Positions 1-40,907 of a DNA stretch of 40,907 nucleotides are shown here, piece after piece; within the stretch, counting starts at the first letter, position 1; every line of letters starts with the position of its first letter. A program made the position numbers and the translations under genes. The stretch comes from Chloroflexota bacterium (GTDB lineage Bacteria; Chloroflexota; Anaerolineae; Anaerolineales; Anaerolineaceae): positions 1-40,907 of the forward strand of contig JAAZNW010000113.1 of assembly GCA_012798065.1 (NCBI GenBank), written 5' to 3'. The notes under the pieces are model-generated. The model did not search any database. It was not told where the DNA came from and was given only the letters and a program-made list of their open reading frames with translations.

Positions 1-82
1 AAAAAGGCGAAAGAACTATTGCATGATTGAAGCATTGGCGGTGTTTTACTGGCTGGTGGGAAAAATCTGACGATTAAAATCC
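1..82. other. Left edge, no assignable gene
   Basis: No complete gene is visible here. Two forward frames are open at the left edge: one stops at 28-30 after a short charged tail, the other at 68-70 after a hydrophobic tail. Either could be the C-terminus of a gene lying outside the window, and the sequence alone does not decide between them. Confidence 0.3.
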
Positions 83-111
83 TTGACATCGCTAATTTAT
101 CATGATAAATT
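83..111 (+). promoter_or_regulatory. Sigma70-type promoter P1 upstream of cspA
   Basis: A perfect -35 hexamer TTGACA (83-88) is followed after 17 bases by TAAATT (106-111). The -10 carries an extended TG one base upstream (TGA then TAAATT). The predicted transcript would start near 117-118, about 140 bases before the cspA start. The right half of the promoter is covered by a perfect palindrome (93-112), which suggests that it is regulated. Confidence 0.6.
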
Positions 112-112
112 A
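93..112. promoter_or_regulatory. 20-bp perfect palindrome, putative operator
   Basis: The half-site TAATTTATCA is followed directly by its exact reverse complement, with no spacer and no mismatch. It covers most of the -35/-10 spacer and the whole -10 of promoter P1, the classic position for a dimeric repressor. The cognate regulator is unknown and no transcription-factor gene lies next to it in the window. Confidence 0.5.
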
Positions 113-116
113 ATTA

Positions 117-189
117 TGAAGGATGCAAAGTAGTTCTTGCTGGATGTAATAAACGACAGCCTGAAGCGAACACTCCAGGGCTGTTTTTA
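117..189 (+). ncRNA. Possible small RNA or attenuated leader
   Basis: This interval runs from the predicted start of promoter P1 to a hairpin followed by a T-rich run. If the hairpin terminates efficiently, the product is an RNA of about 70 bases. If it is read through, the interval is the 5' part of a long cspA leader. A five-codon ATG frame (116-133) sits at the very 5' end, but it is too short to weigh. No known RNA family was recognised. Confidence 0.3.
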
Positions 190-190
190 T
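156..190 (+). terminator. Terminator-like hairpin in the cspA leader
   Basis: ACAGCC (156-161) pairs with GGCTGT (179-184) around a loop of about 17 bases. TTTTT and further T-rich sequence follow at once. The stem is short and the loop large, so it may be a weak or conditional terminator (attenuator). It lies between two promoter-like sequences, both upstream of cspA. Confidence 0.45.
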
Positions 191-220
191 TTGACTGCTC
201 CGAAAGAACGAAAAAATAAT
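191..220 (+). promoter_or_regulatory. Second promoter P2 for cspA
   Basis: TTGACT (191-196) and AATAAT (215-220) are separated by 18 bases, and each matches the sigma70 consensus at five of six positions. Transcription would begin near 227, giving a short leader of about 30 bases that carries the cspA ribosome site. It starts immediately after the leader hairpin, so it would be unaffected by termination there. Confidence 0.45.
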
Positions 221-257
221 CCGAATTTTTTGTAAGTTTGCTATAGGAGGCAAAGAA

Positions 258-470
258 ATGTCAGAACGTATCGTCGGTACAGTCAAATGGTTCAACGGGA
301 CCAAAGGTTATGGCTTCATTTCTCGTGAAGGCGGAGAAGATGTATTTGTGCACTTTTCTGCTATTCAGGGTGAAGGCTACCGCAATCTCGAGGAAGGGCA
401 GCAGGTAGAATTCGCAATTGAAAAGGGACCGAAAGGCCTTCAGGCCAGCAACGTTGTCGTAGTCAGCTAA
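258..470 (+). CDS. cspA: Cold shock protein, CspA family
   Basis: This is a 70-residue single cold-shock domain, the usual length for the family. Such proteins bind single-stranded RNA and DNA and act as RNA chaperones. The RNP1 motif [11 protein letters not shown] and the RNP2 motif DVFVHFSAI are both present, as is the typical N-terminal GTVKWFN. AGGAGG lies nine bases upstream of the ATG. The gene is transcribed alone: it has its own promoter region (83-220) and a strong terminator directly after it. The paired promoters and structured leader suggest control at the RNA level, as known for other csp genes, but that is inference here. Confidence 0.97.
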
Positions 471-493
471 TTTTAAGGCTATTGTAAACAAAG

Positions 494-519
494 ATCCCGC
501 CAAAAAGCGGGATTTTTTT
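494..519 (+). terminator. Rho-independent terminator after cspA, probably bidirectional
   Basis: ATCCCGC (494-500) and GCGGGAT (507-513) form a seven-base perfect stem with a six-base loop, followed by seven Ts (513-519). Read on the other strand, the same stem is followed by a T-rich stretch, so it can also stop transcripts of the converging recombinase gene, whose stop codon overlaps the T run. Confidence 0.9.
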
Positions 520-1495
520 AATCCTCTTCGATTGCTGACCAATAGCCTTTATCTAATTCATCATCTGACAAATGCGCGTATCTTTGTGTCACAGCGATGT
601 TTTTGTGCCTGGCTAATTCCTGGGCTAATTTTAGATTTCCCGAAGCCCGTAAAACCCTGGTAACGAAATAGTGCCTAAACGAGTGGGGCGTGATCGTGCC
701 CACAGCATCGGGTCCGATGAATTCCAGCACTCTCGACGCAATGATGTTCCGGCCAGTCGTTGTGGTCATCGGTTTGGTTTTTTTGCCGCTACCGCGATCG
801 TGGCGGGCAAAAAGGGGTAAAGACCCCAGCGGTTTTCCGGTGTTCCCATCGATAACAGCCCGTTCTTTAAGGTAATCCATCAATGCGGAGGTCGAGCGAG
901 TTGAGAAGCGCACAATATCCTCCCGGTTTCCTTTTCCAATAATCATGGCTTTACCTTCATTCCAATCAAGGTCACCGCGACGTAAATTACAAGCTTCGTG
1001 CACACGAAGCCCGGTATCAGCAAGAGTGTACAAAAAAGCTCTGTCGCGTAGATTAACCAGGCGGTCGGCCAAATTGTCAGTGTTTTGGCTTTGCAAACGT
1101 TCAGCTTTTTCAAGGATCTGGTCAATTAGTGATGCCGGGAACTGAGGTAAGCGTTGCCCGGGCTTTCGGGCGCGTTGTTGGATCAGTAATCGCACGCGCG
1201 GCAAGTTAATTTCCACAAGTCTTTCCGAAACCAGATATTCAAAAAAACCTGTGAGCGCAGTCAGATAAAGGCGTTCGCTTGTGGCAGCATGGTTTTTCAA
1301 TGCGTTAGTCATCCATAAAATAGAGTCTTCGGAAAGGTTGCGGATGGAGGTTTGCTCAGGTTCGATATTTTTCTGCCGTAAAGTGTTCTGATAGAAAACC
1401 AATGCATTTCTGTAGGTAGCTGCTGTCCTAGGGCTGCGTGCGAGCTGAACAGAGCGAATAAAATCGTTTATGGCTTCAGAAATTGATTTCTCCAA
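518..1495 (-). CDS. Tyrosine recombinase, XerC/XerD-like
   Basis: This is a site-specific DNA recombinase with the usual two domains: an N-terminal SAM-like core-binding domain (about residues 1-95) and a C-terminal catalytic domain. With the start used here the protein has 325 residues. The catalytic set is complete: R164 (GLRVHE), K188 (GKGNR), H271 and R274 (HSFRHYF), H297 (ARHKN) and the nucleophile Y306 (TQRYAH). The start is uncertain. TTG at 1495 has GAGG six bases upstream; another TTG at 1513 has no ribosome site and would add six residues. It stands alone, facing cspA. It could be the housekeeping XerC/D for dimer resolution or the integrase of an old element; no element boundary is visible. 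Confidence 0.9.
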   Translation of the reverse strand: MEKSISEAINDFIRSVQLARSPRTAATYRNALVFYQNTLRQKNIEPEQTSIRNLSEDSILWMTNALKNHAATSERLYLTALTGFFEYLVSERLVEINLPRVRLLIQQRARKPGQRLPQFPASLIDQILEKAERLQSQNTDNLADRLVNLRDRAFLYTLADTGLRVHEACNLRRGDLDWNEGKAMIIGKGNREDIVRFSTRSTSALMDYLKERAVIDGNTGKPLGSLPLFARHDRGSGKKTKPMTTTTGRNIIASRVLEFIGPDAVGTITPHSFRHYFVTRVLRASGNLKLAQELARHKNIAVTQRYAHLSDDELDKGYWSAIEED

Positions 1496-1513
1496 AATTG
1501 CCCTCTTTTTCAA

Positions 1514-1783
1514 TACGAATATTGTTTATGATAATAGTACTTATCGAAACCATTAAGATTATACCACTTCCCTTGTTTATTGCCTGACAATATAGGGTGT
1601 CTTTTATCTGCAATTCGAGTGTAAAGCACAAATATTTTGAAAAGACCTTTGAAAAATACCTTACCTCGCGTCTCTAGCGCCTGGAAATTGTTTTCAAGGG
1701 ACACACCTCTTCCCACTATTCTCCGTAAACAGAATGGTAGAAAAGGCAAGTTGCTATAAAATTAAGCTAATTGGGAGTCCAAA
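1514..1783. other. Non-coding gap between xer and larA
   Basis: About 270 bases lie between divergent genes. They must hold the promoters of both. On the right an extended -10 (1752-1760) and a GGGAG ribosome site precede larA. A reverse frame that spans most of the gap lacks any recognisable protein signature and is treated as chance. Confidence 0.5.
1752..1760 (+). promoter_or_regulatory. Extended -10 element before larA
   Basis: TGC followed by TATAAA fits the extended -10 pattern and lies about 24 bases before the larA start. No good -35 hexamer is seen at the expected distance, which is normal for extended -10 promoters. GGGAG lies downstream in the correct place for the ribosome. Confidence 0.4.
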
Positions 1784-3058
1784 ATGAAAAAAAATCTTGT
1801 TTACCTGCCTTATGGACGAGGAACCCTTACTTATGAAATTAGCGAAAATCCCTCTCGGTATCAATTGATCCAACCAAATTGTGAGCTTCCCCGAGTAAGA
1901 AATTCGAGAGAAGCCGTACAAAAAGCCCTGGCCTCCCCCATTGGAGTGGAAAATCCATGGGCAGGTGTCGGTGAAAACACCACGGTTGCCATTACAGTCA
2001 ATGACAAAACACGCCCGGTGCCGAACAAAGCTCTCTTACCTCCCCTGCTGGAGGTGCTGCAAACAAAAGGGGTAAAAAAAGAAAACATCACCATATACAT
2101 CGCCTCGGGCACACACATTCCAATGGAAAAAGACGAGTTCCATCTAATATTAGGAGATGAAATTCCTCAACAACTCAGCGTAATACCTCATAATTGTGAT
2201 GACGAAAATAATCTATGCGTAATAGGCACAACTTTTCGAAATACCCCGGTACTTGTTAATCGTGGTTTTTATGAATGTGACTTAAAAATCGTAGTTGGAG
2301 ATATTGAACCGCATCATTTTGCTGGTTATTCTGGCGGTGTTAAGTCGGCGGCGATTGGTTTATCCGGCAGGAAGACGATTAATACCAATCACAAACTCCT
2401 TTTAGATGAGAACTCAGTTATCGGGTGTTTTCAGCAAAACCCCTTACGCCAAGACATAGAAGATATTGGCTCATTAATGAAAATTGATCTTGCGTTGAAC
2501 GCTGTTTTAAACCAGCAAAAAGAAATCCTTGCGGTTTTCTTCGGCAAACCAGATGCGGTGATGAAAGCAGGCATCCAGGTTGTTGACCAGATCAGCCGGA
2601 TACCTATCAGCCATGCATATGATATCGTAATTGCCTCTGCTGGCGGGTACCCTAAGGATATCAACCTTTATCAGGCGCAAAAAGCAATGACGCATGCGTC
2701 TTTGTTCTGCAAACCTGGCGGCGTAATCGTGCTAATTGCAGAATGCGAGGAAGGTGTCGGCTCAAACGGTTACCTGGAGTTTATGCGAGGGGTTCGAAAT
2801 ATCCGTGAGGTGATTGAAAAATTTACCCGGTCTGAATTTATGGTGGGCCCTCACAAGGCGTTTCAGATTGCGAAAATTTTGCAAAAGCACCAGGTTTTTC
2901 TTTTCTCTTCAATTCCAGCTCGCCAGGTAGAATCTTTGCTGTTGAAACCACTCACTTCACTACAAGAAGTGCAGAACTTGGTCAATCAGCATCCTGGGGC
3001 TGAAATTGCCCTGATCCCCTACGCGACCGCCTGTATTGCGGCATATAAAAAGGAGTGA
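1784..3058 (+). CDS. larA: LarA-family nickel-pincer lactate racemase or relative
   Basis: The protein has 424 residues, the usual LarA length. LarA enzymes interconvert D- and L-lactate, or related 2-hydroxyacids, using a nickel-pincer nucleotide tethered to a lysine. The family signature HHFAGYSGGVKSAAIG is at 177-192, with K187 in the place of the cofactor-binding lysine. ASGTH (107-111) supplies a catalytic histidine, and H203 in TNHK matches the nickel-ligand position. The cofactor-making genes larB, larC and larE are not in the window and must lie elsewhere if the enzyme is active. It is probably co-transcribed with the hydrolase that starts two bases after its stop. The exact substrate cannot be read from the sequence; many LarA homologues act on acids other than lactate. 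Confidence 0.85.
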   Translation: MKKNLVYLPYGRGTLTYEISENPSRYQLIQPNCELPRVRNSREAVQKALASPIGVENPWAGVGENTTVAITVNDKTRPVPNKALLPPLLEVLQTKGVKKENITIYIASGTHIPMEKDEFHLILGDEIPQQLSVIPHNCDDENNLCVIGTTFRNTPVLVNRGFYECDLKIVVGDIEPHHFAGYSGGVKSAAIGLSGRKTINTNHKLLLDENSVIGCFQQNPLRQDIEDIGSLMKIDLALNAVLNQQKEILAVFFGKPDAVMKAGIQVVDQISRIPISHAYDIVIASAGGYPKDINLYQAQKAMTHASLFCKPGGVIVLIAECEEGVGSNGYLEFMRGVRNIREVIEKFTRSEFMVGPHKAFQIAKILQKHQVFLFSSIPARQVESLLLKPLTSLQEVQNLVNQHPGAEIALIPYATACIAAYKKE

Positions 3059-3059
3059 A

Positions 3060-3821
3060 ATGGCTGACCTTCATCATAAACTGAGGAACCCTCAACTGGA
3101 TGGCTCTGCCTTTTTTTGGCCCAAAGGCGATGTGGCGGTTCTGTGCCTGCATGGCTTTACCGCCACCACAGTTGAAGTGAGGAAGATGGCTGGTTTTTTA
3201 TCAGAGCAGGGTTACAGTGTGAAAGCCCCTCTCCTTCCAGGTCATGGAAGCTCCGCAGAAGAGATGAATAAAACCCAATGGCAAGATTGGTACTGCGAAG
3301 CTGAGAAAAGTTATCTTGAGCTTGCTGAAAGGTACCAGGATGTTTTTGTGCTGGGTGAATCAATGGGTGGGTTGCTAACGCTGCATCTCGCCCGGCAGCA
3401 TCCCCGGATTTCTGGCATTTTATTATTCGCGCCTGCGATTCAGGTCAAGAATCTTTGGTTGTCCAAGATACTGTGGCCATTTGTTCCAGCCATTAAAAAG
3501 AAACCACCTGATAATGACCTTCCACAACAGAGTTACACCGAGTTCCCATTGCGAGCGGCTGCCAGTTTATTTGAATTGCAAAAAATTGTGCGAAAGGAAT
3601 TAACTCAAATTCGTACCCCTGTTCGTATCTTTCAGGGTAAGCACGATGATACGATTGACCCGTTAGGGGCTTTACTCGTTTATGAGAAGATCGCTTCTTT
3701 GGATAAAGAATTGGTCATTCTAACTGAATCCTGCCACCTGATTTTACTGGATAAGCAGATGCCACAGGTTCAACTTATGACACTCGAATTTATCCAAGAC
3801 GTACGGAAAAGGAATCCATAA
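3060..3821 (+). CDS. Alpha/beta hydrolase, carboxylesterase/monoacylglycerol lipase type
   Basis: This 253-residue cytoplasmic serine hydrolase resembles thermostable carboxylesterases of the Est30 type. The oxyanion motif LCLHGFTAT lies near the N-terminus, the nucleophile serine is in GESMGG, the acid is in the HDDTIDP segment, and the catalytic histidine is in SCHLILLD near the C-terminus. The ATG at 3060 is preferred over an upstream in-frame start at 3036 because AGGAG sits just before it, inside the end of larA, and the larA stop is two bases away. It is very likely translated together with larA. The substrate is unknown; short-chain esters or monoacylglycerols are typical. Confidence 0.88.
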   Translation: MADLHHKLRNPQLDGSAFFWPKGDVAVLCLHGFTATTVEVRKMAGFLSEQGYSVKAPLLPGHGSSAEEMNKTQWQDWYCEAEKSYLELAERYQDVFVLGESMGGLLTLHLARQHPRISGILLFAPAIQVKNLWLSKILWPFVPAIKKKPPDNDLPQQSYTEFPLRAAASLFELQKIVRKELTQIRTPVRIFQGKHDDTIDPLGALLVYEKIASLDKELVILTESCHLILLDKQMPQVQLMTLEFIQDVRKRNP

Positions 3822-3832
3822 GGGATTAAGGT

Positions 3833-3838
3833 TATAAT
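3833..3838 (+). promoter_or_regulatory. -10 element before the asp23-nusB pair
   Basis: A perfect TATAAT lies about 44 bases before the asp23 start in the gap after the hydrolase. No clear -35 hexamer is found 16-18 bases upstream, so this is only a candidate promoter. Confidence 0.4.
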
Positions 3839-3881
3839 ACCTTTTACCTTTATTTATGTTAGGGATGAAAGCGGAGAAAAA

Positions 3882-4226
3882 ATGGAAAAGAAAAATACCT
3901 TTGGTAGAACCACCATTGCCCCCGAAGTATTAGTATCTATTGCTCAATTAGCTACCCTGGGAGTTGAGGGTGTCAGTCACCTTACTGCTGGCTCACGAGA
4001 TATGAACACCCTGTTTAAAAAAGGAATTAATGAAGGCGTGAATATCTCTGTTGAGGACAACCTCGTTTATATTGACCTGTACGTTGTTTTAAAAAGGAAC
4101 TATAACGTCCGAGATGTCAGCCATAATATCCAATACCAGGTTGCCAGGTCAATCTCTGAGATGGTTGGCATGGAAATTGGTCAAATCAACATTCATGTGG
4201 AAGATATCGATTTTGGAGAAGCGTAA
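3882..4226 (+). CDS. Asp23/Gls24 family protein
   Basis: The 114-residue protein matches the Asp23/Gls24 (DUF322) family in its opening TTIAPEVLVSIAQLAT and its VEGVSHL segment. In Firmicutes members are linked to the cell envelope and to alkaline stress, and a small form is commonly encoded directly before nusB, as it is here. GGAG lies five bases before the ATG. The gene is followed after six bases by nusB, so the two form one unit. The biochemical function of these small forms is not known. Confidence 0.88.
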   Translation: MEKKNTFGRTTIAPEVLVSIAQLATLGVEGVSHLTAGSRDMNTLFKKGINEGVNISVEDNLVYIDLYVVLKRNYNVRDVSHNIQYQVARSISEMVGMEIGQINIHVEDIDFGEA

Positions 4227-4232
4227 TACCAC

Positions 4233-4661
4233 ATGAAATCACGAACGAGAGCGCGTGGAATCGCTCTTCAGGTTTTGTATGAATTGGATATTGCCGGTCA
4301 CCCCCTCGAGGCGATTATTTCTGCCCGCCTTGAGGAAGAGAAACTGGACAAGAATCTTGAAGATTTTGTTCGTGAAATCGCTTATGGCGTAACACCTATT
4401 GTAGAGAAGTTAGACGAAATTATCACCGAACATGCCCCAGAATGGCCGCTTGACCAGGTAGCCATCATCGACCGGAATATTCTACGCGTCGCTTTATGGG
4501 AATTTGCCGTAGCGAAATGCACACCCATCAAGGTGGCTATCAACGAAGCCATTGAGTTAGCAAAAATTTATGGATCTGACAGTTCTTCCCGTTTTATCAA
4601 TGGCGTTCTTGGCAGCCTGGTCAATCACTCGGGAGAAATACGAAATATCCTGAACAGGTAG
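4233..4661 (+). CDS. nusB: Transcription antitermination factor NusB
   Basis: This is a 142-residue NusB of normal length. It opens with [17 protein letters not shown] and carries the C-terminal block [27 protein letters not shown] that is characteristic of the family. NusB binds the boxA RNA together with NusE (ribosomal protein S10) and supports full transcription of rRNA operons. It is probably co-expressed with the Asp23-family gene six bases upstream. No strong ribosome site lies at the usual spacing, which fits translational coupling with the upstream gene. Confidence 0.95.
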
Positions 4662-4711
4662 CAAAGGCCCCATACCTCACCGTTACTGAAACTGGCTGGC
4701 ACAAACACCAT

Positions 4712-7057
4712 ATGAATTTTTCCTCCCTTCGGATCAAACTTCTAATAATTGCCTGTTCTTTCCTTTTCATGGTTTCCTGCGCCCCAGCCACAGGGGGGCT
4801 TATTCAAAATAACGCCCGCGCACGAATTCCCATGGCGGAAGTCCTTTTCCGGGTAAAAATACCTGCCCCAATACCGGAGGGATCAAAGTTGATGATAGAG
4901 ATCCTGGACGATGTGAGCGGGATCTATTTTAACTCTTCACGCTTCGACCTTTCCCTCGAAAGTGGGTTGGATTATTCTATCCGAATTCCCCTGCCCGTTT
5001 CGACAGAAATCAAATACCGTTATGTTCTTGTTGGAAATGGAACCACTTATGAATTCAATTCACAAGGCCAACAGGTTCGTTTTAGAATTGCACGAATAAA
5101 CGGCCCAGAAATTATCGAAGATCAAGTTTCCGGTTGGGCAAGCGGGCAATATTCTGGTCCTGTTGGAAGCATTACCGGTCAAATCATTGATAGCGCAACA
5201 AATGCTCCCATTCCAAATTTACTGATTTCAGCAGGCGGTGTACAGGTACTCACCACCTCTGATGGTACGTTTGAGATGATAGGTCTTGCAGCCGGCAAAC
5301 ACAACCTGGTGGTATACAGTATGGATGGGGCTTACGAGACCTTTCAGCAAGGGGCAGTCGTTGCGGAAAACGCGCTTACTCCGGTTCAACTCGCGCTGCG
5401 TGCAAGAACCAAAACCAAAGTCACTTTTGAGGTTGTGCTTCCCTTTGGCATGGATAAATCCTTACCACTGAGGTTAGTGAGTAATCTGCAACCGTTGGGC
5501 AACGCTTATGCAGAACTGGCAGCAGGTTCTGCCGGCAGCGCGGTGAATTATCCGCAAATGAAGAGGGTTGGTATAAACCGCTACTCAATGACGCTTGACC
5601 TGCCTGTAGGGTTTTACCTTCGTTATAAATACTCATTTGGAGATGGCTTCTGGAATGCCGAACTGGACAAGGAATCCAAATTCAGGGTGCGGGACCTGCT
5701 GGTGACTGAAAATTTGACCACCAAAGACCGGGTTTTCTCTTTTTCAGCAAAAGGCACCCAACCGGTACACTTACTTGTACAAGCACCAGTGGATACACCC
5801 GCACAAGAAACGGTTTTTGTCCAACTCAATACTTTTGGCTGGATGGAGCCATTGCCAATGGTTCCCGCAGGGAACCATTTATGGAAATTCACCATCTTTT
5901 CTCCACTTCAATACTTTTCCAGCGTGGAATATCGCTACTGTCGAAATGGTTTATGTGAACTTGCGGCCGAACGAAATGACTTGAAACGCGTTATATCACC
6001 GGGCAATAATGAACAGACTTTAAATGATGTCATTTTTGCCTGGCAAAATGTTGATAATTTCACTATTGACACAACGCAGTACCTTACACTGGAGGCGATC
6101 CAACCGAAACCCGGCTTCATCGCAGGCGTAGAAATAGCCAGCGAGAAACCACCCGCCTGGCGCAATTCAATTGATGAGGGACTCCAGTTTGCAGCCAAGA
6201 TAGGCGGAGATTGGGTGGTATTGACGCCCTCATGGACATACGCAGAGAGAGGTAACCTGCCTGAATTATTCCCCTCGTCCGACCATGACCTGCTTTGGAC
6301 GGAACTGATGAATCTGAACAGCCATGTGGTGATGAACGGGCAGAAAACAATTCTTTTCCCAGTATTAAACTACGCGCAAACAGGCGAATTTAAAGACGCA
6401 CCATCGAATAGCGCTGATTGGGGCGTGAATTTCAGCAAACAATACCTAAAATTCATCAATCATCACGCCGATCTGGCTCAAATGCTGTCAATTGAGGGAT
6501 TAATCATTGGAGGCATGCCTTTGGCAGGCAATGAGGGCTCTCATTTAGCGAGACAGCAATTTGAAGAAGTCGAATGGGATGAATTAATTGCCGGTGTTCG
6601 GCAAAGGTATTCTGGTAGGTTGATTGCGGCGGTTTATTTGGATGCTAAAACACAGGACTTCCCTGCCTGGTTAAGCCAGGTCGATATTCTTTACGTGGTT
6701 TACTCTCCTGAGCTGTTTCAAGATAATCCTACCATTGAAGAAATGAGACATCAATTTGACGCATTTCTCACCAACCAGGTGCAGCCACTCCAGGCGCAAT
6801 TTGGCAAGCCAATATTGATCGGCTTTGAGTATCCTTCAATGAGCCCAGATCTTTCAATTAACCTCGCTGGACAGGCGAAAGCGTACAGCGCAGCTATTAT
6901 GAGTGTTGCCACCCAGAGCTGGATTAGCGGTTTTATCTCGAGAGGGTTCAATCCATACGTTGAATTGCAAGACAATTCGGCGACCATTTATCGTAAGCCT
7001 GCTTCTGAAATACTTTGGTTCTGGTTCCATTATCTGCTCAATAAACCACCTGAATGA
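4712..7057 (+). CDS. Large lipoprotein with CBM20-like domains and a glycosidase-like barrel
   Basis: This 781-residue exported protein begins with a lipoprotein signal: basic SLRIK, a hydrophobic stretch, then the lipobox MVSC with C23 as the lipidated residue. Several beta-sandwich segments follow. Three end in blocks like YRYVLVGN, LRYKYSFGDG and VEYRYCRNG, recalling starch-binding CBM20 modules. Between them (about residues 153-220) is a carboxypeptidase-regulatory-like domain, GSITGQIIDSATNAPIPN. From about residue 470 on, GGDWVVLTPSWTYAER and the later EGLIIGG and LIGFEYPS segments resemble a TIM-barrel glycoside hydrolase, possibly of GH113 type. A polysaccharide-binding or -degrading surface role is inferred. 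No catalytic acids could be placed with confidence. It has no clear ribosome site and precedes pckA by 22 bases. Confidence 0.7.
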   Translation: MNFSSLRIKLLIIACSFLFMVSCAPATGGLIQNNARARIPMAEVLFRVKIPAPIPEGSKLMIEILDDVSGIYFNSSRFDLSLESGLDYSIRIPLPVSTEIKYRYVLVGNGTTYEFNSQGQQVRFRIARINGPEIIEDQVSGWASGQYSGPVGSITGQIIDSATNAPIPNLLISAGGVQVLTTSDGTFEMIGLAAGKHNLVVYSMDGAYETFQQGAVVAENALTPVQLALRARTKTKVTFEVVLPFGMDKSLPLRLVSNLQPLGNAYAELAAGSAGSAVNYPQMKRVGINRYSMTLDLPVGFYLRYKYSFGDGFWNAELDKESKFRVRDLLVTENLTTKDRVFSFSAKGTQPVHLLVQAPVDTPAQETVFVQLNTFGWMEPLPMVPAGNHLWKFTIFSPLQYFSSVEYRYCRNGLCELAAERNDLKRVISPGNNEQTLNDVIFAWQNVDNFTIDTTQYLTLEAIQPKPGFIAGVEIASEKPPAWRNSIDEGLQFAAKIGGDWVVLTPSWTYAERGNLPELFPSSDHDLLWTELMNLNSHVVMNGQKTILFPVLNYAQTGEFKDAPSNSADWGVNFSKQYLKFINHHADLAQMLSIEGLIIGGMPLAGNEGSHLARQQFEEVEWDELIAGVRQRYSGRLIAAVYLDAKTQDFPAWLSQVDILYVVYSPELFQDNPTIEEMRHQFDAFLTNQVQPLQAQFGKPILIGFEYPSMSPDLSINLAGQAKAYSAAIMSVATQSWISGFISRGFNPYVELQDNSATIYRKPASEILWFWFHYLLNKPPE

Positions 7058-7079
7058 ATATATTATTTGGAGGAATGAA

Positions 7080-8681
7080 TTGACAGCTGAACTGCCCCTG
7101 CATGCGCTAACTGCGCACATCGGATTACGCCCGGAAAAAGAGGTGAACGTCAATTTAAGCAGCGCTCGGCTTGTTGAGCACGCTGTTATCCATCGTGAAT
7201 GTTGCCTATCCAATAGCGGCGCGGTGATCGTTGAAACGGGTGAACATACTGGTCGTTCTCCCAACGACAAATTTATTGTGGACAATGGCACTGAAAGCGA
7301 CCGGCAAATTGCCTGGGGAAAAACCAATAAATCCATCTCCGTGCAGCAACATGAACAGATATTCGTTAAAGTAAAACGCTACCTGGAGACCAAGGAGCTT
7401 TTTATTCAGGATGCGATTGCCGGGCGGGATAGGCAATACGCGCAGCATTTTCGGATCATTTCAGAAAAAGCCTGGGCAGCGCTCTTTACCCGTGACTTGC
7501 TTTTTCCTTCGGATAATGAAAACCCGGTAAAACCGGATTTCACCCTTCTACACGCGCCCGATTTCTACGCAGACCCTGGCGTGGATGGAACGCGTACCGG
7601 AACCTTCATCATCCTCAATTTCGCTGAAAAAATCATCCTCATTGGCGGCACATCTTACGCTGGTGAGATAAAAAAATCGGTATTCACTGCCATGAACCGA
7701 GTTCTCCCTGAGGTAGGCGTTTTTCCAATGCACTGTTCAGCCAATATTGGCGAAAATGGTGAAACCGCTCTTTTCTTTGGGTTATCAGGCACTGGTAAAA
7801 CCACATTATCGTCCACTTCTGACCGTTTTCTGATAGGGGATGATGAACATGGGTGGAGCCCGAAAGGTATTTTTAATTTTGAGAACGGATGTTATGCGAA
7901 AACGATTAACCTGAGCCAAGAACTTGAGCCGCAGATCTGGGAAGCTTCGCAAAGGTTTGGCGCAGTTTTAGAGAATGTTGGGTTCGATGAGAATACCCGC
8001 GCTATTGACTTCATGGATGGCAGCAAAACGGAAAATACCAGAGCCGCATATCCCATTTCGTACATTGAGGGTCACGTCAAATCCGGTACTGGACAGCACC
8101 CTTCGCATATCTTTTTCTTAAGCGCTGATGCTTTTGGCGTGCTTCCGCCAATTTCAAGGCTTAACCGAGAACAGGCTGTGTTTTACTTTTTACTGGGTTA
8201 TACAGCAAAACTGGCAGGTACAGAGAAAGGATTGGGCGCAGAGCCCGAAGCTACCTTTTCCACTTGTTTTGGAGAACCTTTTTTACCGCTGGCACCCACG
8301 GTGTATGCGGACCTCTTGCTCAAGAGAATTGATGAGCATCACCCGAAAATCTGGCTGGTAAACACCGGCTGGAGTGGAGGGGCTTTCGGCACAGGCAGCC
8401 GGATTAAACTCCCCTACTCCAGGGCGATGATCAAGGCGGCTCTTGATAATGAACTGGCAGAAGGGAGCTTCTACGCTGATTCAACCTTCGGCTTAAATAT
8501 TCCGACGCATATTGAGGGTGTGCCTGATTCAATTCTTGACCCGATAAACCTTTGGCGCGACAAAGCCCGATTCCACCAAACAGCAAGTGAATTGATTTTC
8601 AAAATTCGCGAACGAATGAAGTTTTTTTCGGGAAGCCTGGATGAAGCAATTCTCGCTTGCGGCCCGGTATTACCGGAGTAG
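7080..8681 (+). CDS. pckA: Phosphoenolpyruvate carboxykinase (ATP)
   Basis: PckA interconverts oxaloacetate plus ATP with PEP, CO2 and ADP, the entry step of gluconeogenesis. Family motifs are in order: GEHTGRSPNDKFIV near residue 50, the substrate segment MHCSANIGENG, the P-loop GLSGTGKTTLS beginning at residue 234, and the metal-binding LIGDDEHGW shortly after. The start is TTG at 7080, with GGAGG six bases upstream; the nearer ATG at 7075 runs into a stop at once, and the longer frame from 6903 would overlap the lipoprotein gene. The resulting 533 residues match the usual length. In an anaerobe the enzyme may also run in the carboxylating direction. Confidence 0.96.
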   Translation: MTAELPLHALTAHIGLRPEKEVNVNLSSARLVEHAVIHRECCLSNSGAVIVETGEHTGRSPNDKFIVDNGTESDRQIAWGKTNKSISVQQHEQIFVKVKRYLETKELFIQDAIAGRDRQYAQHFRIISEKAWAALFTRDLLFPSDNENPVKPDFTLLHAPDFYADPGVDGTRTGTFIILNFAEKIILIGGTSYAGEIKKSVFTAMNRVLPEVGVFPMHCSANIGENGETALFFGLSGTGKTTLSSTSDRFLIGDDEHGWSPKGIFNFENGCYAKTINLSQELEPQIWEASQRFGAVLENVGFDENTRAIDFMDGSKTENTRAAYPISYIEGHVKSGTGQHPSHIFFLSADAFGVLPPISRLNREQAVFYFLLGYTAKLAGTEKGLGAEPEATFSTCFGEPFLPLAPTVYADLLLKRIDEHHPKIWLVNTGWSGGAFGTGSRIKLPYSRAMIKAALDNELAEGSFYADSTFGLNIPTHIEGVPDSILDPINLWRDKARFHQTASELIFKIRERMKFFSGSLDEAILACGPVLPE

Positions 8682-8698
8682 TCAACCGTGTTGATGCG

Positions 8699-9442
8699 TT
8701 ACGAGTGAAATAGATAAGACGCGGCCACTCCTGCGAGCACTAAAAAAGGAGCGTACGGTATGGCTGAAAAGGATTGATAGCGCCTGGTGATTACCTTAAC
8801 GAGGATATAAACCAACGAAAATGCCCCGCTGGCGAAAATCGCGATCAACAGCGTTGCTAAAATTGTTGGCCAGCCGTTAAAAAAGCCAATAAACGCGCAG
8901 ACGTAAACATCGCCAAAACCAAGTGCGACTTCTTCAATCGCGTACCCGCGAATCCGCCCCATAATTATATTAAATAAGACGCCTAAATAATATAGCCCCA
9001 GCATGATTAAAAAGCCAGCAAGGCCCCCTACAAGGGTACTCCACAGGTTGTGTAATAACACCCCATAAATTAAGAAAAAAACCAAACCAAATATACTGGT
9101 TTGGATTAAAACGACGCGGTATTCGATATCGATCACCAGAATTATTCCGAGGAATACAACGATCGGGATGGTTGCCCAGAACGATAAACCCTCAAGCGGG
9201 AAGTAATGAAGCAAAATACAGGACAGAATAGTTAAAATCGTTACCAGGATAACCCTTATAGAGGTTTTATTTCCGCACTTTGAACATTTGAAAGAAAATA
9301 AATATTCTTTAAAAGAATAGCGTTTTCCGCAATTCAGGCATATAGGACGAGACAACCTGCGCGTGATAGGCAGCACATCTGAGAGATAATTGATGATTAC
9401 CGCTGCGACAGCCCCGACAATTGCGTTTATGGCTACCACCAT
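8699..9442 (-). CDS. Prepilin peptidase (type IV leader peptidase, A24 family)
   Basis: This 247-residue polytopic membrane protease cleaves the leader of type IV pilin-like proteins and often N-methylates the new end. Both catalytic aspartates are present: D105 in VIDIEYRVV and D178 in the GFGDV motif. An N-terminal cytoplasmic zinc site is formed by C35/C38 and C53/C56 (CLNCG and CSKCG), as in PilD and GspO. About seven hydrophobic segments follow. GAGGG precedes the ATG. No pilin genes lie next to it, so it stands alone and converges on pckA. The ComEA-like protein at 26793 may belong to the same competence or pilus function. Confidence 0.92.
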   Translation of the reverse strand: MVVAINAIVGAVAAVIINYLSDVLPITRRLSRPICLNCGKRYSFKEYLFSFKCSKCGNKTSIRVILVTILTILSCILLHYFPLEGLSFWATIPIVVFLGIILVIDIEYRVVLIQTSIFGLVFFLIYGVLLHNLWSTLVGGLAGFLIMLGLYYLGVLFNIIMGRIRGYAIEEVALGFGDVYVCAFIGFFNGWPTILATLLIAIFASGAFSLVYILVKVITRRYQSFSAIPYAPFLVLAGVAASYLFHS

Positions 9443-9496
9443 GAAACCCTCACAAAGAAATTTGATTAATAAAAAAAGTGATTCACACGAGAATAG

Positions 9497-9502
9497 TATA
9501 AT
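9497..9502 (+). promoter_or_regulatory. -10 element before the mrfAB-like unit
   Basis: A perfect TATAAT lies 21 bases before the GTG start of the helicase gene, in the 81-base gap between divergent genes. No strong -35 is seen at normal spacing, and no LexA-type box was recognised. Confidence 0.4.
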
Positions 9503-9523
9503 GCAAAGAAAGGGATCACTCTG

Positions 9524-12070
9524 GTGCTGAAAGGTCAGTCTTCAAACCTGTTAACTTACATTTCCAACCTTTTCAATTCATCTGATAGTAAAGGTTGCAT
9601 ACCCTTTCTGCAAGAACTTGCTCGTCGCGAGGCAATGCTTGCGTCCTTTCCCCAAGAAATACATCCTGCCCTGGTTGATACGCTGACCTCAAAGGGAATT
9701 TTGAACTTATATTTACACCAGGCTGAATCTTACACAGCCTGCGAGAAGGGAAAAAACCTGGTTATCTCTACCGGCACTTCCAGCGGTAAGAGTCTTTGCT
9801 ACCAGCTGCCGATGCTGGACAGTATGCTGAAAGAACCTTGTAAAACGGCTTTGATGTTGTTCCCAACTAAGGCTCTGACCAATGATCAGTTGAATTCGCT
9901 CCAGGCTCTTATCCCAAAAAAGGGACCTTGTCAGCCAAAATGCGCTGTATATGATGGAGATACACCTCAACGAGAACGGGCTGCGATCCGAGACCAGGCT
10001 AATATACTTTTAACCAATCCAGATATGCTCAACATGGGCATTCTCCCCCATCACCCGTTATGGGCGAGATTCTTCGAAAACCTGGCTTACGTGATAATTG
10101 ATGAAGCGCATATCTACCGGGGCGTCTTTGGCTCCCATATTGCCAATTTAATCCGGCGGTTAAAGCGCATCGTGGATTTTCACGGGTCAACGCCAAAATT
10201 CATTCTCACTTCAGCGACAATTAAGAACCCCAGGGCATTATCTGAGGTTTTAATAGAAGAGGAAGTTGAATTAATCGCACATGATGGGTCACCCCAGGGA
10301 ATGAAGTATTTTATGGTGTATAACCCACCATTGGTAAACGAAGAATTGGGCGTACGCGAGGGATTGCTGCTCTCTGTGAGGAAATTTGTTTCCTCTCTTT
10401 ACCGCTTTCAGGTTCAAACACTGGTTTTTTGCCGTACGCGCCGTTTGGTTGAATTGCTGCTGAGAGATGTGAAAAATGACCTGCAAATTTCCAATGGCAG
10501 CATTCGTGGGTACCGCAGCGGTTACTTGAAAACGGAAAGACGCGAAATCGAGTCTGGATTAAAGGCTGGTGAGGTGAAAATTGGGATCGCGACGAACGCC
10601 CTGGAGTTAGGCGTCGATATTGGGGGAGTTGATTGTGTGCTGTTAGCTGGCTACCCCGGTTCCATCGCGAGTTTACGGCAACGCATCGGTAGAGCGGGCA
10701 GGATGTTCAACCCATCACTGTCGATTTTCATCGCGTCGATGAACCCCTTGGACCAGTTCCTGGCACAAAATGCCGAGTATCTGCTTTCCAGGGATCTGGA
10801 AGAAGCTCTTCTCAACCCCAATAATCCCCTGATTTTATTGGAACATTTGCAATGCGCAGCGGCTGAACTGCCATTGGATAACACTGAATATTTTGGGAAG
10901 CTGAACCCGGAAGAACTGAAACCATATTTGGATTACCTGACTCAATTAGGCGTACTGCACCGAAAAGGAAAACGCTACTATTTTGTGTCTGATGATTACC
11001 CGGCCCAGCATGTCTCGCTGCGGAATACGCCCTCAAATGCCATTGCCCTACGCTGCATGAACAACGGAAAGGTTGAAGTCGTCGGCGAAGTCGATTACAA
11101 CAGCGGGTTATGGATGGTGCACCCTGGCGCGATCTATATTCATGATGGAGAAACTTACCGCGTGGATGAACTCGACCTGACAAATTGCCTGGCTTTTCTT
11201 GTTCCATGTGATGAGGATTACGTCACCGAGCCAGTTATTTCAGCCGAAATCGATGTTCTCTCTGTTAAAAACACATCAGATCATCGGCTGTACCAGCTTA
11301 ATTGTGGAGAAATAAAAGTACGTTCCCAGGTAAAAGGGTATAAGCGTATTAAATGGAGCACGAAAGAGGTATTAGATACAACAACCCTGGACATGCCTGA
11401 AACGACCTTGGAATCGATGGGCGTGTGGTTGGTGCTGAAAGATGAATGCGTGGAGTTATTGAGAAAAGAAGGTTTGTGGAATAGTGATCGAAACGATTAT
11501 GGACCTCATTGGAAGAAAATTCGGAATGAGATCCGTGCTCGTGACCATTATCAATGCCAGGTATGTGGTCAGCCTGAATCGCAGGTTGAGCACCATGTTC
11601 ATCACAAAGTCCCTTTTCGCTTATTTACTTCACTAGAACAGGCGAACAATCCTGAAAACCTGGTAACGTTATGCAAAAAGTGTCATTCGCTGGTGGAAAG
11701 CCAGATACGGGTGCGCAGTGCTTTATCAGGATTAAAATACCTGATGAGCGCCCTCTCACCTTTACTGGTAATGAGTGACGCTGGCGACCTGGCCAGCTAC
11801 TTTGACTCTGTTGCGAAGTTCGCGGACTGTAAGCCGGCGATTATCATTTATGATAATATCCCGGCTGGCATAGGTCTTTCTGAAGGGATATTCCAGCGTT
11901 TTCAGGAATTGCTTGAGAAGGCACGGGAGGTGATTACGCGTTGTGACTGTTCGGATGGCTGCCCTTCCTGTGTGGGGCCTGCCCTCGAAGGGGCGTACGG
12001 GGGGAAATTTGAGACAATGGAACTGATAAAATATCTTCTGGAGACACCGGCGCATGGAATCAATGGCTGA
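9524..12070 (+). CDS. mrfA: MrfA-like DEAD/DEAH helicase with inserted HNH domain and DUF1998
   Basis: This 848-residue superfamily 2 helicase is of the YprA/MrfA kind. In Bacillus subtilis MrfA works with MrfB in repair of mitomycin C damage. Visible motifs are STGTSSGKS (about 81-89), the DEAH box IIDEAH (about 190), SAT in LTSATIKN, and the RecA2 block ATNALELGVDIGG through QRIGRAGR. The C-terminal DUF1998 part ends in a zinc cluster, CDCSDGCPSC (about 807-816). Between the two halves of DUF1998 lies an HNH nuclease-type module (about 665-725): CQVCG, an EHHVHH core, NPENLVTLC and KKCH. Standard MrfA goes directly from the preceding strand into the segment seen here as LKYLMSALSPLLVMSDAGDL. 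The start is GTG. It overlaps mrfB by 17 bases. Confidence 0.9.
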   Translation: MLKGQSSNLLTYISNLFNSSDSKGCIPFLQELARREAMLASFPQEIHPALVDTLTSKGILNLYLHQAESYTACEKGKNLVISTGTSSGKSLCYQLPMLDSMLKEPCKTALMLFPTKALTNDQLNSLQALIPKKGPCQPKCAVYDGDTPQRERAAIRDQANILLTNPDMLNMGILPHHPLWARFFENLAYVIIDEAHIYRGVFGSHIANLIRRLKRIVDFHGSTPKFILTSATIKNPRALSEVLIEEEVELIAHDGSPQGMKYFMVYNPPLVNEELGVREGLLLSVRKFVSSLYRFQVQTLVFCRTRRLVELLLRDVKNDLQISNGSIRGYRSGYLKTERREIESGLKAGEVKIGIATNALELGVDIGGVDCVLLAGYPGSIASLRQRIGRAGRMFNPSLSIFIASMNPLDQFLAQNAEYLLSRDLEEALLNPNNPLILLEHLQCAAAELPLDNTEYFGKLNPEELKPYLDYLTQLGVLHRKGKRYYFVSDDYPAQHVSLRNTPSNAIALRCMNNGKVEVVGEVDYNSGLWMVHPGAIYIHDGETYRVDELDLTNCLAFLVPCDEDYVTEPVISAEIDVLSVKNTSDHRLYQLNCGEIKVRSQVKGYKRIKWSTKEVLDTTTLDMPETTLESMGVWLVLKDECVELLRKEGLWNSDRNDYGPHWKKIRNEIRARDHYQCQVCGQPESQVEHHVHHKVPFRLFTSLEQANNPENLVTLCKKCHSLVESQIRVRSALSGLKYLMSALSPLLVMSDAGDLASYFDSVAKFADCKPAIIIYDNIPAGIGLSEGIFQRFQELLEKAREVITRCDCSDGCPSCVGPALEGAYGGKFETMELIKYLLETPAHGING

Positions 12071-13274
12071 ACGGCTGAAATCATTAGGGTTTAAAAAAGC
12101 GGTATCCATTTCCCCCAGTACAGCCAAGAGCGATGTGAAGCTTGAAAGCGCCGTCGATGGGAAGATCATTCAGAATTCCCTGGGCGAATTCGTGCTTAAA
12201 GAAACACTTTACCCGATGAATCACCAACACGGCGTGGTCACTTTCCATTATGATTTCCACACAGAGACCATTAATCGGACAGCGAAAATTACCCCTGAGT
12301 CTCCTTCTCTTGAAAGACTCTTGTTTATTGATACAGAAACTTCAGGATTGTCTGGAGGAACAGGAACATTTGCTTTTTTAGTTGGTTATGGGCGATTTTC
12401 GAGTGAAGGATTTTTACTTACACAATTAATGATACGGGACCCAGGTGAAGAACCAGCCATGTTGCTCCACCTGATTAATCAAATCAATGACAAAGACATT
12501 TTTGTTTCGTTCAATGGAAAGTCTTTCGATATCCCCCTGTTACAAAACCGGTTGGTGTTGAATCGACTGCCGGTAAAATTGCGCGAATTTCAGCACATAG
12601 ATATGCTGCATATTTCAAGGAAACTTTGGAAGTATAGCCTTGAATCTTGCTCCCTTAAAACCATTGAAAGTGCTATCCTGAAGTTTAATAGAAACAGTGA
12701 AGATGTTCCGGGGTGGATGATTCCTGACATTTACTTTGCCTTCTTACGTACGGGAGACCCCAGCGGATTGAAAGAAGTGGTTTATCATAATGCCCAAGAC
12801 ATCCTTTCCCTGGCGGCTCTGTTCATCCATGTTTCAAAATTGTTAGCAGGGACTCTTTCTCCAAGTTGTGTACCAGTGGATGACCTTATTGCGATCAGTC
12901 GTATCTATTGGGACCTGGGGTCTTACGAGGTCAGCCAGAAAATACTCAAATCCATTTTGCCGCGAACAAAGACTGCTGAACAGAGAGTCATGATTAATGC
13001 TTCTCTCGGGCGATTTTTCAAGAAAATGGGACATTCAAACGAAGCTATCCAGTACTGGCAAGAGGCAGCAGAAAACGGCGATGCCGCTGCTTGCATTGAA
13101 CTGGCGATGTATTACGAGCATTCAATCAAAGATTACTCAACAGCCCTGCATTGGTGTGAGAAAGGCTTACAGGCATCAAAGAATGGAGATAAAAACCCGG
13201 CAAGTAGCCGTTTCTTAATAAGTACACAAAAAAGGATGACACGATTGCAGTTCAAGAGGAGTAACCATGTTTAA
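12054..13274 (+). CDS. mrfB: MrfB-like DEDDh exonuclease with C-terminal TPR
   Basis: This 406-residue protein matches YprB/MrfB, a metal-dependent DEDD exonuclease that partners MrfA in mitomycin C repair. Exonuclease motif I is IDTETSG with D93 and E95, motif II is SFNGKSFD with D159, and motif III is YHNAQDILSL with H245 and D249. Acidic residues and histidine are all kept, so the enzyme is probably active. From about residue 310 the sequence turns into TPR-like helices (SLGRFFKKMGHSNEAIQYW). The start at 12054 lies inside mrfA, with GGAG ten bases upstream; 12063 is an alternative. The overlap shows tight coupling to the helicase. Confidence 0.88.
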   Translation: MESMAERLKSLGFKKAVSISPSTAKSDVKLESAVDGKIIQNSLGEFVLKETLYPMNHQHGVVTFHYDFHTETINRTAKITPESPSLERLLFIDTETSGLSGGTGTFAFLVGYGRFSSEGFLLTQLMIRDPGEEPAMLLHLINQINDKDIFVSFNGKSFDIPLLQNRLVLNRLPVKLREFQHIDMLHISRKLWKYSLESCSLKTIESAILKFNRNSEDVPGWMIPDIYFAFLRTGDPSGLKEVVYHNAQDILSLAALFIHVSKLLAGTLSPSCVPVDDLIAISRIYWDLGSYEVSQKILKSILPRTKTAEQRVMINASLGRFFKKMGHSNEAIQYWQEAAENGDAAACIELAMYYEHSIKDYSTALHWCEKGLQASKNGDKNPASSRFLISTQKRMTRLQFKRSNHV

Positions 13275-13524
13275 ACGAACCCCGCGAAATGAAGTGGTCT
13301 TTGTCGCTAATGGAATGCTTGAAGCTGAATCTGTGAAAATATTGTTGGAATCTTTTGGTATCACCGCGTATACGAACCAGGAGTCCGCGGGGACGGTCTA
13401 TGGGTTGACAGTGGGGCCATTAGGTGAGGTTGAAGTAATTGTACCGCCTGAGCAGGTCGACGACGCGAGAAAGATCATCGCCGAGATGAAAGCTGGCAAT
13501 CTTGAGGTTAAAGACAACGAGTAA
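13267..13524 (+). CDS. DUF2007 family small protein
   Basis: The 85-residue soluble protein has the DUF2007 pattern: a beta strand VVFVANGMLEAES, a helix, ITAYTNQES, and a closing EVEVIVPPEQVDDARKII. These domains resemble ACT- or PII-like folds and are often annotated as putative signal-transducing proteins, but no biochemical role is established. AGGAG lies five bases before the ATG. The start overlaps the end of the mrfB-like gene by eight bases, so it is translated from the same message. It could bind a small ligand or a metal, but no cysteine or histidine cluster supports the latter. Confidence 0.82.
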   Translation: MFKRTPRNEVVFVANGMLEAESVKILLESFGITAYTNQESAGTVYGLTVGPLGEVEVIVPPEQVDDARKIIAEMKAGNLEVKDNE

Positions 13525-13533
13525 AGCCAGTAA

Positions 13534-15753
13534 TCACGATTGGTTTTGGCTTTTCTTTAACCCAAAATATACCTTTTCAGGTGTCAAGGGAAATTCATCA
13601 AACCAGATTCCAGTTGCGTCGTGGACGGCATCAATCACCGCTGGTGCAAATGGCAGGTAAGGCATTTCGCCCATGCCCTTGGCGCCCCAGGGTCCAGACT
13701 GGTCGCCATATTCAAGGATGATCGAATCCACCTTGCGGGGAATATCCATTACGGTGGGAATCAAATAGGTGGATAATCTATCAGTAAGGACTTGCCCATT
13801 AACCTGAATGAAATTTTCCAACAAAGTATAACCTTGCGCCTGGACGACAGCGCCTTCAACCTGACCTTCGATTAGTTTGGGATTGATCGCCTTACCCACA
13901 TCATCCGCGCAAAGTACCCTCAGAAGAGTGATCTGCCCGGTTTCAGTATCCACCTCGCATTCCACCGCTTCTGCTGTATAACCATAGCAAAAATTCGGCA
14001 TACAACTGCCTGTTTCGGGATCAAAGGGAGTGGTGGGTGGGGCAAAATACTGGTAGCGGGCGATTGCAGGTCGTTCTTCGTTAGCCCATTTTTGTAAAGC
14101 CTGCTCGGCCGCGCCCTTAATCGCGTTGCCAGCCATAAAAGTCATTCTGGACGCGCTAACGCTCCCGGCATTCAAGCTTGTGGCGGTATCAGACGCGACC
14201 AATTCGATCAATTCGGGAGAGACACTAAGGGCGTGTGCAGCCATTTGTGTAAAAACCGTGTGCGAACCCTGACCCACTTCAGCGCCGGCGTGCCTGAGCA
14301 CTACCTTTTCAATCTTCTCTCGTCCGTGGAGCTCGATAATTGCCCAGCAATTCTCATTTGCCCCAAATGAAAAGCCTACATTCTTGTAGCCGCAGGCGAA
14401 GCCCCAACCTCTTTTTACAACCGCTGAATCTTGTGCGACAGGGCGTTGATAACCCAGTTGCCCGGGTAAGGTCCAGCCCGCTTTTTGCGCGCAATCTTTT
14501 ACCACCTGATCGATTGTGACGCCAGGCGGGAGCGGCGTTTCAACTGGAAGATTATCCCCTTCTTTCAGAAGGTTTTTTAACCGCAATTCAACAGGGTCAA
14601 TCTTAAGCCTTTCAGCCAGTTTATTCATCTGGCATTCCGCAGCGAATGCCCCTTGGGGACCGCCAAATCCCCTGAAGGCGCCGCCTGGGATGTTATTGGT
14701 ACAAACGGACTTGCTATCTATACGCACATTAGGGATTTTATAAGGGCCTGTGCACATTAAAGTGGCGTTGGCTAACACTTTGTTGGATGTGTACATATAG
14801 GCGCCGCCATCTGAAACGATATCGACCTCTGCTGCGAGTAACTCACCCTCTTTGGTTGCGCCCCAACGCGTTTTGATTTCGTAAAAATGTCGCTTGTGAT
14901 GGCCGATGATGGACTCTTCCCTTGTCCAGGCTATCCTTACCGGGCGCAGGATGCCATTTTCGCGCAATTTGAAAACCGCAAGCGCGAGAATGATCTGAAC
15001 GGACATGTCTTCTCTGCCGCCAAATGCCCCTCCAATGGCGGGGTAAATGACCCGTACCTCGTCAGGATGGATATTTAAGGCGTGGGCAATTTGCTCTTGG
15101 TCTTCGTGAATCCATTGCCCGCCTACGACCACAGTAATACGGTCCTCGTCATCAATGTAAGCTACCCCCGATTCCGGTTGCAGGTACGCGTGTTCCTGCA
15201 CTGGCGTCCGATAGACGCCTTCAACGATCACTTCGGCTTTGGCAAAGGCGTTCTTGACATCTCCTTTTCGGATTTTGTTATGTACGAAGATGTTTGAATC
15301 CTTATCTGGGTGAATAAGCACGCTGTCCGCTGAGATCGCCTGTTCGATGTTGGAGATGATCGGCAGGTCGTGATACTTGACTTTGATCAGGTCTCTGGCG
15401 GTTTCAGCCGCGCTGGGCGTTTCAGCGATGATAAGGGCAATTTGATCTCCGATGAATCTGACACGATCAGCGAAAGGTTTATTGGAGCCGGGGCCACAGA
15501 GCACGGGCTGATCAGGTTGGATTAATCCATATTCATTGACTGGTACGTCCCTGGCGGTCAAAATTAAGATAACACCTGGTACCTTTTCCGCTTCGCTGAT
15601 GTCGATATCTTCGATTATTGCATGAACCTTTTTCGAAAAAAGGACCTTCATTGTCAGCATATCCGGCAGGTAAAAGTCGCCGGGATAACGGGCTTCGCCT
15701 TTTACTTTTTCAAGCGCGTCAATTCTAGTGATGTTTGACCCAATATTACCCAT
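13534..15753 (-). CDS. Xanthine dehydrogenase-family molybdopterin-binding large subunit
   Basis: The 739-residue subunit carries the molybdenum active site. It has the N-terminal fold of the family (GEARYPGDFYLPDML) and the segment GGAFGGRED, whose Glu matches the substrate-binding Glu802 of bovine xanthine oxidase. GGAFRGFGGPQ has the purine-contacting Arg880 equivalent, GAEVGQGSH follows, and GAKGMGE near residue 690 contains the catalytic base glutamate. The retained Glu/Arg pair favours a purine-type substrate over CO or a simple aldehyde. The start at 15753 is chosen for GGAG six bases upstream; a longer frame from 15810 would overlap the preceding gene. It is the last gene of the long minus-strand unit and would need the FAD/FeS subunit at 16134. 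Confidence 0.93.
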   Translation of the reverse strand: MGNIGSNITRIDALEKVKGEARYPGDFYLPDMLTMKVLFSKKVHAIIEDIDISEAEKVPGVILILTARDVPVNEYGLIQPDQPVLCGPGSNKPFADRVRFIGDQIALIIAETPSAAETARDLIKVKYHDLPIISNIEQAISADSVLIHPDKDSNIFVHNKIRKGDVKNAFAKAEVIVEGVYRTPVQEHAYLQPESGVAYIDDEDRITVVVGGQWIHEDQEQIAHALNIHPDEVRVIYPAIGGAFGGREDMSVQIILALAVFKLRENGILRPVRIAWTREESIIGHHKRHFYEIKTRWGATKEGELLAAEVDIVSDGGAYMYTSNKVLANATLMCTGPYKIPNVRIDSKSVCTNNIPGGAFRGFGGPQGAFAAECQMNKLAERLKIDPVELRLKNLLKEGDNLPVETPLPPGVTIDQVVKDCAQKAGWTLPGQLGYQRPVAQDSAVVKRGWGFACGYKNVGFSFGANENCWAIIELHGREKIEKVVLRHAGAEVGQGSHTVFTQMAAHALSVSPELIELVASDTATSLNAGSVSASRMTFMAGNAIKGAAEQALQKWANEERPAIARYQYFAPPTTPFDPETGSCMPNFCYGYTAEAVECEVDTETGQITLLRVLCADDVGKAINPKLIEGQVEGAVVQAQGYTLLENFIQVNGQVLTDRLSTYLIPTVMDIPRKVDSIILEYGDQSGPWGAKGMGEMPYLPFAPAVIDAVHDATGIWFDEFPLTPEKVYFGLKKSQNQS

Positions 15754-15778
15754 CATTATCTCCAGAAACATCCAGGTT

Positions 15779-16141
15779 TTATGGCTTATAGATTTTTTCA
15801 GGTGGAACATCCACCGGTTCGTATTTGGACGGTAAGAATAACCTCAACACAATTGAAACGAGCAAAGAAAGAAACGCAACCAAAGCGATTAAGAAAACCA
15901 AAGCGTAAACCAGTCTGACGATGATCAAGGGGTCTTTCATATATTGCTTGATGATCAGGTCTTCAGGAATCACCAACCAGGGGTATTTTTCCTTATTGTC
16001 AATGAGGAAAGACGTCAGGTAGTAGGAAATGAGTGGTAAAACGACGATTAAAATACAGCCAACACCTCGCCAAATTGGATGAGCGGGTAATTTCGTGGGC
16101 TTGGGCGGCATTTCGGAATGATACATATCGTGTTTAGGCAT
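15779..16141 (-). CDS. Small two-helix membrane protein, function unknown
   Basis: The 120-residue protein has two hydrophobic segments: GVGCILIVVLPLISYYLTSFLI (about 27-48) and a longer one, IVRLVYALVFLIALVAFLSLLVSIVLRLFL (about 74-103). Both ends are polar and rich in proline. I do not recognise the family. AGGAGGTGATC, an almost ideal Shine-Dalgarno, precedes the ATG at 16141 and also encodes the last residues of the upstream FAD/FeS gene, so the two overlap by eight bases. Its position between the two hydroxylase subunits suggests it anchors the complex to the membrane or helps electrons leave it, but it has no visible redox ligands. Confidence 0.75.
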   Translation of the reverse strand: MPKHDMYHSEMPPKPTKLPAHPIWRGVGCILIVVLPLISYYLTSFLIDNKEKYPWLVIPEDLIIKQYMKDPLIIVRLVYALVFLIALVAFLSLLVSIVLRLFLPSKYEPVDVPPEKIYKP

Positions 16142-17561
16142 GATCACCTCCTGATGACGATGCCTTTTCAATCGCCTTGATGATTTTGTAATAACCGGTA
16201 CAGCGGCACAGATTACCGGTCAATCCTTCTTTTATCTCTGATTCGCTTGGATGGGGACGCTCTTCCAGTAGTTTTACTGCAGACATAATGAATCCCGGAG
16301 TGCAATACCCACACTGAACCGCTCCTTCTTCAATAAACGCCTGTTGAACTGGATGCAGTTGATTTTCTTGGGCAATTCCCTCAATGGTCGTGATCTCCGC
16401 GAGATGCGCTCTGGGTGCCGGTACAAGGCAGGCCATCACTGCCTTTCCGTCCAGGTACACGGTACATGTCCCGCATTCACCCTCAGCGCAGCCCTCCTTG
16501 CTGCCGGTCAATCTGGCGTTTTCACGGATCAGATCTAACAAGGTCTTCTGATGAGCGTTCCGGAAGGTATACTCCTGGTTGTTTATGGTGGTGTGAATTG
16601 GAAATTCGTTATCAATCGCAATGCTGTATTTTAGTTCGCCCTTATGGGGATGTTTCTCAAAATCAGACAAAGTGATAGGATTTTCAGGGATTTTTTGACC
16701 TGCCTTTTCAGGATAAAGAAGCGTGTCGATGCATCGTTTGACGATGACTCTGATCATTTCACGCCTGAAAGTAGCAGAACCGCGGATATCTGAGATGGGG
16801 GAAATTTCGTGGATGGTTTCAGGTAATTGGAAGTTCTCCAATTGTTCCAGTGATAAACCCGAAACCTGACTTTCGATGCTCTGTAATCTGACTACTGTAG
16901 GCGCGACAGCACCAACGGCGATTCGCGCACCCACGACTTTTCCCTTATAAGTCTTCAGTGCCACCGCGGCGTTCGCAACCGAAATCGCCTGTGCATTGCG
17001 CAAGGCGAACTTATAGAAAGTTGAATGATATATACCGGCTTCTGGGTTTAAAACAATTTCCTTGAGGATTTCATTTTTTCTCAGGATGGTTTTTCTTACA
17101 CCGAGGTAGAAATCTTCAAGCTTGACTCGCCTTTCGCCATTTGGTGACACTATTACCAACTCCGCCCCGAGAACAATCAAGGCGGGAATTGTGTCGTTCG
17201 CGGGTGATGCGGTGATAAGATTGCCAGCCACCGTCCCTCTATTGCGAATTTGCGGAGAGCCAACCTGGAAAGAAGCTTCCGCCAGGCAGCGCGCGTTTGA
17301 GCGAATCATCTCAGAGCTGGTAACCTGGTTATGTGTAACAAGCGCTCCGATGTGGAGGGCGCCTATATTATCAGTATAGATCTTATCCAGTCCACTTATC
17401 CGAGAGATGTCAACGATCCTGGTTCTGTCGTTGTGCTGCCCTCTTTTTAATTCAAGGACAAGGTCAGTTCCGCCAGAAATTACCATACTGTCATCAGGGT
17501 GCTGGTTCAAGTAACCCAGAGCGTCTGATAATGTAGCGGCCAGGTAGTAATGATTCCACAT
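16134..17561 (-). CDS. Molybdenum hydroxylase FAD + [2Fe-2S] subunit, FAD domain first
   Basis: The 475-residue electron-transfer subunit combines two domains. Residues about 1-275 are a CoxM/XdhB-type FAD domain, with SGGTDLVLELKRG and AGNLITASPANDTIPAL for FAD binding. Residues about 320-470 are a CoxS/XdhC-type iron-sulfur domain, with GCAEGECGTCTVYLDG plus a later Cys for the plant-type cluster and CGYCTPG with CRCTGY for the second cluster. All eight cysteines appear present. In xanthine dehydrogenases the iron-sulfur domain normally comes first, so this order is reversed. The ATG at 17561 begins the conserved FAD fold; the earlier GTG at 17612 lacks support. It passes electrons from the molybdenum subunit at 13534. 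Confidence 0.93.
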   Translation of the reverse strand: MWNHYYLAATLSDALGYLNQHPDDSMVISGGTDLVLELKRGQHNDRTRIVDISRISGLDKIYTDNIGALHIGALVTHNQVTSSEMIRSNARCLAEASFQVGSPQIRNRGTVAGNLITASPANDTIPALIVLGAELVIVSPNGERRVKLEDFYLGVRKTILRKNEILKEIVLNPEAGIYHSTFYKFALRNAQAISVANAAVALKTYKGKVVGARIAVGAVAPTVVRLQSIESQVSGLSLEQLENFQLPETIHEISPISDIRGSATFRREMIRVIVKRCIDTLLYPEKAGQKIPENPITLSDFEKHPHKGELKYSIAIDNEFPIHTTINNQEYTFRNAHQKTLLDLIRENARLTGSKEGCAEGECGTCTVYLDGKAVMACLVPAPRAHLAEITTIEGIAQENQLHPVQQAFIEEGAVQCGYCTPGFIMSAVKLLEERPHPSESEIKEGLTGNLCRCTGYYKIIKAIEKASSSGGDHA

Positions 17562-17683
17562 GGATGAACTTCTCCCAGCGCTGCGAAAACCTTGAATGCA
17601 GTCAAGCAGCACTTCTAAGTTAGTGTTGTTTCAAATCATTCTTCCAGCAACCCCAAGACTACAGGTAAAAGTTGCTTCTTACG

Positions 17684-18985
17684 CTAGACAACACCCTCTG
17701 CAAGCCGTGTACTGTCTGGCAGGGGGAGATAAGGCAGGTCGTCAAGCACTGCTGGAACATTAGCAAACAAAATTCGGCTTGATCCGCGAACCACATCGGT
17801 AACCATCAGCATAGCAAAATCCAAATTTTTCGTTTTCCGTAAATTGTCAAGCGCGTTGTTTAGAGGATCCAACTGCTTGGTCACCTCGTTCAGATCGCTT
17901 ACTTCAACCTGAGCGATAGCAAAATCAAAGTTACCGGCGTTATAGATTTTTAGATCGCCCGAGACGATCTCTTCAGAGGATCGGTTTCCCAGCCCAGCGC
18001 TGGAGGACAGTATCTTCTCTCCATAAGAACGAATGCTTTCTTTTTCTAATGGGGAACCGGCGGTAAACGCCCAGCGGGCAAGGCGTTGTGCGGCTTCATG
18101 ATCTCTTGTGGTCGTAGTAGGAGAAGTGAGAATCAATGTATCTGAAAGCAAACCCGCCAGCATGATGCCAGCAATGGCTGGAAGCTGACTCAACCCTGAT
18201 TCTTCAATCCGTTCTGAAATAAGGGTGCTTGTACTGCCAACAATGTCAACCGTCATCTTAATCGGATAATGTGTTGAAGGATTGCCCAAACGGTGATGAT
18301 CGAGAATTTCTAAAAGTTCAGCCTCTTCAAGCGAAGCGACACTCTGAGATGGCTCGTTGTGATCGACTAAAACGATTTTGAGCCTGGGAGGGTTTAATAG
18401 GTCTTTTTGACGGCAAATACCCACATAACGCCCGTTTTCATCCACAACCCATACTTCATCACCCTCTTCACGTAAAATCCGGTTGAGGACATCTCGAATC
18501 TTGGCGTTTACAGCATATTTGGATACATTTGTATCAGCAGCCTCACGGCATGGTAGCTCTAAAATTTTATTGATGGCAATATCCTGGTTCTTCAGGCTGC
18601 TTCCGACGAGCTTGCCAAGGTAATTAAAAAGGCTCCTGCCTGTGATCAATCCATAAGGCGTTCCGTCATCATTCAGTACCGGAGCTACACCGCCAGTGCG
18701 GTTTGCCAGCGCCCACGCAGTCCTCAGTGGTTCATCGGGGGTACTGGAGTCTAGTCTCCTTACCACTGAAGAAAAACGTGGTGAAGCATCATTGATTAAA
18801 ACAGGTGTTTCAAGAGCCAGGTGTTTCAACACCCAGGCGGTCTGTGAATTAATGGCTCCAGCCCGGCCGGCAATCGCTTCAATTCCGTCCTTCTCTCGTA
18901 TCAACCAGGCGTAGCCTACTGCTGCCGCGATCGAATCCGTATCTGGGTTGACATGACCAATTACGTAAACGGGAGAACTCGCCAT
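17684..18985 (-). CDS. ppaC: Family II (DHH) inorganic pyrophosphatase with CBS pair
   Basis: The 433-residue protein is a manganese-dependent pyrophosphatase of the DHH superfamily with regulatory CBS domains inserted. Metal-binding motifs are GHVNPDTDS at the start, VDHNE, and LDHH for the DHH signature. The C-terminal DHHA2 part closes the active site. Two CBS segments (VAPVLNDDGTPYGLITGRSLF and VWVVDENGRYVGICRQKDL) lie between the first motif and VDHNE; CBS pairs in this family bind adenine nucleotides and tune activity. There is no DRTGG domain between them. The ATG at 18985 has GGAG six bases upstream. The gene lies in the F420 operon and may clear pyrophosphate released by CofC. Confidence 0.93.
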   Translation of the reverse strand: MASSPVYVIGHVNPDTDSIAAAVGYAWLIREKDGIEAIAGRAGAINSQTAWVLKHLALETPVLINDASPRFSSVVRRLDSSTPDEPLRTAWALANRTGGVAPVLNDDGTPYGLITGRSLFNYLGKLVGSSLKNQDIAINKILELPCREAADTNVSKYAVNAKIRDVLNRILREEGDEVWVVDENGRYVGICRQKDLLNPPRLKIVLVDHNEPSQSVASLEEAELLEILDHHRLGNPSTHYPIKMTVDIVGSTSTLISERIEESGLSQLPAIAGIMLAGLLSDTLILTSPTTTTRDHEAAQRLARWAFTAGSPLEKESIRSYGEKILSSSAGLGNRSSEEIVSGDLKIYNAGNFDFAIAQVEVSDLNEVTKQLDPLNNALDNLRKTKNLDFAMLMVTDVVRGSSRILFANVPAVLDDLPYLPLPDSTRLAEGVV

Positions 18986-19041
18986 TAATCGCTCCAAGTA
19001 AATCTCACCTTAATCATTCTGTTCATAGAAAGTCGCGCTTT

Positions 19042-20037
19042 TCATTGTGCGAAAGTGTTGATCAACAGGTGAACATTACCACCGACTGGGTAGAGGATCG
19101 GGCAGGTGCAACCATTGTGAACATATTCTGCCACCTTCGCCCGTGCTTCAGAGGGCGTACCAGAGGCGGTTATGCGAAGAATGAGTTCTTCCGGAACGAG
19201 ATGCTTTGCCTTTTTAATCTGTTCGTGCGTGGCGGGCCAGCCAAGAATAGATTGGATTTCTGCGACAATCTCATTTGAAACGCCAGAAGCCTTGGCTATG
19301 TGGGGTTGCTGTGCGAGGTATTGGGTTAACAATTCTCTGGAGAAATCGATTGCCTGGTCGTGGTCATTATCCACTGAACAGACAATTAATTGCGGGCGGT
19401 CAATGTCGTCAATGGTTTTTCCTGCCTTTTTGGCGCCGGCCTGTAACAGGTCAAGCGCCTTCAGGTTATATTCAGGGGGGACACAATAGTTCAGCACGAC
19501 TCCCTCAGCGATCTCTCCAGTCATTTCCATCATATTGTCACCGGTCGCTCCAATATATATTGGCACCTCGCGAGGTTCTTTTCGACCATGCACAACATCC
19601 AGCTCGATTCCATGAACCTGGATGAATTCTCCCTCAAAAGAGACCCTTTCCATATTGAGCAATTTCTTCAATACAGTTATTGTCTCGCGCATGGCAGTTA
19701 ATGGTTTTTTCCTTGAAATCCCAACGTTTTGGGCGAGCGGATCCCACCACGCACCAATTCCGCAAATGATTCGCCCAGGAGCGAGGTCGTCTAAGGTTAA
19801 AAAGGTAGATGCCAATAAGCCGATATTTCTGGTCCAATTGTTGATCACTCCAGAACCGACCTTGAGTTTCTGTGTTACAGCCGCATATGCGGCCATCGGA
19901 ACGATGGCGTCGCGAACCAATCTGCTTTCTGCCTGCCAGACAGCTTCAAAACCGCGCGACTCAGCGTATTGCACATATTCAAGCCCGTCCCTGAGGTCGT
20001 GGGCATCCTGCAAATATAAAGCCATCCGTTTTTTCAT
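19042..20037 (-). CDS. LLM-class (F420-dependent) oxidoreductase, Mer-like
   Basis: The 331-residue TIM-barrel protein belongs to the luciferase-like monooxygenase superfamily. It begins [30 protein letters not shown] and has the cofactor-site segment [14 protein letters not shown] and the [13 protein letters not shown] block typical of the F420-using branch (Mer and glucose-6-phosphate dehydrogenase Fgd relatives). Its place next to cofC supports F420 rather than FMN as cofactor. The ATG at 20037 has GGAGG five bases upstream. The substrate is unknown. It could be methylenetetrahydromethanopterin or folate-like, or a small carbonyl compound. It lies 11 bases downstream of cofC. Confidence 0.88.
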
Positions 20038-20048
20038 CGTAACCTCCA

Positions 20049-20672
20049 TTAGTGATCGATTTGTTGCTTTTGTTGATCCTGAATACTTTTCATCAGTTCC
20101 AGGTCCTCAGGGGTGTCCAAATCCAACTCAAGTGAGTTTGAAGAGATGATATTTACCCGGGCGCCCGATTGCCTGGCCAATTCTAAATGTTTGTTAAACG
20201 ACCCGCTTCCATAACTGAAACTGATCAGTCCTTCAGGGTTGATATACAGCAAATTCGTGCCATCTTTTCTTCTGTCCGGGCAGATGAGAATCTCGGGAGG
20301 ATTCCCAGACAACCGAAGCACTCGTTCCAGTTCCTCGGTAGTAAGCAATGGCAAGTCAGCCGGAAGAATGAGTATTTCGTTAACGCGATAGGTTTTTGCA
20401 ACAAGTGCGGCTCTGCTCAAGGCAGTATTCAGCTCAGGGCTACCATTTTCTAATACTGTTCTCGCATCGTATTCACGGGCCAGGGTCAAGGCGGCAGGGT
20501 CTCGACTTACCACCAGAATTTGATCGATTCGATTCACCGATGACAAAATTATTAAAGTACTCACAAGCAAGTTGTGATTAAGTAAGGTGCGTTCCGTTTC
20601 ACTTAAAACAGTAGAAAGTCGGCTTTTTCCCCTGCGCAGAGGTTTTACTGGTACGATCGCCCATAAAGTCAT
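20049..20672 (-). CDS. cofC: 2-phospho-L-lactate (or PEP) guanylyltransferase CofC
   Basis: CofC joins GTP to 2-phospholactate, or to PEP in actinobacterial FbiD, releasing pyrophosphate and giving the precursor CofD uses. The 207-residue protein opens with [17 protein letters not shown], the nucleotide-binding loop of this MobA-like fold, and has [14 protein letters not shown], an acidic metal-binding segment, near the middle. [10 protein letters not shown] and a final LDLDTPEDL complete the family pattern. Its first four bases overlap the cofD stop (ATGA), so it is translated directly after cofD. Which three-carbon donor it prefers cannot be read from sequence. Confidence 0.93.
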
Positions 20673-21616
20673 GCCGCAGATTCCTTATGTAATTGAATAC
20701 TGAAGTTGATTACTTCACCAGCCAGTCTTTCTTGCGCTTGGGTATCAGGCATTAAGATATCCGTTACATATGGAATTATACCGCAGTGAGAAATTTGCTC
20801 AGTTTCTTGCCGGTCTTGTGTATCAATGACAATCCCCTTGATCAGCGGTTGATAGTGCCTGGCGATACTTGTCACGCTGACATCGATCCCTAGTTCAGAC
20901 ATGATTTTTGCTGCTGGACCTTTGACCGTTTTCCCGCTAATCAAAGGACTCACCGCAACCACCGTTTTATTTTGAAGAATCTCTCGCACACCCGGCACAG
21001 ACAGGATCGGGTCGATACTCACATAAGGGTTTGAAGGACAAATGATCACTAATTGAGATGATTCCATGAATTCATGTGCTTTTTTGGGCAGTTTGCTTTC
21101 TTCTGACCCTTTAAACAAGATTTGTTTCACCTCAGGTTGAAAATGGCGTTTAACAAAATACTCCTGAAAAGGGAGACTCTCACCTTCATTTGTTACCACC
21201 CAGGTTCGGACTGGTTCATTGCTCATGGGGAAAATCAGGTGTGTATTTCCAAGAGCTTTTGATGTTTCTTCGATGATGTCACTGAGCGGGATACCTGCAT
21301 TGAGTTGCATTGTGCGTTTGATCTGGTTGGCGATGTCTGAATCCCCAATGTGGAACCAACTCTCTGTTCCTAATTTTTCGAGGTTCTTGATCACGTTAAA
21401 GGTGTCGTCTTTTATGCCATACCCAGTGTCAGGATTATTGATTCCCGCGAGGTTATACATCACAGTATCAATATCCGGGCAAATGTAGAAACCAAGAAAT
21501 TCAAAATCATCACCAGTATTAACGATAACGGCCATGTCGTCAGGAGATAGCCACTTAGATAGCCCGTTGGCTAACTTGGCACCACCCACTCCACCAGCCA
21601 AAACAGAAAATTTCAT
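20669..21616 (-). CDS. cofD: 2-phospho-L-lactate transferase CofD
   Basis: CofD transfers the phospholactyl (or phosphoenolpyruvyl) group to the deazaflavin Fo to make F420-0 or its dehydro form. The 315-residue protein starts with VLAGGVGGAKLANGL, the family's signature nucleotide-binding turn, then VNTGDDFEFLGFYICPDIDTVMYNLAG, which carries the metal-binding aspartates. IICPSNPYVSIDPILSVPG lies further on. Length and motifs are normal. It sits between cofE and cofC in the F420 unit. Its substrate Fo must come from CofG/CofH or FbiC, which is not encoded in this window. Confidence 0.97.
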   Translation of the reverse strand: MKFSVLAGGVGGAKLANGLSKWLSPDDMAVIVNTGDDFEFLGFYICPDIDTVMYNLAGINNPDTGYGIKDDTFNVIKNLEKLGTESWFHIGDSDIANQIKRTMQLNAGIPLSDIIEETSKALGNTHLIFPMSNEPVRTWVVTNEGESLPFQEYFVKRHFQPEVKQILFKGSEESKLPKKAHEFMESSQLVIICPSNPYVSIDPILSVPGVREILQNKTVVAVSPLISGKTVKGPAAKIMSELGIDVSVTSIARHYQPLIKGIVIDTQDRQETEQISHCGIIPYVTDILMPDTQAQERLAGEVINFSIQLHKESAA

Positions 21617-21643
21617 ATGTTATTTAACGGTTGAATCTTGCAG

Positions 21644-22426
21644 CTAATTAAAAAGATCTTCTTCATCAGGGCGTATCAATTCATTGAGATGAAATTCACG
21701 TAATGGATAGGGAAAACCCCGAGCGATTACGCACGGAATGGCTTCATCGGCCTGCCCCATCAGCAAAGAAGCGGCTGCAGCCAGCTCATCTGCAGCAGCC
21801 ACCTGTGTGGCTTTTAATGTATAACCAAAAAGGTCTTGCTTCCCTCTCAGGTCAACCAGTCCAGGCAGACCGGCAGCGCCAATGGTGGTTCCCACGGTGC
21901 CGTTCCTCCAGGCTCGGCCGTGTGAATCGATAATGAGCACCCCTACCTGTTTGCCAGTTGCTTTTTCAATTTCGACTTGAATTTGGCGTGCTGATTTATC
22001 TGGGTCTTTTGGCAGGAGCAAAACATAATTACTATCAGGATCATGCTCGACCGTGTTTGAATGATCAATTCCGGCGTTGGCGCATACGAAACCCAATCGA
22101 TGTTTAACGATGATCACGCCCTTGCGAACGCGTAGAACCTCTTTCGACTCATCCAGAATAAGCTGCACGAGTTGGGGGGTTTTCTCCACGAGTTGAGAGA
22201 TTTTAATCGCTTCTGAGCTTGGATGAATACTACGAAGATCAACAAGTCTCCTCTCAGATTTTGATATTATTTTTTGAGTAATAACTACAATGTCATTATT
22301 TTTAATTGGAAATAATTGTCTACGCGCAGATTTTAAAATTAAAAGAGAAAGGTTTGATCCCTCTTTTATGCGCGGGATATGCCTAAGCCCAACGAGTTTA
22401 AGGGTCTTTGGTTTATCGGTTGACAC
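21644..22426 (-). CDS. cofE: Coenzyme F420-0:L-glutamate ligase CofE
   Basis: CofE adds glutamates to F420-0 using GTP. The 260-residue protein is the single-domain, archaeal-like form and lacks the C-terminal nitroreductase-like FMN domain found in actinobacterial FbiB. Family features include VITQKIISKSERR (KIVSK-type segment), GFVCANAGIDHSN, VLIIDSHGRAWRNGTVG and GLVDLRGKQDLFG. The start is GTG at 22426, which lies inside the end of the F420:NADP oxidoreductase gene (14-base overlap). No ribosome site is evident, consistent with translational coupling. If reduction of dehydro-F420 is needed, another enzyme must supply it. Confidence 0.96.
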   Translation of the reverse strand: MSTDKPKTLKLVGLRHIPRIKEGSNLSLLILKSARRQLFPIKNNDIVVITQKIISKSERRLVDLRSIHPSSEAIKISQLVEKTPQLVQLILDESKEVLRVRKGVIIVKHRLGFVCANAGIDHSNTVEHDPDSNYVLLLPKDPDKSARQIQVEIEKATGKQVGVLIIDSHGRAWRNGTVGTTIGAAGLPGLVDLRGKQDLFGYTLKATQVAAADELAAAASLLMGQADEAIPCVIARGFPYPLREFHLNELIRPDEEDLFN

Positions 22427-23075
22427 CGGTTATTTTAATCCCCGCTTCCCTACTTCCATAATTTTTATTTATATAGATTAGTACGGAAGTCAATCCTTCA
22501 ATTACAATAGAGTTAGCCAGCGGACCCGCATCCCAACAAGTCATGCCCCCTTCGCGTACCAGCTCAAGAACCGCTTCTCTGGCCTGCTTTGATGTTCCGC
22601 AAACCAGCACATCACAATCAATGTCGTTCTCTTTGAATAACCTCTCATACGAAATGTTTTGGAAAGCCATTACAACGGGTGTTTCATCTCCAAGAATGGC
22701 CTGCGCTTCCAAACCAGCACTTCCGCCCTTCGGAACATGCACCAGGTGAACCTTCGGCGGTACTAATGGCACAGTGACATCAATCAAAATCTTTCCTTTG
22801 ATAATTTCCTTTAAATTGCATAACATGTCAGCATGCGCTTCGTAGGGCACAGTCATCACTACATAGTCACACCAATCAGCTGCTTGTGAGTTTTCAAGCC
22901 CCACAACCTTGTCTTTCCCATCTCCGGTCACCAGAGCGTTGATTTCATCTGCCGCTATTTGCGCTTTTTCTACTGAACGAGAGCCAATCACAACTGAATG
23001 CCCATGCTTGGCCCAGCGATATGCCAACCCTTTCCCTTCTTTTCCCGTGCCACCAATGATCGCGATTTTTTTCAT
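22413..23075 (-). CDS. npdG: F420-dependent NADP oxidoreductase (NADPH-dependent F420 reductase)
   Basis: The 220-residue Rossmann protein matches Fno/NpdG, which passes hydride between F420H2 and NADP+. The N-terminal IAIIGGTGKEGKGLAYRW is the NADP-binding glycine loop and IGSRS supplies the phosphate-binding positions. DYVVMTVPYEAH, VHVPKGGSAGLEAQ and a closing DAGPLANSIVIEGLT are typical of the family. It would couple the F420 made by cofC/D/E to the NADP pool and deliver reduced F420 to the LLM enzyme. It follows the amidohydrolase by 15 bases and overlaps cofE. Confidence 0.94.
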   Translation of the reverse strand: MKKIAIIGGTGKEGKGLAYRWAKHGHSVVIGSRSVEKAQIAADEINALVTGDGKDKVVGLENSQAADWCDYVVMTVPYEAHADMLCNLKEIIKGKILIDVTVPLVPPKVHLVHVPKGGSAGLEAQAILGDETPVVMAFQNISYERLFKENDIDCDVLVCGTSKQAREAVLELVREGGMTCWDAGPLANSIVIEGLTSVLIYINKNYGSREAGIKITGVNR

Positions 23076-23090
23076 ATCCTTCTTCCTTGC

Positions 23091-24431
23091 TTAGAATTGC
23101 TTCTTATATCGCTCCCAAACCGCAGCGGATGACCTTTGAGCACCCTCACAAACTTCATGCTCATTTATCTCGGTCAATTTTCGATCTCTCATTAATACTT
23201 TTCCATTCACCATGGTCATCGTCACCATTGAATCGCGGAAGCCGAAAATGATATGCCAGGGTAAATTATCAGCATGTATAGAGGTAATGGGTATGTAGTC
23301 AACGAGAATCAAATCTGCCAGTGCGCCTTCTTGAATAACACCGATTTTTCCATTGAAAAATTTTGTTGCCATCCGCGCGTTGTTATAAGCAGCGATGTCA
23401 ACCACCTGATCAGCGCCCATTCTCCGTGGGTCTTGGTTCCACATCTTGTGGGCCAGATAACAGGTTCTCCACTCATCCCACATCGAAAACGAGAAACCAT
23501 CATTTCCCATGCAAATCGGGATTCCGCGCTGCACCATTTTTTCCACGTTGGCCATCCCTACCGCATTGTTCATGTTGGATCTGGGTTGATGTGTCAACCA
23601 GGTGCCTGTCTGGTGGATGGTGTCAATTTCATCGTCACTTAGGTGCACGCCATGGACAAAAATGGAATTATCGCCGGTAATTTTAAATTGATTCAATCTT
23701 GCAACGACGTTTACGTCATAGCGTTTTTCACTTTCTTTCTGATCGATCTTGTCTTCTGCAACATGGATATGAAAACCATGCCCTTCAGGAATCACTTCCG
23801 CGCATTTTTCCAAGGTCTTATCCGAAAGTGTCACTCCTGCGTGCAAGCCAAAAGAAGCAGTAACCATCCGGTCTTCATTTTTTCCGCCTAATTTTTGGAT
23901 CATCCGAAGGTTTTCTCTGATGCCTGCGTCAGCTTTTTCAGTTCCGCCCCTATCCGTTACTTCGTAACACAGACTCGCTCTTAGCCCCGACTTTCTCACC
24001 GCGTTTTCAATTACATCTAACGATCCATCGATGAAATTCGGTGAAGCGTGATGATCAAAAACGGTGGTTGTCCCGTGTTTAATCGCGTCAATCAGGCAAA
24101 CCATGGCGGAATAATATACGTCCTCTTCATGGAGCGATTGATCTAAAGGCCACCATAACTTTTTCAGAATTTCGAGAAAATTTGCGGGCGCTTCCCCATG
24201 AATGGCCATTCCTCTAGAAAAAACGCCGTAAAAATGTGTGTGAGCGCAAATCAAGCCTGGCATAAGGATCTGCCCATTTGCGTTAATTTTTTCATCAGAT
24301 GGGTATTGCTCGAGTAGTCTTTCCTCTTTTTCAATTTTTTCAATAAAATTTTTATTAATGCGTACAGCATACCCATCCATTATTGAGTTAGGCCTCGTCC
24401 ATGGGATTATGCGACAGTTATAAATGATCAT
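23091..24431 (-). CDS. ssnA: SsnA-like amidohydrolase (purine-type deaminase relative)
   Basis: This 446-residue metal-dependent amidohydrolase resembles E. coli SsnA and the chlorohydrolase/guanine deaminase group. Metal ligands are the HTH pair in CAHTHFYG (H64 and H66), a His in FHIHVAED, and the Asp in MGNDGFSF. LKKLWWPLDQSLHEEDVYYSAMVCLIDAIKHGTTTVFDHHASP is the stretch most like SsnA. In E. coli ssnA lies beside molybdenum hydroxylase genes, matching this operon, which has such a hydroxylase at its far end. It probably deaminates a purine or related heterocycle; the substrate is not known. It is the first gene of the ten-gene minus-strand unit and has GAGG just upstream. Confidence 0.88.
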   Translation of the reverse strand: MIIYNCRIIPWTRPNSIMDGYAVRINKNFIEKIEKEERLLEQYPSDEKINANGQILMPGLICAHTHFYGVFSRGMAIHGEAPANFLEILKKLWWPLDQSLHEEDVYYSAMVCLIDAIKHGTTTVFDHHASPNFIDGSLDVIENAVRKSGLRASLCYEVTDRGGTEKADAGIRENLRMIQKLGGKNEDRMVTASFGLHAGVTLSDKTLEKCAEVIPEGHGFHIHVAEDKIDQKESEKRYDVNVVARLNQFKITGDNSIFVHGVHLSDDEIDTIHQTGTWLTHQPRSNMNNAVGMANVEKMVQRGIPICMGNDGFSFSMWDEWRTCYLAHKMWNQDPRRMGADQVVDIAAYNNARMATKFFNGKIGVIQEGALADLILVDYIPITSIHADNLPWHIIFGFRDSMVTMTMVNGKVLMRDRKLTEINEHEVCEGAQRSSAAVWERYKKQF

Positions 24432-24534
24432 TTTTCCTCTCTTTGGCAGATTTATTTTAGCATAAAGGGTTTTTTCAGGATTACCTCTCTTTAGGTGTTA
24501 CAATTGATAAAAATTTATTGGAGGCGTTTAAGCA
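24432..24534. promoter_or_regulatory. Divergent promoter region, F420/Mo operon and M20 peptidase
   Basis: About 100 AT-rich bases separate the two units. On the plus strand TACAAT (24499-24504) and a GGAGG ribosome site lead into the peptidase. On the minus strand TAAAAT lies about 20 bases before the GAGG ribosome site of the amidohydrolase gene. Neither has a strong -35. No operator-like palindrome was seen. Confidence 0.35.
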
Positions 24535-25905
24535 ATGAGGATGAATTCGCTTCAATTTTTTGAATCACATTACGGTCAATTTTTAGATGAACTGATTAAT
24601 TTTCTATCCATCCCCTCCATTTCTACTGACCCTGACCATGCCCACGATATTCAGACCGCGGTAGCATTCATCGCCAACAAACTCTCCAGCATTGGTATTG
24701 AGCATGTAAAGATTTTTCCCACAAAGCGTCATCCAATTGTATACGGTGAACACCTCAAAGCTGGCGCATCTCAGCCCACTTTGCTGATTTATGGTCATTA
24801 TGATGTCCAACCAGATGATCCGGTTGAGTTGTGGGATACCCCGCCTTTTTCACCAACAGTACGAGATGATATGCTCTTTGCTCGGGGCGCGTCTGATATG
24901 AAGGGGCAAATTTACGCTTGTGTAGCTGCCATCGAATCCATCCTCCAATCAGATACCCTACCTGTGAACATTAAATTCATCCTCGAAGGAGAAGAGGAAA
25001 TTGGTTCTCCTAACCTGGTCGATTTTCTTATTTCACACGCTGATTTACTTAAAGCAGATTGCGCCTTAAATACGGACGCAGGAATGCTCAATAAGAACAT
25101 TCCTGCTATCAGCTATGGACTAAGAGGGTTGGCATATTTTGAACTGCGTATTTTTGGCCCGAATCGCGACCTACACTCTGGTAGCTATGGTGGTATCGTG
25201 CATAACCCCGCCCAGGTTCTCGCTGATTTAATCAGCAAAATGCATGACGCGCAAGGTCGCGTTACGCTTGATGGTTTTTATAATGACGTTTTACCTCTAT
25301 CTTCGGATGAACGCGAAAAGTTGGCCCGTTACGGCTTGTCAGACGCTGAATACTGTGCAGATTTAGGTTTGCCTTCTCTATGGGGCGAAAAAGATTTTTC
25401 CCCGGTAGAACGCTTAGGAGCCCGCCCCACCCTTGAAATCAACGGTTTGCTTTCCGGATTTACCGGCCAGGGGTCAAAAACGATCATCCCCGCTCACGCA
25501 ATGGCGAAGATTTCCACCAGGCTGGTTCCCAACCAAGATCCTGAAAAGATATACGGAATGCTTGTCGACTTTTTAAAGAAAAATGCTCCCTCCACGATTC
25601 GTTGGGAACTTGAACAAATGAGTGTAGGCTCGCCCAGTTTGTCTGATACCAACCTTCCGGCGACAAGAGCCTTAATGGACGCGTATAAAACCGTTTGGGG
25701 AGTGGAACCGGCTTTAAAACGTGAAGGCGGTAGTGTTCCAGTCGTTGCTGATATGCAGAAGCATCTTGGTATTGATTCTGTCCTTACGGGTTTTGGCCTG
25801 CCTGATGACCGTATTCATTCACCAAATGAAAAGCTTGATTTATCAACCTGGCGAAAAGGGATACAGTCGCTGATTCATTTCTTTTACAATGTAAAAAAGG
25901 ATTAA
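24535..25905 (+). CDS. M20 family metallopeptidase (dipeptidase/ArgE-DapE type)
   Basis: The 456-residue zinc hydrolase resembles carnosinase-type (CNDP2-like) dipeptidases. Metal ligands and catalytic acid are H88 and D90 in YGHYDVQP, D121 in GASDMKGQ, the Glu pair in EGEEEIGSPN (about 151-160), NTDAG, and a late His in DDRIHSPNE. A lid (dimerisation) domain occupies the middle. It acts in the cytoplasm on dipeptides or acylated amino acids; the exact substrate is open. GGAGG lies ten bases before the ATG at 24535; a second in-frame ATG at 24541 is possible. The next gene begins two bases after its stop. Confidence 0.93.
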   Translation: MRMNSLQFFESHYGQFLDELINFLSIPSISTDPDHAHDIQTAVAFIANKLSSIGIEHVKIFPTKRHPIVYGEHLKAGASQPTLLIYGHYDVQPDDPVELWDTPPFSPTVRDDMLFARGASDMKGQIYACVAAIESILQSDTLPVNIKFILEGEEEIGSPNLVDFLISHADLLKADCALNTDAGMLNKNIPAISYGLRGLAYFELRIFGPNRDLHSGSYGGIVHNPAQVLADLISKMHDAQGRVTLDGFYNDVLPLSSDEREKLARYGLSDAEYCADLGLPSLWGEKDFSPVERLGARPTLEINGLLSGFTGQGSKTIIPAHAMAKISTRLVPNQDPEKIYGMLVDFLKKNAPSTIRWELEQMSVGSPSLSDTNLPATRALMDAYKTVWGVEPALKREGGSVPVVADMQKHLGIDSVLTGFGLPDDRIHSPNEKLDLSTWRKGIQSLIHFFYNVKKD

Positions 25906-25906
25906 T

Positions 25907-26806
25907 TTGAACCACTTAACGGATAAAGAACTTAAGCTCCCTTCCTATGGAGGGCAGGCGCTTATTGAAGGTGTACTCATGCGCGGTTCTCGCTATCTGG
26001 CAGCCGCCTATCGTACGCCAGAGGGTGACATAGTTGTGGAAACGCAAAAACTTGCTGGGATTTATACATCCAAGCTGGTAAAAATTCCATTTTTACGGGG
26101 ACTGGTAATTCTTTGGGATGCAATGGGCTTGGGTACTAAGTATTTAATGCGATCGGCGAATATTCAGACCGGAGATAATGAAAAAATCGAAGGTCCTGCT
26201 TTAACCCTCTCTCTTGTTTTCTCTTTATCTTTGGCCATAGCCATATTTTTTCTGGCACCTGCGGGTATTACCTCCTTGTTAGAAAAATGGTGGCCAATGA
26301 CGCCGTTTGTGAGTAATCTCCTGGAGGGTTTGGTCAGACTTACTTTAATTATTGGCTATATTTGGGCTATTGGTCAGATGAAAGACATTCGGCGGGTTTT
26401 TTCCTATCATGGCGCGGAACACAAAACCATCAACGCGTTTGAGTCTTCCTCAGCACTTGAAGTACCGCTTATTCAAAAGTACTCTCTTTATCACCCACGC
26501 TGCGGTACTGGGTTTGTTCTAATTTTAGTTCTCTTTTCAATCCTGCTTTTTATTTTGCTTGGGCCAATTCACAGCCTTTTATTAAAGCTCCTTAGCCGCA
26601 TCTTGCTTTTACCTGTTTTAGTGATGTTTGCCTATGAATACATGCGGTTTTCTGCCAATCATCAAAATCACCCTGTTTTTCGTTATCTTTCCGTGCTCAA
26701 TATGTCTATGCAGCGATTAACCACGGTGGGACCTGACGATCGTGTTGTTGAAGTCGCTTTAAAAGCGTTTACAACGATGTACGCACTGGAAAATGAAAAA
26801 GATTGA
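25907..26806 (+). CDS. DUF1385 family membrane protein (YqhQ-like)
   Basis: The 299-residue protein starts with YGGQALIEGVLMRGSRYLA, the diagnostic DUF1385 opening, and includes SYHGAEHKTINAFES and a YHPRCGTGFVLI block, where conserved His and Cys residues could bind a metal. Four or more hydrophobic segments lie between about residue 100 and 245. B. subtilis YqhQ belongs to this family; its function is not established. The start is TTG at 25907 with AAGG six bases before it. It continues directly from the peptidase gene and overlaps comEA by 14 bases. Confidence 0.9.
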   Translation: MNHLTDKELKLPSYGGQALIEGVLMRGSRYLAAAYRTPEGDIVVETQKLAGIYTSKLVKIPFLRGLVILWDAMGLGTKYLMRSANIQTGDNEKIEGPALTLSLVFSLSLAIAIFFLAPAGITSLLEKWWPMTPFVSNLLEGLVRLTLIIGYIWAIGQMKDIRRVFSYHGAEHKTINAFESSSALEVPLIQKYSLYHPRCGTGFVLILVLFSILLFILLGPIHSLLLKLLSRILLLPVLVMFAYEYMRFSANHQNHPVFRYLSVLNMSMQRLTTVGPDDRVVEVALKAFTTMYALENEKD

Positions 26807-27194
26807 GCATAAATGGTTGTACTTTGGCCTTGGTATTCTGCTAGGCATTTTCCTTTCAGGAATCCTTTTCTTGACCGTTTTTGATCATAATAGAGATGTG
26901 TTTTTTACACTCCCTCAGCCTTGGTTAATTGATCAATCCGAACCCCTAACCTCTGTAGCTCTCTTTGACAATGAGGGTAAAATAAACCCAAACACAGCGA
27001 CAAAAGAGGAGTTAATGGATTTGCCGGGTATTGGTCCCGTAAAAGCAATGGCAATTATTGAATTTCGCGAAAAATATGGACCCTTTACAGAAGTTGCTGA
27101 AATGTTATATGTGCCTGGTATCGGCAAAAATCAATTAGATCAGATTGTTCCTTATATCGAAATCCAGTTGGAAGAGGGAATGCATGAACCTTAA
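26793..27194 (+). CDS. ComEA-like helix-hairpin-helix DNA-binding protein
   Basis: The 133-residue protein has one N-terminal membrane helix (WLYFGLGILLGIFLSGILF), a short linker, and a C-terminal double helix-hairpin-helix domain beginning INPNTATKEELMDLPGIGPVKAMAII and closing with YVPGIGKNQLDQIVPYI. This is the ComEA arrangement, in which the anchored protein binds incoming double-stranded DNA outside the membrane. ComEC and ComF are absent from the window. The SLBB domain found in some ComEA proteins is missing, so this is the short form. It overlaps the genes on both sides. Confidence 0.9.
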   Translation: MKKIEHKWLYFGLGILLGIFLSGILFLTVFDHNRDVFFTLPQPWLIDQSEPLTSVALFDNEGKINPNTATKEELMDLPGIGPVKAMAIIEFREKYGPFTEVAEMLYVPGIGKNQLDQIVPYIEIQLEEGMHEP

Positions 27195-27633
27195 AGAAAC
27201 ACTTGAAAATGATTTACATGAAGCCATGCGCCGTAAAGATGAACTAACGCGAGACACACTGAGAATTGCCCTCTCCTCCATTAAGCTCGCGGAAGTAGAA
27301 TCTCGTAAAGCGCTGGATGACGCTGGCGTTCTCTCAATTCTTCAAAAAGAAGTCAAAATACGAAAAGAAACGGTTGGTGAGCTGCAAAATACCGGAAGGT
27401 CCGACCTTGTTGAAAAAGCAAAGCAAGAATACGAGATCCTTTCTAAATACCTCCCTGTCCAATTGTCAGATGAAGAAATAGAGCAGTTTGCCCATGAAGT
27501 AATTGCCCAACTCTCTGCCAGCAACCTATCTGACATGGGCAAGGTGATGGGCATCCTTGTGCCCAAACTAAGTGACAAGGCTGCACCTGAGCGTATCAGT
27601 AAAATCGTTAAGAATTTGCTTTTAAATCAGTGA
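27184..27633 (+). CDS. GatB/YqeY domain protein
   Basis: The 149-residue helical protein is a stand-alone YqeY, resembling the tail domain of the GatB subunit of tRNA-dependent amidotransferase. LKETLENDLHEAMRRKDELTRDTLRIALSSIK opens the domain, and DMGKVMGILVPKL with a C-terminal KNLLL helix closes it. It is thought to bind tRNA, but its role is not settled. The ATG at 27184 is chosen because it starts the conserved fold and overlaps the end of comEA. The stop TGA shares its last base with the pgpH start. Confidence 0.93.
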   Translation: MNLKETLENDLHEAMRRKDELTRDTLRIALSSIKLAEVESRKALDDAGVLSILQKEVKIRKETVGELQNTGRSDLVEKAKQEYEILSKYLPVQLSDEEIEQFAHEVIAQLSASNLSDMGKVMGILVPKLSDKAAPERISKIVKNLLLNQ

Positions 27634-29729
27634 TGTCTAACGCTATTTCTCAAACAATTCGCAGTAGAAAAGGTCGCCTGTTTTTCCCGATTGTCTTATT
27701 TGTTATATGCATTTTCTTGACCTTCGCTGCTTTGCTGCTCCCAATCGCATCTCGCCCTAATTCGCTTCCTATGGAAATCGGCAGTGTCGCACCTGCTGAT
27801 ATTGTGGCTCCCCGTGATGTTTCTTATCAAAGCGCGTATCTAACCTCCAAAGCAATTGAAGATGCGGAAAACGCTGTTGCGCCCAGGTACCTCGCTTCTG
27901 ACCCGGCAATTAACAGAGCCCAGCTCGATAAATTACATAATATCTTTCATTTTATTACTTCAGTCCGATCAGATGCATTTTCTTCCGACGCTCAGCGAAT
28001 AAATGATTTGCTTTCCATTGCAATGTTAAAAATGGCAGAGGATCAAGCCGTAACTGTTTTAAATCTGACCGATGAACAATGGAAAATGGTGCAGGATGAT
28101 TCGCGAAGTGTGCTTGAACAAATTATGCGTAAAAATATACGCGATTATCAACTGCAAGAAAACATAAATAATGTCCCTGGGTTAATCAATTATGCGTTGA
28201 ATTCTGATGAAAATGAACTCGTTCGAATTTTTGTCTCATCGTTAATAGTGCCCAACTCTCTTTATTCAGAAGCAGAAACAGAAAATGCCAGGAAGCAGGC
28301 AGCTGACCAGGTTGAACCTGTCATTAAAAGCTATGCTGAGAATCAGGTGATCGTCCTTAGAGGACAAATCATAACTCCAGAGCAATGGGAGGCGTTGGAG
28401 TTTTTCAATTTAATTCGGGCGAAACGCTTGACTGAGGATATCATTTCCACTGTGTCTATTGTTTTAGCTCTTTCTGGTTTTCTACTCTTGTACTTTTCTC
28501 GTAGAAAGAATTCAGCCCTTTCAGATATCCGTTCTTTAACCGTAGTGGCTATTTGTTTTTTTGTTTTCCTTTTTGCTGCCAAAGTGATCATCCCCAATCG
28601 GGCTATCTTACCCTTTTTCTTTCCCCTCCCCGCCTTTGCGTTGATTTTGGTGACGCTGTTCAATTTAGAATTAAGCATTGTTTTACCTATCATCCTGAGC
28701 ATCCTGGTCACTTTTAGCGTTTCTAACTCAATTGAGTTATCTCTCTTTTATATTATTACCAGTCTTACAGGCGCAGTTGTCCTTGGAAAAGGGAAAAAAT
28801 TTGTCAATTTTTTGTACGCTGCAGTTGCAATCATTCTTTCGGGTATCCTGGTAATCACAGCCTACAGATTAACCCGCCCACAAACCGATCTTTTCGGCTT
28901 ATTGACTCTCTATGGAGTTATATTCCTGAATGGGTTTGCTTCTGCAAGCCTGGCTTTATTACTGCAATTTTTTCTGGCTCAAATCCTTCAGCTTGCCACA
29001 CCTCTTTATCTCATTGAGCTTTCCCGTTCAGACCACCCTTTACTCAGAAAAATTTTGCAATCAGCTCCTGGAACATATCAACATTCTTTACAGGTTTCAA
29101 ATTTGGCGGAACAGGCAGCCAACGCCATCGGAGCTGACGCCCTTTTAACTAGAGTAGGCGCTTATTATCATGATGCTGGAAAATCAGCCAACCCTACCTT
29201 TTTTATTGAAAATCAAGTCCCGGGGAATTTAAACCCTCATGATGATATGGACCCAGTGATCGCTGCTCAGACAATAATCGCGCATGTTTCAGATGGAATC
29301 ACTTTAGCCGAGAAGCACCATTTACCGCCCAGGCTGCAAGACTTTATTCGTGAACATCATGGCACATTGCTTACGCGTTATCAGTATAACCGCGCTGTTG
29401 AACAACAGGGCAATGACCCCAGCCAGGTTGATGCTGAATTGTTTCGTTATCCTGGACCCAAGCCGCAATCGAAAGAAACCGGTATATTAATGCTTGCAGA
29501 TATCAGTGAAGCCCGCGCTCGTTCAAAACCCCCAAAAAATGAGAGTGAATTAACTGCCTTGCTGAATAGTGTCGTGGACAATTTATTGATCGACGGCAGC
29601 TTAGAAGATACTAATTTAACGCTGCATGACTTAAAAATGATCAAAGAATCTTTTCATACAACGCTTATGAATACATACCACCCGCGCATTCAATACCCGG
29701 AACTCAAACCAATGCACCCGCAAAATTGA
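27633..29729 (+). CDS. pgpH: PgpH-type 7TM-HD cyclic di-AMP phosphodiesterase
   Basis: The 698-residue protein has a 7TMR-HD layout: an N-terminal membrane helix, an extracellular 7TMR-HDED domain (about 40-265), a bundle of seven membrane helices (about 270-460), and a cytoplasmic HD domain. In the HD domain H484 lies in YQHSLQ, HDAGK has H513 and D514, and IREHHGT provides further metal ligands. Known PgpH enzymes hydrolyse the second messenger c-di-AMP. The ATG at 27633 overlaps the stop of yqeY (TGATG) and the stop overlaps ybeY in the same way. The pgpH-ybeY-dgkA order is common in Gram-positive bacteria. Confidence 0.94.
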   Translation: MSNAISQTIRSRKGRLFFPIVLFVICIFLTFAALLLPIASRPNSLPMEIGSVAPADIVAPRDVSYQSAYLTSKAIEDAENAVAPRYLASDPAINRAQLDKLHNIFHFITSVRSDAFSSDAQRINDLLSIAMLKMAEDQAVTVLNLTDEQWKMVQDDSRSVLEQIMRKNIRDYQLQENINNVPGLINYALNSDENELVRIFVSSLIVPNSLYSEAETENARKQAADQVEPVIKSYAENQVIVLRGQIITPEQWEALEFFNLIRAKRLTEDIISTVSIVLALSGFLLLYFSRRKNSALSDIRSLTVVAICFFVFLFAAKVIIPNRAILPFFFPLPAFALILVTLFNLELSIVLPIILSILVTFSVSNSIELSLFYIITSLTGAVVLGKGKKFVNFLYAAVAIILSGILVITAYRLTRPQTDLFGLLTLYGVIFLNGFASASLALLLQFFLAQILQLATPLYLIELSRSDHPLLRKILQSAPGTYQHSLQVSNLAEQAANAIGADALLTRVGAYYHDAGKSANPTFFIENQVPGNLNPHDDMDPVIAAQTIIAHVSDGITLAEKHHLPPRLQDFIREHHGTLLTRYQYNRAVEQQGNDPSQVDAELFRYPGPKPQSKETGILMLADISEARARSKPPKNESELTALLNSVVDNLLIDGSLEDTNLTLHDLKMIKESFHTTLMNTYHPRIQYPELKPMHPQN

Positions 29730-30214
29730 TGAAAGACATGGAAAAGAATAAAATTCACATCAATTGTCAAATAAAAAATTTTGATAAAACCCTGGTTGAG
29801 ATGATGAAAATCGCGGTAAAAACTACCTTGGCGCGCTTCAATGAAAAAGAACATTATTCTTTATCCATATTGATCTGTGATGACGATAAGATAAAAACAC
29901 TCAATGCAACTTATCGAGGTATCAGTAGCCCTACTGACGTCCTCTCTTTTCCAACTTACGAGCGTTTGCCCGGAACCGATGAATTGTATTTGGGCGATAT
30001 TGCTATTTCATTCCCCACAACCATTAGACAAGCGCGCGAAAACCAACACCCTGTAAGCCAAGAGCTTTCTCTGTTGTGTATTCACGGTGTTTTACATCTC
30101 CTTGGCTATGATCATGAAACCCAAGAAGAAGAGTCCAAGATGTGGGCGCTGCAGAACGAAATCCTTACCGCCCTGGGGATGAGCACCCACGTTTCTGGGG
30201 GTTTGCGTGCATAA
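29729..30214 (+). CDS. ybeY: Endoribonuclease YbeY, rRNA maturation factor
   Basis: The 161-residue protein is a single-domain zinc enzyme that matures 16S rRNA ends and takes part in ribosome quality control. The signature CIHGVLHLLGYDHE contains the three metal-binding histidines. SPTDVLSFPT and LGDIAISFP, the other conserved blocks, are also in place. The ATG at 29729 overlaps the pgpH stop (TGATG). Its 3' end overlaps dgkA by eight bases. Confidence 0.96.
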   Translation: MKDMEKNKIHINCQIKNFDKTLVEMMKIAVKTTLARFNEKEHYSLSILICDDDKIKTLNATYRGISSPTDVLSFPTYERLPGTDELYLGDIAISFPTTIRQARENQHPVSQELSLLCIHGVLHLLGYDHETQEEESKMWALQNEILTALGMSTHVSGGLRA

Positions 30215-30596
30215 AAATAAGGCTTTCGTTCAATCAATTAGCAACGCCACTTCAGGTTTACGCACATTATTGAAAGAAGAGAGAAACGCCAGGTTCCACC
30301 TTCTGGCAACGGTTTGCGTGATTCTGGTTTCCATAGTGTTCCAAATTAACCGCCTGGAATGGCTATTCATCCTTTCGGCTATCTTCCTGGTCTGGATTGC
30401 TGAAGCCTTTAACACCTCATTAGAAAAGTTGTTTGACCTGGTAGAACCTTGTAAGAATAAATATGTAATGGCTGGGAAAGATCTCTCTGCTGGAGGGGTT
30501 TTACTATCAGCGCTGCTGAGCGTAATTATTGGCGCAATAATTCTCGGTCCCCCAATTGTAAAGACAATTGTTTCGTTACTTCAAAATCACAAATAA
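30207..30596 (+). CDS. dgkA: Diacylglycerol/undecaprenol kinase DgkA
   Basis: The 129-residue membrane protein belongs to the prokaryotic diacylglycerol kinase family; Gram-positive members phosphorylate undecaprenol. [11 protein letters not shown] leads into the first membrane helix and [16 protein letters not shown] carries the conserved Glu/Asn active-site region. Three membrane helices are visible. The start is GTG, preceded by GGGGG. It is the last gene of the run from yqeY and converges on a response regulator with a ten-base overlap of their 3' ends. Confidence 0.94.
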
Positions 30597-31240
30597 TCTC
30601 TCAAACTATGTTCCACAGCGTAAGCAGCAGCTTCTGCTCGGTTGCTTACGCCTAATTTTGAAAGGATACTGCTGACGTAATTCCTGACGGTGCCTTCGCC
30701 GAGAAACAAAGACTTGGCAATTTCTCGGTTTGTCCGGCCTTCTGATACCAACAGTAACACGTGCTTTTCCTGCTGAGAAAGGTTCGCAAAAGCTGAGGCT
30801 TCTTCTTCTCGTACGGCTCGTTTCACTTCTTGAAAAACGCGTTGTGTCACAGCAGGGTCCAGAAGCCCTTCGCCACGCCCAACTGCCTCAATTGCTTTTA
30901 TCAGGTCTTCCGCAGCAATTTGTTTTAAAACATAACCGGAGGCTCCCGAGCGAATAGCGGAAAAAAGCATTTCATCTTCAGCATAAGAAGTGAGCATGAT
31001 GACTTTTGTATCAGGAAAATTCTCAGTAATTTCCTCGCAGGCTTCAATGCCTGATGCGCCAGGCAGCCGGATATCCATCAAGACGACATCTGGGCTGTAT
31101 CTCTCCACTTTTTCAAGCGCTTCTTTTGCACTGGCGGCTTCTGCAATGACCTCAAAATGAGGATGTTGATCAAGTAATGCTTTAAGCCCCAACCGCACTA
31201 CTTCATGATCATCAACAATTAAAATCCTTTGTTTTGTCAT
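30587..31240 (-). CDS. NarL/LuxR-type response regulator, orphan
   Basis: The 217-residue regulator has an N-terminal receiver with the acid pair D10/D11, phosphoacceptor D56 (VLMDIRLPG), TS in MLTSYAED and the conserved lysine in YVLKQ. It also has a C-terminal LuxR helix-turn-helix ([22 protein letters not shown] through [11 protein letters not shown]). It resembles the DevR/NarL branch. No sensor kinase gene lies beside it, so its partner is encoded elsewhere. The start at 31240 has GAGG six bases upstream. It follows xthA by 28 bases on the same strand and may be co-transcribed with it. Confidence 0.95.
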
Positions 31241-31268
31241 CAGAAACCTCACCTCTTCAAAAATATCC

Positions 31269-32042
31269 TTAAAAAGAATTTAACTCTAATGTGACTGGGC
31301 AATGATCCGATCCTTGAATTTCCTGGTGAATGATAACATCCTTAATCTTAGACATTAAGCTATCAGATACTAGGAAATAATCCAGACGCCAACCGATATT
31401 CCTCTCTCTCGCTTTAAATCGATACGTCCACCATGTGTATTCAATTTTATCTGGATAGAGTTCGCGATATGCATCTTTGAAACCGTTGTTCAGGTAATTT
31501 GTTATCCATATTCGCTCTTCTGGTAAAAAACCAGAAGTTTTACTGTTTTCTTTCGGGTTTGCCAGGTCGATTTCGTTGTGAGCAGTATTAAAATCACCGG
31601 TAATAATTATTTCTTTTCCCTTATTGTGGTAATCAGTGCATAGCTGTAAAAGCATTTCGTAGAATCTTAACTTGAAATCTACCCGCTCCGCACCTCTTTG
31701 CCCGTTGGGAAAATAGACATTAAAAAGCACCAGGTTTTCCATTTCAATTTTTATGGTGCGTCCTTCCACATCAAATTCCTCGTGGCCGAGGAGTTTTGAT
31801 GCACCTTCATAGGAAATGCCTTCCTTTATGTAAGTTGCTACGCCACTATAGCCTGGTTTGTCGGCAGCATTCCATATGAAGACATAGCCGGGTAATTGGA
31901 CATCCTCATCGGTAATTTGCTCGAGTTTTGCCTTTGTTTCTTGAATACAAAGGATATCTGGAGAGACCATCTGCACACTTCTTTTGAAATCTTTTTTTAG
32001 GACTGCTCTGAAACCATTGACATTCCAGGTTGTGATTCTCAT
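31269..32042 (-). CDS. xthA: Exodeoxyribonuclease III
   Basis: The 257-residue EEP-fold nuclease cuts at abasic sites and removes 3' blocking groups in base excision repair. Catalytic motifs are present: [18 protein letters not shown] (Glu metal ligand), [30 protein letters not shown]-like [10 protein letters not shown] and [11 protein letters not shown] (Asp and His). Length is normal. It lies divergent from the DUF192 gene and just upstream of an orphan response regulator. Confidence 0.96.
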
Positions 32043-32074
32043 TGTACTAATTCCTTATGGTAAACTTCACCAAG

Positions 32075-32080
32075 TATAAT
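32075..32080 (+). promoter_or_regulatory. -10 element placing the start at the first codon
   Basis: A perfect TATAAT ends seven bases before the ATG at 32087, so the predicted first transcribed base is about the A of the start codon. No ribosome site precedes either candidate ATG. This fits leaderless transcription of the DUF192 gene. No strong -35 was found. Confidence 0.4.
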
Positions 32081-32086
32081 TTAAGT

Positions 32087-32470
32087 ATGATACAACAGCC
32101 ATTGAAATCCGTCAAAATTTATCTTGAATCGAATCCGGCTTTTCGGATAACCGCTGGTCTTTGTCAGACATTTAGTACCAGGCTGCTGGGTTTTGTGTTT
32201 AAAAACACTCTTGATGCGGACTATGGCCTTTTCTTTCCGGGGACAACTTCTTCAATAGTCAATTCTGCAATCCATATGTTTTTTGTGAATTTCAATCTTG
32301 CGGTTTTTTGGTTAGATGAAAACTACTCCGTAGTGGATAAAGTTTTAGCGCAGCGCTGGCATCCGTTTTATGCTCCCAGTAAACCCGCCCGCCATATACT
32401 CGAATTACATGAAAGTAGGCTCGCTGATATCTCAATTGGCGATCGGTTAATAATCTCCAATGAAAAATAG
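32087..32470 (+). CDS. DUF192 family protein, no signal peptide
   Basis: The 127-residue protein shows the DUF192 pattern: STRLLGFVFK near the N-terminus, NSAIHMFFVNFNLAVFWLDE in the middle, VVDKVLA, and PARHILELHESRLADISIGDRL at the end. Many members are exported; this one shows no signal peptide. The ATG at 32087 is preferred to 32057 because the -10 lies between them. Function is unknown. It overlaps the LysM/M23 gene by 11 bases, so the two form an operon. Confidence 0.8.
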   Translation: MIQQPLKSVKIYLESNPAFRITAGLCQTFSTRLLGFVFKNTLDADYGLFFPGTTSSIVNSAIHMFFVNFNLAVFWLDENYSVVDKVLAQRWHPFYAPSKPARHILELHESRLADISIGDRLIISNEK

Positions 32471-33869
32471 ACTAATCCCTATTTTCCTTGTTATAACACT
32501 CCTCGTGAATTTTCACTCGGTCTTTGCCCAACACGAGACCGAATACCCTGTGTATATTATCCGCGAAGGGGATTCGCTAGGTTCCATTGCTACCCTCTTC
32601 GATACTACAATCACCGAAATATTGAAGATTAATAATATAAACAATCCTGATTTAATCAGCCCCGGACAAATTATCAACATCCCTGGTTATTCTGGTATTT
32701 CAGGGATCTTTGAAATCGTTACCCCCCAGCTCGGAGAAAGTCTTTTTTCGCTTTCAATTAAGTACGGCGTGAACGTTGACCAAATAATTCAATTGAATCA
32801 TTTACTTTCACCAACAAGTGTTTATCCAGGTTCTACATTGATTGTTGCCGTACGTCCAAACAACTCCTTGTTGCTCCCTGTCTCCATTACCAGACAAAAT
32901 GAGACCGGAATTGAAAGCGCTGCGCGTTCATTCAAGAACCTTTCTACGCTCAACCTGCTCAACCAAATACAAAATTTAAATCTCAGCTTTGTGGATAAAA
33001 TCATTTTTTCTATCAGCTCAGAAAAATCTCGGGCGATCAACCTTTTTGCTCCTCTTCTTGAAGAGGTATCCCTTGATCCCCTACCCATGGTTCAAGGATC
33101 CACAGAAGTAGTGTCCGTATCTTCTCAATCGCCTTTGCTGTTACAAGGAAGTATCGGCGATCATGAGCTGATTTTTAATAGTGAGTCTCCGAATCATTAT
33201 TACGCGCTCCAGGGAATTCATGCTTTGGCGGAACCCGGGTTGGTCGATTTTAATCTCAACGTGACGCTGGCTGATGGCACAGAACACTCATATCGTCAGA
33301 TGGTATTGTTGCAACCCGGTTTTTTTGATCAAGACCCACCTTTATTGGTTGATCCAAAAACTTTAGATCCAACGATAACAGAACCTGAAAATGAATTGGT
33401 CTTTTCTTTGGTATCGCAAAAAACACCTTTCAAGTATTGGTCTGGCATTTTCAGTTCGCCTGCTGTTTATCAAGAATACAATTCCTTGTTCGGGACTCGC
33501 AGATGGTATAACGATGACCCAGAAGTGCGTTTTCACGGCGGTGTTGATTTCGCTGGCGGTATGACTTTACCGGTTTCTGCTCCAGCGCCAGGTCTCATTG
33601 TTTTTGCTGGGCCTTTAACTGTAAGAGGCAATGCTGTTTTTATCGACCACGGCTGGGGTGTTTTTAGCGGCTTTTTCCACCAAGACACTCTAAAGGTTAA
33701 GTTAGGTGATCGCGTGAACACCGGAGACGTGATTGGAACTGTTGGCAATACTGGCCGGGTAAATGGGGCCGGAGATTATCTCGGTGCAGGAGCGCATTTG
33801 CATTGGGAGCTCTGGGTGAATGAAGTTCAAGTAGACCCTCTTGAGTGGTTAAGTAGAGAGTATCCTTAA
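32460..33869 (+). CDS. Exported LysM + M23 peptidoglycan endopeptidase
   Basis: The 469-residue protein begins with a signal peptide (MKNRLIPIFLVITLLVNF, probable cut after VFA, residue 23). Two LysM domains follow (YIIREGDSLGSIATLFDTT through INIPG, and ESLFSLSIKYGVNVDQIIQL), which bind glycan chains. A middle region of about 200 residues is of unclear fold. The C-terminus (about 350-465) is an M23 domain with FHGGVDFAGG, matching the HxxxD zinc site, and GAHLHWEL, the HxH motif. It probably cuts cell-wall cross-bridges or activates amidases. It is translationally linked to the preceding DUF192 gene. Confidence 0.92.
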   Translation: MKNRLIPIFLVITLLVNFHSVFAQHETEYPVYIIREGDSLGSIATLFDTTITEILKINNINNPDLISPGQIINIPGYSGISGIFEIVTPQLGESLFSLSIKYGVNVDQIIQLNHLLSPTSVYPGSTLIVAVRPNNSLLLPVSITRQNETGIESAARSFKNLSTLNLLNQIQNLNLSFVDKIIFSISSEKSRAINLFAPLLEEVSLDPLPMVQGSTEVVSVSSQSPLLLQGSIGDHELIFNSESPNHYYALQGIHALAEPGLVDFNLNVTLADGTEHSYRQMVLLQPGFFDQDPPLLVDPKTLDPTITEPENELVFSLVSQKTPFKYWSGIFSSPAVYQEYNSLFGTRRWYNDDPEVRFHGGVDFAGGMTLPVSAPAPGLIVFAGPLTVRGNAVFIDHGWGVFSGFFHQDTLKVKLGDRVNTGDVIGTVGNTGRVNGAGDYLGAGAHLHWELWVNEVQVDPLEWLSREYP

Positions 33870-33886
33870 TTCATTTCAACCTAAGG

Positions 33887-33892
33887 TATAAT
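33887..33892 (+). promoter_or_regulatory. -10 element before the unknown two-gene unit
   Basis: A perfect TATAAT lies 38 bases before the ATG at 33931, in the 61-base gap after the M23 gene. No strong -35 is seen. If used, it would start a transcript that could run through both unknown genes, the tRNA and the PHP gene to the terminator at 37791. Confidence 0.4.
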
Positions 33893-33930
33893 CATATGGT
33901 ATTTTTATATTCAGGAATGGTATTTTTCGT

Positions 33931-35490
33931 ATGACAATTAACGCTAATTTTTGGGAAGGTTACCAAATTTCAGTTAACGACCTGGAAGACATTTACAACT
34001 ATTTACTAGAAACAGAATCTCCATTAGACAAGTTTGAAATCACCAAATTCCTCATTCGCCAAAAAATCGCTGAGAAAGAACGTGCTCTGTTAGTTGAAAA
34101 TTCGAATAAAGGCGCTCATTACCTGCCGGAAAAAACTTATTCCATTGGTGATAAGCTCATTTTTCCAGCCAAGGGGCAAATAAGCGGAGAGGTTAAGTCA
34201 ACACGTAGCGGGCTTAATCCTGCGTACCCTGATTTACAGGTGATTGAAGTAGAGATGTCAACAGGCGAGCATCTCTTTTTTGCGGCAAATTTACCGGACC
34301 ATATTCTCAATAATCCAACACCAACTGAAAAGAATATTCTCCTTGATGCCGATTACGTTTTTAGCGAATATGGTCAAATTCTGGCTGAAAAATTATCAAA
34401 ATCTCTTGAAAACAATCCGGATCTGATCTGTATTGCCCGCCAATACTTCCCGAGGGCACTCATATTCGACATTGGTATCGGCCCTTTGAATTTATGCGAA
34501 GCAGTGCTCGAAATGGCGGGCGGCGGACCCTTTACGACTGCCGAATTAATTTCCCAAATTGAATTACCTTTAAGCAATAACGCAAAACTTACCGAATTTT
34601 CAATGAATTTTGCCCTTGAACAAGATGGCAGGTTTGATGAAGTTGGCCCGGCAGGAGTAACGCTTTGGTTCTTAAAACGGCTTGAACCTCTTGAAGTTCA
34701 AAACCCACCTCTTACGCTTAATTTCGCGGGTTCTTTACCTGACAATCCTGATTTAATTCCCAATTTGACAGAATTAACTGCGCTTGTTGATGATGAAATG
34801 GAACAGTATCCATCAGACAGCCTGAAAACTGAAGTAACCATCAGTCTAACCTACCCGCATTGGCGAGCCGGTACGCTGCCATTAACGGAGCGTAACAAGA
34901 ACATTTTTCCAACCGCTTACGAGACACCTCGAGTAAAATTTCAATTTTGTGATTTTCCTTCTCTTCAAAAATTCGACGGCTGGGTAGTCAGACCTAACCA
35001 TTACATTTATGGCCTTAAGAACTGGTACGAGCAACAGGGCGTAATCCCCGGAAGTTTTATAACCCTATCTAAAAGTAGCACCCCGGGTGAAGTGAATATT
35101 CAGACTCACAAGAATAAGAACTCTCGTGATTGGATTCGCACAGTATTGGTTGGAACAGATGGAGGGATTGTTTTTGCTCTGCTCAAACAGGTCATCAGCT
35201 GTACGTATGACGAGCGTATGGCCATCATGGTACCGGACGTCAACGCACTGGATCATATATGGGCATCTAACAAATTTAAACAGCCAATTGAAAAAGTGAT
35301 TTTGACCATAATGCGTGAAATTGGCAAACTGAACACACAAAACCAGATACACGCCCAGGAATTGTATTCAGCGGTAAATATCATCAGACGCACCCCTCCC
35401 AGCACAATTCTATCTGTACTTCACTCACAACCCTGGGCAACGCATCTCGGTGACCTCTACTTCAAATTGAACGAAAACATGGCCCTATGA
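33931..35490 (+). CDS. Unrecognised 519-residue soluble protein, possible winged-helix segments
   Basis: I do not recognise the family. The protein is soluble and acidic with no signal peptide or membrane helix. The N-terminal stretch (about 10-55) is helical and ends in EITKFLIRQKI, like a small DNA-binding domain. YSIGDKLIFPAKGQISGEV (about 71-90) looks like a small beta-barrel of KOW or SH3 type. GGPFTTAELISQIELP through FALEQDGRFDEVGPAGVTLWFLKRLEP (about 195-255) resembles a winged helix of the HARE-HTH sort. These readings are inference from pattern. It shares ATGA with the next gene, so they are made together. No recognisable enzyme motif was found. Confidence 0.75.
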   Translation: MTINANFWEGYQISVNDLEDIYNYLLETESPLDKFEITKFLIRQKIAEKERALLVENSNKGAHYLPEKTYSIGDKLIFPAKGQISGEVKSTRSGLNPAYPDLQVIEVEMSTGEHLFFAANLPDHILNNPTPTEKNILLDADYVFSEYGQILAEKLSKSLENNPDLICIARQYFPRALIFDIGIGPLNLCEAVLEMAGGGPFTTAELISQIELPLSNNAKLTEFSMNFALEQDGRFDEVGPAGVTLWFLKRLEPLEVQNPPLTLNFAGSLPDNPDLIPNLTELTALVDDEMEQYPSDSLKTEVTISLTYPHWRAGTLPLTERNKNIFPTAYETPRVKFQFCDFPSLQKFDGWVVRPNHYIYGLKNWYEQQGVIPGSFITLSKSSTPGEVNIQTHKNKNSRDWIRTVLVGTDGGIVFALLKQVISCTYDERMAIMVPDVNALDHIWASNKFKQPIEKVILTIMREIGKLNTQNQIHAQELYSAVNIIRRTPPSTILSVLHSQPWATHLGDLYFKLNENMAL

Positions 35491-35918
35491 CAGACCAGAG
35501 GACTTTTAGTTTTGTAAAACCATCGATTAACACCACCTACCATATCGACTTTGATTGGTGGAAAACTCACGACGCTAATTGGCGTGTTTTCCTGTTTTCT
35601 TGCTTGTGCCCAGAACATCAAGGCTTGTTTGCAAATCAAAGTAATGAGTTCTTCATTGACTGGGTTGACCCTGTTACCGCCGAGATTATCCAAGTCGATG
35701 GATTGCAATCCACTTTAATGGACCATTGTGCTAAACAGGATAGCTTTTATTCTACCCAAACCGCCTTGGTCGATGCCATCTTTCGTGTATTTTTAGCCAA
35801 TGGCAATACGCCATTAAGCCCCCTGGAATTGTCTGATAAAATAGGCAAGCCGGCAGAAACAATTCTGCGTACTTTATCCGGATCCCAGGTTTACAAGGGA
35901 ATTCGCCCCTGTCGCTAA
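35487..35918 (+). CDS. Unrecognised 143-residue partner protein
   Basis: The small protein overlaps the stop of the preceding gene by four bases (ATGA) and is surely co-translated with it. Its centre is rich in Trp and Phe (FDWWKTHDANWRVFLFSC). The C-terminal third, PLSPLELSDKIGKPAETILRTLSG, reads like a helix-turn-helix with IGKPAETILRTL as the recognition part, similar in style to the winged-helix segment of its partner. Three cysteines (CLCPEH, DHC) do not make a clear metal site. The function is unknown. Five bases after its stop the tRNA begins. Confidence 0.75.
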   Translation: MTDQRTFSFVKPSINTTYHIDFDWWKTHDANWRVFLFSCLCPEHQGLFANQSNEFFIDWVDPVTAEIIQVDGLQSTLMDHCAKQDSFYSTQTALVDAIFRVFLANGNTPLSPLELSDKIGKPAETILRTLSGSQVYKGIRPCR

Positions 35919-35923
35919 ACACT

Positions 35924-35999
35924 GCCCTCGTAGCTCAATGGACAGAGCACCGGACTTCTAATCCGATGGTTGTGGGTTCGACTCCCACCGAGGGCGCCA
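35924..35999 (+). tRNA. tRNA-Arg (anticodon UCU)
   Basis: The cloverleaf is complete. Acceptor GCCCTCG (35924-35930) pairs with CGAGGGC (35989-35995). The D arm holds TAGCTCAATGGACAGAGCA, and the anticodon loop CTTCTAA contains TCT, reading AGA. The T arm has GTGGG, the TTCGACT loop and CCCAC. The discriminator is G, and CCA is encoded in the DNA (35997-35999). It lies between two protein genes on the same strand with gaps of 5 and 15 bases, so it is probably cut from a longer message. Confidence 0.97.
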
Positions 36000-36014
36000 T
36001 TTAACTTAAAAAGA

Positions 36015-37769
36015 ATGAAATCTCTCAATATAACTCCTAAAAAACAAAAACAATGGTATGTAATGGATGTTCACATCCATACACCGGCTTCTTTGGACTA
36101 TCAACAACCGGAGGTAACGCTTTTAGATATATTACAAAGAGCCGAAAAACGCGATCTGAATATCATCGCTTTCACTGACCACAACACTATTTCTGGGTAC
36201 GCTCGCTTGCGAAACGAGATCGAACAACTCGAATTACTAGAAAAACTAGGTCGTCTTCTTCCAGAAGAAAGCAAAAACTTGCAAGAGTATCGACGGTTGA
36301 AAAAGAAAATGCTTCTGTTGCCTGGTTTTGAGTTTACCGCTACTTTCGGGTTTCACATCCTCGGTTTATTTTCTCCTCAAAAAACAGTGCGTGAAATTGA
36401 ACATGTCCTTCTTGACCTGGGAATTTCTCCCGGAGGGCTGGATGACGGAAACCCCGCCATCGGGGCCTCAGTTGATGTTATCACCGCTTACCGTGTCATC
36501 AATGAAGCAGGGGGCATCGTTATTGCGGCTCACGCCAATTCAACCAATGGTGTCGCCATGCGAGGCTTAAGTTTCGGCGGTCAAACCCGAATTGCGTACA
36601 CCCAGGATTCTCACCTGCACGCACTAGAAGTGACTGATCTCGATCAAAAAGGGACGCGAACAACAGCGGCGTTTTTCAATGGAACAAAACCAGAATATCC
36701 CCGGCGCATGCACTGCATCCAGGGGTCTGATGCTCACCGGCTCACAACCGATCCTGTAAGAAAAAAGAACCTGGGTATAGGCGATCGTTCCACTGAAGTA
36801 TTCCTGCAGGATTTGTCCTTTGAGAGCCTGCATGAATTGTTTAATTCAAATGATTTTTCCCGCACACGCCCTCACAGACTTTCTTTGGAGCCCGTTTCAG
36901 ATTTCATTCAGCTCGCCCGGGACGAAGGACCGAATATCATCCAGGATTTTCATGAAAACCTGAATGTTCGAGGAGGTAACCTTTACGCTGTTCTCGCCGA
37001 CATATGCGCTTTTCTTAACACAAATGGAGGTACTTTATATCTGGGCGTTTCCAGCAATTCAGCGAAACCTGTCGTCGGCATTTCAAACCCAGATCAAGCG
37101 GTCAAACAACTTGAAAGAGAAATACAGAACAGAATAAGCCCGCCAACCCACCTCACAATTGATCTTCAAAAACACAAGAACCAAACCATCATTCGTATCT
37201 TGATCCCGCGTGGTGATGATGCGCCGTACGCGCTAGATGAAAACAAGATTTACATTCGTGACGAGGATGAGACCAATATCGCTGTTCGTGACGAAATCGT
37301 AACGCTTGTTTTAAGAGGAAAAGGACATGCGGTTGAATTTCAAATGGATACGCTTCCGCTCTCTTCCCCGAAGTTGCTGGCTCACCTTCCACCTACGGAA
37401 GAGATTTCTCACGAGCGAATCGAACCTCGCACGGGGGTCGAAGTCATTACGCCTGTAATTCGTGGCGGTAAAAGCTTCTTCACCATGCGCGACTTGCGTA
37501 ACGGTAACATCGTAAAAAATGTCACAGTGGCTTCAGCACGAAGACTTTGGCACTACGCCATTACCAGGTACAACGAGCTTATTCCCCATATGGATACACT
37601 GCCAATAACCTGGCAGGGTAATTATGGATTAATACGGCAGTATTCTCAAGGAAAAAACACCCTTTTTGACCTGGTTTATCGGTCTGAAGATGGCTTCCGT
37701 TTGTTTTTTGGCGTAACCGCAGATGGAATTCACAGCCAATGGAGAACCTTTTTAAAAGAAGAGGACTGA
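36015..37769 (+). CDS. PHP phosphoesterase fused to Schlafen AlbA_2-like domain
   Basis: The 584-residue protein joins two modules. Residues about 15-290 are a PHP domain: VMDVHIHTP (H20 and H22), AFTDHNT (about 52-58), LPGFEFT, IVIAAHANS and the closing GSDAH. These supply the metal ligands of PHP phosphoesterases. Residues about 295-437 resemble the AlbA_2 (Schlafen-like) ATP/nucleic-acid-binding domain: FHENLNVRGGNLYAVLADICAFLNTNGGTLYLGV, VVGISNPDQAVKQLE and KIYIRDEDETNIAVRDEIVTLV. The last 145 residues are unassigned. The ATG at 36015 is used because a longer frame from 35970 would read through the tRNA. It may act on RNA or nucleotides; no substrate is known. Confidence 0.82.
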   Translation: MKSLNITPKKQKQWYVMDVHIHTPASLDYQQPEVTLLDILQRAEKRDLNIIAFTDHNTISGYARLRNEIEQLELLEKLGRLLPEESKNLQEYRRLKKKMLLLPGFEFTATFGFHILGLFSPQKTVREIEHVLLDLGISPGGLDDGNPAIGASVDVITAYRVINEAGGIVIAAHANSTNGVAMRGLSFGGQTRIAYTQDSHLHALEVTDLDQKGTRTTAAFFNGTKPEYPRRMHCIQGSDAHRLTTDPVRKKNLGIGDRSTEVFLQDLSFESLHELFNSNDFSRTRPHRLSLEPVSDFIQLARDEGPNIIQDFHENLNVRGGNLYAVLADICAFLNTNGGTLYLGVSSNSAKPVVGISNPDQAVKQLEREIQNRISPPTHLTIDLQKHKNQTIIRILIPRGDDAPYALDENKIYIRDEDETNIAVRDEIVTLVLRGKGHAVEFQMDTLPLSSPKLLAHLPPTEEISHERIEPRTGVEVITPVIRGGKSFFTMRDLRNGNIVKNVTVASARRLWHYAITRYNELIPHMDTLPITWQGNYGLIRQYSQGKNTLFDLVYRSEDGFRLFFGVTADGIHSQWRTFLKEED

Positions 37770-37790
37770 TCTATTGGTTTTTGTGCACAA

Positions 37791-37830
37791 AACAAAACTG
37801 GAAGATTGCTTTCATCTTCCAGTTTTGTTT
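37791..37830 (+). terminator. Strong Rho-independent terminator after the PHP gene
   Basis: Sixteen bases (37791-37806) pair perfectly with 37814-37829 around a seven-base loop. The right arm ends in TTTTGTTT, which serves as the T tract. It closes the unit running from about 33887. The left arm begins with A-rich sequence, so it could work in both directions. Confidence 0.88.
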
Positions 37831-37831
37831 G

Positions 37832-37837
37832 TATAAT
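37832..37837 (+). promoter_or_regulatory. -10 element before the zinc-ribbon gene
   Basis: A perfect TATAAT begins two bases after the terminator stem and lies 28 bases before the ATG at 37865. The -35 position falls inside the terminator hairpin and matches the consensus poorly. The tight packing suggests that the downstream pair starts its own transcript here. Confidence 0.4.
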
Positions 37838-37864
37838 AAGCACAGATAATTCAAAGGGCTATTT

Positions 37865-38566
37865 ATGAGTTCAATTTTTCATCTGTATCAACTGCAGAAA
37901 ATCGATTCCAGTCTTATGGCGAACACGACCCGTCTTGAATCAATCGAAACTTCCTTATCCAATGACACAACGGTTAAATCGATAAAAAATGAAACAGATA
38001 AGTTATCGGAAGAACTCAGTGTGCTGAGGATTGAGATGAATCGTATCGAAGACAATTTGCTCAACCGGAGAAATAAGCTCGAACAATCCGAATCCTCTCT
38101 TTATTCCGGTACAATTAAAAATCCCAAAGAATTACAGGATCTGCAAAAAGAAATCGCATTTATTCAGTCAAATATCGCCGACCTTGAAGATGAACAACTT
38201 GAATTGATGGTGAAAATCGAATCACTGGAAGAAGCGCTGGCTCTTTCTTTGGATCGCTTAAAAACAGCCGAATTGGAACAATTGAATATAAACGCTCTCC
38301 TTGTTGAAGAAAAGCGAGAGCTCATAACTATCCATCAGCATCTTTTTAAAGAACGTGACCTGGTGGTCTCTCAGGTTGGCGATGATTTATTCAATCTTTA
38401 TGATGCCTTAAGAAGTAAGAAAAAAGGTATCGCTGTCTCAAAAATCGAAGACCAAATGTGCTCAGTCTGCGGTTCAACTTTAACCCCTGCGGAATGCCAA
38501 TCAGCCAAATCCAGAATTGATATTATCTCTTGCCCAACCTGCGGCAGGATTCTTTACGCAGATTAG
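37865..38566 (+). CDS. Coiled-coil protein with C-terminal C4 zinc ribbon (CT398-like)
   Basis: The 233-residue protein has a long N-terminal antiparallel coiled coil (about 1-180, rich in Glu, Leu and Lys) and a C-terminal zinc ribbon with CSVCG and CPTCG. This is the layout of zf-RING_7/CT398 proteins, which are widespread but poorly understood; some are placed near RNA or flagellar functions. GTIKNPKELQDLQKEIAFIQSNI is the conserved turn of the family. The NACHT gene begins 13 bases after its stop, so the two may be expressed together. Confidence 0.9.
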   Translation: MSSIFHLYQLQKIDSSLMANTTRLESIETSLSNDTTVKSIKNETDKLSEELSVLRIEMNRIEDNLLNRRNKLEQSESSLYSGTIKNPKELQDLQKEIAFIQSNIADLEDEQLELMVKIESLEEALALSLDRLKTAELEQLNINALLVEEKRELITIHQHLFKERDLVVSQVGDDLFNLYDALRSKKKGIAVSKIEDQMCSVCGSTLTPAECQSAKSRIDIISCPTCGRILYAD

Positions 38567-38579
38567 GTTAGAGACCTGT

Positions 38580-40907
38580 ATGTTTAAGCCTGATTTATTA
38601 TCGCTCATCATAGGCATAACCGCAGGTATCTTATTAACTTTGTTTATTAAACGCCGCAATGTCCTATTGTTTTTCAAGAAACACAAGCATAAAGCAAAGA
38701 AAAAATCAGGAATAAACCGCAATGATGAGCAAGAGCTCAGAAAATTTCTCTTGCGCGAGGCTGAAAGCTCACACTTGCTCGCTTTCTTTTGCCGGTTGAG
38801 TGACCTTTTTATCTCTCGCAAATTGATCAGTAACCCACTCTACCTTGATCCATCAGTGGATATTGAAGAAATACATGGCTTGTTGCTTAAACCTCTCGCT
38901 ATCGCCGAAATACCAGAATTGGCAATAGAGTACCCCTTCCCTTTGCTTTCGCTCGGTGAAGCTCTGTCAGGTGGATGTAATGTGGTGCTCAAAGGGCGTA
39001 TCGGATCTGGAAAATCTTGTACCATTGCCAACCTGGTAATTGAGCTTTTGGAAGGAAGATGCCCTGTTGTTGAGCTAAATCAGTTTTTACCTATTTTCAT
39101 TCATGCCAGAAATCTCACTTTTTCTGGAACTGAAAAAACGCTTGAAAATGCTATTCTTGACAGTATAGGGGCTCGCAGTGCCATTAATAAAAAAAACGGC
39201 CTTGAGCCCATCATTGAAAAATATCGTTCCCAAAAAAGATTGCTGCTCTGCTTAGATGGGCTTGATGAATTAGAACCTGAAGAATTTGATGAGTATGTTA
39301 TTCGCATCCAAGAATTTCTAATACAAAACCCATCCGTCCAAATAATTACGGTTTCAGGCCCGTTTTATACAGGGAATTTAATTAAAGCCGGTTTCGTCTC
39401 TTTTTATCTCAAACCTCCTTCCCTGGAAGAAAACAAGAGATTAGCGTTAAAAATATGCGGCCTTTTCTTAGACAACTCCAGCCTACTGGAAAAAGAAGTT
39501 GTACAAGGTTGGGTGAAACAATTTAAACCCTCACTTGAATTATTCAGTACAACCATTCAGGTCTTTTCCTATCTATTTCCATCCAGTAAGTCAGAGAAAT
39601 CCTTCGTGGAACCTTACATCCGCTACGTGACCGGGAATAAGCTATCGGCACATGAACTGGTCCTTCTGTTAAGAAGTTATGCCCATCCTTTAGAGAACGG
39701 TTCCAGCCTGTTTCAGTCGGAAGGATTGGTCCGCTTACCTCCAAGCAACGACGTACCCTCCTTAACGATTTCAGGTGAAAAGGCAATTGATGCTCTGATA
39801 AACAACCGAGTTCTTATCAGTAACCCAGATGGGCATCTTCGACTGTTAAACGCCGAGTTGAATTGCCATTTATTGGCTATGTCAGACAGCCATCCATTGG
39901 TTCTCGATCCCGCCAGGTTATTGTGTTCCCCGATTGAAGACAGGATCACGCAACTCTCTCACCAGACCCATTACCTGGGAGAATGGGTGCAAAGATCCGA
40001 GCAAATTAATGACATGAATTTGCTATTAACTTTAGAGCATATCCTGGTAAAAAAGAATAAAAAGGTACTCTGTGGCTCTGGCTTAGAAAAAATCGCGAAG
40101 GTTGTTACCTCGCTCAAATTGCCGCTTTCCACGCGTTATCTTGCCGCTAACCTCATTTTTTATTCACAGGAAAACATTCTCTTTTACCTCCTGAAGCATT
40201 TCTCATCATCTACTGATATAGACACTTCTCAACTGATCATTCTGCTCGTCGGTCTTAGCGGAGAAGCAAAATACGCCGATCTCCTCGCGCCATTCCTTTC
40301 CAGTGATCTACCTATGCTGAGAGAACTGGCTTTGCTCATGCTCATCAGGCATCCTGAACTTGATAGGGCTTCTCTGATCGATTTCGAAATGCACGGGTTA
40401 GGGGGGCAAAACATAGGCGTTTTAATGTCTCTTGAAGGGGATGAAGGGCTTGAACAATTACAGCGGTATGCAACCTTAGAGGACTCCAATTGTCGGCGTA
40501 ACGCAATTGCTGGTCTACGAATGATCAATCAAGACTGGTCCGTAAAAGAACTTCACCATCTTAACAGCACTGATCACGCATGGATGGTAAGGGATGCTGC
40601 AGCCCAGGCCATCGAAAACCAATGGAGCCCAGCCCCTTTTATTCCTCGTCCCTTACCCCCATTGGGCAAAAACCCCACAATTCTCCATTTCCTCGAAACG
40701 ATTAGTTCAGATTCCCCTTATAAAGGGAACTCAAGTGATTTATTGGGTACTCTCATTCATTCACAAGATTACCCTTTGCAATTATTAGGATTACGCTACC
40801 TTATAAAACAGGGCGGTTCTCAAATCCCGGCTGCCTTGGAGGCACTGGTTTGCCGCCCTGGGAACTTGCGTGAGGTTGCCTTGCTCTTGCAACGAGATTT
40901 GTTCTAT
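38580..40907 (+). CDS. Membrane-anchored NACHT-type NTPase with HEAT-like repeats (3' cut by window)
   Basis: The frame is open from the ATG at 38580 to the window edge, giving 776 residues without a stop. A single N-terminal membrane helix (about 5-23, LLSLIIGITAGILLTLF) is followed by a basic stretch (KKHKHKAKKK). The NTPase part has Walker A GRIGSGKSC (139-147) and the NACHT-type Walker B LLLCLDGLDEL (221-231), with a following TVSG sensor-like strand. From about residue 470 onward helical hairpins recall HEAT or armadillo repeats (LRELALLMLIRHPEL, MVRDAAAQAIEN, PLQLLGLRYLI). Such STAND ATPases act as signal sensors and some take part in phage defence. No effector domain is seen in the visible part. 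It probably shares a transcript with the zinc-ribbon gene. Confidence 0.85.
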   Translation, partial: MFKPDLLSLIIGITAGILLTLFIKRRNVLLFFKKHKHKAKKKSGINRNDEQELRKFLLREAESSHLLAFFCRLSDLFISRKLISNPLYLDPSVDIEEIHGLLLKPLAIAEIPELAIEYPFPLLSLGEALSGGCNVVLKGRIGSGKSCTIANLVIELLEGRCPVVELNQFLPIFIHARNLTFSGTEKTLENAILDSIGARSAINKKNGLEPIIEKYRSQKRLLLCLDGLDELEPEEFDEYVIRIQEFLIQNPSVQIITVSGPFYTGNLIKAGFVSFYLKPPSLEENKRLALKICGLFLDNSSLLEKEVVQGWVKQFKPSLELFSTTIQVFSYLFPSSKSEKSFVEPYIRYVTGNKLSAHELVLLLRSYAHPLENGSSLFQSEGLVRLPPSNDVPSLTISGEKAIDALINNRVLISNPDGHLRLLNAELNCHLLAMSDSHPLVLDPARLLCSPIEDRITQLSHQTHYLGEWVQRSEQINDMNLLLTLEHILVKKNKKVLCGSGLEKIAKVVTSLKLPLSTRYLAANLIFYSQENILFYLLKHFSSSTDIDTSQLIILLVGLSGEAKYADLLAPFLSSDLPMLRELALLMLIRHPELDRASLIDFEMHGLGGQNIGVLMSLEGDEGLEQLQRYATLEDSNCRRNAIAGLRMINQDWSVKELHHLNSTDHAWMVRDAAAQAIENQWSPAPFIPRPLPPLGKNPTILHFLETISSDSPYKGNSSDLLGTLIHSQDYPLQLLGLRYLIKQGGSQIPAALEALVCRPGNLREVALLLQRDLFY

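Follow-up and report, generated by a model that had tools for sequence, protein, structure and literature searches.

A predicted HNH nuclease domain within the MrfA-type repair helicases of Anaerolineae

The MrfAB system is a recently found lesion-repair pathway. In Bacillus subtilis, the known phenotype of MrfB lies in the repair of mitomycin C damage, and MrfA and MrfB have been modeled as a single complex (PMC11194089); the main text of that paper uses neither "incision" nor "endonuclease" and leaves "unknown partners" open. A contig of an Anaerolineaceae bacterium, in which an HNH nuclease motif lies within an MrfA-type helicase, raises the question of whether such a helicase could itself make the opening cut. 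We analyzed this module in its 40,907-nucleotide stretch of DNA (here, the window), together with related proteins and genomes, mainly from the Chloroflexota.

The helicase, its inserted domain, and its neighbors

The gene at positions 9524 to 12070 (forward strand, as are all features given below) begins with GTG and encodes an MrfA/YprA homolog of 848 amino acids. Its SF2 motor, in which Walker A, DEAH, and motif VI are all present, comprises a DEAD domain (residues 65 to 235; 9716 to 10228), with Walker A TGTSSGKS at 9770 to 9793 and DEAH at 10100 to 10111, and a Helicase_C domain (residues 294 to 394; 10403 to 10705), with QRIGRAGR at 10679 to 10702. Pfam further places an HRQ1-type winged helix (WHD_HRQ1; residues 431 to 502; 10814 to 11029; PF22982, E value of 1e-12) and an MZB/DUF1998 zinc-binding domain with four cysteines (residues 738 to 817; 11735 to 11974; PF09369, E value of 3.5e-18; CDCSDGCPSC at 11942 to 11971). 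A full-length AlphaFold model (pLDDT of 89.9) had B. subtilis MrfA (6znp_A) as its top Foldseek match (E value of 3.5e-79; TM scores of 0.73/0.81). The best NCBIfam match was TIGR03817 (620 bits; E value of 5.6e-186), below its curated cutoff of 874.1 bits; this is a hypothetical-equivalog model and a narrower label than the MrfA/YprA family.

The HNH domain occupies residues 657 to 727, approximately (11492 to 11704), with its motif in frame, and matches PF01844 with 40.4 bits against a cutoff of 21.4 (E value of 3.2e-10), confirming the hallmarks that an earlier note on this DNA had claimed for residues 665 to 725 or so. A phmmer alignment to B. subtilis MrfA (6znp) broke into two segments, query residues 29 to 640 and 732 to 825, and the gap between them, corresponding to the whole insert (residues 641 to 731; 11444 to 11716), is the HNH module; in the B. 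subtilis protein this position is a short linker (residues 634 to 646). That note had also set the module between two halves of DUF1998, which needs correction: by the Pfam boundaries it lies just N-terminal to MZB/DUF1998, and all four MZB cysteines (residues 807 to 816) are downstream. The key residues W663, C678, C681, H693-H694, N712, C717, C720, H721, and E725 are encoded at 11510 to 11698, and a search of the window in its six reading frames with a loose HNH-type regular expression found no match outside the MrfA module. PF01844 was matched independently by 58 of 58 aligned members (E values of ≤0.001). The presence of the HNH in the MrfA homolog is confirmed.

Structure prediction gives the module a beta-beta-alpha metal fold: the AlphaFold model of the domain (mean pLDDT of 89.2) has strands at residues 691 to 694 and 713 to 716 and a helix at 718 to 732, and its best Foldseek match is the GVE2 HNH endonuclease 5h0m (probability of 1.00; E value of 2.4e-3), with no match to the domain below 1e-3. 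Profile matches included 5h0m (E value of 1e-9), IscB (5e-8), and EcoKMcrA (3e-5). The putative zinc ribbon (C678-C681/C717-C720) and the predicted catalytic residues (H693-H694, N712, and H721) are the same in all 70 aligned proteins and also in all 48 proteins collected without a motif pattern, the window protein included. Conservation of the HNH domain (0.69) is close to that of the RecA domains (0.70), and the sole measurable pair gave a dN of 0.11 and a dS of 2.4. The Pfam match, invariant residues, and structural models support a predicted nuclease fold of HNH type that keeps the catalytic and zinc residues expected of it.

The helicase gene overlaps by 17 nucleotides an mrfB homolog at 12054 to 13274, which encodes a DEDDh exonuclease of 406 amino acids with additional weak TPR/Sel1 matches. 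It aligns to B. subtilis MrfB (8un9; phmmer E value of 1.7e-42) with the DEDDh residues D93, E95, D159, H245, and D249 in register, which bears out the partner assignment that had been proposed from the sequence. The third gene of this apparent operon, at 13267 to 13524, encodes a small DUF2007 protein (PF09413; E value of 3.5e-9). Across 80 related loci, the retrieved flanks (some of them short) contained MrfB at 32 and a relative of the DUF2007 protein at 11. In a class-level survey, MrfB occurred in 49 of 51 genomes with HNH-MrfA, the other 2 lacking a match (Fisher P of 0.0015, a value that is not corrected for ancestry).

Distribution and origin of the insert

The insert proved to be a feature of the class Anaerolineae. 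A combined HNH and MZB profile was matched in full in 51 of 55 evenly sampled genomes of the class, the remaining 4 having no full match, compared with 1 of 345 other genomes of the phylum Chloroflexota; this search maps, within the phylum, the spread that the earlier note had asked about. The aligned segment spans 124 to 148 amino acids in HNH-bearing MrfA proteins, compared with 41 to 45 in 20 MrfA proteins from other Chloroflexota classes, and all alignable class-member MrfA proteins carry the HNH. Within a sample of close relatives, the MrfA locus was found in 30 of 41 genomes, and the region was covered at 29 of these 30 loci (the window's own included), every one of which has the HNH; the other locus, L030, stops before the HNH region and was left out of this count. 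Three strain-named records that are not MAGs also carry the domain (L038 Anaerolinea thermolimosa, L060 Bellilinea caldifistulae, and L072 Ornatilinea apprima), and we take their source strains to be cultured isolates. An assembly artifact or one-off occurrence is rejected on the basis of the 29 covering loci and these three records. What had been described as an HNH nuclease in an MrfA-type helicase stands as to predicted fold, conserved residues, and overlap with mrfB, with the amendment that the HNH marks the MrfA of the whole class and not of a single genome.

The gene itself is dispensable in this lineage, because a strong full MrfA match is missing from 11 of the 41 close relatives (G005, G006, G007, G009, G012, G013, G014, G026, G034, G036, and G038), including 7 of 16 genomes in the window's genus (6 of these are <90% complete, and G013 is 93% complete). 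Universal presence of mrfA is likewise rejected, given those 11 genomes and the 4 of 55 in the class survey. The single exception outside the class, G050, has an additional MrfA without an HNH on a different contig, a contamination of 8%, and an HNH copy that groups with a class member in the tree, and for these reasons we read its HNH-MrfA as a probable contaminant, with transfer as the alternative.

Two contig scans for relatives returned none and 432 hits, respectively, the best 80 of the latter all belonging to Chloroflexota; the record of one locus, L090, names a taxon of another class, Candidatus Aquidulcis (Limnocylindria). The HNH is absent from five plasmid-borne YprA-like proteins by Pfam scan and, by alignment, from a sixth (L264) and from B. 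subtilis MrfA. A viral scan gave at least 79 loci, where the matches listed mainly cover the HNH part; among the open reading frames examined, L182, L197, and L198 have short HNH proteins with no helicase at the match. With B. subtilis MrfA as the root, the tree gathers the HNH proteins into a single clade with a support of 99, while rooting on the six distant plasmid-borne outgroups, which have long branches, makes the HNH group paraphyletic and calls for two changes, a gain followed by a loss. We prefer the nearer root, with earlier gain and later loss as the alternative, and insertion into the MrfA linker was most likely one event in an ancestor of the class, apparently a single domain gain in a repair enzyme.

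A possible helicase-nickase and competing explanations

We put at roughly 55% the chance that MrfA of Anaerolineae unites a helicase with a nicking endonuclease and incises DNA for MrfAB lesion removal. Under this proposal, the 3'-5' helicase would load at a bulky lesion or adjoining single-stranded DNA, and its single HNH domain, which resembles free-standing HNH domains of phages and of the McrA type and is inserted in the linker ahead of the MZB, would cut one strand close to where the DNA has been opened. The motor would then unwind the newly exposed 3' end, MrfB would digest it, and the gap that results would be filled. Here we infer cleavage by the HNH, nicking rather than double-strand breaks, the lesion as substrate, and the joining of MrfA and MrfB in one complex. 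A broader view, in which the whole class has a self-contained, UvrABC-independent excision route where MrfA-HNH opens and nicks the damaged strand and MrfB resects it, seems to us to fall slightly short of even odds. UvrC is present in all 55 class genomes examined, and the HNH-MrfA route would therefore be additional to UvrABC and no substitute for nucleotide excision repair; replacement of UvrABC is rejected as far as UvrC is concerned. Nor would the HNH be essential to the MrfAB pathway, since B. subtilis performs MrfAB repair without it.

If correct, this reading would supply in cis an incision step for which no enzyme is named in the MrfAB literature available to us, and a class-wide helicase with a conserved nuclease leads to a specific prediction about the opening cut. 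It would also add a nuclease type to the YprA family, for which the main text of a recent survey names HNH in a reference title alone (PMC12458937). The conserved HNH residues offer single-residue mutants with which the incision prediction can be tested; according to that survey, alleles must be closely related for complementation to work (PMC12458937).

HNH domains are frequent in mobile elements, and a selfish homing HNH or an assembly artifact could in principle account for the module; this is extremely improbable given its constant site, single tree branch, class-wide occurrence, and recurrence in the three strain-named records, along with a continuous reading frame and an insertion point in a domain linker. 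HNH-like folds may also be structural, and the domain might act without catalysis as a zinc-stabilized DNA-binding or protein-docking element, as could be suggested by its position beside another zinc domain (MZB) and by Legionella DotN, a secretion component with an HNH-like fold, among both profile and Foldseek matches. We hold this to be quite unlikely: H693, H694, N712, and H721 never vary in either protein set, and lost catalysis is disfavored because a pure zinc ribbon needs no H-H/N set.

Other readings keep the nuclease active and change its target. The domain might be an active structure-specific nuclease whose main targets are flaps or replication forks that have stalled or reversed, and not lesions to be excised. 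Its role would then resemble that of human ZRANB3, in which an ATP-driven motor accompanies an HNH that cleaves the ends of 5' flaps; D1020A, H1021A, and H1045A abolish this nuclease (PMC12841045). The ZRANB3 HNH (5mkw) matched only weakly (profile E value of 0.026; Foldseek rank 34, E value of 0.41) and ZRANB3 is no close relative; the motor is of MrfA type, co-occurs with MrfB, and belongs to a system with a mitomycin C repair phenotype in B. subtilis (PMC11194089). We find this account unlikely. An anti-phage role, as with other YprA-family defense helicases, appears very unlikely, even though the YprA helicases of DISARM, Dpd, Druantia, and ARMADA are described as carrying or adjoining nucleases (PMC12458937), HNH relatives include phage and restriction-type proteins, 60 PADLOC models match MrfA (best, DruE; E value of 3.2e-37), mrfA is patchy among the 41 close relatives, and a phage-integrase-family gene lies at 521 to 1513, about 8 kb upstream. 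The PADLOC models listed align to the motor of the helicase (residues 10 to 421, approximately), and among nine other window proteins scanned, eight had no PADLOC match, MrfB weakly drew a generic DEDDh model (E value of 5.7e-5), and no DISARM, Druantia, or Dpd partner genes were found; by Pfam, the other nine neighbors scanned are of metabolic or housekeeping types. HNH-MrfA is moreover nearly class-wide on one tree branch, unlike typical patchy defense genes.

Relation to known systems

Among the known systems nearest to this one, B. subtilis MrfA/YprA (6znp, 6znq, and 6zns) shares the helicase core, winged helix, four-cysteine MZB, and MrfB partner, and its core is on average 44% identical to those of the 47 proteins in the tree that bear the HNH; it has only its short linker at the site occupied by the HNH in Anaerolineae. 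With B. subtilis MrfB (8un9), the comparison covers the DEDDh exonuclease core alone, where the catalytic residues align. The YprA-family defense helicases (DISARM DrmAB, DruE, DpdJ, and ARMADA) have in common the helicase family and nucleases in or near the protein, but their nucleases, as far as the available text describes them, are PLD, Vsr, PD-(D/E)xK, or other types that are C-terminal or encoded by separate genes (PMC12458937).

On the nuclease side, the phage GVE2 HNH endonuclease (5h0m) shares the zinc HNH fold but is a 130-residue chain without a helicase and has D-H in place of the H-H of Anaerolineae MrfA. EcoKMcrA (6ghc) has an HNH of the same VHH-x-x-P...N...CPNCH kind (profile E value of 2.9e-5) but is a modification-dependent restriction enzyme without a motor. 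The Cas5-HNH of type I-E-HNH Cascade (Foldseek ranks 2 to 4 and 6) likewise grafts an HNH onto a DNA-opening machine, though that machine, unlike MrfA, is an RNA-guided CRISPR complex. Human ZRANB3 also joins an ATP-driven helicase-like motor and an HNH nuclease in one protein, but there the HNH is C-terminal (residues 948 to 1067), PCNA-interaction motifs are present, and the domain list in the available part of the source includes no MZB (PMC12841045); the DEAD/Helicase_C motor of the window protein, with its MrfA architecture, argues against membership in the ZRANB3 group.

HNH module ahead of the MZB domain

The mrfA homologue (positions 9524 to 12070, forward strand) is an open reading frame for an SF2 helicase of 848 amino acids, in which Pfam recognizes DEAD (residues 65 to 235, with an overlapping ResIII match), Helicase_C (294 to 394), WHD_HRQ1 (431 to 502), HNH (PF01844; 678 to 723; E value 3.2e-10, 40.4 bits versus a cutoff of 21.4), and MZB (738 to 817) domains. 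The top NCBIfam model was TIGR03817 (620 bits, below its own cutoff of 874), and the top PDB match was Bacillus subtilis MrfA (6znp), which aligned in two pieces: query residues 29 to 640 with chain residues 24 to 634, and 732 to 825 with 646 to 738. The ∼90 residues between these pieces have an 11-residue counterpart in the B. subtilis protein. This gap and the Pfam boundaries demonstrate that the HNH module reported in the earlier note is real and present at the place given there, but it directly precedes MZB/DUF1998 and does not, as had been claimed, separate two halves of DUF1998.

PF01844 was matched by all 58 aligned members. A profile of the module recovered in the PDB the HNH endonuclease of phage GVE2 (5h0m; E value 1e-9), IscB (5e-8), EcoKMcrA (3e-5), and group II intron proteins (3e-4 and 2e-3), with non-nuclease DotN chains and ZRANB3 lower down (0.02 to 0.03). 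AlphaFold modeled the module alone with a mean pLDDT of 89.2, predicting strands at 691 to 694 and 713 to 716 and a helix at 718 to 732; this strand-strand-helix arrangement, together with a top Foldseek match to 5h0m (probability 1.00, E value 2.4e-3), argues for the beta-beta-alpha fold expected of an HNH nuclease. No Foldseek match fell below 1e-3, which we attribute to the shortness of the module. The full-length model (mean pLDDT 89.9, pTM 0.85) had the MrfA structures as its four top structural matches. Sequence and predicted fold thus make a strong case for the module's nuclease identity.

Eight residues (C678, C681, H693, H694, N712, C717, C720, and H721) are invariant in 70 aligned HNH-bearing MrfA proteins, as are G660, W663, R673, D674, P697, A707, L713, and E725. 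In keeping with HNH chemistry, alignment with 5h0m and McrA suggests that H694 is the general base and that H693 and H721 are metal ligands. The catalytic and zinc residues also remain invariant when the comparison is widened to 100 unique sequences (from 109), although conservation of the VHH motif is biased there because up to 80 were retrieved by a pattern containing it. All eight are kept in 48 of 48 proteins retrieved by whole-protein or profile search, a set that includes the window protein and one from outside Anaerolineae (locus L150) and omits L149, whose frame breaks before the region. Mean column conservation is 0.69 in the module and 0.70 in the RecA domains. In one close pair, the only one of four for which dS was computable, dN was 0.11 and dS 2.4 in the HNH, with amino acid identity of 84% there and 92% in the core. 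Three otherwise conserved HNH-MrfA genes (L008, L018, and L022) carry single stops or a frame break, and L010 has a comparable lesion near MZB; these are possibly assembly errors.

Distribution and origin of the insertion

An HNH+MZB profile (alignment A2, 171 positions) run on 400 evenly drawn Chloroflexota genomes matched over its whole length in 51 of 55 Anaerolineae genomes, and hence the fusion is not a single-sequence artifact. The other four gave weak matches only (G085 and G298) or none (G276 and G396). Outside the class, one of 345 genomes had a whole-profile match (G050, contamination 8%), and it also encodes an HNH-less MrfA on another contig; at least 96 outside genomes matched the MZB part alone (profile start 63 to 82), and further ones gave weaker or no matches. 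In 20 other-class MrfA proteins picked from these MZB-only matches, the aligned segment spans 41 to 45 residues, versus 124 to 148 in HNH-bearing MrfA.

Among 41 close relatives, 30 have the MrfA locus and 11 lack a strong full match, including 7 of 16 same-genus genomes (G005, G006, G007, G009, G012, G013, and G014); in these seven, six of which are <90% complete, a lost gene is indistinguishable from a gap in the assembly. The mrfA gene is therefore sometimes absent in Anaerolineae, and the HNH is present in the MrfA proteins of the class that were aligned. The best 80 of 432 related loci are all from Chloroflexota (by NCBI title, 56 Anaerolineae, 1 Limnocylindria, and 23 with no class given), and the strain-named Anaerolinea thermolimosa, Bellilinea caldifistulae, and Ornatilinea apprima carry HNH-MrfA. 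Two genomes, G221 (contigs C206 and C212) and G340 (C119 and C125), have two HNH-bearing copies each.

A helicase-core tree of 67 proteins built without the HNH columns (trees leave out L030, L031, and L149) separated all 47 HNH proteins from the rest by a single branch (SH-aLRT 99). Rooted with B. subtilis MrfA, they form a clade (support 99) requiring one change; with six far, long-branched YprA-like outgroups, they are paraphyletic, requiring two. Mean identity to B. subtilis MrfA is 54% for the 20 HNH-less Chloroflexota proteins and 44% for the 47 HNH-bearing ones. Short HNH proteins on viral contigs (L182, L197, and L198) share 32 to 51% identity with the module across the region of the match and are candidate kin of its source.

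MrfB, neighboring genes, and UvrC

The mrfB gene (12054 to 13274, forward strand) overlaps mrfA by 17 nt, and its product keeps D93, E95, D159, H245, and D249 when aligned to B. subtilis MrfB (8un9). A DUF2007 gene identified by Pfam (13267 to 13524, forward strand) overlaps its end; in 11 of 80 loci, relatives of this gene follow mrfB or are found close to it (L032 to L035, L038, L041, L048, L054, L060, L072, and L089). On two haloarchaeal plasmids (L261 and L266), a gene for a ribonuclease H-like protein immediately precedes that of a YprA-like helicase, the reverse of the mrfA-mrfB order. MrfB was found in the flanks of 32 of 80 fetched loci, some with truncated flanks, and genome-wide in 50 of 55 Anaerolineae genomes: 49 encode both proteins, 2 HNH-MrfA alone (G402 and G422), 1 MrfB alone (G298, at a contig edge), and 3 neither (Fisher P = 0.0015, uncorrected for ancestry).

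UvrC is present in all 55. In the window's own genome, the uvrC frame (G000:C70:35348-37114) holds one in-frame TAA, so the gene is broken unless this is an assembly error; no in-frame stop occurs among the uvrC matches listed for other genomes. Ten further window proteins comprise, by Pfam, nine metabolic or housekeeping proteins and one phage-integrase-family tyrosine recombinase (521 to 1513, reverse strand, near the left end). In a PADLOC scan, eight of nine window proteins besides MrfA had no match, MrfB weakly matched a generic DEDDh model, and MrfA matched 60 models through its helicase motor.

Possible role and comparison with known systems

We propose that the HNH beside the MZB domain nicks DNA, creating an end for MrfAB processing; H694 would then be essential for cleavage. 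That this nick supplies such an end is our inference, and the proposal fits the co-occurrence with MrfB and requires no new partner. The strongest rival is that HNH-MrfA acts as a ZRANB3-like fork or flap nuclease. We regard the function of HNH-MrfA as a well-founded hypothesis and not a result.

A full-text literature search, judged on titles and the starts of abstracts, returned no publication on an HNH-MrfA fusion, and domain databases may still list the architecture without comment. According to the available parts of two reports (PMC11194089 and the preprint PMC12458937), B. subtilis MrfA is a 3'-5' helicase and MrfB a 3'-5' exonuclease, their genes are epistatic, their targets are mitomycin monoadducts or intrastrand cross-links, and they work independently of UvrABC, with further partners left open by the authors. 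In the accessible portion of the preprint, which surveys nearly 52,000 YprA proteins, the nucleases belong to the PLD, Vsr, PD-(D/E)xK, EEP, RNase H, and MrfB types; "HNH" has a single mention, in the title of a cited work. Beside these, the Anaerolineae module is a real, conserved domain that is inserted into a known repair helicase and marks the lineage.
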